Source: a virus
Reading direction: 5' to 3' (one strand)
Length of the DNA: 52,076 nt
IMG/VR virus record: IMGVR_UViG_3300025120_000078
Location: 1-52,076 of that record
The translations under genes were made by a program, and so were the position numbers. Positions within the stretch are counted from its first letter, which is position 1. Each line of letters opens with the position of its first letter. This document shows, piece by piece, positions 1-52,076 of this stretch. Below the pieces are notes generated by a model, which saw only the letters and a program-made list of their open reading frames with translations, had not been told where the DNA came from and did no database searches.

Positions 1-123
1 TTTAAAGTACATAACATGTATAGTAAAACAGGAATTAAAAAAGTTGCTAAGACTATGTCTGATCACTTATCTTTAAAAAAAAGAGGTTATAATCACGATA
101 AAAGAAGAGCAAATAAAAAATAA
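1..123 (+). CDS. C-terminal fragment of a small basic protein
   Basis: An open frame runs in from the window edge and stops at TAA 121-123, giving the last 40 residues of a protein. The visible part is Lys/Arg-rich (ends RGYNHDKRRANKK). Its stop overlaps the ATG of the next gene by one base (TAATG), the coupling style used throughout this genome, which supports it being a real gene. No domain is recognisable in the fragment. It heads a run of three small basic proteins, so a nucleic-acid-associated role is possible but only inferred. Confidence 0.6.
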   Translation, partial: FKVHNMYSKTGIKKVAKTMSDHLSLKKRGYNHDKRRANKK

Positions 124-353
124 TGGGAGAACTAAAGAAATGGCGCGATGAAAACTGGGTTCGAATAGGAACAGATGGAAAAATAAAAGGCCCTTGTGGA
201 ACTTCTAAAAACAAAAAAAATCCTGATCGATGTTTGCCTATGGCTAAGGCTAAAAGTCTCTCTAAGCGAAAGCTTTCAGCTACAGCTCGAAAGAAAAAGA
301 AAGCAGGAGCGAAAGGAAAACAATTTGTTAAAAATGTAAAAGGAGTAAGGTAA
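123..353 (+). CDS. Small basic conserved phage protein, DUF5872-like
   Basis: 76 residues, very rich in Lys/Arg. The pattern W-x-R-I-G-T-D-G-K-I-K-G-P-C-G-T-S followed by K-N-P-D-R-C-L-P and a basic helix (LSKRKLSATARKKKKAG) matches, from memory, the DUF5872 family found in marine phages and some large viruses. Two cysteines (in GPCG and RCLP) are typical of that pattern. Function is unknown; the charge suggests DNA or RNA binding. It is translationally coupled at both ends (TAATG junctions at 121-125 and 351-355). Confidence 0.75.
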   Translation: MGELKKWRDENWVRIGTDGKIKGPCGTSKNKKNPDRCLPMAKAKSLSKRKLSATARKKKKAGAKGKQFVKNVKGVR

Positions 354-634
354 TGGCAATAAGAAAAACTACAAAAGGCAAAAACGCTAATTATAGAGCT
401 ACTAAAAAAGGTGCAGGCATGACTAAAAAAGGAGTTGCCGCATATAGAAGGGCTAATCCAGGTAGTAAGTTAAAAACTGCTGTTACTGGAAAAGTAAAGT
501 CTGGAAGTAAAAGAGCCAAAAGAAGAAAATCTTATTGCGCAAGATCTTTAGGTCAATTAAAAAGATCAAGTGCTAAAACACAAAATGATCCTAATTCAAG
601 AATAAGACAAGCAAGAAGACGCTGGAAGTGCTAA
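353..634 (+). CDS. Small basic conserved phage protein, DUF6321-like
   Basis: 93 residues, strongly basic. Recognisable conserved blocks are GAGMTKKGVAAYRRANPGSKLKTAV, then GSKRAKRRKSYCARSLGQ and a C-terminal NDPNSRIRQARRRWKC. I recall this as a widespread marine-phage protein (DUF6321-like); the exact family name is from memory. Function is unknown. It begins one base inside the stop of the preceding gene and is followed 16 bp later by the holin gene, so it belongs to the same late transcript. Confidence 0.7.
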   Translation: MAIRKTTKGKNANYRATKKGAGMTKKGVAAYRRANPGSKLKTAVTGKVKSGSKRAKRRKSYCARSLGQLKRSSAKTQNDPNSRIRQARRRWKC

Positions 635-650
635 TTTAAAATATATAAAA

Positions 651-1046
651 ATGAAAAAAATATTAAACTGGTTTGGCAGTAATGTTCTCAAAGATTTATT
701 AGGGGGTTTAGACAAATTATTTACTTCTAAAGAAGAGAAGATTAAAGCAGAAGCATTAATAAAAGAAATTATTTTAAGTAAGCAATTAGAACTACAAAGA
801 ATGCAAGCTGATATTATTATTGCAGAAGCAAAAGGCAATTGGCTTCAAAGAAGTTGGAGACCTGTTCTTATGTTGTGCTTTGGATTTATAGTTATGTATG
901 TAAAGTTTTTCGCACCTTTATTTGGTTGGGAGATTCCTGAGTTAGAAAATGAATTTTGGAACTTACTACAGTTAGGTATAGGGGGTTATGTTGTTGGAAG
1001 AAGTGCTGAAAAAATATCTAAGAATATTACCATTTCTAAAAAATAA
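651..1046 (+). CDS. Holin of the GTA/3TM type
   Basis: 131 residues: an N-terminal amphipathic/coiled region (1-62), then the signature NWLQRSWRP (63-71) leading directly into a hydrophobic segment (about 71-93) and a second one (about 103-117). The SWRP motif just before the membrane segment is typical of the GTA_holin_3TM family (PF11351), which perforates the inner membrane to release endolysin. No endolysin is visible next to it; it may lie left of position 1. The minus-strand frame over its 5' half is a shadow. Confidence 0.75.
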   Translation: MKKILNWFGSNVLKDLLGGLDKLFTSKEEKIKAEALIKEIILSKQLELQRMQADIIIAEAKGNWLQRSWRPVLMLCFGFIVMYVKFFAPLFGWEIPELENEFWNLLQLGIGGYVVGRSAEKISKNITISKK

Positions 1047-1064
1047 ACATAGAAAAAAAAAGAT

Positions 1065-1072
1065 TAACTTTG
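1065..1072 (+). promoter_or_regulatory. Bacteroidota-type -7 box (TAACTTTG)
   Basis: TAACTTTG matches the TAnnTTTG -7 consensus of Bacteroidota sigma-ABfr promoters and lies 23 bp before the ATG at 1096, in the gap after the holin gene. I see no clear TTTG -33 box upstream, so recognition may need a phage or activator factor. The identical octamer precedes the scaffold gene. Confidence 0.5.
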
Positions 1073-1095
1073 TATTTTAAAAATAAGCAAATTAA

Positions 1096-1806
1096 ATGGC
1101 AAGAATAAGTACATACGCAAATGACACTAATGTTGTAGGGGCTGACAAGTGGATTGGATCTGATTCTCAGAACAACATGCAGACTAAAAACTTTACTGCT
1201 CAAGCTGTTGCTGATTTTATAAATAAAACTGGAGGGCAAGCTCAAAATCTTCGATACACTTACAATGACACAACAGGATATGAAACAGGAACTCTTTCTT
1301 TTACAAATGGAGGAGCTGCAAATGTTTTATTAAATAGTATTACTACTATAAATGCAGGCATATACGATCAGAGAAGTGAAACATTAGATATATCTGAATT
1401 TATAACAGGAGCATTAAATCAGTCTGAAATATTATTAACTGATTGTACAGACGTGTCTAACTGGGCAATATATGCTGTAACATCTACTGTGAAAGGTGCT
1501 AATTTTTTAGTTTCTTTAAATTTAACATTTAAGGCAGGGGGTGGTAGCTTAATCGCTAATAAAGATTATTTCATATCTTTGCTAAAGTATGATAATATTG
1601 GTGGTGGTGATTTAAATTTTACTGTGGGGATACCTGGAAACAGTCTCACTTATTTAATAACTCACAATTTAAATAAATTCCCAGCAGTTTCTACTTTTGA
1701 AGACGGAACTCAAAAGGAAATATTTGGAGAAGTAACATATAACAATTTAAACCAGTGTACTTTAACTTTTACAAGTTTGTTTACTGGAACAGCAACATTT
1801 AATTAA
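1096..1806 (+). CDS. Virion-attached fibre-like protein with shared anchor and HNLN-type tip domain
   Basis: 236 residues. The N-terminus (MARISTYANDTNVVGADKW...TKNFTAQAVADFI) resembles that of the 177-residue protein at 7747-8280 (MAKIS...ADYLI..DAEN..MTKTCTISQI), suggesting a common virion-anchoring domain. The C-terminal about 60 residues contain THNLNKFPAVS and a beta-rich pattern also seen at the end of the 834-residue fibre (INHNLNTRNVIV). The middle is beta-rich with no catalytic motif. Probably a tail-fibre or adhesin component; the exact role is inferred from position and domain sharing. Confidence 0.65.
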   Translation: MARISTYANDTNVVGADKWIGSDSQNNMQTKNFTAQAVADFINKTGGQAQNLRYTYNDTTGYETGTLSFTNGGAANVLLNSITTINAGIYDQRSETLDISEFITGALNQSEILLTDCTDVSNWAIYAVTSTVKGANFLVSLNLTFKAGGGSLIANKDYFISLLKYDNIGGGDLNFTVGIPGNSLTYLITHNLNKFPAVSTFEDGTQKEIFGEVTYNNLNQCTLTFTSLFTGTATFN

Positions 1807-1818
1807 AAATAAAGAATT

Positions 1819-4323
1819 ATGGCAATAGGGTATTTAACTAACATTGATCTTAATAATAATCAGGTCAAAGATTTTAAGATTGATAACGCAACCTCCGATC
1901 CAACAGGATTAGCTGGTGAAGGGCAAATGATATATAGAACTGATACTAATCAGATGAAATATCATACAGGTTCTAATAACTGGGTAGCGTTTGGAACAAG
2001 TGGAGGTACAGTTACTTCCGTTAATTTAGGAAGCAGTACATCTACAATTAGTGTAACTGGAGGCCCTATTACTACAAATGGAACTATACAGGTTAATTTG
2101 CCAACTTCTGGAGTTACAGCAGGATCATATACAAGCGCTGACATTACAGTTAATGCTTATGGTATAATTACTGCCGCAGCAGATGGTGGAGCAGGAACAA
2201 TGACATCATGGAGAATAACAGGAGATAGTGGAACTTCTGCATCTGTTGAAGATAATGATTTAGTTACTATTCAAGGTGGCACTTATATTACCACATCAGC
2301 AAATGGATTTATTGTTGACGTAGAGCATGATGCTACTTCAAGATCAAATACTACATCTACTGGTGCGCCAGCGGCTGGAGCAACCTTTACTGCTGTTGAT
2401 TCTATAACTACAAACTCGACAGGTCACGTTACAGTAGTTAATACTAAAACAGTTACTATGCCAGCAGATAACCAGGGTGTTACTGAAGTTGACAGCGGTG
2501 CTGGTTTAATAACCTCACCTATTTCTGGAATTACATCAACTGGTAGCGTAGCTGTAGATTATGCAGGATCTGATAACGTTATATTATCAGCGGCTGATGG
2601 TGTTACGACACCAGTTACTGTTGCTTCAACAGATAAAATAATTATAAGTGACGCTACTGATAGCAATGTTAAATATGTAAATATATCTCAAATTACTTCA
2701 GCAATTGGTGGTGGAACAGTTACATCTGTATCGGCATCTCATGCTGGTAATGCATTTACAGCAGCTATTGGAGGAAACGCAAATGTTAATCCATCTGTTG
2801 ATATTACAATGGCTGGTACATCTGCTCAATATGTAAATGGTGCAGGTAATTTAACTACCTTCCCATCAATACCGCAAGGTGATATTACAAAGATTAGTGT
2901 TACAGCTCCAATAACAGGTGGTGGAGATGCAGGTGATGTAACTATAGGTCACGCAACTCAAACAGATACAGAAAGCACAAACGCAGCTACTTTAACTTTT
3001 GGAGGCACGTTTGAAGCTTATACAGATGTTACAACTAATGCAACTGGACACGTTACAGGACATAATGTAAAAACGTTTACAATGCCTGCTAATCCAAATG
3101 TTAATACAACCTCTTTACCAGTTAAAAATAGTGCAGGAACTACACAGTTCACATCTAACCAAACAACAGGTGTTAGATTTGCAGCAAGTGGAGCAACATC
3201 AATAGCTTTTTCTTCTGGAACTGAGTTAGTTACTTTTAGTTCTACTGATACCAACGAAACATATACATTACCAGTTTCTGCTGGTACTGCGGTTTCTGGT
3301 CATACGGTAGCAGACTTTGATTTAACAGCAGGAGGAACAGGCTCAGGTATAAAATCCAAAGTAACAGTTGCAGGTAAAAATGATAATATTTTAATAACAG
3401 AAACCACTGGTAACAATGGTGTTGTTAAAATTGCTTTAACGGACGATGTTACTATAGCAGACAGCTTAACAGTTACTCAAGATGTTTCAATAGGAAATGA
3501 CTTAAGTGTTTCAGGATCTGGTGCATTTACAGGACAAGTAACTGTCCCAACAGCAAACACAGGAACAAGCGCGCCAAACTTAGCTCAAGTAGAATTACTT
3601 ATTGCAGGAGTAGGTGTTTTCCAGGGAGCATATAATGCCTCTACAAATAGTCCAGCTTTATCTGGATCAAGTAACGTGGCTCTTAATTTAGGAGATTACT
3701 TTGTAGTATCAGTCGCAGGAGACAACGGAGGATATTTTCCAAACTTAGAACCTGGTGATTTTATATTTGCTAATGCAGATATAACAGGAAGTTCAAGTCC
3801 AGCAGCCTCAGTATATACAGTTGTTCAGGCAGATGCCAACATTGCTGCTGCTGGTAGCACAGATGGTGGAACAAATAAAGGTGTATCTGGATTTGATAGT
3901 GCAAACTTTACAGTAAGTGCAAATGGTTGGGTTCAATTAAACAATCAAGGTACATCAGGTGGTTATGGTAGTGTATCAGAAACAGTAAGTCTTTCAATTA
4001 ATGATGATGGTATTATTAGTTCAGCTTCAGAACAGGCAATTGCAATAACAGCATCTCAGGTAACTGATTTCTGTAGTGCAGTTGATACTTGTGTTGCTGA
4101 TAACGGAGTAACTGCAAATATTGGAGATGGTACTGCTACAGCTTATCAAATAAATCATAACTTAAACACAAGAAATGTAATTGTTTCATGCTACAGAAAC
4201 TCTTCACCATACGACACAGTAATGTTAGATGTTGAGAGAACAAGTGTGAATCAAGTTACTTTAAGAACAACAACTGCTTTAGCTTCTAACGCTGTTTCAG
4301 TTATTATTACAAAAGTAACATAG
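1819..4323 (+). CDS. Tail fibre / adhesin-like structural protein
   Basis: 834 residues, Thr/Ser/Gly/Ala/Val-rich and low in charge, as in trimeric beta fibres. It starts with a marine-phage fibre pattern (MAIGYLTNIDLNNNQVKDF, then GQMIYRTDTNQMKYHTG). Internal repeats include TNSTGHVTVVNTKTVTMPA (about 2410-2466) and TNATGHVTGHNVKTFTMPA (about 3031-3090). The C-terminus has the HNLN domain shared with the preceding protein. Likely part of host recognition. It ends in TAG and is 12 bp downstream of the previous gene. Confidence 0.7.
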   Translation: MAIGYLTNIDLNNNQVKDFKIDNATSDPTGLAGEGQMIYRTDTNQMKYHTGSNNWVAFGTSGGTVTSVNLGSSTSTISVTGGPITTNGTIQVNLPTSGVTAGSYTSADITVNAYGIITAAADGGAGTMTSWRITGDSGTSASVEDNDLVTIQGGTYITTSANGFIVDVEHDATSRSNTTSTGAPAAGATFTAVDSITTNSTGHVTVVNTKTVTMPADNQGVTEVDSGAGLITSPISGITSTGSVAVDYAGSDNVILSAADGVTTPVTVASTDKIIISDATDSNVKYVNISQITSAIGGGTVTSVSASHAGNAFTAAIGGNANVNPSVDITMAGTSAQYVNGAGNLTTFPSIPQGDITKISVTAPITGGGDAGDVTIGHATQTDTESTNAATLTFGGTFEAYTDVTTNATGHVTGHNVKTFTMPANPNVNTTSLPVKNSAGTTQFTSNQTTGVRFAASGATSIAFSSGTELVTFSSTDTNETYTLPVSAGTAVSGHTVADFDLTAGGTGSGIKSKVTVAGKNDNILITETTGNNGVVKIALTDDVTIADSLTVTQDVSIGNDLSVSGSGAFTGQVTVPTANTGTSAPNLAQVELLIAGVGVFQGAYNASTNSPALSGSSNVALNLGDYFVVSVAGDNGGYFPNLEPGDFIFANADITGSSSPAASVYTVVQADANIAAAGSTDGGTNKGVSGFDSANFTVSANGWVQLNNQGTSGGYGSVSETVSLSINDDGIISSASEQAIAITASQVTDFCSAVDTCVADNGVTANIGDGTATAYQINHNLNTRNVIVSCYRNSSPYDTVMLDVERTSVNQVTLRTTTALASNAVSVIITKVT

Positions 4324-4356
4324 TAGTATGTAACCTTTTAAAATAAATTCAATAAT

Positions 4357-7300
4357 ATGGCCATTAGTTTTTTAACAGGCGAATCGATAGATGGTGGTGT
4401 AACTTTAACAGGAAGTATAACGTTTAACACTGGCGGCAACGCATTTATAACCACTTCAGGTGGCGACTTAACATTACAAACTTCAACTGATGATATATTC
4501 TTAATAGCAGAAGATGATATTTCTTTAGCTGTAAACGGTGGTGATGTAGGTGTTTATATTTCAGGAGGCGGCGGAACTTCATTAAGATACAATAATTCTC
4601 AAAAGCTAATAACTACAAACACAGGAGTTACTGTAGCAGGTAGTAGATCAATATTTGCAGCTGACACAGTTGTTAATTCATATTCTGGTGCTTCTGTGAT
4701 TGAGGTATATAACAACGAAGCCTCTTCAATTCTTACTATACATCAAGATAATGGAAGCCATGAATCTCAATTACATTTTAGAACTGGTGGCAATGATACC
4801 TTTATTAGAGTTCCAGCAAGCACTAACGCTTTACAAATAGATTCTGAAACTACTACTGATGCGTTTATATTAAGTCATGCAGGTAACGGAACTTTTTCTG
4901 GAGACATAACAGTCTCAGGTGGAGATATTACTTTAGGCGGAATTTCAGGTAGAATACAAGGTGTTGTTACTGTACTATCTGGATCAGACGCTACGAGTAA
5001 AACTTATGTAGATAACGCAATAGCAGGTGCTGGTTCAGGAACTTTCTTACCACTTGCTGGTGGAACAATGACTGGTAATTTAAGATTAAATGATACCGTT
5101 AAACTTCAAGCAGGGACAAGTGGAGATTTAAATATATTCCATAATGCTACAAATTCTTATATAGAAAATGATACTGGCGATTTATACATAAGACAATTAG
5201 CAGATGATGGAGATGTATATTTTCAATGCGATAATGGCTCTGGTGGAACTGATAATTATTTTTATTTAGATGGTGGAATTACATCAATAATGGTCAATAA
5301 AGACATGTTGTTGTTTAATGATGGAAATGGTGGTAAACTTAAACTTGGTGCTTCACAAGACTTACAATTATTCCATGATGGTTCTCATAGTTATATAGAC
5401 GCAAATACTACTGGTGATTTATATATTAGATCACTAAATGATGACATTGTAATTCAAGCTTTTGATGACGTATTTATATACGCAGCAGCTGGCGATGATG
5501 GAATTAAGGTTATTGGAGATGGAGCAGTAGAGCTATACCACAACAACGTTAAAAAGTTTGAAACAACAAGCACAGGGGTTAGTGTAGCAGGAGAAGTTGT
5601 TTCAGGTTCTTCTTTAGTAAGTAAATCAACATCAACAGGTTCAGTAATAAGAACTACTACAGATGTAGAACCTTTTTTAGCATTTCAAAGAAACTCAGGA
5701 AATAATGGGGTAGGTGTTTTAAGGTTATTAGATGGTGGAGATTTAACTTTTGATACAGGTGTTACAGGAGCAAGTCAATCAACAAAATTAACTATAGATG
5801 GTGCAACAGGCAACGCAACTTTTGCAGGTGATCTAACAGTTTCAGGTGGAGATATTACATTAGGCGGAACAGGACGAATACAAGGTGTAGATACAGTAAG
5901 TGCTAATACAGATGCGGCTAATAAATTATACGTAGACAATGCTGTTGCAGGTGTAGGTACAGTAACAGGGAGTGGATCGAATACACGTATAGCTTTTTGG
6001 AGTAGTAATACAAATTTAACATCTGATGCAGATTTAACATATGCTACCGCAACAAATAGATTGTCTTCAGGTAATTATATAATACCAAACAATGGTGATT
6101 ACTTAGGGACAGATACAAGTGGAGCTGCAAGAACATTGATTTCTTTAACTTCTGGTAATGACGTTGAAGTTTCAAACGCTGCATTATCTTCTGGATCTGA
6201 CACTATAATATTTTTTGGAGACACCTTTAGGATAAAGGATGGAGGTTCTACTCGATTTTTAATACAATCAAATGGTACTATTTCTGGAGAGGGAAACACA
6301 TTTGATAGTGGGCCAATAAATTTAGAGGAAGAAAATAAAATTACATTTGATGCTGATGGTGATCAATGGAATTGGATCAAGTCTAATAGCGGTCAAATGG
6401 AAATGGCTGTTGGTCAAACCTTAAAATTAATAAACGAAGAGGAATCAATTTATGGTGATATAGAGGTTGAAAGTTTATACAGCTTTATTAACTCGACAAC
6501 CACAGCAAATGCTACGTATGTAGCTATCTACACTGACTCAGCGAGCAGTACAGTTCCGAGAAGACAAAAACCACAAACACCAGCTCAGTTCTTGTCAAAT
6601 GCTGGAGCTGTAACTCGAACTGGAACTCCTTCTAATGATCAACTGACTGTATGGACAAATTCAAATACTGTTGAAGGAACATCAGAGTTAACATTTAGCA
6701 ACAATATTTTAGCTATAAATGGAATAGTACAAGTAAAAGAAGCTTTAAGTTCTGTAAATTCTCTTTATTTAGGCGCAACTACCAGTAGTATATATTTAAG
6801 ACCTAAAGGTTATTCAAGTAGTACACTTCAAGCTGAATATAAGATTAGCGGACAATGGAATTGGTCAGAATATACAGCAACCGCGGTAACAACAACAGGA
6901 AGTTTAGATCCTAATCAAAATTTTCAAGCTGGATCTGAAGATACTTTAGCTCTCTTAGCAGTTGATACAGGAGGTAATGTAGTAAGAGGATCACAAGAAG
7001 GAACTTGGACATTTACTAAAGCTCAATTAGATGCGCTTACAACCACTACAACAACTGGTACTACTCTTATTAAAGCGCCTGGAGCAAACAAAGCTGTTAT
7101 TGTAGAAGAATCTAATTGGATGATAAAATATAGTGGCACAGGTTCTATGTCTTCTAATGGTTTTGAAATAAGACAAAGTACTAACACTCTTGCAAGTGCA
7201 GGTATATCAAGAATACCTTCTGGTAAGATAAACGAAATAATGAGTTCTTCACAAGGAACGCCTGCAAATCCAAGTTATGGATTTTATTCAAGAGATTTAC

Positions 7301-7443
7301 CTCAGTACAATAATGACGGAAGAACATTTGTTTGTAACAAAACAACATTTATAAACAGAATAACCACAAATGCAACTCCAGCTAATTTAATTAGCATATC
7401 TATAAAATTAAAATACAGAGTATTTGATTCAAATACTTTTTAA
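4357..7443 (+). CDS. Large repetitive tail fibre protein
   Basis: 1028 residues, built from short beta repeats. Two copies of a LQLFHDGSHSYID / LNIFHNATNSYIE block followed by GDLYIR lie at about 5115-5195 and 5355-5440, and two copies of a DITVSGGDITLGG / TYVDNA block at about 4890-5030 and 5815-5950. Such repeats are common in marine phage fibres. The last about 120 residues begin with IKAPGANKAVIVEE and end with IKLKYRV, a domain also present in the 177-residue protein downstream. I see no S74 peptidase chaperone signature. Probable receptor-binding fibre. Confidence 0.7.
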   Translation: MAISFLTGESIDGGVTLTGSITFNTGGNAFITTSGGDLTLQTSTDDIFLIAEDDISLAVNGGDVGVYISGGGGTSLRYNNSQKLITTNTGVTVAGSRSIFAADTVVNSYSGASVIEVYNNEASSILTIHQDNGSHESQLHFRTGGNDTFIRVPASTNALQIDSETTTDAFILSHAGNGTFSGDITVSGGDITLGGISGRIQGVVTVLSGSDATSKTYVDNAIAGAGSGTFLPLAGGTMTGNLRLNDTVKLQAGTSGDLNIFHNATNSYIENDTGDLYIRQLADDGDVYFQCDNGSGGTDNYFYLDGGITSIMVNKDMLLFNDGNGGKLKLGASQDLQLFHDGSHSYIDANTTGDLYIRSLNDDIVIQAFDDVFIYAAAGDDGIKVIGDGAVELYHNNVKKFETTSTGVSVAGEVVSGSSLVSKSTSTGSVIRTTTDVEPFLAFQRNSGNNGVGVLRLLDGGDLTFDTGVTGASQSTKLTIDGATGNATFAGDLTVSGGDITLGGTGRIQGVDTVSANTDAANKLYVDNAVAGVGTVTGSGSNTRIAFWSSNTNLTSDADLTYATATNRLSSGNYIIPNNGDYLGTDTSGAARTLISLTSGNDVEVSNAALSSGSDTIIFFGDTFRIKDGGSTRFLIQSNGTISGEGNTFDSGPINLEEENKITFDADGDQWNWIKSNSGQMEMAVGQTLKLINEEESIYGDIEVESLYSFINSTTTANATYVAIYTDSASSTVPRRQKPQTPAQFLSNAGAVTRTGTPSNDQLTVWTNSNTVEGTSELTFSNNILAINGIVQVKEALSSVNSLYLGATTSSIYLRPKGYSSSTLQAEYKISGQWNWSEYTATAVTTTGSLDPNQNFQAGSEDTLALLAVDTGGNVVRGSQEGTWTFTKAQLDALTTTTTTGTTLIKAPGANKAVIVEESNWMIKYSGTGSMSSNGFEIRQSTNTLASAGISRIPSGKINEIMSSSQGTPANPSYGFYSRDLPQYNNDGRTFVCNKTTFINRITTNATPANLISISIKLKYRVFDSNTF
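4890..5955 (+). repeat. Intragenic diverged direct repeats in the fibre gene
   Basis: The stretches about 4890-5030 and 5815-5955 encode the same order of motifs (GD-TVSGGDITLGG, GRIQGV, T-A-YVDNA-AG). Their DNA still shares runs such as tcaggtggagatatta and ttaggcgga. A second pair (about 5100-5190 and 5340-5430) lies between them. This indicates fibre growth by segment duplication. Confidence 0.6.
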
Positions 7444-7454
7444 TTAAAAATTAC

Positions 7455-7462
7455 TATATTTG
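7455..7462 (+). promoter_or_regulatory. Bacteroidota-type -7 box (TATATTTG)
   Basis: TATATTTG lies in the 42-bp gap after the 1028-residue fibre gene and 24 bp before the ATG at 7486. It fits the TAnnTTTG consensus. No convincing -33 box is visible, so it is a candidate only. Confidence 0.4.
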
Positions 7463-7485
7463 TATAAATAATAAAATATAATCAA

Positions 7486-7740
7486 ATGTCAAAACAATTA
7501 AGTAAAGAACAGTTAGAGTTATTACAAGGTTTGCAAAAACAATTTAATGATTCAAAATTTGAAATCGCAGATTTAGAAATTAAAAAAGCAGATCTTATAT
7601 CTGGTATAGCTGGTATTAAAGCAAAATTCGCAGAACAAGAGAAATCTTTAATGGAGGAATTTGGTAAAAATGCAGTTATTAATTTACAAACAGGTGAGGT
7701 TAAAGAAAAAGAAGAAAAACCTTTAGAGGTGACAGAATAA
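7486..7740 (+). CDS. Small coiled-coil protein of unknown function
   Basis: 84 residues, almost all predicted helix: a heptad-like stretch (about residues 5-60, LSKEQLELLQGLQKQF..., IADLEIKKADLI...) followed by a short tail with INLQTGEVKEKE. Small coiled-coil proteins of this kind sit among tail genes in related marine phages, but I cannot assign a function. It lies 6 bp before the next gene and behind its own candidate -7 box. Confidence 0.65.
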   Translation: MSKQLSKEQLELLQGLQKQFNDSKFEIADLEIKKADLISGIAGIKAKFAEQEKSLMEEFGKNAVINLQTGEVKEKEEKPLEVTE

Positions 7741-7746
7741 AAAAAC

Positions 7747-8280
7747 ATGGCAAAAATAAGCAACACATCAGCGTATCCTACTATTAGCAATCTTGATCCA
7801 GCAGATTATTTAATTATAACTGATGCGGAAAATAACTTAATGACTAAAACTTGCACTATATCGCAGATACAGTCTATTTTTGGTATTGACACGCTTGTTG
7901 CTCATGTAGAGGTAACATCAAAAGAGTTGTTAGGTTTATCTGGAGGAATGAGAATAATTGAAGCTCCAGGGGCTAATAAAGTTTTAGATATAATAGATAT
8001 TGCGGTGTATGGTCAATTCGGTTCTGGGGCTTATAATTTTTCCAGTGATTTAGAGTTTGATTGTGATTCCACTGTGTATGCATCGTTAGCTAATTCAACT
8101 GCAAATGGTAATGCAGATTATTCGATGAAGCTTATTTTAGGTGGAGGATCTGGTAATTCATTAGCTTTGTCTGCTAATAAACCTGTTAATTTATTTTCAA
8201 GTTCTGATCCAACACAAGGTGATGGTAAATTATTTGTCAATGTATTTTACAGAGTCCTAACATTAGGGACATCATTTTAA
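7747..8280 (+). CDS. Short virion-attached protein with anchor domain and APGANK-type tip
   Basis: 177 residues. The N-terminus resembles that of the 236-residue protein at 1096 (MA-IS...D-LI...DA-N---TK---I--I). The rest starts with MRIIEAPGANKVLDI and ends with LFVNVFYRV, matching the C-terminal domain of the 1028-residue fibre (IKAPGANKAVIV ... IKLKYRV). It therefore looks like the anchor of one fibre family joined directly to the tip of another. Likely structural; no enzyme motif seen. Confidence 0.6.
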   Translation: MAKISNTSAYPTISNLDPADYLIITDAENNLMTKTCTISQIQSIFGIDTLVAHVEVTSKELLGLSGGMRIIEAPGANKVLDIIDIAVYGQFGSGAYNFSSDLEFDCDSTVYASLANSTANGNADYSMKLILGGGSGNSLALSANKPVNLFSSSDPTQGDGKLFVNVFYRVLTLGTSF

Positions 8281-8285
8281 ATTAA

Positions 8286-8510
8286 ATGGACATAAGAAAA
8301 ATTTCAATCGGAGCAGATTATAAGTCTGGCGCTATGCACTATATAGTAGGTCAAGATGTTTTAGGTGGAAGCTACGGAATACATCTTATACAGCATGATG
8401 TTGCTTCAGAGTCTTACAAAATTTGGATTATGAAGCAGGATGAAGTTTTGCTTTGGAAAGAATTTAAGTGTACCTTACCTATATCTTTAGAATATAATAT
8501 AAATTTTTAA
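8286..8510 (+). CDS. Conserved small phage protein of unknown function
   Basis: 74 residues starting MDIRKISIGADYKSGAMHYIVGQ and ending LPISLEYNINF. I recognise the overall pattern as one recurring near structural genes of marine phages but know of no function. Predicted beta-rich, no membrane segment. Its TAA overlaps the ATG of the next gene (TAATG), so it is translationally coupled to the GroES-like gene. Confidence 0.65.
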   Translation: MDIRKISIGADYKSGAMHYIVGQDVLGGSYGIHLIQHDVASESYKIWIMKQDEVLLWKEFKCTLPISLEYNINF

Positions 8511-9073
8511 TGAAATCTCCTTATTCGTTTATTGTAAAACCTTATAATAATAAGAGATACGATAATACAAAAGCTTATGGTGATATAAATTTCATTGTAA
8601 GTACTTCAGAAGAAGACCATAGCGCCTCTAATCGCTATGCAGTGGTGGTATCTACTCCTATAAAGTATAAAGGGCCTGTAAAAGAAGGTGATATGCTTTT
8701 AGTTCATCATAATGTTTTTAAGTTTTATTACGATATGTATGGTCGTAGAAAAAGTGGAAAAAGTTTTTTTATGGAAGACTTATTTCTTGTTGATCCAGAT
8801 CAATTTTTTCTATATAAACAAAACGGAGAATGGAAAGGATATAATAAATATTGTTTTATAAAACCATCTCCAACTAAAAAATCTTTTATAAAAAAATCAA
8901 TTACAGAAGAACCTTTATTTGGAACAATAAAATACATTAACGATCAGTTGTTAAGCATGGGATTAAAAGTTGGTGATGAAATATCTTACCAGCCAGACAG
9001 CGAATATGAGTTTAATATAGATGGAGAAAGACTCTACAGAATGTTTACCAACAACATAACTTTTTCTTTATGA
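8510..9073 (+). CDS. Putative tandem GroES-fold co-chaperonin
   Basis: 187 residues. Two segments each follow a GroES-like order. First (about 40-118): NRYAVVVSTP, VKEGDMLLVHHN, FLVDPDQFFLY. Second (about 135-187): FGTIKYINDQL, GLKVGDEISYQPDSEYEF, IDGERLYRM, NNITFSL. The paired V-x-GD turns and the D-G-E-x-L-Y-R ending resemble the GroES beta-barrel. Phage co-chaperonins such as T4 gp31 remodel the host GroEL chamber for capsid folding. The position just before the packaging/capsid genes fits. This is a fold assignment by eye; a non-chaperone beta protein remains possible. Confidence 0.45.
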   Translation: MKSPYSFIVKPYNNKRYDNTKAYGDINFIVSTSEEDHSASNRYAVVVSTPIKYKGPVKEGDMLLVHHNVFKFYYDMYGRRKSGKSFFMEDLFLVDPDQFFLYKQNGEWKGYNKYCFIKPSPTKKSFIKKSITEEPLFGTIKYINDQLLSMGLKVGDEISYQPDSEYEFNIDGERLYRMFTNNITFSL

Positions 9074-9651
9074 TTTATATATTAGATGACTTTGTAGAAA
9101 AAAGCTTATTTAAAATAGCTAATGATTATTTAGATAAAAATACTTTTAATAAAATAAACGCAGGAGATAAAGATTTTCACATACAGAAATCAAATAAAGA
9201 ATTTGATAATTATGTGACTTCAAGGCTTTCTATAGTAGAAGGTAAAGAGATAGAAAATATTTTAAGTTTTTTTAGAGTATCTACAGACACCTTAGATGTT
9301 TCTTGGAGGATTCATTCTGATTTAAATATTAATGGTGAAAAACCAGACAGAGCTTTAGTTCTTTATTTATCTCCAAGAGAAAACGAAGATCTTCATGGAA
9401 CTGCTTTATGGGAACATGATATATATGGAAGAGAAATTCCTGAAGAAATAACTGATGAAGATTACGATAAAATGATTAAATTAGATGCTAACAACTTAGA
9501 TAGATGGAGATTAAGCACAGTTGTTGGTTATGAAGAAAATAGATTAGTTTCTTATCCTTCAAGTTATTTTCATAGTAAATATCCAAACATATCATGGAAA
9601 GAAGGTAGAAAAGTTTTTGTTATGTTTTACAAGGTTTCTGATTATGAGTAA
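9070..9651 (+). CDS. 2-oxoglutarate/Fe(II)-dependent oxygenase-like protein
   Basis: 193 residues. The iron-binding triad is visible: H82-x-D84 in WRIHSDLN and distal H168 in SSYFHSKYPN; R180 in EGRKVFVMFYK is in place to bind the 2-oxoglutarate carboxylate. RALVLYLSP (94-102) is the usual strand after HxD. Members hydroxylate proteins, nucleic acids or small molecules; phage copies of this short type have no established substrate. It overlaps the previous gene by ATGA and precedes packaging genes, so modification of a virion protein or of DNA are both possible. Confidence 0.75.
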   Translation: MIYILDDFVEKSLFKIANDYLDKNTFNKINAGDKDFHIQKSNKEFDNYVTSRLSIVEGKEIENILSFFRVSTDTLDVSWRIHSDLNINGEKPDRALVLYLSPRENEDLHGTALWEHDIYGREIPEEITDEDYDKMIKLDANNLDRWRLSTVVGYEENRLVSYPSSYFHSKYPNISWKEGRKVFVMFYKVSDYE

Positions 9652-9772
9652 TAAAAAAATTGAAAAAAACAATACCGAATGGTATGAGAAAGTAGATAAA
9701 TTAAAACTTAAATATAATCGAAATAAAGATGGATATAAAAAACATAAAAAAAGAGATTATAAAAGCTGGTGA
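9644..9772 (+). CDS. Tiny basic ORF upstream of the terminase operon (42 residues)
   Basis: ATG at 9644 lies inside the end of the oxygenase gene and the frame continues to TGA 9770-9772, overlapping the next gene by 44 bp. The product (MSNKKIEKNNTEWYEK...KKHKKRDYKSW) is Lys/Tyr-rich. It fills a 77-bp gap otherwise without coding and uses the coupled start seen elsewhere, but the long overlap with the next gene lowers confidence. No family recognised. Confidence 0.4.
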   Translation: MSNKKIEKNNTEWYEKVDKLKLKYNRNKDGYKKHKKRDYKSW

Positions 9773-10004
9773 GTCAGCTGTTTTGCAATTAATAAAAGTT
9801 GCAAAAGAAGATATTATTAAGTACGATAAAGATGATGAGCTGGCTGCTGATAGATTAAAAAATGCAGCGGCTACAAAAAAGCTTTGTATTATGGATGCTT
9901 TTGAAATACTAAAAAAAATTCAAGAAGAAAAAGATCAAATAGAAGGAGTAGATACTAAAAAAAATAATACACCAAAAGGATTTGCAGAATCAAGATCAAA
10001 ATAA
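9729..10004 (+). CDS. Conserved small protein preceding TerL (possible small terminase)
   Basis: 91 residues, mostly helical: EESAV-like helix AGESAVLQLIKVAKEDI, then DDELAADRLKNAAATKKLCIMDAFEILKKIQEEKD. The position directly before, and overlapping, the large terminase gene is that of a small terminase subunit, but it is shorter than usual TerS and I see no clear DNA-binding helix-turn-helix. Related marine phages keep a similar protein here. Role inferred from position only. Confidence 0.55.
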   Translation: MDIKNIKKEIIKAGESAVLQLIKVAKEDIIKYDKDDELAADRLKNAAATKKLCIMDAFEILKKIQEEKDQIEGVDTKKNNTPKGFAESRSK

Positions 10005-12231
10005 ATTATATACTGAACTTAAAAATATAGTTCCTAAGAATGTTTTGTCTATAAAAAACAAATCTAAATCTTGGGTTTATGGCTATAATGAAAAATATAA
10101 TTTTGTTGTAATTTCAAAAACAGGTCAAATTGAAAATATAATAAACATAAGCGGTCTTAATATCGCTCTTCCAAAAGCTTCAAACGATATAATTAAAAGA
10201 TCAAAAAAAAAAGAAGATCAGTTTTGGGAATCTAAAGAAACACCTAAACAACTAAAAAAAATAAAGTCTATTTTTCAGTGGCACGAAGCTCCTTTAAGTT
10301 TTAAAAACGAGTGGATTGATTATATTGAAAACGAGTTTAACTATAGGGAGTTAGGCTGTTGGTTTTATAACAACGGAAAGCCAACTTATATTACAGGAAC
10401 TCATTATATGTACCTTCAGTGGACAAAAATAGATATTGGACTTCCAGACTACAGAGAAGCTAATAGGGTTTTTTATATATTCTGGGAAGCCTGTAAAGCA
10501 GATAAAAGAAGTTTTGGAATGGATTACTTAAAAATTAGACGTTCAGGATTTTCTTTTATGGCTTCATGTGAAGGAGTAAATACTGGTACAATCACAAAAG
10601 ATGCTCGTATTGGTGTTTTATCTAAAACAGGATCTGATGCTAAAAAAATGTTTACTGACAAAATAGTTCCTATATCTAATAACTATCCTTTCTTTTTTAA
10701 ACCCATACAAGATGGTATGGATAAACCAAAAACAGAATTAGCCTACAGAGTACCTGCTTCAAAGATTACTAAAAAAAATATGTATTTAACTGAAGACCAG
10801 GAGCTTGAAGGTCTTGACACCACTATTGACTGGAAAAATACTGGAGACAACAGTTATGATGGTGAAAAATTGCAATTATTACTTCACGATGAAAGTGGAA
10901 AATGGGAAAAGCCTGACAATATTCTAAACAACTGGAGGGTTACTAAAACCTGTCTTAGATTAGGTAGTAAAGTTATTGGTAAATGTATGATGGGATCTAC
11001 ATCAAATGCACTTGACAAAGGTGGAAGTAATTTTAAAAAATTATACATAGATTCTGATTGTGGAAAACGAAACTCAAATGGTCAAACTAAAAGCGGACTA
11101 TATTCACTTTTCATCCCTATGGAATGGAATATGGAAGGTTTTATTGACAGATATGGAATGCCTGTTTTTAGATCTCCTAATTCACCAATACTTGGTATTG
11201 ATGGAGAAATGATAAATCAAGGAGCTTTAGATTATTGGGAAAATGAAGTTGATTCTTTAAAGCAAGATCCTGACGCTTTGAATGAGTTTTACAGACAGTT
11301 TCCAAGATCAGAGTCTCACGCTTTTAGAGATGAAAGCAAACAGTCTCTATTTAATTTAACTAAAATATACCAGCAAATTGACTACAATGATTCTTTAATT
11401 ACCGCCAGACACGTAACTCAAGGATCTTTTTCTTGGGAAAACGGAATTAAAGATACCAGGGTTATTTGGTCACCTAATAAAAGAGGAAGATTTTTTGTAA
11501 CTTGGTTACCAGAAAAAGCATTGCAAAATAATGTTATAACAAGAAATGGATTAAAATACCCAGGGAATGAACACGTAGGTACATTTGGGTGTGATTCATA
11601 CGACATATCAGGTGTTGTTGTTGGGAAAGGATCTAATGGTTCTTTACATGGATTAACAAAATTTAATATGGATAACGCTCCAAGCAATGAGTTTTTTTTA
11701 GAATACATAGCTCGTCCTCAAACTGCTGAGTTGTTTTTTGAAGATGTTTTAATGGCTATGGTGTTTTATGGAATGCCTATTTTGTGTGAGAATAATAAAC
11801 CTCGTTTATTGTATCATTTAAAAAACAGAGGGTATAGACAATTTAGTTTAAACAGGCCTGATAAGAGATTTAACAAGTTGTCTAAAACAGAAAAAGAATT
11901 AGGAGGAATACCAAATTCAAGTGAAGACGTAAAGCAATCTCACGCTTCCGCTATAGAATCTTACATCGAAAAGTATGTTGGATTAGATATGGAGGGTTCG
12001 TACAGAGATAAAGATGATATGGGTATAATGCATTTTCAAAGAACTTTAGAGGATTGGGCTAAGTTTGATATAAGTAACAGAACTAAATTTGATGCGTCTA
12101 TTAGTTCTGGTTTAGCTGTAATGGCAAATCAAAAACACCTATACACTCCGTCTAAACAAAAATCGAAAATAAGCATTAACTTTGCAAGATATAATAACAC
12201 AGCTTCGGTTAGTCAATTAATTAATAAATGA
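9982..12231 (+). CDS. terL: Terminase large subunit (packaging ATPase/nuclease)
   Basis: 749 residues. ATPase: degenerate Walker A region KIRRSGFSFMAS (184-195), Walker B LLLHDE (299-304), coupling motif MGSTSN (337-342). RNase-H-like nuclease: D538 in GCDSYD, E603 in CENNKP, and a late acidic/His patch in DVKQSHASAIESY. The classic GKT loop is replaced by an Arg-rich one, as in several podoviral terminases. It translocates DNA into the prohead through the portal. The first usable start is TTG at 9982: the only in-frame codons between the upstream TAG (9949) and the conserved region that could start it are non-ATG. It overlaps the previous gene by 23 bp. Confidence 0.9.
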   Translation: MQNQDQNKLYTELKNIVPKNVLSIKNKSKSWVYGYNEKYNFVVISKTGQIENIINISGLNIALPKASNDIIKRSKKKEDQFWESKETPKQLKKIKSIFQWHEAPLSFKNEWIDYIENEFNYRELGCWFYNNGKPTYITGTHYMYLQWTKIDIGLPDYREANRVFYIFWEACKADKRSFGMDYLKIRRSGFSFMASCEGVNTGTITKDARIGVLSKTGSDAKKMFTDKIVPISNNYPFFFKPIQDGMDKPKTELAYRVPASKITKKNMYLTEDQELEGLDTTIDWKNTGDNSYDGEKLQLLLHDESGKWEKPDNILNNWRVTKTCLRLGSKVIGKCMMGSTSNALDKGGSNFKKLYIDSDCGKRNSNGQTKSGLYSLFIPMEWNMEGFIDRYGMPVFRSPNSPILGIDGEMINQGALDYWENEVDSLKQDPDALNEFYRQFPRSESHAFRDESKQSLFNLTKIYQQIDYNDSLITARHVTQGSFSWENGIKDTRVIWSPNKRGRFFVTWLPEKALQNNVITRNGLKYPGNEHVGTFGCDSYDISGVVVGKGSNGSLHGLTKFNMDNAPSNEFFLEYIARPQTAELFFEDVLMAMVFYGMPILCENNKPRLLYHLKNRGYRQFSLNRPDKRFNKLSKTEKELGGIPNSSEDVKQSHASAIESYIEKYVGLDMEGSYRDKDDMGIMHFQRTLEDWAKFDISNRTKFDASISSGLAVMANQKHLYTPSKQKSKISINFARYNNTASVSQLINK

Positions 12232-14663
12232 AAGATGTAAAAATACAAGTTAACTCAGCTGCTTTTCCTGATCAATTTGAATCAGATTCTGTTAAAGATA
12301 CAATGGAGTTTGGCTTACAGGTAGGTCAAGCAATTCAGTATGAGTGGTTTAGAAAGGATAGTGGTTCGTGTAGGTTTTATAATCAATGGGCTGACTTTAA
12401 TAGGCTAAGGCTGTACGCAAGAGGAGAACAATCTATAGCTAAATATAAAAATGAAATATCAGTAGATGGAGATTTAAGTCACTTAAATTTGGATTGGACT
12501 CCAGTTCCTATAATACCTAAGTTTGTAGACATAGTTGTAAATGGAATGTCTGATAGGCTTTTTAAAATAAAAACTTATGCTCAGGATGCTATGTCTGCTG
12601 AAAAACGTAGTATTTTTCAAGACATGGTTCAGGCCGATATGGTAGCAGCACCAGTATTAAGACAGTTAGAAAAAGATTTTGAAATACCTGTTTTTAGTGT
12701 TGCTGAAGAAGAGCTTCCTGGAAGTGATGAAGAGCTTGAGTTATATATGCAAATGAAGTATAAACCAGCTATTGAGATTGCTCAAGAAGTTGGAATAAAT
12801 ACTTTGTTAGATGAAAATCATTACCAAGATATAAGGAAAAGAGTTGATTACGATCAAACTGTTTTAGGTATAGGGATTTGTAAACATATGTTTTTACCTG
12901 GAACTGGGGTTAAAGTTGATTATGTAGATCCAGCAAATGTAGTTTATAGCTATACTGAAGATCCTTATTTTAAAGATAATTTTTATTGGGGAGAAATAAA
13001 AACAGTTCCCATTGGAGAACTAATTAAAATAGATCCAGACTTAACTCTTTCTGATTTAGATGAAATTTCTAAATACAGTCAATCTTGGTATCAATATTAT
13101 AATAACGCTCAAGCTTATAATAATAGTATGTTTCACAGAGATACTGCTACATTATTATACTTTAACTACAAGTCTACTCACTCTTTTGTTTACAAAAAGA
13201 AAAAAATGACAGATGGAAGTTTTAAAACTGTAGAGAAAGACGATCAATTTAATCCTCCTGTTGAAATGCAACAAGAAGGTAAGTTTGAAAAAGTTACAAA
13301 AAGAATTGATGTTTGGTATGATGGAGTAATGGTTATGGGTACTAATATAATGCTTCAGTGGAAACTAAGTGAAAATATGGTTAGACCTAAATCAGCCAAT
13401 CAATATGCAAGACCAAACTACATAGCTTGCGCTCCAAGAATGTATAAAGGTTCTGTAGAATCTTTAGTAAGAAGAATGATTCCTTTTGCTGATTTAATTC
13501 AAATGACTCATTTAAAAATACAGCAGGTTGTTTCGAGAGTAGTTCCTGATGGAGTTTTTATTGATGCCGATGGTTTAAATGAAGTAGACTTAGGAACTGG
13601 AAATGCTTATAATCCAGAAGACGCTTTAAGGCTTTACTTTCAGACAGGTAGTGTTATTGGTAGGAGTTTTACTCAAGATGGAGAGTTTAACAATGCTAAA
13701 GTACCTATAAGTCAGTTAACCGCTTCAAGCGGTGCAAGTAAAATGCAAATGCTTCTTGGTAATTATAATCATTATTTAGATATGATCAGAGCAGTTACTG
13801 GACTTAACGAAGCTCGTGATGGTTCAAGTCCAGATCCCAACTCTTTAGTTGGCGTAAATAAATTAGCAGCATTAAATTCTAATACAGCAACAAGACATAT
13901 TTTACAAGCAAGTTTATATATGACTCGAAGTTTAGCGGAATGCTTATCAATAAGAATGGCGGATATATTAGAATATGCTGATTTTAAAGATGAGTTTGCT
14001 ATGCAAATTGGTAAATATAACTTACAGATTATTGATGAAATAAAAAATCTTTATTTATATGATTTTGGAATATTTATAGAAATGTCTCCAGATGAAGAAG
14101 AAAAAGCCATGTTAGAGCAAAATATACAAATGGCTTTATCTCAAGGAAATATAAGTTTAGAAGACGCTATTGATATTAGAGAGATACATAATTTAAAAAT
14201 GGCTAATCAATTACTGAAACTAAAACGTAAACAAAAAGAAGAAAGAGAACAGCAGCAAGCAATGCAGCAACAAGAAATGCAGGCTCAACAGCAAATGCAG
14301 GCTCAAGAAGCTGCGGCTCAACAACAAATGCAAATAACTCAACAAACAGCTGCTACTAAAATGGAGACAATGACTGCTGAAGCTCAAATGTCAATTCAAA
14401 AAATGCAGATGGAAGCTCAATTAAAAACTAAATTAATGGAAGTTGAGTTTAATTATCAAATGCAATTAAAAGGAGTTGAGCAGTCACAAATAGATGAAAG
14501 AGAAAAAAGTAGAGAGTCTGAAAAAAATAAAAGAATAAACCAACAATCTTCTAATCAATCTAAAATGATTGAACAACGAAAACGTAATTTACCTTCTATT
14601 AATTTTGAATCAAATGAAGATAGTTTAGATGGTTTTGACTTCTCTGAATTTAACCCAAGATAA
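12228..14663 (+). CDS. Portal protein
   Basis: 811 residues, directly after TerL with an ATGA overlap. The pattern NLDWTPVPIIPKFVDIVVNGMSDR (about 87-110), a long beta/alpha core, a crown-like helical domain, and a Gln/Met-rich coiled C-terminus (about 665-760, repeated QQ-MQAQ units) are typical of crAss-like and marine podovirus portals. The dodecameric portal is the DNA entry/exit ring and nucleates capsid assembly. The Q-rich tail is low-complexity and may project inside the head or bind the scaffold. Confidence 0.85.
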   Translation: MKDVKIQVNSAAFPDQFESDSVKDTMEFGLQVGQAIQYEWFRKDSGSCRFYNQWADFNRLRLYARGEQSIAKYKNEISVDGDLSHLNLDWTPVPIIPKFVDIVVNGMSDRLFKIKTYAQDAMSAEKRSIFQDMVQADMVAAPVLRQLEKDFEIPVFSVAEEELPGSDEELELYMQMKYKPAIEIAQEVGINTLLDENHYQDIRKRVDYDQTVLGIGICKHMFLPGTGVKVDYVDPANVVYSYTEDPYFKDNFYWGEIKTVPIGELIKIDPDLTLSDLDEISKYSQSWYQYYNNAQAYNNSMFHRDTATLLYFNYKSTHSFVYKKKKMTDGSFKTVEKDDQFNPPVEMQQEGKFEKVTKRIDVWYDGVMVMGTNIMLQWKLSENMVRPKSANQYARPNYIACAPRMYKGSVESLVRRMIPFADLIQMTHLKIQQVVSRVVPDGVFIDADGLNEVDLGTGNAYNPEDALRLYFQTGSVIGRSFTQDGEFNNAKVPISQLTASSGASKMQMLLGNYNHYLDMIRAVTGLNEARDGSSPDPNSLVGVNKLAALNSNTATRHILQASLYMTRSLAECLSIRMADILEYADFKDEFAMQIGKYNLQIIDEIKNLYLYDFGIFIEMSPDEEEKAMLEQNIQMALSQGNISLEDAIDIREIHNLKMANQLLKLKRKQKEEREQQQAMQQQEMQAQQQMQAQEAAAQQQMQITQQTAATKMETMTAEAQMSIQKMQMEAQLKTKLMEVEFNYQMQLKGVEQSQIDEREKSRESEKNKRINQQSSNQSKMIEQRKRNLPSINFESNEDSLDGFDFSEFNPR

Positions 14664-14723
14664 GTAAAGTAAAGAAGGTTTTTTAATATTTAAAACCGAC
14701 TAAAATATAATCAAAATAAATAC

Positions 14724-14731
14724 TAACTTTG
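14724..14731 (+). promoter_or_regulatory. Bacteroidota-type -7 box (TAACTTTG) before scaffold/capsid genes
   Basis: TAACTTTG, identical to the box at 1065, lies 16 bp before the scaffold ATG in an 84-bp gap. It would give the scaffold and capsid genes their own transcript. A weak inverted repeat (ggtttt ... aaaacc, 14680-14697) precedes it but has no clear T-tract. Confidence 0.55.
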
Positions 14732-14747
14732 TTAAAAATAAAATCAA

Positions 14748-15896
14748 ATGGAATTTAAAGTAAAAGAAGTAACAAAAGAAGAAAAATCTCGTGTTGAAGT
14801 AGAAAGCGAATTGCTAAAAAAACACGAAGAAAAATTTGAAGACTCAGGTGAGGAAAAAGTTGTTGTAGATAAAGTTAATTTATCTGAAGACGCTTCAGAA
14901 GTTAAATCTTCAGGGCCAGAGACTAAAGAAGTTATTGAAGAAGATAAAGTGTCAGAAATAAATGACACTGATGTTCTTTCATATATTAAAAATAGATACG
15001 ACAAAGACATAAAATCTGTTGATGATTTGTTTGCGGAAAAAGAGGCAAACTTAGATTTACCAGAAGATGTGTCAGCGTATTTTAAGTACAAGCAGGAAAC
15101 TGGTCGTGGAATTGAAGATTTTTATAATTTACAAAAAGACTTTGACTCTATGGATGATAATGCTGTACTGGCTAACTACTATTCATCTGTCGAAGAAGGT
15201 TTAGATGAAATAGATATTCAAGATTTGATCGAAGACAAATTTAGTTATGACGAAGAACTGGATGAGGCGAGAGAAATTAAGAAGTTGAAGTTAGCAAAAA
15301 AACGTGAACTTGCTAAGGCAAAGAAGTTTTTAAATGAACAAAAAGATAAATATAATATTCCTCTTGAGTCAAGTGGGGGTGGGTTATCTGAAGATCAAGA
15401 AAAAAGTCTTAATGCTTATAAGAGTTACATCGAAGAATCTAAAAGTTTAGAAGAAGCAAACAGTAAAAAAGCTGAGTTTTTTGTTCAAAAAACAAATGAT
15501 GTTTTTAACAGTGATTTCAAAGGTTTTGATTTCAATGTATCGGATACTAAACTAACTTTTAAGCCAGGAACTGCGGAAGAATTAAAAAACAAACAATCTA
15601 ATGTTGGTAATTTTATTAGTCAATATGTAGGTAAAGATGGATTAATTACTGACGCTATAGGTTACCATAAAGCTTTATCGGTAGCTATGAATCCTGATAA
15701 ATTTGCTCAATACTTTTATGATCAGGGTGTTGCTAACGCTGTAGATAATGTTTCAAGAAAATCTAAAAACATTAATATGGATATTAGACAACAATCTCAA
15801 ACAGTCTCAAAAGACGGAATGAAAATACGCCCAGTGAGTAATAGTAAAAACGAACACGGAAGAGGACTCAAAATTAGAAGTATTAAAAAAAGTTAA
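14748..15896 (+). CDS. Probable capsid scaffolding protein
   Basis: 382 residues between portal and major capsid genes, the standard scaffold slot. The first about 130 residues are extremely acidic (Glu/Asp-rich with Lys), the middle (about 175-205) is a basic/helical coiled coil, and the C-terminus is basic (RGLKIRSIKKS), like scaffolds that bind the capsid through a basic C-terminal helix. No protease motif is seen. It would guide prohead assembly and then leave or be degraded. Assigned from position and composition. Confidence 0.7.
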   Translation: MEFKVKEVTKEEKSRVEVESELLKKHEEKFEDSGEEKVVVDKVNLSEDASEVKSSGPETKEVIEEDKVSEINDTDVLSYIKNRYDKDIKSVDDLFAEKEANLDLPEDVSAYFKYKQETGRGIEDFYNLQKDFDSMDDNAVLANYYSSVEEGLDEIDIQDLIEDKFSYDEELDEAREIKKLKLAKKRELAKAKKFLNEQKDKYNIPLESSGGGLSEDQEKSLNAYKSYIEESKSLEEANSKKAEFFVQKTNDVFNSDFKGFDFNVSDTKLTFKPGTAEELKNKQSNVGNFISQYVGKDGLITDAIGYHKALSVAMNPDKFAQYFYDQGVANAVDNVSRKSKNINMDIRQQSQTVSKDGMKIRPVSNSKNEHGRGLKIRSIKKS

Positions 15897-15916
15897 ACAA
15901 TTAAAAATTTAAAAAA

Positions 15917-17410
15917 ATGGCAGTAAATTTGACACCAGGATTTGACTTGCAGCCAAGTGCGCAGCAAACTCCTTTATCAACAAACTACATAAACAACTTT
16001 GATTTCTTGAACCAGTATCTACCTGATACTTATGAAAAGGAATTTGAGCGTTATGGAAACAGATCAGTAGCATCATTCTTGAGAATGGTAGGTGCTGAAA
16101 TGCCTTCTAACTCTGACCTTATTAAATGGGCAGAACAAGGAAGATTACACACTAAATATCAAAACTGTACTTCAGCATCAGCAGCAGGAGCTGTAGATGG
16201 CGTATGGACTATTCCAGGAGTTGGAGCAGCACCAGGCGCAGGAGCTAACAATCCAGCAAACTTTAACCCACAGTTAAATGCTAACTCTGGAATTTTAGCT
16301 TCATTAAGAGTTGGACAAACAGTTATGATTTCTGACAACACACCAGGATCTACTTTACAAAACAAAGCAATTGTAAAAATAGCTCCAACACCAGCAGCAC
16401 CAGGAACTTTTACTGTAGCGTATTACGAAGCAGGAGGTCAAGCAATGTTAGCAGCAACATCATGTGATATCTTTATCTATGGTTCTGAATTTGCAAAAGG
16501 AACTAATGGAATGGTAGGATCTAATGAAGCTGATGACTTTATTTTTGACAACAAGCCAATTATTATCAAAGACAAATATACTGTTTCTGGTTCTGATATG
16601 GCTCAGATTGGATGGATTGAAGTAACAGGTGAAGACGGAGTAAGCGGATACTTATGGTATTTAAAGTCTGAACACGATACAAGATTACGTTTTGAAGATT
16701 ACTTAGAGACAGCAATGGTGGAAGCAGTTCCAGCAGACGCAGCTTCAGGTGCAGCAGATTTCTTACAAGGTGTAGGAGTAGGTGCAGGTGCAGCTAATCT
16801 TTCAGGATCTGACGGAATTTTCTATAGTGTATCAACAAGAGGTAATGTTTTCGGAGGTGGAAACCCAGTTGCATTAGCTCAGTTTGATCAAGTAATTCAA
16901 CGTCTTGATAAGCAAGGTTCTATTGAAGAAAATGTAATCTTTGTAAACAGACAATTCTCATTTGATATTGACGATATGTTAGCAGCACAAAACTCTTATG
17001 GAGCAGGTGGTACTTCTTATGGTTTATTTGACAATGATAAAGACATGGCTTTAAACTTAGGTTTCACAGGATTCCGTAGAGGATATGACTTTTACAAGTC
17101 TGACTGGAAATACTTAAACGATCCTACAATGAGAGGTGGTGTAAACGCAGGGGCAATCAATGGACTATTAGTTCCAGCTGGTTCAACTACAGTTTATGAC
17201 CAAATCTTAGGAAAGAACGCTAAACGTCCTTTCTTACACGTTCGTTATAGAGCTTCTGAAACTGAAGATAGACGTTACAAAACTTGGATTACTGGTTCTG
17301 CTGGTGGCGCAAGAAATAGCGATCTTGATGCGATGGAAGTAAACTTCTTGAGTGAAAGAGCTGTATGTACTTTAGGTGCAAACAACTTCTTCTTATTCCA
17401 AGATGCATAG
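15917..17410 (+). CDS. Major capsid protein
   Basis: 497 residues, 20 bp after the scaffold gene and followed by a strong terminator, the usual setting for the major capsid gene. The N-terminal region (NNFDFLNQYLPDTYEKEFERYGNRSVASFLRMVG) resembles the N-arm/helix of HK97-fold capsids in crAss-like phages; a Gly/Ala/Pro-rich segment (about 85-170) may be an insertion domain. Codons ending in C (aac, ttc, tac, atc) are clearly more frequent than in neighbouring genes, consistent with high expression. Fold assigned by position and pattern. Confidence 0.85.
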   Translation: MAVNLTPGFDLQPSAQQTPLSTNYINNFDFLNQYLPDTYEKEFERYGNRSVASFLRMVGAEMPSNSDLIKWAEQGRLHTKYQNCTSASAAGAVDGVWTIPGVGAAPGAGANNPANFNPQLNANSGILASLRVGQTVMISDNTPGSTLQNKAIVKIAPTPAAPGTFTVAYYEAGGQAMLAATSCDIFIYGSEFAKGTNGMVGSNEADDFIFDNKPIIIKDKYTVSGSDMAQIGWIEVTGEDGVSGYLWYLKSEHDTRLRFEDYLETAMVEAVPADAASGAADFLQGVGVGAGAANLSGSDGIFYSVSTRGNVFGGGNPVALAQFDQVIQRLDKQGSIEENVIFVNRQFSFDIDDMLAAQNSYGAGGTSYGLFDNDKDMALNLGFTGFRRGYDFYKSDWKYLNDPTMRGGVNAGAINGLLVPAGSTTVYDQILGKNAKRPFLHVRYRASETEDRRYKTWITGSAGGARNSDLDAMEVNFLSERAVCTLGANNFFLFQDA

Positions 17411-17426
17411 TAAATAGTAGTAATAG

Positions 17427-17468
17427 TTACCCTCGTTGTATTGACGAGGGTAATTATTATTTTTTTTA
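17427..17468 (+). terminator. Intrinsic terminator after the major capsid gene
   Basis: Nine-bp perfect stem ttaccctcg (17427-17435) / cgagggtaa (17445-17453) with a 9-nt loop, followed by a T-rich tract ending in eight Ts. It lies 17 bp after the capsid stop and would cap the abundant scaffold-capsid transcript. Confidence 0.85.
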
Positions 17469-17490
17469 AATCAAATTAAATTATATTATA

Positions 17491-18255
17491 ATGGCAAAAC
17501 AAAAAGAAAAGTACGAAAACAAAGCCTATAGGCTTACAGGTAACCAACATCCACTTTCATATATGTTGGCATCACGACACTCAAGTAGATCTCCTTTATT
17601 ACATTTTGATGACGAACAAGGTATTAACAGGCCTTTACGTTATGCTCGTAATCAAAAATCTCCTTTTGAAGATGAACAAGATGGAAACGCTATTTTAGAG
17701 CCAATCGTTTTTGAAGACGGAATGCTTATAGTGGAAAAACAAAATCAATCTTTACAAAAGTTCTTACATTATCACCCAAGTAACGGAATGGTATTTGAGG
17801 AAATAAACAGCTCAAAAGATGCAGCTGAAGAGTTAGAATATGTAGAGGCAGAGTTAGAAGCTCAAATAGAAGCTAAAAAAATAACATCTGATATTCACAA
17901 GCTAACATCAGTTTGTAGAGTTTTAATGGGGAATGGAGTAGATAATATGACTGTTCCAGAATTAAAAAGAGACATTCTTTTATATGCAAAAGCAAGACCA
18001 GAAGATTTTATGGCTACAATAAATGATCCAATGTTAGAACTAATGGATACTATTCATCAGTTTGTAATGGCTGGTTTTATTGCTTACAGAAACAACAATA
18101 AAGATGTTTACTATAACTTACCTAATAATAAAAAGAAAATGCTTACAGTTCCTTATGGAGAAGATCCAAACTATATTATTGGTTCTTTCTTGCAATCAGA
18201 TGAAGGTGTTGAAGTTTATAAACTTTTAAAGAATAAGTTAAAAAATAAAAAGTAA
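17491..18255 (+). CDS. Conserved virion-region protein of unknown function
   Basis: 254 residues between the major capsid terminator and the small insulated protein. The N-terminus (GNQHPLSYMLASRHSSRSPLLHFD) and the block RPLRYARNQKSPFEDEQDG followed by FLHYHPSNGMVF recur, from memory, in related marine phages. The centre (about 112-135) is an acidic helix and the C-terminus is helical and ends in a Lys-rich tail. No enzyme motif. No -7 box is visible between the terminator and this gene, so it may rely on read-through. Possibly a head-associated protein. Confidence 0.7.
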   Translation: MAKQKEKYENKAYRLTGNQHPLSYMLASRHSSRSPLLHFDDEQGINRPLRYARNQKSPFEDEQDGNAILEPIVFEDGMLIVEKQNQSLQKFLHYHPSNGMVFEEINSSKDAAEELEYVEAELEAQIEAKKITSDIHKLTSVCRVLMGNGVDNMTVPELKRDILLYAKARPEDFMATINDPMLELMDTIHQFVMAGFIAYRNNNKDVYYNLPNNKKKMLTVPYGEDPNYIIGSFLQSDEGVEVYKLLKNKLKNKK

Positions 18256-18278
18256 TAACTACTAACTAACGAAAAATT

Positions 18279-18306
18279 AGCTGCCTAAAAAGGTGGCTTT
18301 TTTTTT
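18279..18306 (+). terminator. Intrinsic terminator fused to the following promoter
   Basis: Eight-bp stem agctgcct (18279-18286) / aggtggct (18291-18298), with two G-T pairs, a 4-A loop and a 9-T tract. The T-tract runs directly into the promoter box at 18309. Confidence 0.75.
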
Positions 18307-18308
18307 GC

Positions 18309-18316
18309 TATCTTTG
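18309..18316 (+). promoter_or_regulatory. Bacteroidota-type -7 box (TATCTTTG)
   Basis: TATCTTTG starts 3 bp after the T-tract of the terminator (context ttttttttgctatctttgta) and 41 bp before the ATG at 18350. The same terminator-T-tract-promoter arrangement recurs at 18684-18700. It places the true start of the gene at 18350, since an upstream in-frame ATG at 18293 would lie inside the terminator. Confidence 0.75.
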
Positions 18317-18349
18317 TACTTTATTAACCCATTAAAAACTTTTTATAAA

Positions 18350-18628
18350 ATGGCAAAATTTCTTAAAATTACAAATGCTCCAATTACAGGTCAACTAATT
18401 AGTGTTGACGGAGTTAAAGCTCTTGCTACTGCATCAGCTACAGCGGTAACTGTAACAATTGATTATGTTGACGGAACTACAACTACAGTAACAACAGCAG
18501 CTCAAGTTGCTCACGATGTTTATGATGCTATCATGGACGGAATGGAACAAGCTTTAGCTACATCTTGGCAAAAACCTTACTATGAGGTTTTATTACCAAA
18601 AGCTGTTACAAGTATTGTTAATGCTTAA
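18350..18628 (+). CDS. Small insulated virion protein, possible head decoration protein
   Basis: 92 residues from ATG 18350 (MAKFLKITNAPITGQLISVDG...). An in-frame ATG at 18293 exists but sits within the upstream terminator/promoter, so it is rejected. The product is beta-rich and Thr/Val/Ala-rich. It is transcribed alone: its own promoter and terminator and a second promoter right after. That design, and its place after the capsid gene, suggests a very abundant small protein such as a capsid decoration protein. No family can be named with certainty. Confidence 0.75.
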   Translation: MAKFLKITNAPITGQLISVDGVKALATASATAVTVTIDYVDGTTTTVTTAAQVAHDVYDAIMDGMEQALATSWQKPYYEVLLPKAVTSIVNA

Positions 18629-18654
18629 TAAGCAAATTAACTAACCAATACCTT

Positions 18655-18689
18655 AAGAGGCTACAAAAAAAAGTAGCCTCTTTTTTTTT
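18655..18689 (+). terminator. Strong intrinsic terminator after the small virion protein
   Basis: Ten-bp perfect stem aagaggctac (18655-18664) / gtagcctctt (18673-18682), loop of eight As, and a 9-T tract. The T-tract again abuts a promoter box (18692). Confidence 0.9.
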
Positions 18690-18691
18690 GC

Positions 18692-18699
18692 TATCTTTG
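18692..18699 (+). promoter_or_regulatory. Bacteroidota-type -7 box (TATCTTTG) for the tail operon
   Basis: TATCTTTG starts 2 bp after the terminator T-tract and its trailing TTGC, 15 bp before the ATG at 18715, leaving a very short leader. It would drive the long connector/tail operon. Confidence 0.75.
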
Positions 18700-18714
18700 T
18701 AAAAAGAATTAATT

Positions 18715-19692
18715 ATGCCTATAAATGAAGTACGAAATACCGTATTAGCCTTAGCCAATAAAAATAATTATGGATACATATCTCCAGCAGATTTTAATCT
18801 GTATGCTCAACAAGCTCAAATGGATATGTTTGAAGATTATTTTTATCAATATAATAATCAATTATTAAAAGAAAACTTAAGACAATCAGGATCTGGTTAT
18901 GCTGATATATCAAAGGGTTTAGTTGAAGTTATTGATACATTTTATGTAAATACTCCGTTATTTAATGCTGCTACAACTCAATTAGGAAACATTCAAAGTA
19001 ATTTATATACATTGCCAGCTGACTATTATTTAATTAATAAGATGATGGTCTTTACTAAAGAATTAGCGGCAGGAGTAACAACTTCGACCAATGGCGGTTC
19101 TACAGCGGTAAACGACACTACAGCAGACTTTATTGTGGCTGGAGTGGCTGTTGGAGATATAGTTTCTACTATTACAGGAGGAGTGGTTTATAACACCACT
19201 GTTTCACGAGTAGTTAGTGCAACTAATATTTTAGTGTTTCCAACGTTTGGAACATCCGTATGGAATAATATAGGAAAAACTTATAACATCTATTCAGCTA
19301 ATAATATTATTGAAGCAGAAAGGGTAGCGCAAAGTAAAATAACAATGTTAAATAATTCTATTTTAACAAAACCAAATATTAGTTATCCTGCATATACACA
19401 AAATGCATTAGTTGCAGAAGCTTTTCCAATTACAATAAATAAAATTGGTCAATTAACTTCTCAGTACGTTAGATATCCTTTAACACCAAACTGGACTTAT
19501 GCTTCTTTGGTGGGTGGAGAACCTTTATTTGATGGAGACCAAGCTGATTATCAAGATTTTGAATTACCACTTTCTGACGAACCTATGCTTGTTGCTAAAA
19601 TATGTCAATATGTAGGTCTTGAAATACGAGAGGCTGATGTATTAGCTTTTGGTCAAAATTTAGAAATAACTGAAAACCAACAACAATCATAA
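18715..19692 (+). CDS. Head-tail connector / adaptor ring protein candidate
   Basis: 325 residues. The N-terminal helical part (VRNTVLALANKNNYGYISPADFNLYAQQAQMDMFEDYF) and later LPADYYLINKMMVF and RYPLTPNWTY resemble adaptor/ring proteins of podoviruses that sit under the portal. A Gly/Thr/Val-rich stretch (about 118-185) looks like an inserted beta domain. It begins the tail operon and is 2 bp from the next connector gene. Related crAss-like phages have two successive ring proteins here. Assigned by position and pattern. Confidence 0.6.
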   Translation: MPINEVRNTVLALANKNNYGYISPADFNLYAQQAQMDMFEDYFYQYNNQLLKENLRQSGSGYADISKGLVEVIDTFYVNTPLFNAATTQLGNIQSNLYTLPADYYLINKMMVFTKELAAGVTTSTNGGSTAVNDTTADFIVAGVAVGDIVSTITGGVVYNTTVSRVVSATNILVFPTFGTSVWNNIGKTYNIYSANNIIEAERVAQSKITMLNNSILTKPNISYPAYTQNALVAEAFPITINKIGQLTSQYVRYPLTPNWTYASLVGGEPLFDGDQADYQDFELPLSDEPMLVAKICQYVGLEIREADVLAFGQNLEITENQQQS

Positions 19693-19694
19693 TT

Positions 19695-20618
19695 ATGGCA
19701 TATATAAACGATTACGCATATTATCAAAATTCAGGAAATAATCCTACCGATGCTAACTGGGGTTCTTATCAGTTTGTTTCTTTGTCAGATATAGTTAACA
19801 ACTTTATGTTAATGTATCAAGGAAATCATGAGCTTATAAATAATATAGAAAGATACCAAGTTTTATTTCACGCAAAAAGAGGAATACAAGAGTTGAATTA
19901 TGACGCAATGAAGGAAATAAAAATTCTTCAATTAGACGTTACTAATCAATTACGATTTGTACTACCTCCTGACTATGTAAACTGGGTTAGAATTTCTCAA
20001 ATGGTAAATGGTATTTTACATCCTTTATCAGAAAACATTCAAACTAATTGGTCTTCAGCATATCTTCAAGACAATAATTCTAATATTTTATTTGATCAAG
20101 ATGGAAATGCTTTAAGTCCTCAAGAGTCTGAGGTTAGCTTAAATCAGATGTCGACAACAGCTCCAAGTATTTACTTAAATTCAGGTAGTCCGTATAACGG
20201 ATCTGAAGGGTGGAATATAAATGGAGTATGGTGTTTTAATTATTCTATTGGATCTCGTTTTGGGTTAAACACTGAAACAGCTAATTCTAATCCAACTTTT
20301 ACTATTGATAAGCAATCAGGAGTTATAAACTTCAGTAATATGATAGCCTCTTCTTCAGTTGTTTTAGAATATGTATCTGACGGAATGGAAAATGGTGTTG
20401 ATACTGACGTTCACGTAAATAAACTATTTGAACAATACATATATGCATATATTAGATACTCTATATTAAACGGAAGAGTTGGTGTAACAGAGTATGTCGT
20501 TAATAGAGCGAGAAAAGATAAATCTTCTTTATTAAGAAACGCAAAAATAAGATTAAGCAATATACATCCTGGTAGACTATTAATGAATTTACGAGGCCAG
20601 AATAAATGGATAAAATAA
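19695..20618 (+). CDS. Tail tubular protein A-like (T7 gp11-like) ring protein candidate
   Basis: 307 residues. The block NNIERYQVLFHAKRGIQELNYDAMKEIK followed by LPPDYVNWVRIS is the helical-plus-beta pattern of adaptor proteins that join portal and tail nozzle in podoviruses. The C-terminus has a helical region (KLFEQYIYAYIRYSIL) and a basic tail. The gene abuts the 1616-residue nozzle-like protein (1-bp gap), as gp11/gp12-type pairs do. Confidence 0.65.
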   Translation: MAYINDYAYYQNSGNNPTDANWGSYQFVSLSDIVNNFMLMYQGNHELINNIERYQVLFHAKRGIQELNYDAMKEIKILQLDVTNQLRFVLPPDYVNWVRISQMVNGILHPLSENIQTNWSSAYLQDNNSNILFDQDGNALSPQESEVSLNQMSTTAPSIYLNSGSPYNGSEGWNINGVWCFNYSIGSRFGLNTETANSNPTFTIDKQSGVINFSNMIASSSVVLEYVSDGMENGVDTDVHVNKLFEQYIYAYIRYSILNGRVGVTEYVVNRARKDKSSLLRNAKIRLSNIHPGRLLMNLRGQNKWIK

Positions 20619-20619
20619 T

Positions 20620-23600
20620 ATGGGGAAGTCTGAAATAGTTACAACTAATTTTATTGCAGGTAGAATGAATAAATCCATAGACGAACGATTGCTTCCTCCT
20701 GGGGAGTATATTGACGCTATGAATGTTCGCTTAGGATCTACAGAAACAACTGAAATAGGCGCTGTTGAAAACTCAAGAGGTAATGAACAGCTTACTTCAG
20801 TTAGTTTTGAGGGAACTTTTTTATCCTCAACTGCGGTATGCATAGGGGCTTATGAAGATGGTATGAGGGAAAATATTTATTGGTTTATACACGATGCAAA
20901 TTTTTCTGCAAAAATTGGAGGTATTGACTTAATAGTTTCCTTTAACACTCAAAATCAAGTTGTTAGATACCATGTGGTTTCTACTTCAGTATTAAATTTT
21001 GATCCTGAGTATTTAATAACCGCAGTTGATTTAGTAGATGGAGAGTTGTTGTTTTTTACAGATGACAAAAATCCTCCACGAATGATAAATATAGGTAGAA
21101 ACTATCCTTTTCCAGTGGGAAATACAGATCAAATTGTTGAAGAAGACATATCTGTAATAGTTAAACCTCCTGGTTTTGAAGATGTAGTTGGATCAAATGT
21201 AAATTTAGCTGCTCCATTAGTTCAACTTGTAAATCTACCAGGTAATGAAAATTATTTAAAAGAACGATTTGTTTGTTTTGCTTATAGATATAGATATCAG
21301 GATAATCAATATAGCGCTACTTCATTATTTACAAAACCAGCTTTTGCAGCAAGCACGTTTGTTTTTGACACAAGAAATTATTTAAATGGCGGAATGGTTA
21401 ATAGGTATAACGGAGCAGTTATAACTTTTAATACTGGTAGTGAGCGTGTTTTAGAAATTGACTTGCTTTATAAAGAAACAACGTCAAACTCAATTTTTGT
21501 AATAGAGAGATTTAAAAAACAAGATTATGGGTGGGCAGATAATACATCTAAAACTTACTCTTTTACAAATAGTAAAATATACACAACAATAGGTGGAGAT
21601 GAGTTATTAAGACAATACGACAATGTTCCAAGATTAGCAAAAGCTCAAACAATTATGAGTAATAGATTGTTTTACGGAAACTTTGTAGATGGATATAACT
21701 TTAGAAGAAATAGTGCTGAAGGTTCAAATATTGCTTTAAATTATTCAACTACCTACATTTCTAAAAATGTAGATTTTATAACTTTAGAAATTCCAGAGCC
21801 TGGGAATGGAAGCGCTTATACTATTTCTGGAACAACTGAAAATATAAATAACAGTAAAATTACTGTAAACTTAGCTGAAATTTCAAACAAACTAAAAGTA
21901 GGTGCTGTATTAGGTCTGTCTTTTAGGCTTGAACACGCTAAATTAACAGGAACAACCACTACTGATTGTTACGAAGATAATGAAGAGTTTAAAAACGCAA
22001 GTTTTCCGCTAACAATATCTATTACATTAAGTGAAGATTATTCTTCTGTTTACGATTTTTTAAGTTCAGCTCAGTTTCAAGACGCGATAGGTACAGGTAT
22101 ATTGTCGGATGGTAGATTTAAAACTTTACCATTAGCAGACACAGGAAGTTCTTTAACGGATTTATTTAATAATACTTTAACTTCTCCAGCAATAAACTGT
22201 ACATTTACTAAGTTTAATAGTAGTATAACAGACGCAACTGCACAGCAAGGGTTTGCATTAACTGCGGTAGTCCCAGGATCTGATACATTTGAGTTGCAGG
22301 TACTTGCAATGAATTATCAAGCCATAGATGTTACAGATCCAAATGCTCCGATAACAACAAATATGTTTGAGTTTTTTAGATTTATTTCTGGAAACATTAC
22401 GTTTAGCTCAGACAATGACACTACAAGCTTACATAGTAACAGAGATTATGAAACAGGAATTGTTTATATGGACGAGTATGCTCGTGCCTCTACAGTGTTG
22501 GTTTCTGAATATAACACAGTTTATATTGAGCCAGCAAATTCAGTTAGTGTAAATAGCATTTTAGTTCAAGTAAATAGCGTAGCTCCTTATTGGGCTAAAA
22601 AATATAAATTCGTTGTAAAGCCAAGTTTAGGTACTTATGAGACTATATTTACAAATTTCTATTATGTAAGACCAAGTGATAACATGATTTTCTTTAAATT
22701 AGAAGGTGATAACGCTAATAAGGTTACAAAGGGACAAACGCTAATAGTAAAAGGAGATGTAGATGGAGCTTTACCAAGGGTAGAGAAAGTTACTGTCTTA
22801 GATGTAACTGCAGAGTCTACAGATTTCTTACAAGAAGCTGGGGAAATTGGTTTTGAAGATATAAGTCAATTACCAGGACTATATATGAATGTTAAAAATC
22901 AAAATTTTAATGTTACAATTCCTGACGATTCGGTTATAGATTACGGAGAACAAAAAGCTTCTACATCCGCTGATGGTTGTTCATCGAAAAGGCAAGTAGG
23001 ATATCCTTGTTTTACTACAGAGTATGATTCTACCACAGGAGCTGTAGTTTCTACAACAAACTATACTGTTCCAGGTGGTTCTGTTATAAAATTAAAATTT
23101 AAAGCTCAAAGATCTTCAACTGGTTTTCCAGGTGGAGCGCCAGAATATACTTGGGAATGGGAACAGCAATTTGTTGCAAGTAGAGATTACCCAGATTTAA
23201 AAAGATGGTATGATGGAGATAATGTAAATGTGCTGTTGGCTTCACCAGGAAATGTAAATGGTTTTGGTGCTGATGATGTTATTGCTACTTATGATGCTGG
23301 ATATGTAAACGCTTCAATACCTGACAGTGGGTTTCCTCCGTTTGTTACAGGTAATATTTATGGCTTTGCTGGTAATCTTCCATGTGAAAGATTTAGAATA
23401 AGACTTGGTTTTGTTCAAGATGTTCCAGCTGATGATAGTTCTCCATTGTATTTTGGTATAAATAGTGGTGTTCCTGGGGCAAACAGGTCTTTTGCTTCTG
23501 ACAGAAAATCAAGTATATCTGCTGACATCGTTGTATTTAGAGCTAATACGTTGATGATTTTTGAATCAGAGCCTTTAGACGCAAGTCCAGATTTATATTA

Positions 23601-25470
23601 TGATGCAAGTGAAATGTATGACATTGACGCTAATTATAATCATTTATCAGGAACAGGAGATTTTGATCAAAACCAAACTTCTTCGCAAGATGCAGTTGTT
23701 GAGTTAAATTTTTCTGATGTTTACACATTTGGAAATGGTGTTGAGAGCTATAAGATTAAAGATAGATTAGCTGCTAAAAGTTTTCAGTTAGGAGAAAGAA
23801 CATTATCTGTTTCTAATCAAGATTATAAAGAAACTGATAGGTTTGAAGGAATGACCTATAGCGGTGTTTATAGTAGTAATTCTGGAACAAACAACTTAAA
23901 TGAATTTAATTTAGGTTTAGTAAACTTTAAGGATTTAGAAACTTCTTATGGGCCTATTCAAAAAATGCACGCTCGTAAAACAGATATATTAGTTTTGCAA
24001 GAGGATAAAATTTCATATGTTTTAGCAAGTAAAAACCAATTAACCGACTCAACTGGTGGCGGTGTGGTTACTTCAGTTCCTCAAATATTAGGAACTCAAA
24101 TTGCTCGTATTGAAGAGTATGGAATTAGTTTTAATCCTGAAAGTTTTATAACTCATGGGTTTGATACTTATTTTACAGATTCAAAAAGAGGGGCTGTTTT
24201 AATGCTATCAGGAGGCGCTTCGGAAGGAGGTGGTGGAGAAAGCTTAACTGTAATCTCCGAGTCTGGTATGAGATCTTTTTTTAGAGATGAGTTTTATGAA
24301 AATCTAAATAATCAAAAATTAGGAGCGTTTGATCCTTATATGGATGAATACGTCTTAGCGATGAATGATAAGCCAGTTCCTATACCTCCGCAGGTAGTCC
24401 CATGTGGTACATCTGTTACTAAAAACGGATTACAAGTTGGTACAGCTTTTTCTTCTACAGTAAATTTTGGAAATGTAATTGGAGATGTACTAATTGGATA
24501 TAGTGTAACTTCAGGAAGTATTACAATTTCTGTATTATGGAATGGAACTACAGTTACAAGTGGTGCTTTAACTGGCTCAGGATCTTATACCTGGAGTAAG
24601 TCTTTAAACACTCCAAGTAATGCAGTTGTAACTGTAAACGCTGTTGGCTCTTCTTCAAGTTTTACAGTAGACTACAACTGTCCTGAGCAAGTAAACATAA
24701 CTGTTGTAAAAGTTGTTATGAACTCGGCTGTGGATGCTGACAAATATATTCATGCAGAATATTTTTGGGAAAACACAACAACTATAAGTCCAATTGATAG
24801 TGATTTATGTCAGTTTGGTAATTCTCATTTAATTGCGTCTACTTATGATCCTCAAGTTGGAATAAGGTCTTTAGGGGTATTTCCAAATGATGGAGTAGAT
24901 TTAACCATAAGATCTAATAAAATTAATTTTGATGATTATGACTGGGGTTATCCTGATGATAATTTTAAATACTTATCAAGCAACACATTATATCAAAACA
25001 ACCAATCAGATATAGCAGCCTTATTAGCTGCAGCTGCCACTATACCAAATGGAAGTGTTGTTGAGGCGTCAGAAGGACTATATGAGGCTACATTAAGCTC
25101 TTTGTCTATACCTGTTAATAATCAATATTTATATTTGATATACGACTACAGAACGACATCGTGTCAACAGTTTTGTTATGACGCAACTGTTGCTGATCAG
25201 GCTTGTTGTGATTGTTCATTTACTTGTGTTTCTTTTTTAGCAAGCACAAATCAGTCATTGCAAGACGTATGTAATCAACCATTGTCTCAAACATACTATC
25301 ATACTGGATCAGGAACATATCCTGCTTTAAATGATTTTGTTTATTCATCTTCTGCTTGTAACAGTAGTCAAGCAGTGCCTTTAACAGCAGGGTATTATAA
25401 GTCAGAACCAACTAAATATATTAGAGTACAATCAAATGGGTTAGTAATAGAATTAGTAACTTGCCCTTAA
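20620..25470 (+). CDS. Tail nozzle / stabilisation protein (T7 gp12-like, crAss-like)
   Basis: 1616 residues. The start (FIAGRMNKSIDERLLPPGEYIDAMNVRLGSTE) is the recognisable opening of stabilisation/nozzle proteins: SID-RL-PPGEY-DA-NV---S. Further motifs DGELLFFTDDKNPPRMI and a propeller-like repeat core follow; LQEDKISYVLA and GFDTYFTDSKRGAVL come late. The C-terminus is Cys-rich (CQQFC, CCDCSFTC) and ends with a short module A-GYY ... NGLVIELVTC that reappears in the next gene. It should form the tail tube/nozzle below the adaptor rings. Unusually long because of inserted Ig-like and Cys-rich domains. Confidence 0.75.
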   Translation: MGKSEIVTTNFIAGRMNKSIDERLLPPGEYIDAMNVRLGSTETTEIGAVENSRGNEQLTSVSFEGTFLSSTAVCIGAYEDGMRENIYWFIHDANFSAKIGGIDLIVSFNTQNQVVRYHVVSTSVLNFDPEYLITAVDLVDGELLFFTDDKNPPRMINIGRNYPFPVGNTDQIVEEDISVIVKPPGFEDVVGSNVNLAAPLVQLVNLPGNENYLKERFVCFAYRYRYQDNQYSATSLFTKPAFAASTFVFDTRNYLNGGMVNRYNGAVITFNTGSERVLEIDLLYKETTSNSIFVIERFKKQDYGWADNTSKTYSFTNSKIYTTIGGDELLRQYDNVPRLAKAQTIMSNRLFYGNFVDGYNFRRNSAEGSNIALNYSTTYISKNVDFITLEIPEPGNGSAYTISGTTENINNSKITVNLAEISNKLKVGAVLGLSFRLEHAKLTGTTTTDCYEDNEEFKNASFPLTISITLSEDYSSVYDFLSSAQFQDAIGTGILSDGRFKTLPLADTGSSLTDLFNNTLTSPAINCTFTKFNSSITDATAQQGFALTAVVPGSDTFELQVLAMNYQAIDVTDPNAPITTNMFEFFRFISGNITFSSDNDTTSLHSNRDYETGIVYMDEYARASTVLVSEYNTVYIEPANSVSVNSILVQVNSVAPYWAKKYKFVVKPSLGTYETIFTNFYYVRPSDNMIFFKLEGDNANKVTKGQTLIVKGDVDGALPRVEKVTVLDVTAESTDFLQEAGEIGFEDISQLPGLYMNVKNQNFNVTIPDDSVIDYGEQKASTSADGCSSKRQVGYPCFTTEYDSTTGAVVSTTNYTVPGGSVIKLKFKAQRSSTGFPGGAPEYTWEWEQQFVASRDYPDLKRWYDGDNVNVLLASPGNVNGFGADDVIATYDAGYVNASIPDSGFPPFVTGNIYGFAGNLPCERFRIRLGFVQDVPADDSSPLYFGINSGVPGANRSFASDRKSSISADIVVFRANTLMIFESEPLDASPDLYYDASEMYDIDANYNHLSGTGDFDQNQTSSQDAVVELNFSDVYTFGNGVESYKIKDRLAAKSFQLGERTLSVSNQDYKETDRFEGMTYSGVYSSNSGTNNLNEFNLGLVNFKDLETSYGPIQKMHARKTDILVLQEDKISYVLASKNQLTDSTGGGVVTSVPQILGTQIARIEEYGISFNPESFITHGFDTYFTDSKRGAVLMLSGGASEGGGGESLTVISESGMRSFFRDEFYENLNNQKLGAFDPYMDEYVLAMNDKPVPIPPQVVPCGTSVTKNGLQVGTAFSSTVNFGNVIGDVLIGYSVTSGSITISVLWNGTTVTSGALTGSGSYTWSKSLNTPSNAVVTVNAVGSSSSFTVDYNCPEQVNITVVKVVMNSAVDADKYIHAEYFWENTTTISPIDSDLCQFGNSHLIASTYDPQVGIRSLGVFPNDGVDLTIRSNKINFDDYDWGYPDDNFKYLSSNTLYQNNQSDIAALLAAAATIPNGSVVEASEGLYEATLSSLSIPVNNQYLYLIYDYRTTSCQQFCYDATVADQACCDCSFTCVSFLASTNQSLQDVCNQPLSQTYYHTGSGTYPALNDFVYSSSACNSSQAVPLTAGYYKSEPTKYIRVQSNGLVIELVTCP

Positions 25471-25482
25471 ATAAATAAAACT

Positions 25483-26535
25483 ATGGCAACATTAGGAACA
25501 TATTGTTTCGATGGCGTAAATTTTTCGTCAGCAACATCTTTATATACAGATTCTTCATTAAGCACTTTAGCTGCTGATGGTTATTATGGCCAAGGCTTAA
25601 TAGTTAGACAGCAGTTAAACGGAATATTACTTAATGCTCAACCATGTAGTGCGTGTTTAGTTCCTTGTGGCTCAGGTCTTTCTGCTCAAATAGATGATCA
25701 AAATGGAGTGTTTGATGCTAATATTGATTTAGCTAATGATTTAGGAGCGGTAGTAATACGATGTTGGATGGGAGGCTCTATACCTGATGGTATAATTGCT
25801 ACATGGAATAGTCTTACAACAAATAGATTAACCGCAGCAGATAATCATAATGGAGTTGTATTGCTTAATGGAGCGAGCGTACAAGTAGATTATGCTGGTA
25901 TTGGAAACCAAGGAACAGGACTACCTACTTATGTGGGTAATCAAAACGCAGGTTTATTAACCAACAGTCCTTACAATAGCGCTGGATCTTGTCCAACTCA
26001 AGGGACTTCTCCGTCAAATTTTTCTTTAGTGTCTGGAACGTATGTAGACCAGGGGACTACTCAAAATGTTACAATTGCTTCTGATGCCATAGGTTATAGT
26101 TCTGATGCAAGCACTATACCATCTCCTGTATTTACAATGGTTGTTCCTAAAACATCTGTTACTCCAACAATTTTAAATTTAAAATTATTTGCACCACTTT
26201 GCGGTACTGCATTTAATTGGGAGATAGATTGTCCTGTGGCGTTACCATCTTTTACAGGCTCACCCCTTCAAGGAGGAGTTGGTTGTTTTACTCCAAATAC
26301 AACTTATTATTTTGTAAGGAATGCAATTGGAACAAGTGTGCCTTATACTGTGAGAACTAATGCGTTGCCAGAGATAGGTAATTTTGTTTTTACAGTATCT
26401 GATGGTTCAGTGTACCTAAATGACACCGCCACACTTCAATACGTTATAATAGGAAATCCTGGGCCATCTGGAACAACTGCTTTAGGAATAAGAAATGGAG
26501 TTGTTGTATCTTCAGGGCCTTGTAATCCAACTTAA
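25483..26535 (+). CDS. Cys-containing tail-associated protein with GYY...NG...C module
   Basis: 350 residues, beta-rich, directly after the nozzle gene. The N-terminus (SLYTDSSLSTLAADGYY ... LNGILLNAQPC) matches the last 50 residues of the nozzle protein, and the C-terminus has a similar variant (IRNGVVVSSGPC). Several further Cys (CSACLVPC, CSC-type spacing) suggest metal or disulfide sites. Likely a tail-tip accessory or adhesin; I cannot name a family. It is 12 bp downstream and in the same operon. Confidence 0.65.
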   Translation: MATLGTYCFDGVNFSSATSLYTDSSLSTLAADGYYGQGLIVRQQLNGILLNAQPCSACLVPCGSGLSAQIDDQNGVFDANIDLANDLGAVVIRCWMGGSIPDGIIATWNSLTTNRLTAADNHNGVVLLNGASVQVDYAGIGNQGTGLPTYVGNQNAGLLTNSPYNSAGSCPTQGTSPSNFSLVSGTYVDQGTTQNVTIASDAIGYSSDASTIPSPVFTMVVPKTSVTPTILNLKLFAPLCGTAFNWEIDCPVALPSFTGSPLQGGVGCFTPNTTYYFVRNAIGTSVPYTVRTNALPEIGNFVFTVSDGSVYLNDTATLQYVIIGNPGPSGTTALGIRNGVVVSSGPCNPT

Positions 26536-26548
26536 AAAATAAAAATAT

Positions 26549-27379
26549 ATGGCAAATAAAACATTAACATACAATAAAGATTCTTCTTCACTACCAAGGT
26601 TTGGAGGACAAGGAGGGTGGCCTTCTTTTTATTCTTTTTTTCCTGACTTTATGATAGGAATGAATAGTTTTTTTTACAGCTTTAAAGGAGGTAATTTATG
26701 GAGGCACAATACTAATCCTTTACGAAACACTTATTACGGACTATTTACAGAATCTTCTATAAAAAGCGTTTTTAATCCTGAGCCGACTTTATCTATTAAG
26801 TTATTTAAAACTTTATCTTATGAGTCAACAACAACAGTAGCGGATACAAATGAAGCTCGATGGGCTTGTACATCTCTTCAAACAGACCTAACAGATGGTA
26901 TACCAGGATCAATGCTTGATACTTATTTTGTGCAAAAAGAAGGTGAATGGTTTAGTTTTTTAAGAACTAATTCAGGCACTGTTAATTGGCAAATGAGATC
27001 AGCAAATGGTGTAGGTGTATGTACAGCAGTTAGTGGAACAGCAGGTGCTACTTTAATTGAGTTTGCAGGAGCTATTGGATCTATATTAAATATCGGAGAT
27101 AATGTATATAGAGCAACCTTGGTAAATGGTGTAGCTACTGCGGCTCCAGATTTTGTAGGACAGGTAACAGCTAAAACAAGCACAAGTATTACTGTAAATA
27201 CAGCGGTGGTAGGAGGTTCTACTCCACAAGTTGGACAGTTTATTATGTTTATTAAAAATGCCACAGCTGAGTCTCATGGAGCAAGAGGTTATTACTTAGA
27301 GTTTGAGTTAAAAAACGACTCAACATCACCAGTTGAACTCTTTTCAGTAGGGAGTAGCGTGATGAAAAGTTTTCCATAA
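26549..27379 (+). CDS. Putative tail-associated structural protein
   Basis: 276 residues. The N-terminal half is aromatic-rich (FPDFMIGMNSFFYSFKGGNLWRHN) and the C-terminal half beta-rich with a segment (about 145-235) of the type seen in short virion repeats (GTAGATLIEF..GSILNIGDNVYRATLVNG). I recall similar proteins beside stabilisation proteins of marine phages but know no function. It follows the 350-residue protein by 13 bp and ends just before a promoter. Confidence 0.65.
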   Translation: MANKTLTYNKDSSSLPRFGGQGGWPSFYSFFPDFMIGMNSFFYSFKGGNLWRHNTNPLRNTYYGLFTESSIKSVFNPEPTLSIKLFKTLSYESTTTVADTNEARWACTSLQTDLTDGIPGSMLDTYFVQKEGEWFSFLRTNSGTVNWQMRSANGVGVCTAVSGTAGATLIEFAGAIGSILNIGDNVYRATLVNGVATAAPDFVGQVTAKTSTSITVNTAVVGGSTPQVGQFIMFIKNATAESHGARGYYLEFELKNDSTSPVELFSVGSSVMKSFP

Positions 27380-27386
27380 AATTTAC

Positions 27387-27394
27387 TATCTTTG
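27387..27394 (+). promoter_or_regulatory. Bacteroidota-type -7 box (TATCTTTG) before the acetyltransferase
   Basis: TATCTTTG in the 21-bp gap between genes, only 6 bp before the ATG at 27401. Transcription from it would start at or next to the start codon, implying a nearly leaderless mRNA. Confidence 0.6.
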
Positions 27395-27400
27395 TTGTAA

Positions 27401-27811
27401 ATGAAATTAAATATACGACCATTAGAAGTAAGCGACTATGACAATATACTTGTAGGTTGGTGGGCGGACTGGAGATGGACAGCTCCATCAAGAGACTTTC
27501 TTCCTGAAAATGGTACAGGAGGTTATATAGTATACGACCAGGATACGCCTATATGTGCAGGATTTATGTACACAACTAACTCTACAGCAGTGTGGTGTGA
27601 TTGGATAATATCTAATTTGCATTACAAAGATAGGAATAAAAGAAAAGAGGCCTTAGCTTTATTAGTTGGAACTATTACCAAGCAAGCTGAAGATCTGAAT
27701 AAAAAATATGTATATGCTTTAATTAAAAATAAACCTTTAATTAACGTATATAAAAAAATAGGATATGAAGAAGCTTCTACGTATTCTATTGAAATGATTA
27801 AAAAAATATAA
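27401..27811 (+). CDS. GNAT-family N-acetyltransferase
   Basis: 136 residues. The order is that of a compact GNAT: IRPLEVSDYDNILVGWWADW, beta strands around GGYIVYDQ and CAGFMYTTNS, a helix after KRKEALALLVGTI, and the closing KPLINVYKKIGYE. The Q/R-x-x-G-x-G/A loop that binds acetyl-CoA is not clear, so activity is unproven. Phage copies of this short type occur near tail/ejection genes in marine phages; they may acetylate a virion or host protein. It has its own promoter box and sits 1 bp before the next gene. Confidence 0.7.
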   Translation: MKLNIRPLEVSDYDNILVGWWADWRWTAPSRDFLPENGTGGYIVYDQDTPICAGFMYTTNSTAVWCDWIISNLHYKDRNKRKEALALLVGTITKQAEDLNKKYVYALIKNKPLINVYKKIGYEEASTYSIEMIKKI

Positions 27812-27812
27812 T

Positions 27813-28433
27813 ATGGCAGTAACAACAGCAGCAGTAGTAGGGGTAGCGGCTTCGGCAGGAGGAGCGATAAACTCCTTTAGTCAATCTGCAAAACAAGGAA
27901 GGATGGCTGAAAAGGCCGCGGCAGCTTCAAAAAAAGCTATGGCTGAGGCTAAAAAGAAAGCAGAAAAGAATTTTTACGCTGGGTTAAATGTTTCTACCGA
28001 AGCTTACGACAGGGCTTTTGAAAATAATTTACAAGCACAAACTCAAAACATACAAGCTCTTCAAGAGGGAGATCCTCGTAATTTAGCGGCTGGTGTGGGG
28101 TTAGTTCAGCAATCTTCTGATGCTGCTACTGAAACTACTCGTTTAGCTTTACAAAAAGATTTAGAGGCAAATGCAAAAATGAAAGCAGATGCTAAAGACG
28201 CTATTAATCAAGACTTAAAGCGTATGGATTTAGGTTATGCAAAAGATCAAGAGAAAGTTGCTCAAGAATCAGCAGCAGCTTCCGCGGCAGCTATGTCTCA
28301 AGGGATAAGTGGAGTGGTAAGTACAGTTGGTCAAGCAGCTCAATTAGCTCCTTTATTTGGATCTAAAAACATTACTGCTGCCGAGCAAACATACTTAGAT
28401 AATTTAGCCGCAGCACAAGCAGCTGGTAAATAA
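27813..28433 (+). CDS. Ala-rich internal virion protein candidate (T7 gp14-like)
   Basis: 206 residues, about one fourth Ala. It has a short N-terminal hydrophobic Gly/Ala segment (AAVVGVAASAGGAINSF), a long helical coiled region (about 25-155) and a second hydrophobic segment (AAAMSQGISGVVSTVGQAAQLAPLFG). This composition and its place ahead of two long proteins match the small DNA-ejection protein of T7-like phages, which enters the cell envelope. Assigned by analogy. Confidence 0.6.
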   Translation: MAVTTAAVVGVAASAGGAINSFSQSAKQGRMAEKAAAASKKAMAEAKKKAEKNFYAGLNVSTEAYDRAFENNLQAQTQNIQALQEGDPRNLAAGVGLVQQSSDAATETTRLALQKDLEANAKMKADAKDAINQDLKRMDLGYAKDQEKVAQESAAASAAAMSQGISGVVSTVGQAAQLAPLFGSKNITAAEQTYLDNLAAAQAAGK

Positions 28434-28443
28434 AATATAAATA

Positions 28444-30501
28444 ATGGCAAACGAATTTAGCAGACAAGAGTCGGTATCAGATTATGAAGTTTATCAAGGT
28501 CGTGAAGGATCTCAGTTAAACTTCGCTGAAGAAGCAGCAAAAATTACAACTGGTGTAAATGCTATAGCTACTGCAAGGGAGGGGAAGAAAGCAAAGATAC
28601 AGGCAGATACAGACGATGTGATTGCTCAGTTAGAAAAAGCTGATTCTTTTCAAAACCAGACTTTAGGCCAAACAGTTTTGTTGGCTGCAAAAGGATTAAA
28701 AGAAACCCTTTTAATGCAGTCTCAGTTAATGAAGAAGGGTAAAATAAAACCTTCTGATTTTATGGCTACTCTTCAAACCGCTAAAGACGATATGGCTAAC
28801 TGGGGTATTGCTGCTAAAGATTGGAATACAAAATACATTGCGTCTGAAGAAAGACAGAAGTTAGGCCCTAATGGTAAAATTATAGCTTCTGGAATGGAGA
28901 CAGCTATTAAAGAATCTACTTTAGCTTTCAACAACTTAGACAATGTAGTTCCATTTACTTCAGCAACAGGTAATTCATATTTGGTTCGTTTAAATAAAGA
29001 TGGAAGTATGCCTGAATGGGAAACACAGAGAGACGCATATCAAAGTTTTAATAATCTTAATAATTTATTATTATATCAAGATGATGGAGCAAAGTACGAT
29101 GTAAGTACTATTGTTGCAAATGAAGTTAAAAATGTTGGTGCTTTTATTACATCTACTATTAGTGGATACACAGTAACTGATGGCGGTAATGTTGTTGTTA
29201 CTCGTGAAGGAGCGAGAGAAATGCAAGATGCTTTGAAGGGAAAAGATGGTCAAACAAGATTTAACACCCTTGTTGAAACCATATCAGAAACTGTTATGGG
29301 AGATGAATTGTCTATTGCTAATATTTTAGTGGGTAGATCAGCAGGAGCAGATAGATATATTATTGCTCAAACAGAGCAAGAGTTTGTAAATAAAGGAGGT
29401 ACGGATTTAAGTAAGTGGATTGAAGCTGATTATACCACTCAACCTCCAAGTGTTACATTGGTAGATGGTCAAGAAGATGCTGCCAAGCAATTTATAAAAG
29501 ATGAAATCCTTACGCAGTTTGGTCAGTCAACTAAAAAAGCTAAAGGTCTTAGTGGGCAACAGCCAAATACAGCTGCTGTTACAGGCAATACTAAGGATGT
29601 TGATGATGCAGGCTATATATCTGAATTAAATGATGTGTTTACAAGTCCAAATGCTGCTTCATCAAAAGCTATTCTTAAGAGGCTTATTGATTCCAGAAAT
29701 GCTGAAGCTACAAGGCCAGAAGATAAAATTATATCTTTTGATATTTTTGATTCAATGATTGTTGTAAAAAGAGGTGGAGGACAAGATGATCTTATTATAG
29801 ATAGAGTATCCGATAGCGGTACTCCTGATAATCCAGCGACTCCTGAAGATGAGTCATTAGACATTCTTGATACTGAGACTGATATTATGTCAGCTATTGA
29901 CATATTAACTCCAGGTAAGGGTTATAGCAGAGGAAGGGTTAGGGATTTAATTACATCTCAAAAAATAAATATAAAGGATCGTATAAATAGAGAATTAAAA
30001 ACATCGGTATCGCAACCTCCTCTTAACGTGATAACTAACACGTCTACACTGCCTTCTGGTAAGACAGTTATAGCGACACTAACAGGTGTAATTGGGGATG
30101 ATACCAAATGGAATACTGACAATACAGTTACAGATGTTATAGATGATCTTGTAGTTAACGCCATGGGTGGTGAGCTTAAAAGAGAGCTTTCAAAACAAGG
30201 TTTTGGTAGTCCAGAAACAGAGGTTGTTCAAGGTAATACAAGAGATGGGGATGGTAAAATTATAGATAATGGTGAAGAGTATTATTTAATAAAAATGGCT
30301 GGTAAAGAGACGTTTATTAGAGTTAGTGGTGGAGAAACAAAAACAAATATTGCAAACAACATAGTTGACGCGATTAATGAAGCTACTAAGTTAGTTAACA
30401 AGAAAAGAGAAAACAAAACTGTTCAGAGTTTTAAAATATGGAAACGATCAAATCCAGGTAAAACCTTTGCAGACTATAAAGCATGGCGTAAGACTCAGTA
30501 A
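28444..30501 (+). CDS. Internal virion / ejection protein candidate
   Basis: 685 residues, mainly helical N-terminus (EEAAKITTGVNAIATAREGKK...) with a more beta-rich centre. The last residues, FKIWKRSNPGKTFADYKAWRKTQ, form a motif I have seen at the C-terminus of similar marine-phage proteins. No enzyme motif. It sits between the Ala-rich protein and the 2430-residue protein, as in three-gene ejectosome clusters (T7 gp14-gp15-gp16). Confidence 0.55.
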   Translation: MANEFSRQESVSDYEVYQGREGSQLNFAEEAAKITTGVNAIATAREGKKAKIQADTDDVIAQLEKADSFQNQTLGQTVLLAAKGLKETLLMQSQLMKKGKIKPSDFMATLQTAKDDMANWGIAAKDWNTKYIASEERQKLGPNGKIIASGMETAIKESTLAFNNLDNVVPFTSATGNSYLVRLNKDGSMPEWETQRDAYQSFNNLNNLLLYQDDGAKYDVSTIVANEVKNVGAFITSTISGYTVTDGGNVVVTREGAREMQDALKGKDGQTRFNTLVETISETVMGDELSIANILVGRSAGADRYIIAQTEQEFVNKGGTDLSKWIEADYTTQPPSVTLVDGQEDAAKQFIKDEILTQFGQSTKKAKGLSGQQPNTAAVTGNTKDVDDAGYISELNDVFTSPNAASSKAILKRLIDSRNAEATRPEDKIISFDIFDSMIVVKRGGGQDDLIIDRVSDSGTPDNPATPEDESLDILDTETDIMSAIDILTPGKGYSRGRVRDLITSQKINIKDRINRELKTSVSQPPLNVITNTSTLPSGKTVIATLTGVIGDDTKWNTDNTVTDVIDDLVVNAMGGELKRELSKQGFGSPETEVVQGNTRDGDGKIIDNGEEYYLIKMAGKETFIRVSGGETKTNIANNIVDAINEATKLVNKKRENKTVQSFKIWKRSNPGKTFADYKAWRKTQ

Positions 30502-30513
30502 TAATAAATATTT

Positions 30514-33500
30514 ATGGAATTATTAGACGATTTATTAGGATTATTAGAGGGTATTGTAGACGATAAAGAAACACTTCAGGGTATAATTGAATCCGAAGGA
30601 TTAGAAGTCTTGTACGATCAAATTGATCCAGATGCATTTCCTACAATGGAAGGATATTTGTCTTATTTTGGTGAGCTTCAAAAAAAAAAAGAAGAAACTG
30701 GAGATACTTCTGTTATTTCTCCAGAGGAAAATACGGAGTCAAATACACAAACTCCTCAAGTGGAAGGAGCTGGATCTTCGGATTCTTCACCAACAACAGT
30801 TGATGTTCCTCAAGTAGACGTACCTCAAGTCGATGTAGATGAAACCAATATTAATGTTACACCAAATATTGAACAGGAAGAGCTTCCTGGTATATTAGAT
30901 CCTACTTCTAATGCAAAGAAATTATATGAAATTGTAGATAATGAGATTGTTATTTTAGGTGAAGATGGAGTGCCTAAAAATGACAAGGAAGACGAAACTT
31001 GGCTTGAAGAAAGCTGGCTTGGTCAGGCAATGGATTGGGCGTTTGATGATGTTCCAATATTAGGAGTTCTTAGTGCTGATTTTTGGGGAGATATGTATCG
31101 TGCTATTGGTAACGGATACACCAAAGGTCAATCAGTAGATGACTCTATTGCTTTATTTGCAAAAGGAAAAAATATTTCAGATGAAGACTTGGCAGAATAC
31201 ATAGCTGCTGTTAAGAAATCAGAGAACGTAGCTGTTTCTGATGAGATGAAAAACTTTCAAAAAATTTATGATCAAAATGGAGGTGGTGTTCTTGGCTTTA
31301 TTCTTGGCTTTGGATCGAATCTTTCAATAGCTCCAGAATTACTTATTGACTCACTTTCGTCTATGATTAACCCAGCCTCCGCAGCAGCGGCAGGAGCAGG
31401 TGCAGCAACTGGTGCAGCAGCAGGCGCAGCCTTAACAGCAGTGTCTGGCCCTGGTGCTTTATTTGGTACAGGAGCAGGCGCGATAGGTGGTGCTATGGGT
31501 GGAGCTTCGGCAGCTTTAGAATTTGGTATGTCTTATACTGAATTTATGAAAGAAGAAGTAGAGGCTAAGGGAGGTAAGTTTGACGCTGAAGGTATAAGAA
31601 TGGTTTTAAATGATCCTGAAGCTCTTCAAAGTATTAGAAATAGAGCAGCAACGAGAGGTCTTGCTATAGGTATGATTGATGCTATGACAGCAGGTGTTGC
31701 TGGAAAAGCTATTGGAGCTACAGGAAAAGCTTTAGCAAAAGGAACAGCAAAAAAATTAGCTGCTGGAGGTAAAGGAACTGTTACCAGAGCCATGGTAAAT
31801 AAAGGGATTGAGATATCAGCTGGTTTAGGTGTTGAGATTGTTGGAGGTAGTTTAGGTGAAGCAACTGCAAGAGCTTTAGCTGGTCAAAAAATGGACGTTG
31901 CTGAGATAGGTCTTGAAGGTTTTGCAGGTGCAGGTAATGCTCCTATATCTTTAGCAAGAGGTGTTTACACTACTCCAAGATATAACTTAAATGGTAACCT
32001 TGTTACCAAGGATTATATGTTGGCAACAATAGGAACTGCAACTCCAGATCAAATTGCTGGTATGAATATCGAGATAAAAAACGATAAAAAAATGCAGTCT
32101 GTAATAACGGACTTAAAAGCTACAAGTCAATTTGATGCAGACTTACAAGCTTTAGGTGTTCCTCCAGGGCCAGAAAGAGATGCTATTGTTAAATTAGAAT
32201 TAGAAAAAAGCAAACTGCCTGATGCAAGGTCTGAGGCTACAAGGCAAAGAAGAAGTCTGATAGATCAACAAATAAATTTTCTTATAGGTGAATCATCTAC
32301 TATAACAGAAACGGTAGAGATATCCAGGGACGGAAATACATTTACAGAGGTACTGTCTGTTTCCAGAGCTGAAGCAAGATCTAAATTAAAAGAAGAAGGA
32401 ATAGAATCAGCAACAGAGGGGCAGGTTTCTGATATGCAGAAAGCCATGATGGAACAGCTTAAAAACTCTGATACACAAGCTGAAAAAGCAATTATTGCGG
32501 ATCAAAAAATAGCTGATGACATAAAAAAAGAGGTGGAGCAAAGTATTACTGATCAAGAAGTTCAGGATAAAATAAACAAAGACACGTACACAGACAAAGA
32601 GTTTGATAACGCAAAACAATCATTAATAAAAGAGAAAGTAGATGCCATTCAAGAGTCAAGCACAACGCAGGTGGATGTACAAGAATCTTCCAGAGATGGC
32701 GAAGGAGTGGGAGAAGTCAACGTCCAAGAAGAAATTACCGAAGAAAGTCCAGCCGAAAATGAACAAGAGAGTTCCGAATCTGCCTCGCAAGAGGAAGCGG
32801 AAGTAGATAAACAGTCTCGATTAGATTCTGCTCCAAAAATATTTGGCAAGTCTCATACTGATAAAAAACTACCTTATGGATCGGCTGTTATATCTGACAT
32901 TACAAGTCCAGACTCCAAAGGTGTACAAACAGCTACGTATAACAATCCTCAATCTGGAGAGTTAGATGTGGTTATAAGTAGTACTGGTGATTCTTCTAAT
33001 TTTGTTGGATTCGTAAGAGTCTATGAAAATGGTAATCCTACTAATCAGTTTACTGCAAAAATGGAATCAACTGGTGGTGCTTTTAAAAATATGATTACCG
33101 AAGCAGAAAATTCTTTACCTCCTGGATCTGAAGTTATTGAGACCACAACTATCTCTGAAGGTGGTTTAAAAACATATAATAAGTCTAAAACTTTAACTGA
33201 AAAGGTAGATGCTGATGGTAATGTTGTTACTAAAACAACCAAGTATAGTGACGCAACAAAGCAGTCGGTAGAAGAAAAAGGCAATGAAGAGGCTTTTAAG
33301 GCTTTCCGAACTGATGACAAATCTAAGGCTGAAGCTGAGGTTGATAAAATTAAAAAAGCTTATCCAGGTATTGAGGTTAAAATAAAAAGACAAGGTTCTA
33401 AGAGGGGTAAAAAAACTTACTCTATAGATTTAGAACTACCTGTTTTAGTTAAAACTGAAAGCAAACCTAAAAGTTTTGAAACCATTCCTCCTTCTCAACG

Positions 33501-36500
33501 TAAAGGAGGTACTCAAAGATTTAGAGTTCCAGGAAGTCGTACAGTAGATGTTGAGGTTGATGCTGAAGGTAATTTTAGGACTGTTAATAGAAAAACAGGA
33601 AGACCTTTAAAAGAAAAACCTACACCAGCTATTCAGGAATATATCCTTGAAAATATTATAGATGTAAATGATGGCACTCCTTTACAGTTAGATGAGTCCA
33701 CTAATTTAACACCAGAACAATATGTATCTGAAATTGCAGATAACTCTAATAACATAAAAGAAGTTGCTGAGACTATTGATTTGGAAAGAAAAAGATCAAA
33801 AGATCTTAGTAAATCAGAAAGGGAAGAAAATGCTGATCCTTTAAATATAGCGGAATTAAAAGGTAAAATAACTGAACAGCAATTTATAGATGCGAGTGAC
33901 GTTAGTAATGTTACACCTAACATGAGACGTTTTTGGTTTGCTAAGAAACAAAAAAATATGTTTGGCAAGGAAACTGGACAAGATATTGATGCTGATGGAT
34001 TAGATACTTTAGTAATGGAGCTTGATGGGTATACTCAGGAAAAAGAAAGCGAATATATACAGAAGGTTGTTGACTTTATAATAGAAAATGAGACTGGAAA
34101 AGTGAAGGTGCAGACTGGAAAATCTCTTGGGTTGGTGGATTTAGAAATTAAATTTGAAAATCTAACTGGTTTAAAACCAACAAAAAGAAATATAAATAAA
34201 GTATTATCTATTGATCCTAACAGAGAACCTTTAGTTGCTACTAATCAAAGAAACAAACAGTCAAACCAGAAAGCTGCTACTGAACCAGGGAAGTTTGGTA
34301 AAAAGAAAGGGCCTTCTCCTAAAAAAATTACAGGACAATCACAACCTAAGATTGAAGTTGATGAGGCATCTGCTTTAAAATCTCAAATAAAATTAGAAGC
34401 TAAAGCAGCGAAGAAATCTGAAACAGCATATAGAAAAGCCGCTAATAAAGTTGCTGCTTATATTACAGATATAAAAGCCAAAGGTAAAATATCAACAAGA
34501 CAAGCAAAGCTTTTATTAGCGAAGACATTAAGAAGTAAATTAACAGATGCTAAACAAGTAGAGAAACTAAACACCTATCTGACAAAAGTAATGGGTGATG
34601 CTACTATTGCAGAGCGTTTATTTAATGCTAAAAAGAAACAGTCTCAGATTAATAAGAATATAAAAAAGGGATTAATTGGTTCTGAAAACATTGCTCTTGT
34701 AGAGGTTTTACAAGAATTAGGCAAGACTGATCTTAGTTCTATTCCTTTAAATAAATTAGATGCTTTTGAATCTTTAATGAATACCTATGGCGTCAAGCCG
34801 AAGAGAGGTGCTTTGAATATAAAAACAATAGGAGCAGATACTCAAATAGGTTTAGAAATATTAAATAGTCTTGAGCAAACAGAAAAAGTAGAGGTAGCTC
34901 CTAAGAAAAAGAAAAAAGCTAAAGAATATGATCTTGTAGAGGCTATAAAAGAAATACGAACAACAGAACCTAACTTAGAAGCTATTACGGATAAAGAATC
35001 TAAAGCAGTGGCTGATCTTATTCAAGATTTTACGAAAGAAGATATTGAAAGTTTAATTATTGAAAAAAAGGATGGAACTTTTGATTATTCTCAATTAGAG
35101 AAATTAAGAGGCGTGAAGCAAAATTTAGCACAAGGTATTGTAACACCTACTGCTATGAATTTATTAATAGAAGTTTTTAGCAATAGAGCTGCTAAGAAAG
35201 TATCTGTACCAATATCAAAGGTAACATTGAAGGGTATTATGTTAAACCTTAGAAACATAACCTCATCTATTAAAACTGCAATTACAAGCAATACTCCTTC
35301 TGGGAAAAATATTTTATTAGACAAAATCAGATCTGGGCCTGCTGCATATATTGATAATGCATTTGGAAATTTTAACAGTAAGACTATATACGAAAATACT
35401 TTTGGCAAGTTGGCTCAAGTTTATGAGAGATTTACTGTTGACACCAAAAAAGATTTTGCAAAAATAGAAGCTGCTGAAAGATTTTTAGAATATGATGGGA
35501 AAGGTTTAATTCGTAGAACATCCAGAGTAGGTAATAGCGCGAATAAAGTTGTAGCTAAAAAATATAAAATTAGACTACTTCAATTAGCCAGAGAGCATAT
35601 ATTAAATATTGACAAAAACGGAAAAGAAAACCCAGTAGCTCCTTCTGCAAAGAAAATGATAGACGCTACCCTAAAGTTTTTTAAAGACACAGAAGGTTAT
35701 GAGAATGACTTTAAAATTCTTAATAAAATTGCTGAAGAGTTTACTGTAGATGGAGAAATTAGTTTAGATAAATTAGAAAAAAGTTTAACTCCTGGTGAGA
35801 AAAAAGCTTTAAAAATTTATGACGATGTCAATGCAAGTTTAGCATCAAAAGCTAAGTTTACATCCGCAGTATTGCGATCTAACAGAATTGATTTATTAAA
35901 TGGATATTCTCACAGAATTGTTCTTAGTAATTCAAAAGATTCTGAAGTAGATGTAAAAGCAAAAGCAGATACATTTGCAAACGCCTCTACTAAAGGTGGT
36001 ACAATGGTAGAGAGACAGAAAGGCGTTAGGCCAGTGAGTTTTGATCCTTCTCTTTCAGCACAAAGGGGTGTTCAAGAAACTAATTTAGATTACTACATGA
36101 CACCTACAGTTCGTGAGGTTCAGAAGACTGCTAATAAGGTTTTAAAGAACATGGAGTCGGAAGGAAACGTTCCTTCAGTTAAGGCCGCTAAAGCTTTACA
36201 GAAGTCTCTTACCGAGATATTAAAAATAACTTTTACTGAGACTATGCGAGACGTTACTATTGCGGAAGAGGTTGCAAATAAAGTTAAGAGAACTGCTTAT
36301 CAAGCTATATTAGCATCTGTAACAAGAATGGGTGCGGAGCTTGTTTCGAACATGAACTACATAGCCGCTAATCCAGAAGCAGCCGCTCGAGGTTTTACTA
36401 AATACGCTACTCTTTCTTTTTTAGGAAGAAAAAAAGGAGCAGATATATTAAACGCATTAGGTTCTACAGATACAACAAAGCTTTTTGATCCTAAAAGCAT

Positions 36501-37806
36501 ATCTTCTCGTATGACAGATATGAATAATTTTGCTCAGACATCTTCAAAATCACAAAGAGCAAGGAGTGCTTTTATGAATGTTATTGGTCAGCTTTTAAAG
36601 TTAGGGCCAAAACAAACTGCTGGCGCTATAGATACTTTGGCATCAGGAATGATACAAGCTCCAGATAAAGCATTATCAATACCAATGTGGTATGGTACTT
36701 TTTCTCTAACATTTAAAAATGAGACAGGTATAGATCTTTCTAAAAAAGATATGGAGGCTATTGGAGAGGGAACTTCTAAAATTCAGAATGAAGATGGAAG
36801 TATTAAGAAAGAATATAAGAAAGCGGTGGAGAGATCCACTCGTAAAGCTGATCAAATGGGGACTATGATTAGTAGTTCAAATAATCCATTTAAAGGAGTT
36901 ATTAAAAACCAAAGTAGAACGTTTGGTAAATCTTCTGGGGGTTTATCTAATATGTATCGAACTGTGAATAAATTCATGGCAAGTTTTAGTTTGTTTGAAT
37001 ATGGTACTGTTCGTAATGCTATTGGAGCGTTATATAGAAGCGGTGATATGTCCAGGACTCAAGCATCCGCAGTTTTGCTTGCCGCAACAGCAAGGATGAC
37101 TATGTATCCTATTTTGTATGGTGTTTTCTCACAAGGATTTGATGAACTTTTTACCAATGCAGAGGTTGAAGAAGATGAGTCTGATATTGAAGACATTATT
37201 ATGCGTCAGACTGTTGGGACTATGTTGCAATTAATGACACGTAGAAGTATAGGTAATGTTCCTAACCTTTTACCTTCTTATGGTATTGAGAAATTTAATG
37301 AATTAATGCTTGGTGACTTTAGAGAAGGAGACTATAATCCTTTTAAACATTCAATAAGTTTCTCTCAGTTTAATGAAGATGATATTGCTAAGAAAGGTTT
37401 TAGTGCTACTATGTTAAAAATATTTGCTGGGCCAATGGGGCCGATAGTAAATACTGTTGAGCGTAGTGTAGCTTTATTATTAAGGTCTCAAAACAATAAA
37501 ACCCAGGAGAGTCGTGATAAAAACATGGACGAACTTACAAGCAGAATGGCTTTAGAAGCTTTAGGAAATATGGGACTTATTCCATTTTATAAGGATGTAA
37601 GAAGGGTTGTTATGAAGGAAATGTTTGAGGATGGAGTTATACAACGAAGAGAGGTAAAAGCAAGAAAGGAACGTAAGAAATATATGGATTTCTTAAAAAT
37701 TAATGATCCAAAGGAATATAGATACGAGCTACGTCAAGATAAACTCAAAGAGGCTGATAAAATTAGTTCAGGTGTAATTGGTGGAGGAGATGTTATAAAA
37801 CAATAA
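30514..37806 (+). CDS. Giant internal/ejection protein candidate (2430 residues)
   Basis: The longest gene of the window. N-terminal acidic part with a VDVPQVDVPQVDVD repeat (about 93-106), then a Gly/Ala-rich membrane-like stretch (about 285-340, AAAAGAGAATGAAAGAAL) and another near 380-450. The centre is long, charged and helical; the C-terminal 700 residues are basic/helical with a hydrophobic piece near MTMYPILYGVFSQGF. I see no lysozyme or transglycosylase catalytic motif. The features fit a phage cargo protein ejected into the host envelope. Confidence 0.6.
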   Translation: MELLDDLLGLLEGIVDDKETLQGIIESEGLEVLYDQIDPDAFPTMEGYLSYFGELQKKKEETGDTSVISPEENTESNTQTPQVEGAGSSDSSPTTVDVPQVDVPQVDVDETNINVTPNIEQEELPGILDPTSNAKKLYEIVDNEIVILGEDGVPKNDKEDETWLEESWLGQAMDWAFDDVPILGVLSADFWGDMYRAIGNGYTKGQSVDDSIALFAKGKNISDEDLAEYIAAVKKSENVAVSDEMKNFQKIYDQNGGGVLGFILGFGSNLSIAPELLIDSLSSMINPASAAAAGAGAATGAAAGAALTAVSGPGALFGTGAGAIGGAMGGASAALEFGMSYTEFMKEEVEAKGGKFDAEGIRMVLNDPEALQSIRNRAATRGLAIGMIDAMTAGVAGKAIGATGKALAKGTAKKLAAGGKGTVTRAMVNKGIEISAGLGVEIVGGSLGEATARALAGQKMDVAEIGLEGFAGAGNAPISLARGVYTTPRYNLNGNLVTKDYMLATIGTATPDQIAGMNIEIKNDKKMQSVITDLKATSQFDADLQALGVPPGPERDAIVKLELEKSKLPDARSEATRQRRSLIDQQINFLIGESSTITETVEISRDGNTFTEVLSVSRAEARSKLKEEGIESATEGQVSDMQKAMMEQLKNSDTQAEKAIIADQKIADDIKKEVEQSITDQEVQDKINKDTYTDKEFDNAKQSLIKEKVDAIQESSTTQVDVQESSRDGEGVGEVNVQEEITEESPAENEQESSESASQEEAEVDKQSRLDSAPKIFGKSHTDKKLPYGSAVISDITSPDSKGVQTATYNNPQSGELDVVISSTGDSSNFVGFVRVYENGNPTNQFTAKMESTGGAFKNMITEAENSLPPGSEVIETTTISEGGLKTYNKSKTLTEKVDADGNVVTKTTKYSDATKQSVEEKGNEEAFKAFRTDDKSKAEAEVDKIKKAYPGIEVKIKRQGSKRGKKTYSIDLELPVLVKTESKPKSFETIPPSQRKGGTQRFRVPGSRTVDVEVDAEGNFRTVNRKTGRPLKEKPTPAIQEYILENIIDVNDGTPLQLDESTNLTPEQYVSEIADNSNNIKEVAETIDLERKRSKDLSKSEREENADPLNIAELKGKITEQQFIDASDVSNVTPNMRRFWFAKKQKNMFGKETGQDIDADGLDTLVMELDGYTQEKESEYIQKVVDFIIENETGKVKVQTGKSLGLVDLEIKFENLTGLKPTKRNINKVLSIDPNREPLVATNQRNKQSNQKAATEPGKFGKKKGPSPKKITGQSQPKIEVDEASALKSQIKLEAKAAKKSETAYRKAANKVAAYITDIKAKGKISTRQAKLLLAKTLRSKLTDAKQVEKLNTYLTKVMGDATIAERLFNAKKKQSQINKNIKKGLIGSENIALVEVLQELGKTDLSSIPLNKLDAFESLMNTYGVKPKRGALNIKTIGADTQIGLEILNSLEQTEKVEVAPKKKKKAKEYDLVEAIKEIRTTEPNLEAITDKESKAVADLIQDFTKEDIESLIIEKKDGTFDYSQLEKLRGVKQNLAQGIVTPTAMNLLIEVFSNRAAKKVSVPISKVTLKGIMLNLRNITSSIKTAITSNTPSGKNILLDKIRSGPAAYIDNAFGNFNSKTIYENTFGKLAQVYERFTVDTKKDFAKIEAAERFLEYDGKGLIRRTSRVGNSANKVVAKKYKIRLLQLAREHILNIDKNGKENPVAPSAKKMIDATLKFFKDTEGYENDFKILNKIAEEFTVDGEISLDKLEKSLTPGEKKALKIYDDVNASLASKAKFTSAVLRSNRIDLLNGYSHRIVLSNSKDSEVDVKAKADTFANASTKGGTMVERQKGVRPVSFDPSLSAQRGVQETNLDYYMTPTVREVQKTANKVLKNMESEGNVPSVKAAKALQKSLTEILKITFTETMRDVTIAEEVANKVKRTAYQAILASVTRMGAELVSNMNYIAANPEAAARGFTKYATLSFLGRKKGADILNALGSTDTTKLFDPKSISSRMTDMNNFAQTSSKSQRARSAFMNVIGQLLKLGPKQTAGAIDTLASGMIQAPDKALSIPMWYGTFSLTFKNETGIDLSKKDMEAIGEGTSKIQNEDGSIKKEYKKAVERSTRKADQMGTMISSSNNPFKGVIKNQSRTFGKSSGGLSNMYRTVNKFMASFSLFEYGTVRNAIGALYRSGDMSRTQASAVLLAATARMTMYPILYGVFSQGFDELFTNAEVEEDESDIEDIIMRQTVGTMLQLMTRRSIGNVPNLLPSYGIEKFNELMLGDFREGDYNPFKHSISFSQFNEDDIAKKGFSATMLKIFAGPMGPIVNTVERSVALLLRSQNNKTQESRDKNMDELTSRMALEALGNMGLIPFYKDVRRVVMKEMFEDGVIQRREVKARKERKKYMDFLKINDPKEYRYELRQDKLKEADKISSGVIGGGDVIKQ

Positions 37807-37810
37807 ATTA

Positions 37811-38050
37811 ATGAGCTTCGATGAACATATGTGTATGCTTAATAGTTATCAGATTTTAACTGGTAAAAAAACGTATGAAGATATGTTGGATAGCGACAAA
37901 AATGTTTATTTAGTATTTAATCCTTCTATGCCTTTAGTTGCGATGAATGATGATGTTTATGATTTAGTTAGACTATATTTTGAAGCCAGGGAAGATTACG
38001 AAAAGTGCGCAGAGATACACTGGGCAAAGTGTAAGGCTAAAAGTTCTTAG
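37811..38050 (+). CDS. Small conserved protein at the end of the late operon
   Basis: 79 residues (MSFDEHMCMLNSYQILTGKKTYEDML...). Acidic and helical, with the pattern LVFNPSMPLVAMNDDVYDLVRLYFEA that I recall from other marine phages; function unknown. It is the last late gene and overlaps the first minus-strand gene tail-to-tail by 14 bp (38037-38050), so there is no room for an intergenic terminator between the convergent arms. Confidence 0.65.
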   Translation: MSFDEHMCMLNSYQILTGKKTYEDMLDSDKNVYLVFNPSMPLVAMNDDVYDLVRLYFEAREDYEKCAEIHWAKCKAKSS

Positions 38051-38357
38051 AATAATTTTTACGCTCTGCCTCAAGCTTGTAATACAAAAAAGCTTGAAAT
38101 CCATTTACGTGTGAGTCTGTTGGGAAAAAATACTTCCAACCTTTTGATCTACCTTTATTAATATAATAGAAAAAAGCAACAGCAACTTTACCTCCTGACT
38201 TAGAAAAATTTACACATGCGCTGTGGTCTGAAGTTGGTATTATTTCTTCAACAGTAAAAGCTTCATTTCCTACATTTCCAACTCTTTGGATGTTAGAGTA
38301 TCTATCGGCAATTGTCTGGCAAAACTCTTGTAGTTCTGTAGCGATTCCTTTATTCAT
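38037..38357 (-). CDS. Early-operon protein of unknown function
   Basis: 106 residues, the last gene of the minus-strand operon. Basic C-terminus (YYKLEAERKNYSKNF), central beta part (ACVNFSKSGGKVAVAFFYYINKGRSKGWKYF). No family recognised. Its ATG overlaps the stop of a 38-residue upstream ORF (ATGA), so it is translationally coupled to it. Confidence 0.6.
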   Translation of the reverse strand: MNKGIATELQEFCQTIADRYSNIQRVGNVGNEAFTVEEIIPTSDHSACVNFSKSGGKVAVAFFYYINKGRSKGWKYFFPTDSHVNGFQAFLYYKLEAERKNYSKNF

Positions 38358-38470
38358 AATTTCTGTTGTAGTTTTTTTATCTTCAACAATATTTTAGCTG
38401 ACTGAGGTAGTTTTTTTAGTCTTAAAATTTCTGCTATTATATTGTTTTTTTGATCAGCTTTAGATTTCAT
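38354..38470 (-). CDS. Tiny basic helical protein (38 residues)
   Basis: An ATG at 38470, 11 bp inside the end of the upstream gene, opens a frame ending at TGA 38354-38356. That TGA overlaps the next ATG (ATGA). The product, MKSKADQKNNIIAEIL then RLKKLPQSAKILLKIKKL, is Lys/Leu-rich and amphipathic. Overlaps at both ends and the otherwise empty 100-bp gap support it as a gene. No family known; a helix-only nucleic-acid or membrane-surface binder is possible. Confidence 0.6.
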   Translation of the reverse strand: MKSKADQKNNIIAEILRLKKLPQSAKILLKIKKLQQKL

Positions 38471-38654
38471 CAGATAAAGATTTAATTAAATCATTCATTA
38501 GTATAATTATATTCTTAGCTTTAGCTTTTGCTTTATCGTGATCTCTATCCATTAAATCTTCGTACAAATCATCAGTCAAAGAATGCATACTGTTGGACAC
38601 ATAGTTTATGTGATTTATCGCTTGTATGTCATCAGCTGATATTGGATTTGACAT
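38460..38654 (-). CDS. Small acidic helical protein
   Basis: 64 residues (MSNPISADDIQAINHINYVSNSMHSL...), helical, with a KAKAKAK run near residue 42 and an acidic end. No family recognised. Coupled to the upstream gene by TAATG and overlapped by the 38-residue ORF downstream. Confidence 0.6.
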   Translation of the reverse strand: MSNPISADDIQAINHINYVSNSMHSLTDDLYEDLMDRDHDKAKAKAKNIIILMNDLIKSLSDEI

Positions 38655-38890
38655 TAATCTATAGATTTTAATATAAGACGTCCTACTGATGGATCAATTT
38701 TAGATATAGCTTTGTATAGCTTTTTAGACTTAGACTTGGTAATATTTCTTTCGGTTTGAGTAGACTCTGTACCCATATTTGTATAAAGCGAGCAGTCTAT
38801 AAAAAGCAAAGTGTCAACTTTCTTTTTTTGAGACCATGAAGAAAAATTCATGATTTTATCTAAATCTTCAAACGTATATTTACATTCCAT
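38654..38890 (-). CDS. Small protein of unknown function
   Basis: 78 residues. The pattern CSLYTNMGTESTQTER...SKKLYKAISKIDPSVGRLIL resembles short early proteins of other Bacteroidota phages, but I know no function. Overlaps the upstream DnaA-like gene by 11 bp and the downstream gene by 1 bp. Confidence 0.6.
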   Translation of the reverse strand: MECKYTFEDLDKIMNFSSWSQKKKVDTLLFIDCSLYTNMGTESTQTERNITKSKSKKLYKAISKIDPSVGRLILKSID

Positions 38891-39404
38891 TTAATAAGGT
38901 GTTTACTTTTCTCTTAAACTCGTCAAACCTATCTCCAACTCTAAATCCCCACTCTTGACTTAGCTCTAAGTATTTGTGATATTTTCCTGTGTAGTTAGAA
39001 AGCTTATTATTTAGCTCATCTACCTCCAAATTTAACATTTTATTTTGATTTATAAGGTATCTTATCCTTGTTTTTAGCTCTTGGTCTGAAACTTCAACAG
39101 AGTTATCAACATTTCCAAGCCACATATACATAATATTATTGTGCTTACTGGCCAGTGTTTTGTCAAATTTCAACAAGAAAGGCAGTTGTTTTAGACTATG
39201 TAATACCGTTGCGTGGTTTTTGTTGAAAACTTTTGCAATATCAGACAGCGTCATATTCAAATGTTTTCTTAATATTTTGTATAAGATAGCTCTTCCAAAC
39301 ACATATATTCTCTGTCTTCTTTTAGAGTTTTGAATTAAATCAATACCCAGCTCTTCGTTTATAATTAATATTATATTATTTATGCCTTTATCAAGAGGGT
39401 TCAT
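38880..39404 (-). CDS. DnaA domain IV-like helix-turn-helix protein
   Basis: 174 residues. Residues about 30-75 (RRQRIYVFGRAILYKILRKHL, then MTLSDIAKVFNKNHATVLHSLK) follow the DnaA C-terminal DNA-binding domain: basic loop, helix, then the HATVLHS signature that contacts DnaA boxes. A coiled-coil (about 112-145) and a short C-terminal helix follow; no AAA+ domain is present. It could bind the phage or host origin to direct or block replication, or act as a regulator. A second, different DnaA-like protein is at 46446-46748. Confidence 0.7.
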   Translation of the reverse strand: MNPLDKGINNIILIINEELGIDLIQNSKRRQRIYVFGRAILYKILRKHLNMTLSDIAKVFNKNHATVLHSLKQLPFLLKFDKTLASKHNNIMYMWLGNVDNSVEVSDQELKTRIRYLINQNKMLNLEVDELNNKLSNYTGKYHKYLELSQEWGFRVGDRFDEFKRKVNTLLNGM

Positions 39405-39715
39405 TTTATATGTAAGTTTAAATTAATTAAATCAAGATAATCATCGGAACTTATTATTTGTAGATCCGACAACATTAAAAAAGATCCTTGTGTTCTTATT
39501 ATTTCTAATGCAAAAAATATATTTTTATTTTTATAATTTACTGTACCTCCTAATATTTGAGATATATAATCGTTTACTGGTAGATATAAAACTTTAGAAT
39601 CAACATACTCAGAAATAACCAGGGACAATCCAAACTCAAGCGAGTCTAAAGCTTCAAGATATTCCTCATAAACATCATAGCCATCATCCTTTATATACTT
39701 CAGTTTTAAACCCAT
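39401..39715 (-). CDS. Early protein of unknown function
   Basis: 104 residues, acidic, mixed alpha/beta (MGLKLKYIKDDGYDVYEEYLEALDSLE...). No motif recognised. It overlaps the upstream VRR-NUC gene by 32 bp and the downstream DnaA-like gene by 4 bp (ATGA). Confidence 0.6.
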   Translation of the reverse strand: MGLKLKYIKDDGYDVYEEYLEALDSLEFGLSLVISEYVDSKVLYLPVNDYISQILGGTVNYKNKNIFFALEIIRTQGSFLMLSDLQIISSDDYLDLINLNLHIK

Positions 39716-39923
39716 ACTTTTTTAATTCTTTTATTCTAAACTTTTGAAGCTCAGACAATACTCCCTTTGGTTTTTTTATTTCAGAAAAAAGAACATCACA
39801 TCCTGGAGGAAGCGCTATTAAATCAGGTATACCATTTTTATTTGTAAGTTTTAGTTTTATAACATAATAACCCTCTGCTTCAAGCTCCTTGATTCTTTTG
39901 TTTTGTATCTGTTGTTCTGTCAT
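39684..39923 (-). CDS. VRR-NUC domain nuclease
   Basis: 79 residues, a stand-alone VRR-NUC of the PD-(D/E)xK superfamily. Visible core: GIPDL (31-35, metal-binding D34), SEIKKP (47-52, E48 and K50), and LSELQ (56-60) with the conserved Gln. In phages such small nucleases are thought to act as Holliday-junction resolvases or structure-specific nucleases. It sits with helicase, primase and exonuclease genes. The start at 39923 lies 44 bp inside the preceding membrane-protein gene. Confidence 0.85.
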   Translation of the reverse strand: MTEQQIQNKRIKELEAEGYYVIKLKLTNKNGIPDLIALPPGCDVLFSEIKKPKGVLSELQKFRIKELKKYGFKTEVYKG

Positions 39924-40095
39924 TTCTGTAATCTAATATAAATCCTATTGCTACTATTAAATTCATTCCTATTGATGACAATATTTCAACCACATCATGA
40001 AAGTTGTGAAATGATAAATGAATGTGACCTACAACCCAAAAAGGTATGGCTAAATTCTGGCTTATCCAAATTACTAAAAATTTTATAAATCTCAT
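39880..40095 (-). CDS. Small two-segment membrane protein
   Basis: 71 residues with two hydrophobic segments (about 4-25, IKFLVIWISQNLAIPFWVVG, and about 36-53, ILSSIGMNLIVAIGFILDY) and a polar C-terminus (RNDRTTDTKQKNQGA). It starts 5 bp after the upstream mini-gene. No family recognised; a role in host takeover or superinfection control at the inner membrane is conceivable. The 44-bp overlap with the VRR-NUC gene is unusual for this operon. Confidence 0.5.
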   Translation of the reverse strand: MRFIKFLVIWISQNLAIPFWVVGHIHLSFHNFHDVVEILSSIGMNLIVAIGFILDYRNDRTTDTKQKNQGA

Positions 40096-40100
40096 TCAAG

Positions 40101-40208
40101 TTAATGTTCTGATTCAGGCTTGCCACAATTTATACACCATCTTGCCTCACCAACGTGATTGTCATAAGTATAAAACATTTCGCACTTAACAGTTTCTTTT
40201 TCTTTCAT
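40101..40208 (-). CDS. Tiny putative zinc-ribbon protein (35 residues)
   Basis: ATG at 40208, stop TAA at 40101-40103. The product is MKEKETVKCEMFYTYD... ending WCINCGKPESEH. Three Cys (C9, C26, C29) with a CxxCGK knuckle and nearby His suggest a small zinc site. It sits 5 bp after the helicase stop and 5 bp before the membrane-protein start, filling the gap exactly. No named family. Confidence 0.6.
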   Translation of the reverse strand: MKEKETVKCEMFYTYDNHVGEARWCINCGKPESEH

Positions 40209-40213
40209 TATTT

Positions 40214-41446
40214 TTAATTTAAAGTTAATAAATCTCTTTTAAAATGTTTTAGGGTGTAATCTTTTTTCTTTGTAACTGCCTTGTATATGTCAGCTTCAAT
40301 ACCTCCACGAGAAAATATCCAGTACACATCGCTTTCTAATCTTTCCTTGGTTGTCATACGATCCCTGGATTGCCAGTAACTGGTAGCTGAAAAATCTATA
40401 TTGTAATACACAAGGCATTCAGCCATTCGGAGAGAGATCCCTTCTCTACCACTAACGATTTGCAAAGCTATGGTTTTATTTGTTTCGTTAAATGTTTGTA
40501 AATCAGTACATAATTTATCTCCGTAAACCTCTTTTAATGCATTTAACTCTTCTTTAAATTTATAAAATATACCGATTTTAGAATCAGCAAAGTTATCGTG
40601 GATAAACTCTGCTTTGCTTAAATCAATAATCATAGAATTACCAGACTCAAACTTTACAGTTCCAGAATACATTTGATGAAGCTTCATCATAAGTTTTACT
40701 GGCGTGTCAGCCAATATTACATCTTCACTTCCTTCAATAACTAAATGTTTTTTCAATTTACTTGTTAGTTGATACGTCATTGGACTCATCTCTACCTCTA
40801 AAATATGCTCTTTAGTATTAACCTTAAACCCAGCTTCTTTTTGAGTATAAGAAATAGTATGTGGTTTCATTTCATCTATTATAGAGTCTAAACCATTACT
40901 ATAATCATTTATAAGTAAACTATTAATCTTTCTTTGTTTTACGTTCACATATTTTTTAGCAAACTTATAAAAAGTTTTATAATCACTGAATGGATGATTA
41001 AGCATTACAGAAACTTGATGGTACATTTGACTGTACGATTCTGGTGTAGGAGTACCAGATAAGAATATAACAAATGGATTGTTTTCTAAGATCAAAGAAC
41101 GCACTTGCGTGGATCGTTTGTTTCTTTTTGGAAAAGCACCCATACCATGAGCCTCATCACATACTACCATATCCCAACCTCTCTGGTCTATTTTATGAAG
41201 TGATTCGTAGTTAATAACAGTGATATTGTAAGAAGGATTAAGAAGTTTATAGTCATCTTCTATACTGCTTATGGCTTTTTTCTTGGTAATAAATAAAAGG
41301 TTAGACACTGGCAAAAGCGCACTTACACCCAAGCTCGTGAGAGTTTTACCAGTTCTCACCTCCATCGCAAGATAAACAAATTTATCTTTTAACAACAGAG
41401 GTTTAGCCTTGTTAATTATTTCTTTTTGATAGTCTCTAAACTCCAT
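40214..41446 (-). CDS. SF2 (SNF2/DEAH-type) helicase
   Basis: 410 residues. Motifs in order: RDYQ (4-7), Walker A EVRTGKT (29-35), motif II CDEAH (96-100), motif III LSGTPTP (129-135), motif V GREGISL, motif VI QSRDRMTTKERL. This is the compact SNF2-like layout of phage ATP-dependent translocases, and motif VI keeps the Arg pair (R-x-x-R). Likely unwinds or remodels DNA during phage replication/recombination. Only 1 bp separates it from the primase/helicase gene upstream. Confidence 0.9.
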   Translation of the reverse strand: MEFRDYQKEIINKAKPLLLKDKFVYLAMEVRTGKTLTSLGVSALLPVSNLLFITKKKAISSIEDDYKLLNPSYNITVINYESLHKIDQRGWDMVVCDEAHGMGAFPKRNKRSTQVRSLILENNPFVIFLSGTPTPESYSQMYHQVSVMLNHPFSDYKTFYKFAKKYVNVKQRKINSLLINDYSNGLDSIIDEMKPHTISYTQKEAGFKVNTKEHILEVEMSPMTYQLTSKLKKHLVIEGSEDVILADTPVKLMMKLHQMYSGTVKFESGNSMIIDLSKAEFIHDNFADSKIGIFYKFKEELNALKEVYGDKLCTDLQTFNETNKTIALQIVSGREGISLRMAECLVYYNIDFSATSYWQSRDRMTTKERLESDVYWIFSRGGIEADIYKAVTKKKDYTLKHFKRDLLTLN

Positions 41447-41447
41447 A

Positions 41448-43859
41448 TTAAAAATCTAATCTTCCGTTTTCCTCCAACTCGTGCTTACTTCTAAATCGTA
41501 ACCACCTACCTTGCGAATCCCTATCTTCCTCTGGTTTACAATTATATTTATACACAGAGTAAGCGGTAAGCCATTTATAAAACTTAGTTCTTGAAACAGT
41601 GAACTTAGACTTTGGAGCAAAGTCTGGATTGTCTTCAACAAAATCTAAGTATAAATCACTTTTGTATACCCTTCCAGATTGCTTTAACTTTTCGTGTTGC
41701 GATCCACCACCTATTTCTCCACTCCACTCTAAAAATTCGTGACACGTTTCTGCGGATAATTGTCTTGTTTTTAGGTTTATAAATTTTGATTTTATAAGGC
41801 CATGATTCATATAGGTTTGAACACAACTTATCATATAATTATCAAAGTGACACCATTCATCATCATCCCATTCTCCAAACATAAGTTTTCCAAACTCCAT
41901 AAGTGGCGTGAAATCTTTAGTGTAGTGCTGGGCTAATTCTAATTCCCATTTTCTTCTTTCAAACGATGATCCCTTACCTTTAATAGCGTAGTTAGTTGTA
42001 ATAGAAACTTTAGGAGATTTACTAAACGGAATCTTTATAGCATCTTTGTTTTTCTTTTCCAGGACTAAGCCTTCTGTTACAACAGAAAATAACCTTTCAA
42101 AGTCAAAATGTTTTTTTACATCATCAAAACATAATATTTGAGTATCAACACTAACAGTTTGATAAGCAAAACTTTTTTCAAAATTAAATGATTTACCATC
42201 TATAAATACTAATTTTTTCATGTGTGATAGAGCGTTCATAAAAATACCTTTCCCTGTCCCCCCTTCAGGGTTGTCTGATATTACCTCATCATTTAATATA
42301 ACTGCTGGGCAATAAGATAAGTTTTTCCACGCGTGTAGTAAATACCCAATTGTTGACTTCATAGAATTAACTCTGTTATCATCTTTACCACAAATATTTT
42401 TAATAAATTGCTGGTAATCACAACTTTCCGCATCGCATTCATTAAAAACCCTATCTATAACGTGGTCTTTCCATACATATCCACCTAAGTCAAGGTAGTC
42501 AATAGTTATAAGTTTATTGTTAGTTATTTTTACTGCACAATTTTTATAATATAGATAAGCGCTATCCTTTGTGTCTTCTATAAAATAAACTGCTATAGAT
42601 GAAAGAAGGGTTAGAAACTCCTCCCTAAAATACCTGGTGTGTTCAGCAAAATAATTATAAACACTTAGATCATCTACCTCTAATAGATAATTTAAAATAA
42701 AATCTTTTATTTCTTTTTCAGACGTGTGGTCTATTAAGTTGTTGGTTACTCTGACAAAAACATAATTCTTACTTCCTTCAGGGTTGAACTTATAAAATCC
42801 ATTTTCCTCCAGGAATTGCTTGAAAAGTATATGAACTATCTTTATAACTCCTTTGTCGTTTTTTGTCCAAAACTGATTGTTTGCATTTTCTTCATCTAAA
42901 CGAGCCAACACATTATCTATAGTAGCGACCTCAATATCGGACTCTTGTAATTGAGATCTAATTTCTTTTTTTGGCACGCCTCGTTTTAACTTCATTCTCA
43001 AGTTATTAAGTCGATCTTCATCTTCATAATACTTTGTGCCAAAATTATGCTTGTTGGAGTAAGCACTTCGTATTGTTCTTCTTATCTCCTCCCTATCAAA
43101 ACTTTTTGTTTGATAGTTATTTAATACTGACTCAGCTAAAGATTGGTATACTCCAAAGTCATTTAAAGCGGCGGCCAAAACATAAGCGTTATTATTTCTT
43201 TCTCCTTCATTCATAGGAAACTTTTTTTCCCACCATTTAACTAATATTTCTACTATTTTGTTTTCATCAGTTACTGGTATTGTCGGTATATCAGTATTCT
43301 TATTTACCTCATTGTATTCTTGTTCTTGTATACTATCCCATAAACTTGATTGAGCGTTAATATGAATTAACGGATCGTAAGACTCATAGCAGACTCTTGA
43401 GACATTTTTACAAGACTTGTCGAAGTAATCACTATCGAAATGTTTTTGAAGGCTTAGAAAGTAGTTTTTGTGATTCTCTGTGATTGGAGGTATTTTAACT
43501 AAAACCTTTAAACCATTTCCACTTGGAGAAATAAATACCGCATAAACATATTTATCTTTTGAAAGCTTTTCTTTTTCTTGCAATAAATCTTTACTTGAGT
43601 TGTATCCATCGAAGTCAAGACAAATTAAACCACTATGTTCTTTGAGCGCTTTGTCATTTCGTTTTGTAAACTTTCCGCTAAAACAAATTGCTGGTAATTT
43701 TTGTTTTAATATATTCCTATTGCTCTTATCTTTTTCGGCACGTATTTTTTTAACTATATCCTTGGAAGATCCATCTTGTATTCTTTTCAACACCAGGTTT
43801 ATGTTTCTGTAGAAGGGTTGTGATGTCTGTTTTATGTCTTGAAATATGGTTATGTCCAT
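41448..43859 (-). CDS. VirE-N primase / SF3-type helicase fusion
   Basis: 803 residues. N-terminal BT4734/VirE-N-like domain: LICLDFDG (78-85), SPSGNGLKVLVK (111-122), then NVSRVCYESYDP. A PriCT-like helical domain (about 215-275, NEGERNNNAYVLAAAL) follows. The C-terminal helicase has Walker A EGGTGKG (532-538), Walker B ILCFDD (575-580) and a sensor-like TTNYAIKG. This architecture primes and unwinds DNA in many Bacteroidota phages and elements. Two 11-bp repeats lie immediately before the ATG. The upstream gap contains a terminator, so it must have its own promoter. Confidence 0.85.
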   Translation of the reverse strand: MDITIFQDIKQTSQPFYRNINLVLKRIQDGSSKDIVKKIRAEKDKSNRNILKQKLPAICFSGKFTKRNDKALKEHSGLICLDFDGYNSSKDLLQEKEKLSKDKYVYAVFISPSGNGLKVLVKIPPITENHKNYFLSLQKHFDSDYFDKSCKNVSRVCYESYDPLIHINAQSSLWDSIQEQEYNEVNKNTDIPTIPVTDENKIVEILVKWWEKKFPMNEGERNNNAYVLAAALNDFGVYQSLAESVLNNYQTKSFDREEIRRTIRSAYSNKHNFGTKYYEDEDRLNNLRMKLKRGVPKKEIRSQLQESDIEVATIDNVLARLDEENANNQFWTKNDKGVIKIVHILFKQFLEENGFYKFNPEGSKNYVFVRVTNNLIDHTSEKEIKDFILNYLLEVDDLSVYNYFAEHTRYFREEFLTLLSSIAVYFIEDTKDSAYLYYKNCAVKITNNKLITIDYLDLGGYVWKDHVIDRVFNECDAESCDYQQFIKNICGKDDNRVNSMKSTIGYLLHAWKNLSYCPAVILNDEVISDNPEGGTGKGIFMNALSHMKKLVFIDGKSFNFEKSFAYQTVSVDTQILCFDDVKKHFDFERLFSVVTEGLVLEKKNKDAIKIPFSKSPKVSITTNYAIKGKGSSFERRKWELELAQHYTKDFTPLMEFGKLMFGEWDDDEWCHFDNYMISCVQTYMNHGLIKSKFINLKTRQLSAETCHEFLEWSGEIGGGSQHEKLKQSGRVYKSDLYLDFVEDNPDFAPKSKFTVSRTKFYKWLTAYSVYKYNCKPEEDRDSQGRWLRFRSKHELEENGRLDF

Positions 43860-43886
43860 TTTATGTTGATTTTATGTTGATTTTAT
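43859..43886 (-). repeat. 11-bp tandem repeat touching the primase start codon
   Basis: On the + strand TTTTATGTTGA is repeated at 43859-43869 and 43870-43880 with a partial third copy to 43886. On the coding strand this reads TCAACATAAAA twice directly before the ATG (43857-43859), so a repeat-number change would alter the leader but not the frame. Confidence 0.7.
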
Positions 43887-44090
43887 TTTACTTAACTATC
43901 TCTTTATTAGTTACTTATATATTTTAATGTCGAAAATGTCAATAATATATAATAATAATGTAGATAAAGAAGTATTTATAATATTTTTTTTCTATAGATC
44001 TCTCTATATAGTTAAAATTTTGTCATTCGACACGAGACAAAAGGTAAAAAAAGGGAGCGTAAACTCCCTATTTTATTCAGTTAGGATTAA
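43860..44090. other. AT-rich intergenic region, candidate replication origin
   Basis: 231 bp without a gene, the largest gap in the window, inside the replication operon between the SSB-like and primase/helicase genes. It contains 11-bp tandem repeats, a very AT-rich stretch (about 43900-43995), short inverted repeats (ctata ... tatag near 43992-44010) and a hairpin formed by ttttgtc (44018-44024) and gacaaaa (44036-44042) extended by tcg/cga. A terminator lies at its upstream end. No perfect iteron array or DnaA-box cluster was noticed. Origin function is inference. Confidence 0.4.
44046..44069 (-). terminator. Intrinsic terminator after the SSB-like gene
   Basis: On the minus strand, stem agggag / ctccct (44064-44069 and 44052-44057) with a 6-nt loop is followed by seven Ts (44046-44052 read as As on +). 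It is 22 bp after the stop of the SSB-like gene and would separate the recombination genes from the primase/helicase genes. Confidence 0.75.
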
Positions 44091-44369
44091 TTAAAACGGA
44101 AGGCCATCTCCTTCGTCAACTGCATTTAGCAAAGGCTTCTGCTCTGTCTTCTGCTCTGGCTTAAATGTATCAATGGCTACATAATGTGTTTTACCATATT
44201 GATCCGTCTCTCTTTTTTTCTGTACAATAAGTTTTACATACTTTTTGTTGTTGTACTCAAAAATCCAATCTTTTGGAAGATCTGATAAACAAACAGATAC
44301 CGCTACCTGGTCTCCATCAAATTTTTCTTTTCCACTTCCTACGTAAATCTTGTCTTTTACTTCACTCAT
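44091..44369 (-). CDS. SSB-like single-stranded DNA-binding protein candidate
   Basis: 92 residues: a beta-rich body (KIYVGSGKEKFDGDQVAVSVCL..., KYVKLIVQKKRETDQYGKTHYVAIDTF) and a flexible Lys/Gln linker leading to an acidic, hydrophobic-ended tip VDEGDGLPF. The tip mimics the DDDIPF tail by which bacterial SSB recruits partners. It lies just after the exonuclease and before the primase/helicase, the expected company. It is shorter than classic OB-fold SSB, so this is a functional guess. Confidence 0.55.
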   Translation of the reverse strand: MSEVKDKIYVGSGKEKFDGDQVAVSVCLSDLPKDWIFEYNNKKYVKLIVQKKRETDQYGKTHYVAIDTFKPEQKTEQKPLLNAVDEGDGLPF

Positions 44370-44472
44370 TTTTATTTATTTTAATTGTTTGCTCCATATA
44401 GTTTATGACAGATAACATAACGTCAGTCTTATGCTCTGCACTATTACAAGACATTGGAACTTTTATCCACAT
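44362..44472 (-). CDS. Small ORF between exonuclease and SSB-like genes
   Basis: From ATG 44472 the frame gives 36 residues (MWIKVPMSCNSAEHK...) and ends in TGA overlapping the SSB-like ATG. The frame is open further upstream to an ATG at 44553 (63 residues), but that part overlaps the exonuclease gene and its tetranucleotide repeat. It may be a separate mini-gene or a former extension of the exonuclease: losing one repeat unit would join the two frames. No family recognised. Confidence 0.45.
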   Translation of the reverse strand: MWIKVPMSCNSAEHKTDVMLSVINYMEQTIKINKNE

Positions 44473-44503
44473 AATAGTATTTTTCTCAGTTCTCTTTAGG
44501 CTT

Positions 44504-45247
44504 TTACAAAGTCTGCCTATGTATGTATGTATGTATGTCTTCAGTTGCTTCATTACTAAAATATTTTTGATACACTTCTACTGCTTGCTCAACCTTCTCC
44601 TGGCCTCCTTGTATAAAACTTTGAGAACATTCAAATATACCAAGTCTTGCAGTCCTTTTATCTATTACCAGGAATATTAATGGCTTGCCAAATAACCTTT
44701 GGTATATGTATGCTTGACTATCGTAATTATAAGTTTTAGCACTATACATAAATTTATCGATATCAGAACTTGTTTTGATGTCAATAATCAAATTACTTTT
44801 ATGGTTTAAGATATCAGCCTTTCCTTTCCAATCTAAATTCATTATTTTTTGAATTTCTGGAACTTCGTAATCATTATTTTCTTCATAAATAAGATCAAAC
44901 ATTTCCATATTAGAAGTCATCTTAGTACATAAAAAATCTAATTGCTCCCTCTCTTTTGTAAGCAAAAGCATTTCCTCATTTGATTCAGCCAAAGCCTCTT
45001 TATATTTAGTAGTGGATCTTGTTGATGCATCTACTTCCTGGAAGTCTCCTATTTTATGTGGCTCTAATATTTTAGTGTGAAAATATCTACCTTCAAGCAT
45101 TGGCTTTGTAAATTCATTACTTACTCTAAACTGAGTAGGGTTTTTTAACAGCTTTCCTATGTCTGAGTTTGATAAATATTGCTTACCAAAATCTCCATAG
45201 TATTTAGCATCATCTTCCAGGTTTTTAAGTATATCTGTTTTAGTCAT
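44504..45247 (-). CDS. PD-(D/E)xK exonuclease (YqaJ/RecE-like)
   Basis: 247 residues. Motifs: GRYFHTKILEP (53-63), WKGKADI (140-146) with D145, IIDIKTS (154-160) with D156 and K158, and YDSQAYIYQ (175-183) with the conserved Gln. This is the 5'-3' exonuclease layout of phage recombination modules; it resects double-stranded ends for the Sak3-like annealing protein encoded upstream. The last residues (EDIHTYIHRQTL) are encoded by a five-copy tetranucleotide repeat, so the natural C-terminus may vary. Confidence 0.85.
   Translation of the reverse strand: MTKTDILKNLEDDAKYYGDFGKQYLSNSDIGKLLKNPTQFRVSNEFTKPMLEGRYFHTKILEPHKIGDFQEVDASTRSTTKYKEALAESNEEMLLLTKEREQLDFLCTKMTSNMEMFDLIYEENNDYEVPEIQKIMNLDWKGKADILNHKSNLIIDIKTSSDIDKFMYSAKTYNYDSQAYIYQRLFGKPLIFLVIDKRTARLGIFECSQSFIQGGQEKVEQAVEVYQKYFSNEATEDIHTYIHRQTL
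44518..44538 (-). repeat. Tetranucleotide repeat (TATG)5 in the exonuclease 3' end
   Basis: Five perfect TATG units plus a T on the + strand (CATA units on the coding strand) inside the last codons of the exonuclease gene. The unit is not a multiple of three. Loss of one unit would read from ...EDIHTYI into GRLCKSLKR... and end at 44362, giving about 293 residues; gain of one unit gives an early TAG. Confidence 0.85.
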
Positions 45248-45261
45248 CTTTTATTTAATTA

Positions 45262-45420
45262 AATTACCTCAATAGAGGGGCGTCTTTCCGACCTGTCAGT
45301 CTTGTTGTAATTTAGCGAGTCATTTATGTTACTCAGTTGTTAGTACACCTCTCGCTTTTGACACAAGCATTACAACGGCCAACATTAGCGACAACTAAGG
45401 CAATAAAACTGTGTACCAAC
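45262..45420 (-). ncRNA. Candidate structured RNA between annealing protein and exonuclease genes
   Basis: The 185-bp gap has no ORF above 18 codons but several complementary segments. On the minus strand: gttggtacac (45420-45411) with gtgtactaac (45348-45339), 10 bp including one G-U; gttgtaat (45376-45369) with attacaac (45311-45304), 8 bp; agcgag (45356-45351) with ctcgct (45319-45314), 6 bp; cttagttgt (45399-45391) with acaactgag (45340-45332), 9 bp including one G-U. The G-U pairs become mismatches on the + strand, so minus is the likely RNA. The helices interleave (pseudoknot or alternative states). The GC content is higher than the flanks. It could be a leader regulator, an independent small RNA or a transferred host repeat. 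Confidence 0.5.
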
Positions 45421-45432
45421 AATAATTTTTTA

Positions 45433-46053
45433 TTAGTTATCTTTCATAGATTTAGCTAATTCTTTTTTCACTACTGCCTTTATACTATACTTAGACTTAA
45501 GATTTTTTACTATCTTCTCTAAGCCTAATTCTTTATTTTTAGATATGTACGTTAAAACTTTAGACCAATTCATATCTCCAATCTCTAATGTGATTAAAGT
45601 TTCAGTCTTTTGTTTTGTTGTGGTCTGTGTCTTTTTATGTTCCTGGATCTCTGGAATTATTAGAGTATCTTCATTTGCGTAAAGACTTAAACCAAGGCCA
45701 TGCATAGCAATAGCTTTTGCAGTTGCTCTTTGAATTGCAGTGTTAACGTCCATAGAAGTTATTTTGTCAACAGTGATAGAGTTATGCCTAAAGTCTTTAA
45801 TAGGTAAATAATCAATATGCTCTATGTCATTTACCACTATACCTACTTTTACATAGCCAGTCATTCCATCAGAAAACCAATTTAAACCTGTCTCTTGCGC
45901 CTCATATACTATACGTTGCGCTCCTGGGCTTGATTGTTTTAAATAATTCCAGGCTATTGCCCAGGATAAGTAATTAAAGTTTCCTTTCTTTTTTACGTGC
46001 TTGGAAATATCTTTTGCAACCAAGTCTTTGAAGTAATTTTCATTTTTGCTCAT
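45433..46053 (-). CDS. Sak3-type ssDNA-annealing recombinase (DUF1071)
   Basis: 206 residues. The N-terminal domain has FNYLSWAIAWNYLKQ (26-40), EHIDYLPIKDF and the strongly conserved NTAIQRATAKAIAMHGLGL (104-122), the hallmark of DUF1071/Sak3 annealing proteins. These form rings on single-stranded DNA and anneal ends resected by a partner exonuclease; that partner is the next gene, across the candidate RNA. The C-terminal part (about 140-206) is Lys-rich and helical, probably a partner-binding or DNA-binding tail. Confidence 0.85.
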   Translation of the reverse strand: MSKNENYFKDLVAKDISKHVKKKGNFNYLSWAIAWNYLKQSSPGAQRIVYEAQETGLNWFSDGMTGYVKVGIVVNDIEHIDYLPIKDFRHNSITVDKITSMDVNTAIQRATAKAIAMHGLGLSLYANEDTLIIPEIQEHKKTQTTTKQKTETLITLEIGDMNWSKVLTYISKNKELGLEKIVKNLKSKYSIKAVVKKELAKSMKDN

Positions 46054-46453
46054 TTGTATTTAATTTTAGATTAAAATCTTTTATTTTGTTTGCATACTTT
46101 ATTAGTATGGCTTCTCTTTTGTTTTTTAAGTTCTGTATATGCTTATCGTTCTTTCGAGTGTTTACTTCTGTCTTTATCTTTGACTCGATTAGTTTTAGTT
46201 TAAATAAGCAATTTTCAATATTTAATTTTAAACAACCTATTGTCCAACCATACTCGAAAAAGAAATCATAATGATCATTTTCAATTACCTTATAGTAATC
46301 TCCATTTCTGTTTAAGTCTAATATTTCAATCCTATCACTAAACTCTTGAATCTTTATACCTTTACTTAAAACACTTTCGCCATAAGGCATATCTTCTTGA
46401 ATACTATTATTACATAATTTAGCTTGAATAAAAACTTGTTTTAAATTATACAT
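46040..46453 (-). CDS. Early protein of unknown function
   Basis: 137 residues: a beta-rich N-terminal half (about 1-75) and a C-terminal helical half with many Lys/Ile (KLIESKIKTEVNTRKNDKHIQNLKNKREAIL), likely coiled coil. No family recognised. Overlaps the upstream DnaA-like gene by 8 bp and the downstream Sak3 gene by 14 bp, so it belongs to the recombination operon. Confidence 0.65.
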   Translation of the reverse strand: MYNLKQVFIQAKLCNNSIQEDMPYGESVLSKGIKIQEFSDRIEILDLNRNGDYYKVIENDHYDFFFEYGWTIGCLKLNIENCLFKLKLIESKIKTEVNTRKNDKHIQNLKNKREAILIKYANKIKDFNLKLNTNEQK

Positions 46454-46748
46454 TATTATTTTTTAGTATCTCCTGGACTAAATCGTTAACATCGGTATCA
46501 TTACTTATTAGATCCTTTGCTTTGTTATATCCATGTATTATAGTTGAATGAGTTACTTTAAAATCATAGCTTTCCAAAAACCTTTGTATGTAAGATATTC
46601 TTATTGGTCTCTCCATACATAAATAATATAGCATTTGCCTGGCGTCTACTATATCTCCTCGTCTTGTAGAGGTAAACATTTCATCTAAAGTTAGATGAAA
46701 CGTTTTTGCTACCGCAGTAGCATAATCATCAAATATTTGTTTCTTCAT
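46446..46748 (-). CDS. Second DnaA domain IV-like DNA-binding protein
   Basis: 100 residues. VDARQMLYYLCMER (34-47) corresponds to the (S/P)RQ...YL..E helix of DnaA domain IV, and VTHSTIIHGYNKAK (65-78) to the D/N-H-S/T-T-V-x-H signature that reads DnaA boxes. No ATPase domain. Unlike the 174-residue homologue at 38880 it lacks a coiled-coil tail. It overlaps the DUF3310 gene by 1 bp. A role in origin binding or competition with host DnaA is plausible but unproven. Confidence 0.7.
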   Translation of the reverse strand: MKKQIFDDYATAVAKTFHLTLDEMFTSTRRGDIVDARQMLYYLCMERPIRISYIQRFLESYDFKVTHSTIIHGYNKAKDLISNDTDVNDLVQEILKNNNV

Positions 46749-47014
46749 TATTGATTAATTTTATTTAATTCAAATTGTAAATGATTTATAGCCTTCTGAA
46801 GATCTTCATTAGGCGTGTTATGTTTTCTGTATGCTCTTAAAATATAAGTGCAAGCAGTTCCTAAATTATAATTTAAGTCAAAATTATTCACAACATCTAT
46901 TGCGGTGTAATTATTTTTACCATCATAATAAGAAGGGGTGTCTACTTTAATATTTTTATCTTCAGTACACTGAAGTTCGTCTGTCCTGGTTTCTGTATAA
47001 TTCATATTAACCAT
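46748..47014 (-). CDS. DUF3310 family protein
   Basis: 88 residues. SYYDGKNNYTAIDVVNNFDLNYNLGTACTYILRAYRK (28-64) followed by DLQKAINHLQFEL matches DUF3310 (P-x-Y-Y-G---AIDVI---L-Y--GN---YI-R---K---DL-KA--YL), a small phage family often labelled nucleotide kinase-related without firm proof. It starts inside the stop region of a 35-residue membrane mini-gene. Confidence 0.8.
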   Translation of the reverse strand: MVNMNYTETRTDELQCTEDKNIKVDTPSYYDGKNNYTAIDVVNNFDLNYNLGTACTYILRAYRKHNTPNEDLQKAINHLQFELNKINQ

Positions 47015-47109
47015 TTTATAAATTTATATAATTGAAAAGCAATTAAGCAAGAGATCGCTCCTATGAATGACCATACTATAAGTTTCATATTTTTGTCTTC
47101 TTCTCCCAT
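47002..47109 (-). CDS. Tiny single-pass membrane protein (35 residues)
   Basis: ATG at 47109, 2 bp after the stop of the upstream gene; stop TGA at 47002-47004, inside the next gene. The product has a charged start (MGEEDKNMK), one hydrophobic segment (LIVWSFIGAISCLIAFQLY) and a Lys-containing end (KFIKWLI). The exact fit between the neighbouring genes supports it. Function unknown; single-pass mini-proteins of phages often modulate host membrane enzymes or exclude other phages. Confidence 0.65.
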   Translation of the reverse strand: MGEEDKNMKLIVWSFIGAISCLIAFQLYKFIKWLI

Positions 47110-47111
47110 AA

Positions 47112-47300
47112 CTAAATACCTAAAGGATAATCATCATCTTCCATAGCAGTAACCTCCTGGCTTTTATCGGCGGTGTCTTCTTCGTCATCGTAAATGTTAT
47201 TAATAATGTTTGAACACATGGCCATGTGTATAGCGGTGTTTCTTGCTTGTGGGTTTTGAGGATTGAATGACTCAAATAGCATTCTTAGTGTATCGTCCAT
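47112..47300 (-). CDS. Small acidic protein
   Basis: 62 residues, helical N-terminus (MDDTLRMLFESFNPQNPQARN, HMAMCSNIINNIY) and a very acidic tail (DDEEDTADK..., MEDDDYPLGI). Acidic early proteins can mimic DNA, but no family is recognised. It follows a candidate -7 box (47333-47340) and heads the operon that contains DUF3310, Sak3 and exonuclease genes. Confidence 0.6.
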   Translation of the reverse strand: MDDTLRMLFESFNPQNPQARNTAIHMAMCSNIINNIYDDEEDTADKSQEVTAMEDDDYPLGI

Positions 47301-47332
47301 AATTTGATTAAATTTTAATTAAACTTAGTTCA

Positions 47333-47340
47333 CAAATATA
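47333..47340 (-). promoter_or_regulatory. Bacteroidota-type -7 box (TATATTTG) for the recombination operon
   Basis: On the minus strand TATATTTG lies 33 bp before the ATG at 47300, in a 65-bp gap. It is the clearest TAnnTTTG box I found on the minus strand. No convincing -33 element is visible. It would drive the genes from the acidic protein through the SSB-like gene, ending at the terminator at 44046-44069. Confidence 0.5.
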
Positions 47341-47365
47341 ATGTAAAACAATCATAAATACTAAT

Positions 47366-47704
47366 TTAATCGTAGATATTTACTTCTAAATTTATCTCCA
47401 GGTGTTCGTAATAGTTTCCTATTTCAGAATGAATTATCTGGTCTTCTCCTATGCAAATTTGAAAAGCCTCCAGGCCTCTTTCTTCGAGATCATATAAAAA
47501 ACTTTCAATTAGTTTTACGTCTGGATAAGGGCTATGCCATTTCAGATCAAAGATACTTGTGTATATCATCATTCCGTCTTTTGTTTCTTTTAAAAGCGAA
47601 AATAAATCTGGAAAAACAAAACGCCTCTCCGAGTTTTGAAGTTTGAATAATCTAACTTTCTCCGTCTTTGGTATTCCTATAATTACCTGGCTACTATATC
47701 CCAT
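47366..47704 (-). CDS. Early protein of unknown function
   Basis: 112 residues from ATG 47704 (MGYSSQVIIGIPKTEKVR...). An in-frame ATG at 47758 would extend it into the upstream gene by 65 bp; the inner start, which overlaps that gene's stop by 11 bp, fits the operon style better. Mixed alpha/beta, with aromatic pairs (FPDLFSLL, FDLKWHSPYPD) and an acidic end (EHLEINLEVNIYD). No family recognised. Confidence 0.55.
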   Translation of the reverse strand: MGYSSQVIIGIPKTEKVRLFKLQNSERRFVFPDLFSLLKETKDGMMIYTSIFDLKWHSPYPDVKLIESFLYDLEERGLEAFQICIGEDQIIHSEIGNYYEHLEINLEVNIYD

Positions 47705-47903
47705 TGTTTTGCATTTTATCAGCCCATATACAAGCCTGGTTATAAATTCCTTTATCATATTCTTGAATAAAGTCTACAAAGTCGTTAAACCAGGATAGTT
47801 GAGGTTTAATTTTGTTGATCTCGTTTGTTGCTTCTATAAAGTCTCCCATTAGTTCGGTAACTTTATTGAAGTCTCTGTCTTTTTGTGTTTCCGCGTATGC
47901 CAT
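47694..47903 (-). CDS. Small helical early protein
   Basis: 69 residues (MAYAETQKDRDFNKVTELMGDF...), predicted all-helical with acidic and aromatic residues (WFNDFVDFIQEYDKGIYNQACIWADKM). No motif recognised. It is 11 bp downstream of the 75-residue gene and overlaps the next gene. Confidence 0.6.
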   Translation of the reverse strand: MAYAETQKDRDFNKVTELMGDFIEATNEINKIKPQLSWFNDFVDFIQEYDKGIYNQACIWADKMQNNGI

Positions 47904-47914
47904 TTTTATTTTAT

Positions 47915-48142
47915 TTAATTATGTTTATTTTCTTGAGCGTATTCCCATACCCTGGTATTGAGATCATCGTTTACCCAATCCCAAAAAAAGTCGGTTATAT
48001 CTACTCCGTTTAATTCTACATTTTCTATTTCTAAATCAGCTTCTGGAGGATACTCATTGTCTCCGTCATTCCAATAAAATTCGTAATTTATATCTAATTC
48101 ATAGTTGTCTTCAACTATTGAGTATGTGCCTTTTGTCTTCAT
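47915..48142 (-). CDS. Small acidic early protein
   Basis: 75 residues, strongly acidic (NWDGDNEYPPEADLEIENVEL-type), beta-rich first half and a helical end. The pattern ...VELNGVDITDFFWDWVNDDLN resembles a recurring short phage protein motif (ITDFF/W), but no function is known. Its ATG overlaps the stop of the upstream gene (ATGA). Confidence 0.6.
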   Translation of the reverse strand: MKTKGTYSIVEDNYELDINYEFYWNDGDNEYPPEADLEIENVELNGVDITDFFWDWVNDDLNTRVWEYAQENKHN

Positions 48143-48432
48143 AGGTGGCCTCCAATCCTTAACTCATCACATTCATATCTCCATTCTGATTCTGACTCTG
48201 GCTCATTCATTCCTTTATAATCATCTACTCCATTACCATAAACAAACTCAGTATCGTTTAACTTGTTTTCAATGTCATCAATCCAATCTCCTTCCTTATA
48301 TATTATAAATTCATCTATACTTGTGTGTTTTCCGTTATCTAATCTATAATGATCAAATTCATTTTCGTCAATTTCAATTTCTATCTCAGCAAATTTATGG
48401 TAGACTTGCCTTTGTTGTATCTTTACTTTCAT
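48139..48432 (-). CDS. Acidic early protein of unknown function
   Basis: 97 residues, rich in Asp/Glu and Tyr (MKVKIQQRQVYHKFAEIEIEIDENEFDHY...). Similar in composition to the 75-residue and 86-residue proteins nearby, so possibly a related family of small early acidic proteins. Three bp after the 219-residue gene. Confidence 0.6.
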   Translation of the reverse strand: MKVKIQQRQVYHKFAEIEIEIDENEFDHYRLDNGKHTSIDEFIIYKEGDWIDDIENKLNDTEFVYGNGVDDYKGMNEPESESEWRYECDELRIGGHL

Positions 48433-48434
48433 AA

Positions 48435-49094
48435 TTAATAATTTTCAGTTCTTTCTATTAAGTTTAATACGTCGTGTATTTCAATTCCCTGGTACTTGCA
48501 ATTCTTTGTTATAAATTCCTTAATAGGTAATTGCTTTGGATCGTCAAAAAAGTCTCCTAATTTTTTACCGCTTTTTATTTGGCTATCAGCAAGCCTTTTG
48601 AATATTCTTTTTACATACCAATTACTTGTCCAATAGATACCGCCTTCTCCGTCTGTAATTCTGACATGAGGAGTTTTAGTAATATCCTTGTTAGCTTTCC
48701 AGGTTTTTTTCTTTTTATCATAACCTATTATATTACATATTATATCTCTATATTGTTTTACAGATAAAAGGTCAAATGAATTTTCGTAATGACTTGATAT
48801 TTCTCTTTCGCATCTGTCTTCAATGTCTTTTATTAATTGATCAAACTTTGCGTGTCCATACAATTCCCTATAAAAATCTCTAAACTTTGTGTATTGAGTT
48901 TCTTCTCCAAACATTGTAAAGTTTGTGTCATAATCTAAATCTTCAATGTCCAGGAATTTTACACTTCCAAATTTTTGGGTTGTAAGGCCTCCGTTTACGT
49001 GAGTTTCAAAGTCTAAACCTTTTCCGTTTGTAGTGTTAAACGTAAATCCAAATCTTACGTAGTCTGTGTGTTTCTGTGTTTTTAATAGTTTCAT
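48435..49094 (-). CDS. Early protein of unknown function (219 residues)
   Basis: Largest of the small early genes. N-terminal beta part (KHTDYVRFGFTFNTTNGKGLDF), centre with Tyr/Phe-rich helices (KFRDFYRELYGHAKFDQLI), and a C-terminal helical region (IKSGKKLGDFFDDPKQLP). No catalytic motif is obvious. 22 bp separate it from the upstream gene. Confidence 0.6.
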   Translation of the reverse strand: MKLLKTQKHTDYVRFGFTFNTTNGKGLDFETHVNGGLTTQKFGSVKFLDIEDLDYDTNFTMFGEETQYTKFRDFYRELYGHAKFDQLIKDIEDRCEREISSHYENSFDLLSVKQYRDIICNIIGYDKKKKTWKANKDITKTPHVRITDGEGGIYWTSNWYVKRIFKRLADSQIKSGKKLGDFFDDPKQLPIKEFITKNCKYQGIEIHDVLNLIERTENY

Positions 49095-49116
49095 TTTATT
49101 TGATTTTATTTATTAA

Positions 49117-49515
49117 TTAATATGGTTTTAAATGTTCTGTGTTATTTTCTCCGTTAAATCTTTCCTGGAATAATGATTTTTCTGTGTGATCTTCAAATTC
49201 TTCTAATTCCTCCAGGGTTATACCTTCGTACTGATCAATTAAACCTTCTAAATAGGCCTCGTTCTCCATAAGATCCGTACAATCTTTTGTATATGGATAA
49301 TGTGGAGCGATATACGTACCGCCTCCGTTTCCGTCATTCCATATAACTACATTCATTTGATTTGTTTGCGCTTCATATCCCAGGCCTCTTCGAGTATTGA
49401 AATACCTTACACTTCTTACTTTCAATTTTTCCGCAAATGCTTTTTTGTCTAATGCGTTTCTTAATAATCTATCAGCCTCCAGGCTTACGATTTTTTCTTG
49501 TTCCATTTCTGTCAT
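49117..49515 (-). CDS. Early protein of unknown function (132 residues)
   Basis: 132 residues; helical start (MEQEKIVSLEADRLLRNALDKKAFAEKL), beta centre (RRGLGYEAQTNQMNVVIWNDGNGGGTYIAPHYPY) and an acidic helical end. Two Met codons (residues 1 and 4) could start it. The gene abuts its upstream neighbour (2-bp gap). No family recognised. Confidence 0.6.
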   Translation of the reverse strand: MTEMEQEKIVSLEADRLLRNALDKKAFAEKLKVRSVRYFNTRRGLGYEAQTNQMNVVIWNDGNGGGTYIAPHYPYTKDCTDLMENEAYLEGLIDQYEGITLEELEEFEDHTEKSLFQERFNGENNTEHLKPY

Positions 49516-49517
49516 AA

Positions 49518-49799
49518 CTATAAATTTTCTCTTATTGTTTTATATTGTTCTATTTCTGATAATACTTGATACTTGTAATGGTTTGTACATATTAACAAGG
49601 CCATTTCTCTGATCCAATCCAGGTTACTCATTCTACAATTATCAATATCAATTTCATAGAATTGTATTAAATCTTCTTGTATATCAGCATACTCTATGTT
49701 AATGGTCTCCTTTAGTTTTTTCCTGGAGAGTTTATCTATCTCGCCTTGCATAGCTTCAATTCTATGGCTTAAATATTTTATTGTTTCGTTTTTGCTCAT
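49518..49799 (-). CDS. Small helical early protein
   Basis: 93 residues, coiled-coil-like first half (HRIEAMQGEIDKLSRKKLKETINIEY) and a second half with Trp/Cys (DWIREMALLICTNHYKYQVLSEIEQYK). No family recognised. 19 bp from the upstream gene. Confidence 0.6.
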   Translation of the reverse strand: MSKNETIKYLSHRIEAMQGEIDKLSRKKLKETINIEYADIQEDLIQFYEIDIDNCRMSNLDWIREMALLICTNHYKYQVLSEIEQYKTIRENL

Positions 49800-49818
49800 A
49801 ACTTTTAATTTTTCGTAT

Positions 49819-50277
49819 TTATATTTCCATCAAGGATCGCGTTCCGTACAATGATCCGTTTTCTGTAAATTCATATTCATTAGCCTCACAAAGATCCGTT
49901 AAACCTTCATCAGAATAAACGTATTCAGTCTCCTGGTGTAATTGTTGCAATACATTATTTAAAGAATTGCTTTTCAATCCCTTAATTATCTCTTGATCCC
50001 AAAACGTACCCGTTAATTCACATTTATCAGCCTCCAGGCTATCCAAGGCTAATTTATCGTATTCACTAAACTTTATATACTCGCCTCGGCATGGGCTTTG
50101 ACTTATTGAATAGTCGTTTTTTCCTCCTATCTCCTGGCTTAATTTTTTTATACTATCAACTAATTCATATACTGAAAATTCATTCAAGTCGTGAAAATTT
50201 TCTCTGATCCATTTGAAGCATAAATCTTGGCCTGGGTGTTCGTGTATCTGATAAACTTTTGTTTTAATTACTCTCAT
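49819..50277 (-). CDS. Early protein of unknown function (152 residues)
   Basis: 152 residues, alpha/beta, with Cys at several positions (DLCFKWIREN, SPCRGEYIKF, DKCELTG, DLCEANEYEF). The Cys residues are not in a CxxC pattern. Acidic overall. A 65-bp AT-rich gap precedes it, with a degenerate -7 box (TATATTGC, minus strand, near 50311-50318) and a TTG about 20 bp further upstream, so a promoter here is possible. Confidence 0.6.
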   Translation of the reverse strand: MRVIKTKVYQIHEHPGQDLCFKWIRENFHDLNEFSVYELVDSIKKLSQEIGGKNDYSISQSPCRGEYIKFSEYDKLALDSLEADKCELTGTFWDQEIIKGLKSNSLNNVLQQLHQETEYVYSDEGLTDLCEANEYEFTENGSLYGTRSLMEI

Positions 50278-50342
50278 TTTTTTTTATTTAATTAGATTAA
50301 TTTTGTGCAATATAGTTATTATAAACATTCTGTACAAGTTTT

Positions 50343-50531
50343 TTAAACTTTATTTAATTTAGTTATTGGGAATGTTCCTTTGTATCCTAATTCAAGCGCT
50401 CTATTAAAACACATTCTCATAAGAAAAGGCCTACTCCAATTTTGATCCATTATAATTTTATTTATTTCATTAAGATCCGCCTTGTTTATATATTCTTGCG
50501 TGTATTTTACTCTTACTTTATATGCTTTCAT
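50343..50531 (-). CDS. Small basic early protein
   Basis: 62 residues (MKAYKVRVKYTQEYINKADLNEINKII...), basic, with a helix around PFLMRMCFNRALELGYKG. No family recognised. 3 bp after the 160-residue gene. Confidence 0.6.
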   Translation of the reverse strand: MKAYKVRVKYTQEYINKADLNEINKIIMDQNWSRPFLMRMCFNRALELGYKGTFPITKLNKV

Positions 50532-50534
50532 AAC

Positions 50535-51017
50535 TTATTTATTTTTACTTTCAATTATTACTTCTTGGTTTTCTTCACTTATATTTAATAAGTCATTTAT
50601 TTCATCGTGTATTGTATCTTGTATTTCAAATGGGTAATTTCCTTCTTTATATTCTATAAATTCATTGTCAATTAAAAAATTTACAATTCTTATTGATACA
50701 TCTCGCGTGTCATCGTTTGTTACTAAGGGATCGTAAAGCAATTCTTTAAATAATTGATTTACATTAATAAAATAATTTGCGTACTTTCCTCGTTCACTGC
50801 AACAATTATAATACTCGTACTCATTTACCATTGTTTCAAACTTTTCAGAAGATCCGTTATTTAACAACATTGGGCTTGTCCAGGCATTATTTAACATCAT
50901 ATTGCAAGCGTTTAAATAAAGGTCACCGCCTTTGTCATATACTTTTTTAGCCTCTGTTTTATTTACTTGCTTTACGTGTGTATTACCTATTTTTATAAAT
51001 TGATTTTTATACTTCAT
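50535..51017 (-). CDS. Early protein of unknown function with hairpin leader
   Basis: 160 residues, helical and acidic (ending IIESKNK). Blocks such as NACNMMLNNAWTSPMLLNNG and YYNCCSERGKYANYFINVNQL are not known to me. The ATG is 15 nt after a GNRA-loop hairpin (51032-51049) that is duplicated before the 88-residue gene, suggesting shared post-transcriptional control. Confidence 0.6.
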   Translation of the reverse strand: MKYKNQFIKIGNTHVKQVNKTEAKKVYDKGGDLYLNACNMMLNNAWTSPMLLNNGSSEKFETMVNEYEYYNCCSERGKYANYFINVNQLFKELLYDPLVTNDDTRDVSIRIVNFLIDNEFIEYKEGNYPFEIQDTIHDEINDLLNISEENQEVIIESKNK

Positions 51018-51031
51018 AACTTTGGTATTAT

Positions 51032-51049
51032 GGGAGCGTTTCCGCTCCC
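51032..51049 (-). promoter_or_regulatory. GNRA-loop leader hairpin, copy 1
   Basis: On the minus strand gggagcg-GAAA-cgctccc: a perfect 7-bp GC-rich stem with a GNRA tetraloop, in the 41-bp gap between two genes and 15 nt before the ATG at 51017. No T-tract follows, so it does not look like an intrinsic terminator. The flanks (tataaacca before, aatacc after) are also conserved in copy 2. Confidence 0.8.
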
Positions 51050-51058
51050 TGGTTTATA

Positions 51059-51223
51059 CTACTTTATTAAATTTCTGATTGCTGAAACTTCTATCGTTCC
51101 ATATTTATCGTGTACCTTACTTAAATACTCTTTGGCCTCAATAAATCGCGCTTCTGTTATCGCGTTTTCGTATTGATTGCGGAATTTTATTAACTCCGTT
51201 ATCTCTGTTTTTATCTTCGGCAT
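51059..51223 (-). CDS. Small helical early protein
   Basis: 54 residues from ATG 51223 (MPKIKTEITELIKFRNQYENAI...). An in-frame ATG at 51256 would add 11 residues but overlap the lipoprotein gene by 46 bp; the inner start overlaps by 13 bp and fits better. Charged amphipathic helices, ends VSAIRNLIK. No family recognised. It is followed by the first GNRA hairpin. Confidence 0.5.
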   Translation of the reverse strand: MPKIKTEITELIKFRNQYENAITEARFIEAKEYLSKVHDKYGTIEVSAIRNLIK

Positions 51224-51384
51224 CTTGTATATTTTTGACGTTTTGCGTTCCAACATTTTTTGGTATACATTTTCTTTTTAAACTTTGACGTTTTGCATTG
51301 CCTGGAGGCGCTACAACTTGTTAGCGTTGGCGTTACAAATATTAAACAAATTACTATTGTGATTATTTTCTTAAAATTTTTCAT
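51211..51384 (-). CDS. Small predicted lipoprotein (57 residues)
   Basis: ATG at 51384, 2 bp after the stop of the 88-residue gene; TAA at 51211-51213. The N-terminus is a signal peptide with charged start (MKNFKK), hydrophobic core (IITIVICLIFVTPT) and lipobox LTSC with Cys24. The mature part is Lys/Arg-rich with three more Cys (QCKTSK, KKCWNAK, RCRR). It could be a spanin-like lysis factor or a superinfection-exclusion lipoprotein, but it sits in the early arm, which favours the latter. No family named. Confidence 0.65.
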   Translation of the reverse strand: MKNFKKIITIVICLIFVTPTLTSCSASRQCKTSKFKKKMYTKKCWNAKRQKYTRCRR

Positions 51385-51386
51385 AT

Positions 51387-51653
51387 CTATTGAAATTTAA
51401 ACTCTCTTGTTATTCTTGTTTTGTTTGTTGGGCTTGTGCTTGTTAATTTTACTACGTTGTAGCCTCTACAAGTATACGAGCGCTCCGCGTGTTCTTTTCC
51501 TCCTGCTCTTCTGAAGGCCTTTAACGTTTCGTCTTTAGTGATTAAATTATATACGCTTTCTGATATTTCATACACCGTGCTAACTCCAGGTAAAAAAGTC
51601 GTTTTTGTACTTGGGTTTTTTTCTTGCTTTGTTCTTGTCATTGTAATAGTCAT
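51387..51653 (-). CDS. Small basic early protein with hairpin leader
   Basis: 88 residues, basic and Thr-rich (MTITMTRTKQEKNPSTKTTF...). A second Met at residue 5 could be the start. Beta-rich, no motif recognised; ends ITREFKFQ. The ATG is 17 nt after copy 2 of the GNRA hairpin. Confidence 0.6.
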   Translation of the reverse strand: MTITMTRTKQEKNPSTKTTFLPGVSTVYEISESVYNLITKDETLKAFRRAGGKEHAERSYTCRGYNVVKLTSTSPTNKTRITREFKFQ

Positions 51654-51669
51654 TTTTTTGCGGTATTGT

Positions 51670-51687
51670 GGGAGCGTTTCCGCTCCC
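51670..51687 (-). promoter_or_regulatory. GNRA-loop leader hairpin, copy 2
   Basis: Same stem-loop as copy 1 (gggagcg-GAAA-cgctccc), 17 nt before the ATG at 51653. Including flanks, about 35 nt are shared with copy 1 with a single difference (T/C after the second arm). Confidence 0.8.
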
Positions 51688-51703
51688 TGGTTTATATTGT
51701 TAT

Positions 51704-51964
51704 TTATTTAGTTAAATTAAATTCTGTTTGTATTGTTTGTATTTCACACCCGCCCCACCAATCATCACAATCAAAGTAAAAAGAAGTTTCAGTAATTATT
51801 TTTTCTTCGTCTTCATTATCGATGTCACAATAGTTTTCGTGGTCGTGGGTTTTTAATTCTTTTTTGAGGTGTTCCTTTGCCTCGTCAAGTGATAAGTAAG
51901 CGCCCAGGGTACGAGAGTCAAAAGGCGTTCCGCCAACATATTCATTTAATAGATATAATTTCAT
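51704..51964 (-). CDS. Acidic early protein of unknown function
   Basis: 86 residues. MKLYLLNEYVGGTPFDSRTLGAYLSLDEAKEHL followed by an acidic HDHENYCDIDNEDEE and DCDDWWGG: a short alpha/beta pattern known to recur among small phage early proteins, function unknown. It starts 4 bp after the stop of a gene cut by the window edge. Confidence 0.6.
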   Translation of the reverse strand: MKLYLLNEYVGGTPFDSRTLGAYLSLDEAKEHLKKELKTHDHENYCDIDNEDEEKIITETSFYFDCDDWWGGCEIQTIQTEFNLTK

Positions 51965-51968
51965 AATA

Positions 51969-52076
51969 TTATTTATTTAGTTTAGAATTTAGTTTTAAAA
52001 TGTGGTAAGCCATAAAATTGAAATAGTTATCAATTATATTTTTTGTCGTGTTCTTTTCGTTTGGGTAGGTGTCTAC
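51969..52076 (-). CDS. C-terminal fragment of an early protein
   Basis: An open frame enters from the right edge and ends at TAA 51969-51971, giving 35 residues (VDTYPNEKNTTKNIIDNYFN then FMAYHILKLNSKLNK). Operon spacing (4 bp to the next ATG) supports it. No family recognised from this fragment. Confidence 0.5.
   Translation of the reverse strand, partial: VDTYPNEKNTTKNIIDNYFNFMAYHILKLNSKLNK

Follow-up and report, generated by a model that had tools for sequence, protein, structure and literature searches.

In the IMG/VR virus record analysed here over its whole length of 52,076 bases (hereafter, the window), two recombination genes on the minus strand are separated by a gap at positions 45248-45432, and the question raised by this locus is what the gap specifies and what its product does. 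The gene upstream encodes a Sak-like single-strand annealing protein (45433..46053, minus strand; PHROG 659, E=6e-43; PF06378, E=1e-26), and the gene downstream encodes an exonuclease VIII/PDDEXK-like protein (44504..45247, minus strand; PHROG 412, E=1e-27; PF12684, E=1.5e-17). A first-pass annotation had read positions 45262-45420 as a structured minus-strand RNA, pseudoknotted or switching between alternative helices, which might tune the ratio of exonuclease to annealing protein, act in trans, or represent a mobile repeat of the host. Its description of the gap stands: the longest ATG-started open reading frame there has 18 codons, the G+C content of 45262-45420 is raised (41.5%, compared with 31.0% and 29.6% for the kilobases on either side), and all four complementary segment pairs that it listed are present on the minus strand.

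An uncatalogued RNA family

A blastn search with the gap matched 36 nt of Flavobacterium phage FL-1 that lie between annotated features, and comparison of the two by eye showed that the long helix is still paired despite an entirely different sequence. A gapped pattern search of viral contigs returned 38 stretches, 37 of them real and one (L020) a chance match; Bacillus phage Troll and contig L009, both hit by blast, were likewise chance matches. With further patterns the family grew to more than 60 phage contigs, in addition to FL-1 and five Flavobacteriales genomes. Another candidate, L100 (26.7 bits), lacks key motifs and is left out of this count. Covariance model R1 found exactly one copy in each record searched, and model R2 (126.3 bits) matched the window at 45277-45427 on the minus strand. 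The true extent of the RNA in the window is approximately 45267-45422, close to the interval first proposed.

Rfam 15 models found nothing over the RNA in the window, FL-1, L044 or any other member tested, and permissive scans of five members gave weak chance matches only, none at the gathering threshold. No description was found in the literature on structured phage RNAs in Bacteroidetes, within a coverage lying mostly outside subscription journals. The RNA is a previously uncatalogued family, with nothing matching it in Rfam 15, and we rate it as a new family inside a known kind, the structured noncoding RNAs of phages.

Fold and strand of the RNA

Folded alone, the window sequence gives a minimum-free-energy z-score of -0.80, and a helix of at least 12 bp also arises in 19 of 200 shuffles, so that structure in the single sequence is not above chance. 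The decisive evidence for a structured RNA is instead covariation in 49 distinct homologues. The covariation score of these members is 0.492, compared with 0.155 +/- 0.012 for shuffled alignments, and it falls to 0.146 or less once the pairing partners are displaced by 1-3 columns. Standard pairs fill 92.3% of the cells of the 20 modelled pairs (73.6% when shuffled) and 14 of the 20 tested pairs show changes on both sides, although the 49-member alignment was fitted to the model and these pair counts therefore lean towards it. For this reason, a test independent of the model was added for two helices, A and D. The best-helix score was 20.8 for helix A, against 11.4 +/- 0.6 with strands exchanged between members, and 12.5 for helix D, against 8.9 +/- 0.4 (0 of 20,000 permutations in both cases), in permutations that take no account of relatedness among members. 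Restricting the test to mutually non-complementary representatives gave 0 of 20,000 permutations for helix A and 22 of 20,000 for helix D.

Across the family the elements follow one another in the order A5, hairpin B, C5, D5, A3, a variable hairpin E, D3, C3, the linker AAGACUGAC and hairpin F. In the window, where all coordinates refer to the minus strand, the whole structured RNA, comprising the pseudoknot core and hairpins F and G, is placed at 45267..45422 from the helix coordinates and the homologues. The 5' strand of helix A, or pseudoknot stem 1 (UUGUUGGUACAC, 45411..45422), pairs with the 3' strand GUGUACUAACAA (45337..45348), giving 12 bp when the originally noted 10 bp are extended; its sequence differs freely between lineages while pairing is retained. 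Hairpin B (45379..45400), with a UUAG/CUAA stem and a UUGUCG loop (45389-45394), lies in pseudoknot loop 1; its stem is paired in 100% of the 49 sequences, with both-side changes in three of four pairs. Helix C joins GUUGUAAU (45369..45376) to AUUACAAC (45304..45311) by 8 bp. Covariation supports this helix, with 98.7% of its cells paired and both-side changes in three of eight pairs, the inner five pairs being partly fixed by the search patterns. The 6 bp of helix D join AGCGAG (45351..45356) to CUCGCU (45314..45319), with support from both covariation and permutation and both-side changes in all five tested pairs.

The 3' strand of helix A follows D5 almost directly, with a spacing of 0-2 nt in all but a few members, an arrangement typical of H-type pseudoknots with coaxial stacking. 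Helix A crosses helices C and D family-wide, and the strand order S1-5', S2-5', S1-3', S2-3' of such pseudoknots is kept by compensatory change between helix A and the C-D helix. These compensatory mutations across the family show the predicted fold to be an H-type pseudoknot, in which three helices of the first-pass annotation, those of 10 bp (A), 8 bp (C) and 6 bp (D), are all conserved.

On the 3' side, the near-invariant linker AAGACUGAC (45295..45303), defined by invariant columns of alignment A2, leads into hairpin F (45279..45293), which has a conserved loop, GGAAAGAC, and a covarying stem. In other lineages hairpin F is followed by a U-tract or abutted by a tRNA; in the window's own lineage it has no U-tract. 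An accessory hairpin G (CCUCUAUUGAGG, 45267..45278) is present in part of the family only, with stem variants CCUC/GAGG, UACC/GGUA and UCCC/GGGA among members. The GAC of the linker could plausibly pair with the GUC of the hairpin B loop, a contact too invariant for covariation; the divergent member L099 retains GUCU/AGAC.

The family also bears on the strand of the RNA. In the window, helix A and the 9-bp helix of the first-pass annotation each include one G-U pair, which makes both weaker on the plus strand. Among the tested pair columns of the 49 homologues, 64 cells hold G-U and 9 hold A-C, and the RNA is therefore assigned to the minus strand, which is that of the operon, as had been proposed.

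Genomic context and possible roles

The nearest upstream gene is on the strand of the RNA in 43 of 44 cases and the nearest downstream gene in 40 of 42. These neighbours fall in many unrelated clusters, and the downstream genes are without evident common function. Even within related modules the RNA shifts its place, lying before gene cluster c0 in contig L011 and after it in L016. A recurrent module of many members combines a C-5 cytosine methylase (PF00145) and a GP88-family protein (PF17338) near the RNA, for example in L016, L028 and L037. Another contig with this RNA (L094:11420-11817; IMG/VR, 75.7 kb) carries tRNAs and a permuted tmRNA (RF04321, 63.7 bits), which is unusual for a phage.

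Phage MW202828.1 (L105), which is related to the window phage through its recombination genes, has homologous annealing-protein and exonuclease genes that overlap by one base, and no copy of the RNA was detected anywhere in its record. This phage also has annotated groEL and chaperonin 10 genes. Because the genes downstream of the RNA are unrelated between phages and this relative has the gene pair without the RNA, it is unlikely that the RNA tunes the ratio of exonuclease to annealing protein. A more specific form of the same idea is a conformational switch that sets this ratio by exchanging helix A for the 9-bp helix, whose 5' strand CUUAGUUGU (45391..45399) pairs with ACAACUGAG (45332-45340), so that the two helices share bases 45337-45340 in the window. 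The 9-bp helix was found only in the window, L005, L007, L018 and L035, with pairing elsewhere at about the level of shuffles, and this confinement to the window's clade rules it out as a feature of the family. Since its 5' strand is occupied outside that clade by the covarying hairpin B, the proposed switch is not supported, and with the gene pair of MW202828.1 also speaking against it we consider it very improbable.

Evidence at the 3' end of the RNA bears on whether it is released from the operon transcript. A terminator-like hairpin, either F or the next one, is present in 16 of 54 members (0.38 expected); terminators are absent in most members and the U-tract is not conserved. In L033, L092 and L093, the modelled RNA is followed after 1-3 nt by the start of a tRNA gene, and in L027 a terminator is present with no gene directly behind the RNA. 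Immediately upstream of the phage copies, no Bacteroidetes -33/-7 promoter could be found. A promoter and a terminator of the RNA's own occur together in L085, L097/L101 and L027 have the terminator, and most phage copies show neither.

Confident bacterial copies were found in five genomes, one in each (Paenimyroides viscosum, G001; G114; G980; G1032; G1139), in sets of 345-397 Flavobacteriales genomes. By inspection rather than by profile, the G114 copy lies among helicase-like, methylase-like, excisionase-like and integrase-like proteins, and those of G980 and G1032 lie among phage-like genes. In two Flavobacteriales genomes, listed as L102 and L103, inspection places the RNA inside phage-like gene blocks, and its neighbour in L103 is a gene that resembles a DNA polymerase sliding clamp. 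The neighbours of the P. viscosum and G1139 copies look like ordinary chromosomal genes. The former copy (L085) has a promoter-like site and hairpin F followed by six U, with no gene directly behind it, and the latter (L101) is followed by its own terminator. This distribution, with one copy per record and few Flavobacteriales genomes containing any, speaks against the proposed mobile repeat of the host; a REP-like repeat, expected in many host copies, was likewise rejected.

The P. viscosum copy is flanked by 78-nt direct repeats (97%) that are 329 nt apart (L085:10810-11216), which suggests a small insertion or a tandem duplication. These repeats, together with the location of the family in recombination and replication gene blocks, are what might be expected of a DNA element such as an origin, a recombination site or an attachment site, whose complementarity would not be read as RNA. 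The excess of G-U over A-C on the RNA's strand already disfavours this explanation, the orientation is nearly always that of the operon, and we find it scarcely credible.

Of the three roles first suggested, action in trans remains the best. We give roughly an even chance to the reading that the gap encodes a noncoding RNA in its own right, about 150 nt long and most likely trans-acting after release following hairpin F and binding a partner. A discrete, probably trans-acting RNA is favoured because of the terminators after the RNA, the tRNA genes abutting its 3' end and the stand-alone chromosomal copies. The RNA would be transcribed as part of the early or recombination operon and would fold with helix A crossing the C-D helix and abutting D. 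Loop 1 would contain hairpin B, hairpin E would separate A3 from D3, and the 3' side would be closed by hairpin F. Termination or processing just past hairpin F would then release it from the polycistronic transcript, and the near-invariant segments UUGUCG, AAGACUGAC and GGAAAGAC would serve to bind a partner that is itself conserved, from either the host or the phage. Its persistence among unrelated genes and shifting place in related modules count for a discrete noncoding RNA, as do the gene pair of MW202828.1 without the RNA, the single copy per phage record and the excess of terminator-like hairpins. Counting against it are the missing promoter-like site just upstream of phage copies and, for release, the hairpin F without a U-tract in the window's lineage.

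The main rival is an intercistronic leader acting in cis, in which the pseudoknot in the mRNA would control either how the next gene is translated or whether transcription continues beyond hairpin F, perhaps on binding a ligand or protein. It better explains why, in about 28 of 38 distinct members, GGAAAG and the next start codon are 35-38 nt apart though the genes differ, and it agrees with the same-strand neighbours and with the terminator-like hairpin F directly ahead of promoterless genes in several lineages. Against such a leader, the downstream genes have no evident shared function, conservation does not extend to the U-tract, a search upstream for an antiterminator complementary to the 5' arm of hairpin F gave nothing above shuffles, and L027 and L085 have no gene directly behind the RNA, a tRNA taking that place in other copies. 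We regard action in cis as a real possibility, though not a probable one. A riboswitch working by attenuation was rejected on the missing antiterminator and the many unrelated downstream gene clusters.

Extending the preferred reading of a discrete RNA acting in trans, we tentatively propose, with rather less than even confidence, that these small phage RNAs form a new trans-acting class, which is mobile between phage operons, occurs twice in bacterial chromosomes outside evident phage genes, and has a pseudoknotted core that binds a host component (e.g., RNA polymerase, the ribosome, a nuclease or a defence protein) during infection.

Comparison with known systems

With these data, a well-supported RNA family whose pseudoknot is demonstrated by covariation becomes known from the phages of Flavobacteria and their relatives. 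Retention of the RNA while its neighbours change points away from the control of any single gene and towards a general role during infection, and FL-1 provides a cultured representative in which expression and function are directly testable. Phage T4 stable RNAs C and D, small phage RNAs of unknown function that are transcribed with tRNAs, offer a parallel in general character and belong to a different host group. The put antiterminator RNA of HK022, a pair of hairpins near a promoter, is comparable as a folded, early-operon phage RNA with a possible bearing on terminators, whereas the RNA described here is a mid-operon pseudoknot and most members lack terminators.

Small ribozymes usually have fewer near-invariant positions than this RNA family, and no Rfam ribozyme model matches it. 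A ribozyme cutting the operon transcript, whether self-cleaving or processing, would account for a pseudoknot with a conserved core and freely varying helices in phage operons with tRNA neighbours. Such a context resembles that of the theta (HDV-like) ribozymes, pseudoknotted RNAs of gut phages, including phages of Bacteroidota, that lie next to tRNAs and have been attributed to processing of tRNA 3' trailers (PMC10879173). Theta ribozymes form an HDV-like nested double pseudoknot, whereas here the strand order differs and only three contigs have the RNA on the 5' side of a tRNA. The HDV-like order (P1, P2, P3 hairpin, P1', P4, P2') was rejected on the position of hairpin B between A5 and C5, on D5 running into A3 without a hairpin, and on the lack of an Rfam match. 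We consider a ribozyme unlikely.

GOLLD and ROOL are structured noncoding RNAs of phages and prophages, of unknown function and often near tRNA genes (PMC12286853). They share with this family the character of a structured phage RNA and the occurrence of tRNA neighbours, and differ from it in their other folds and much larger size (many GOLLD RNAs exceed 800 nt). Membership in either was rejected, as no Rfam match was found and the model length here is 147, compared with several hundred nucleotides. In genomic context, the family resembles GOLLD and ROOL more closely and theta ribozymes less so.
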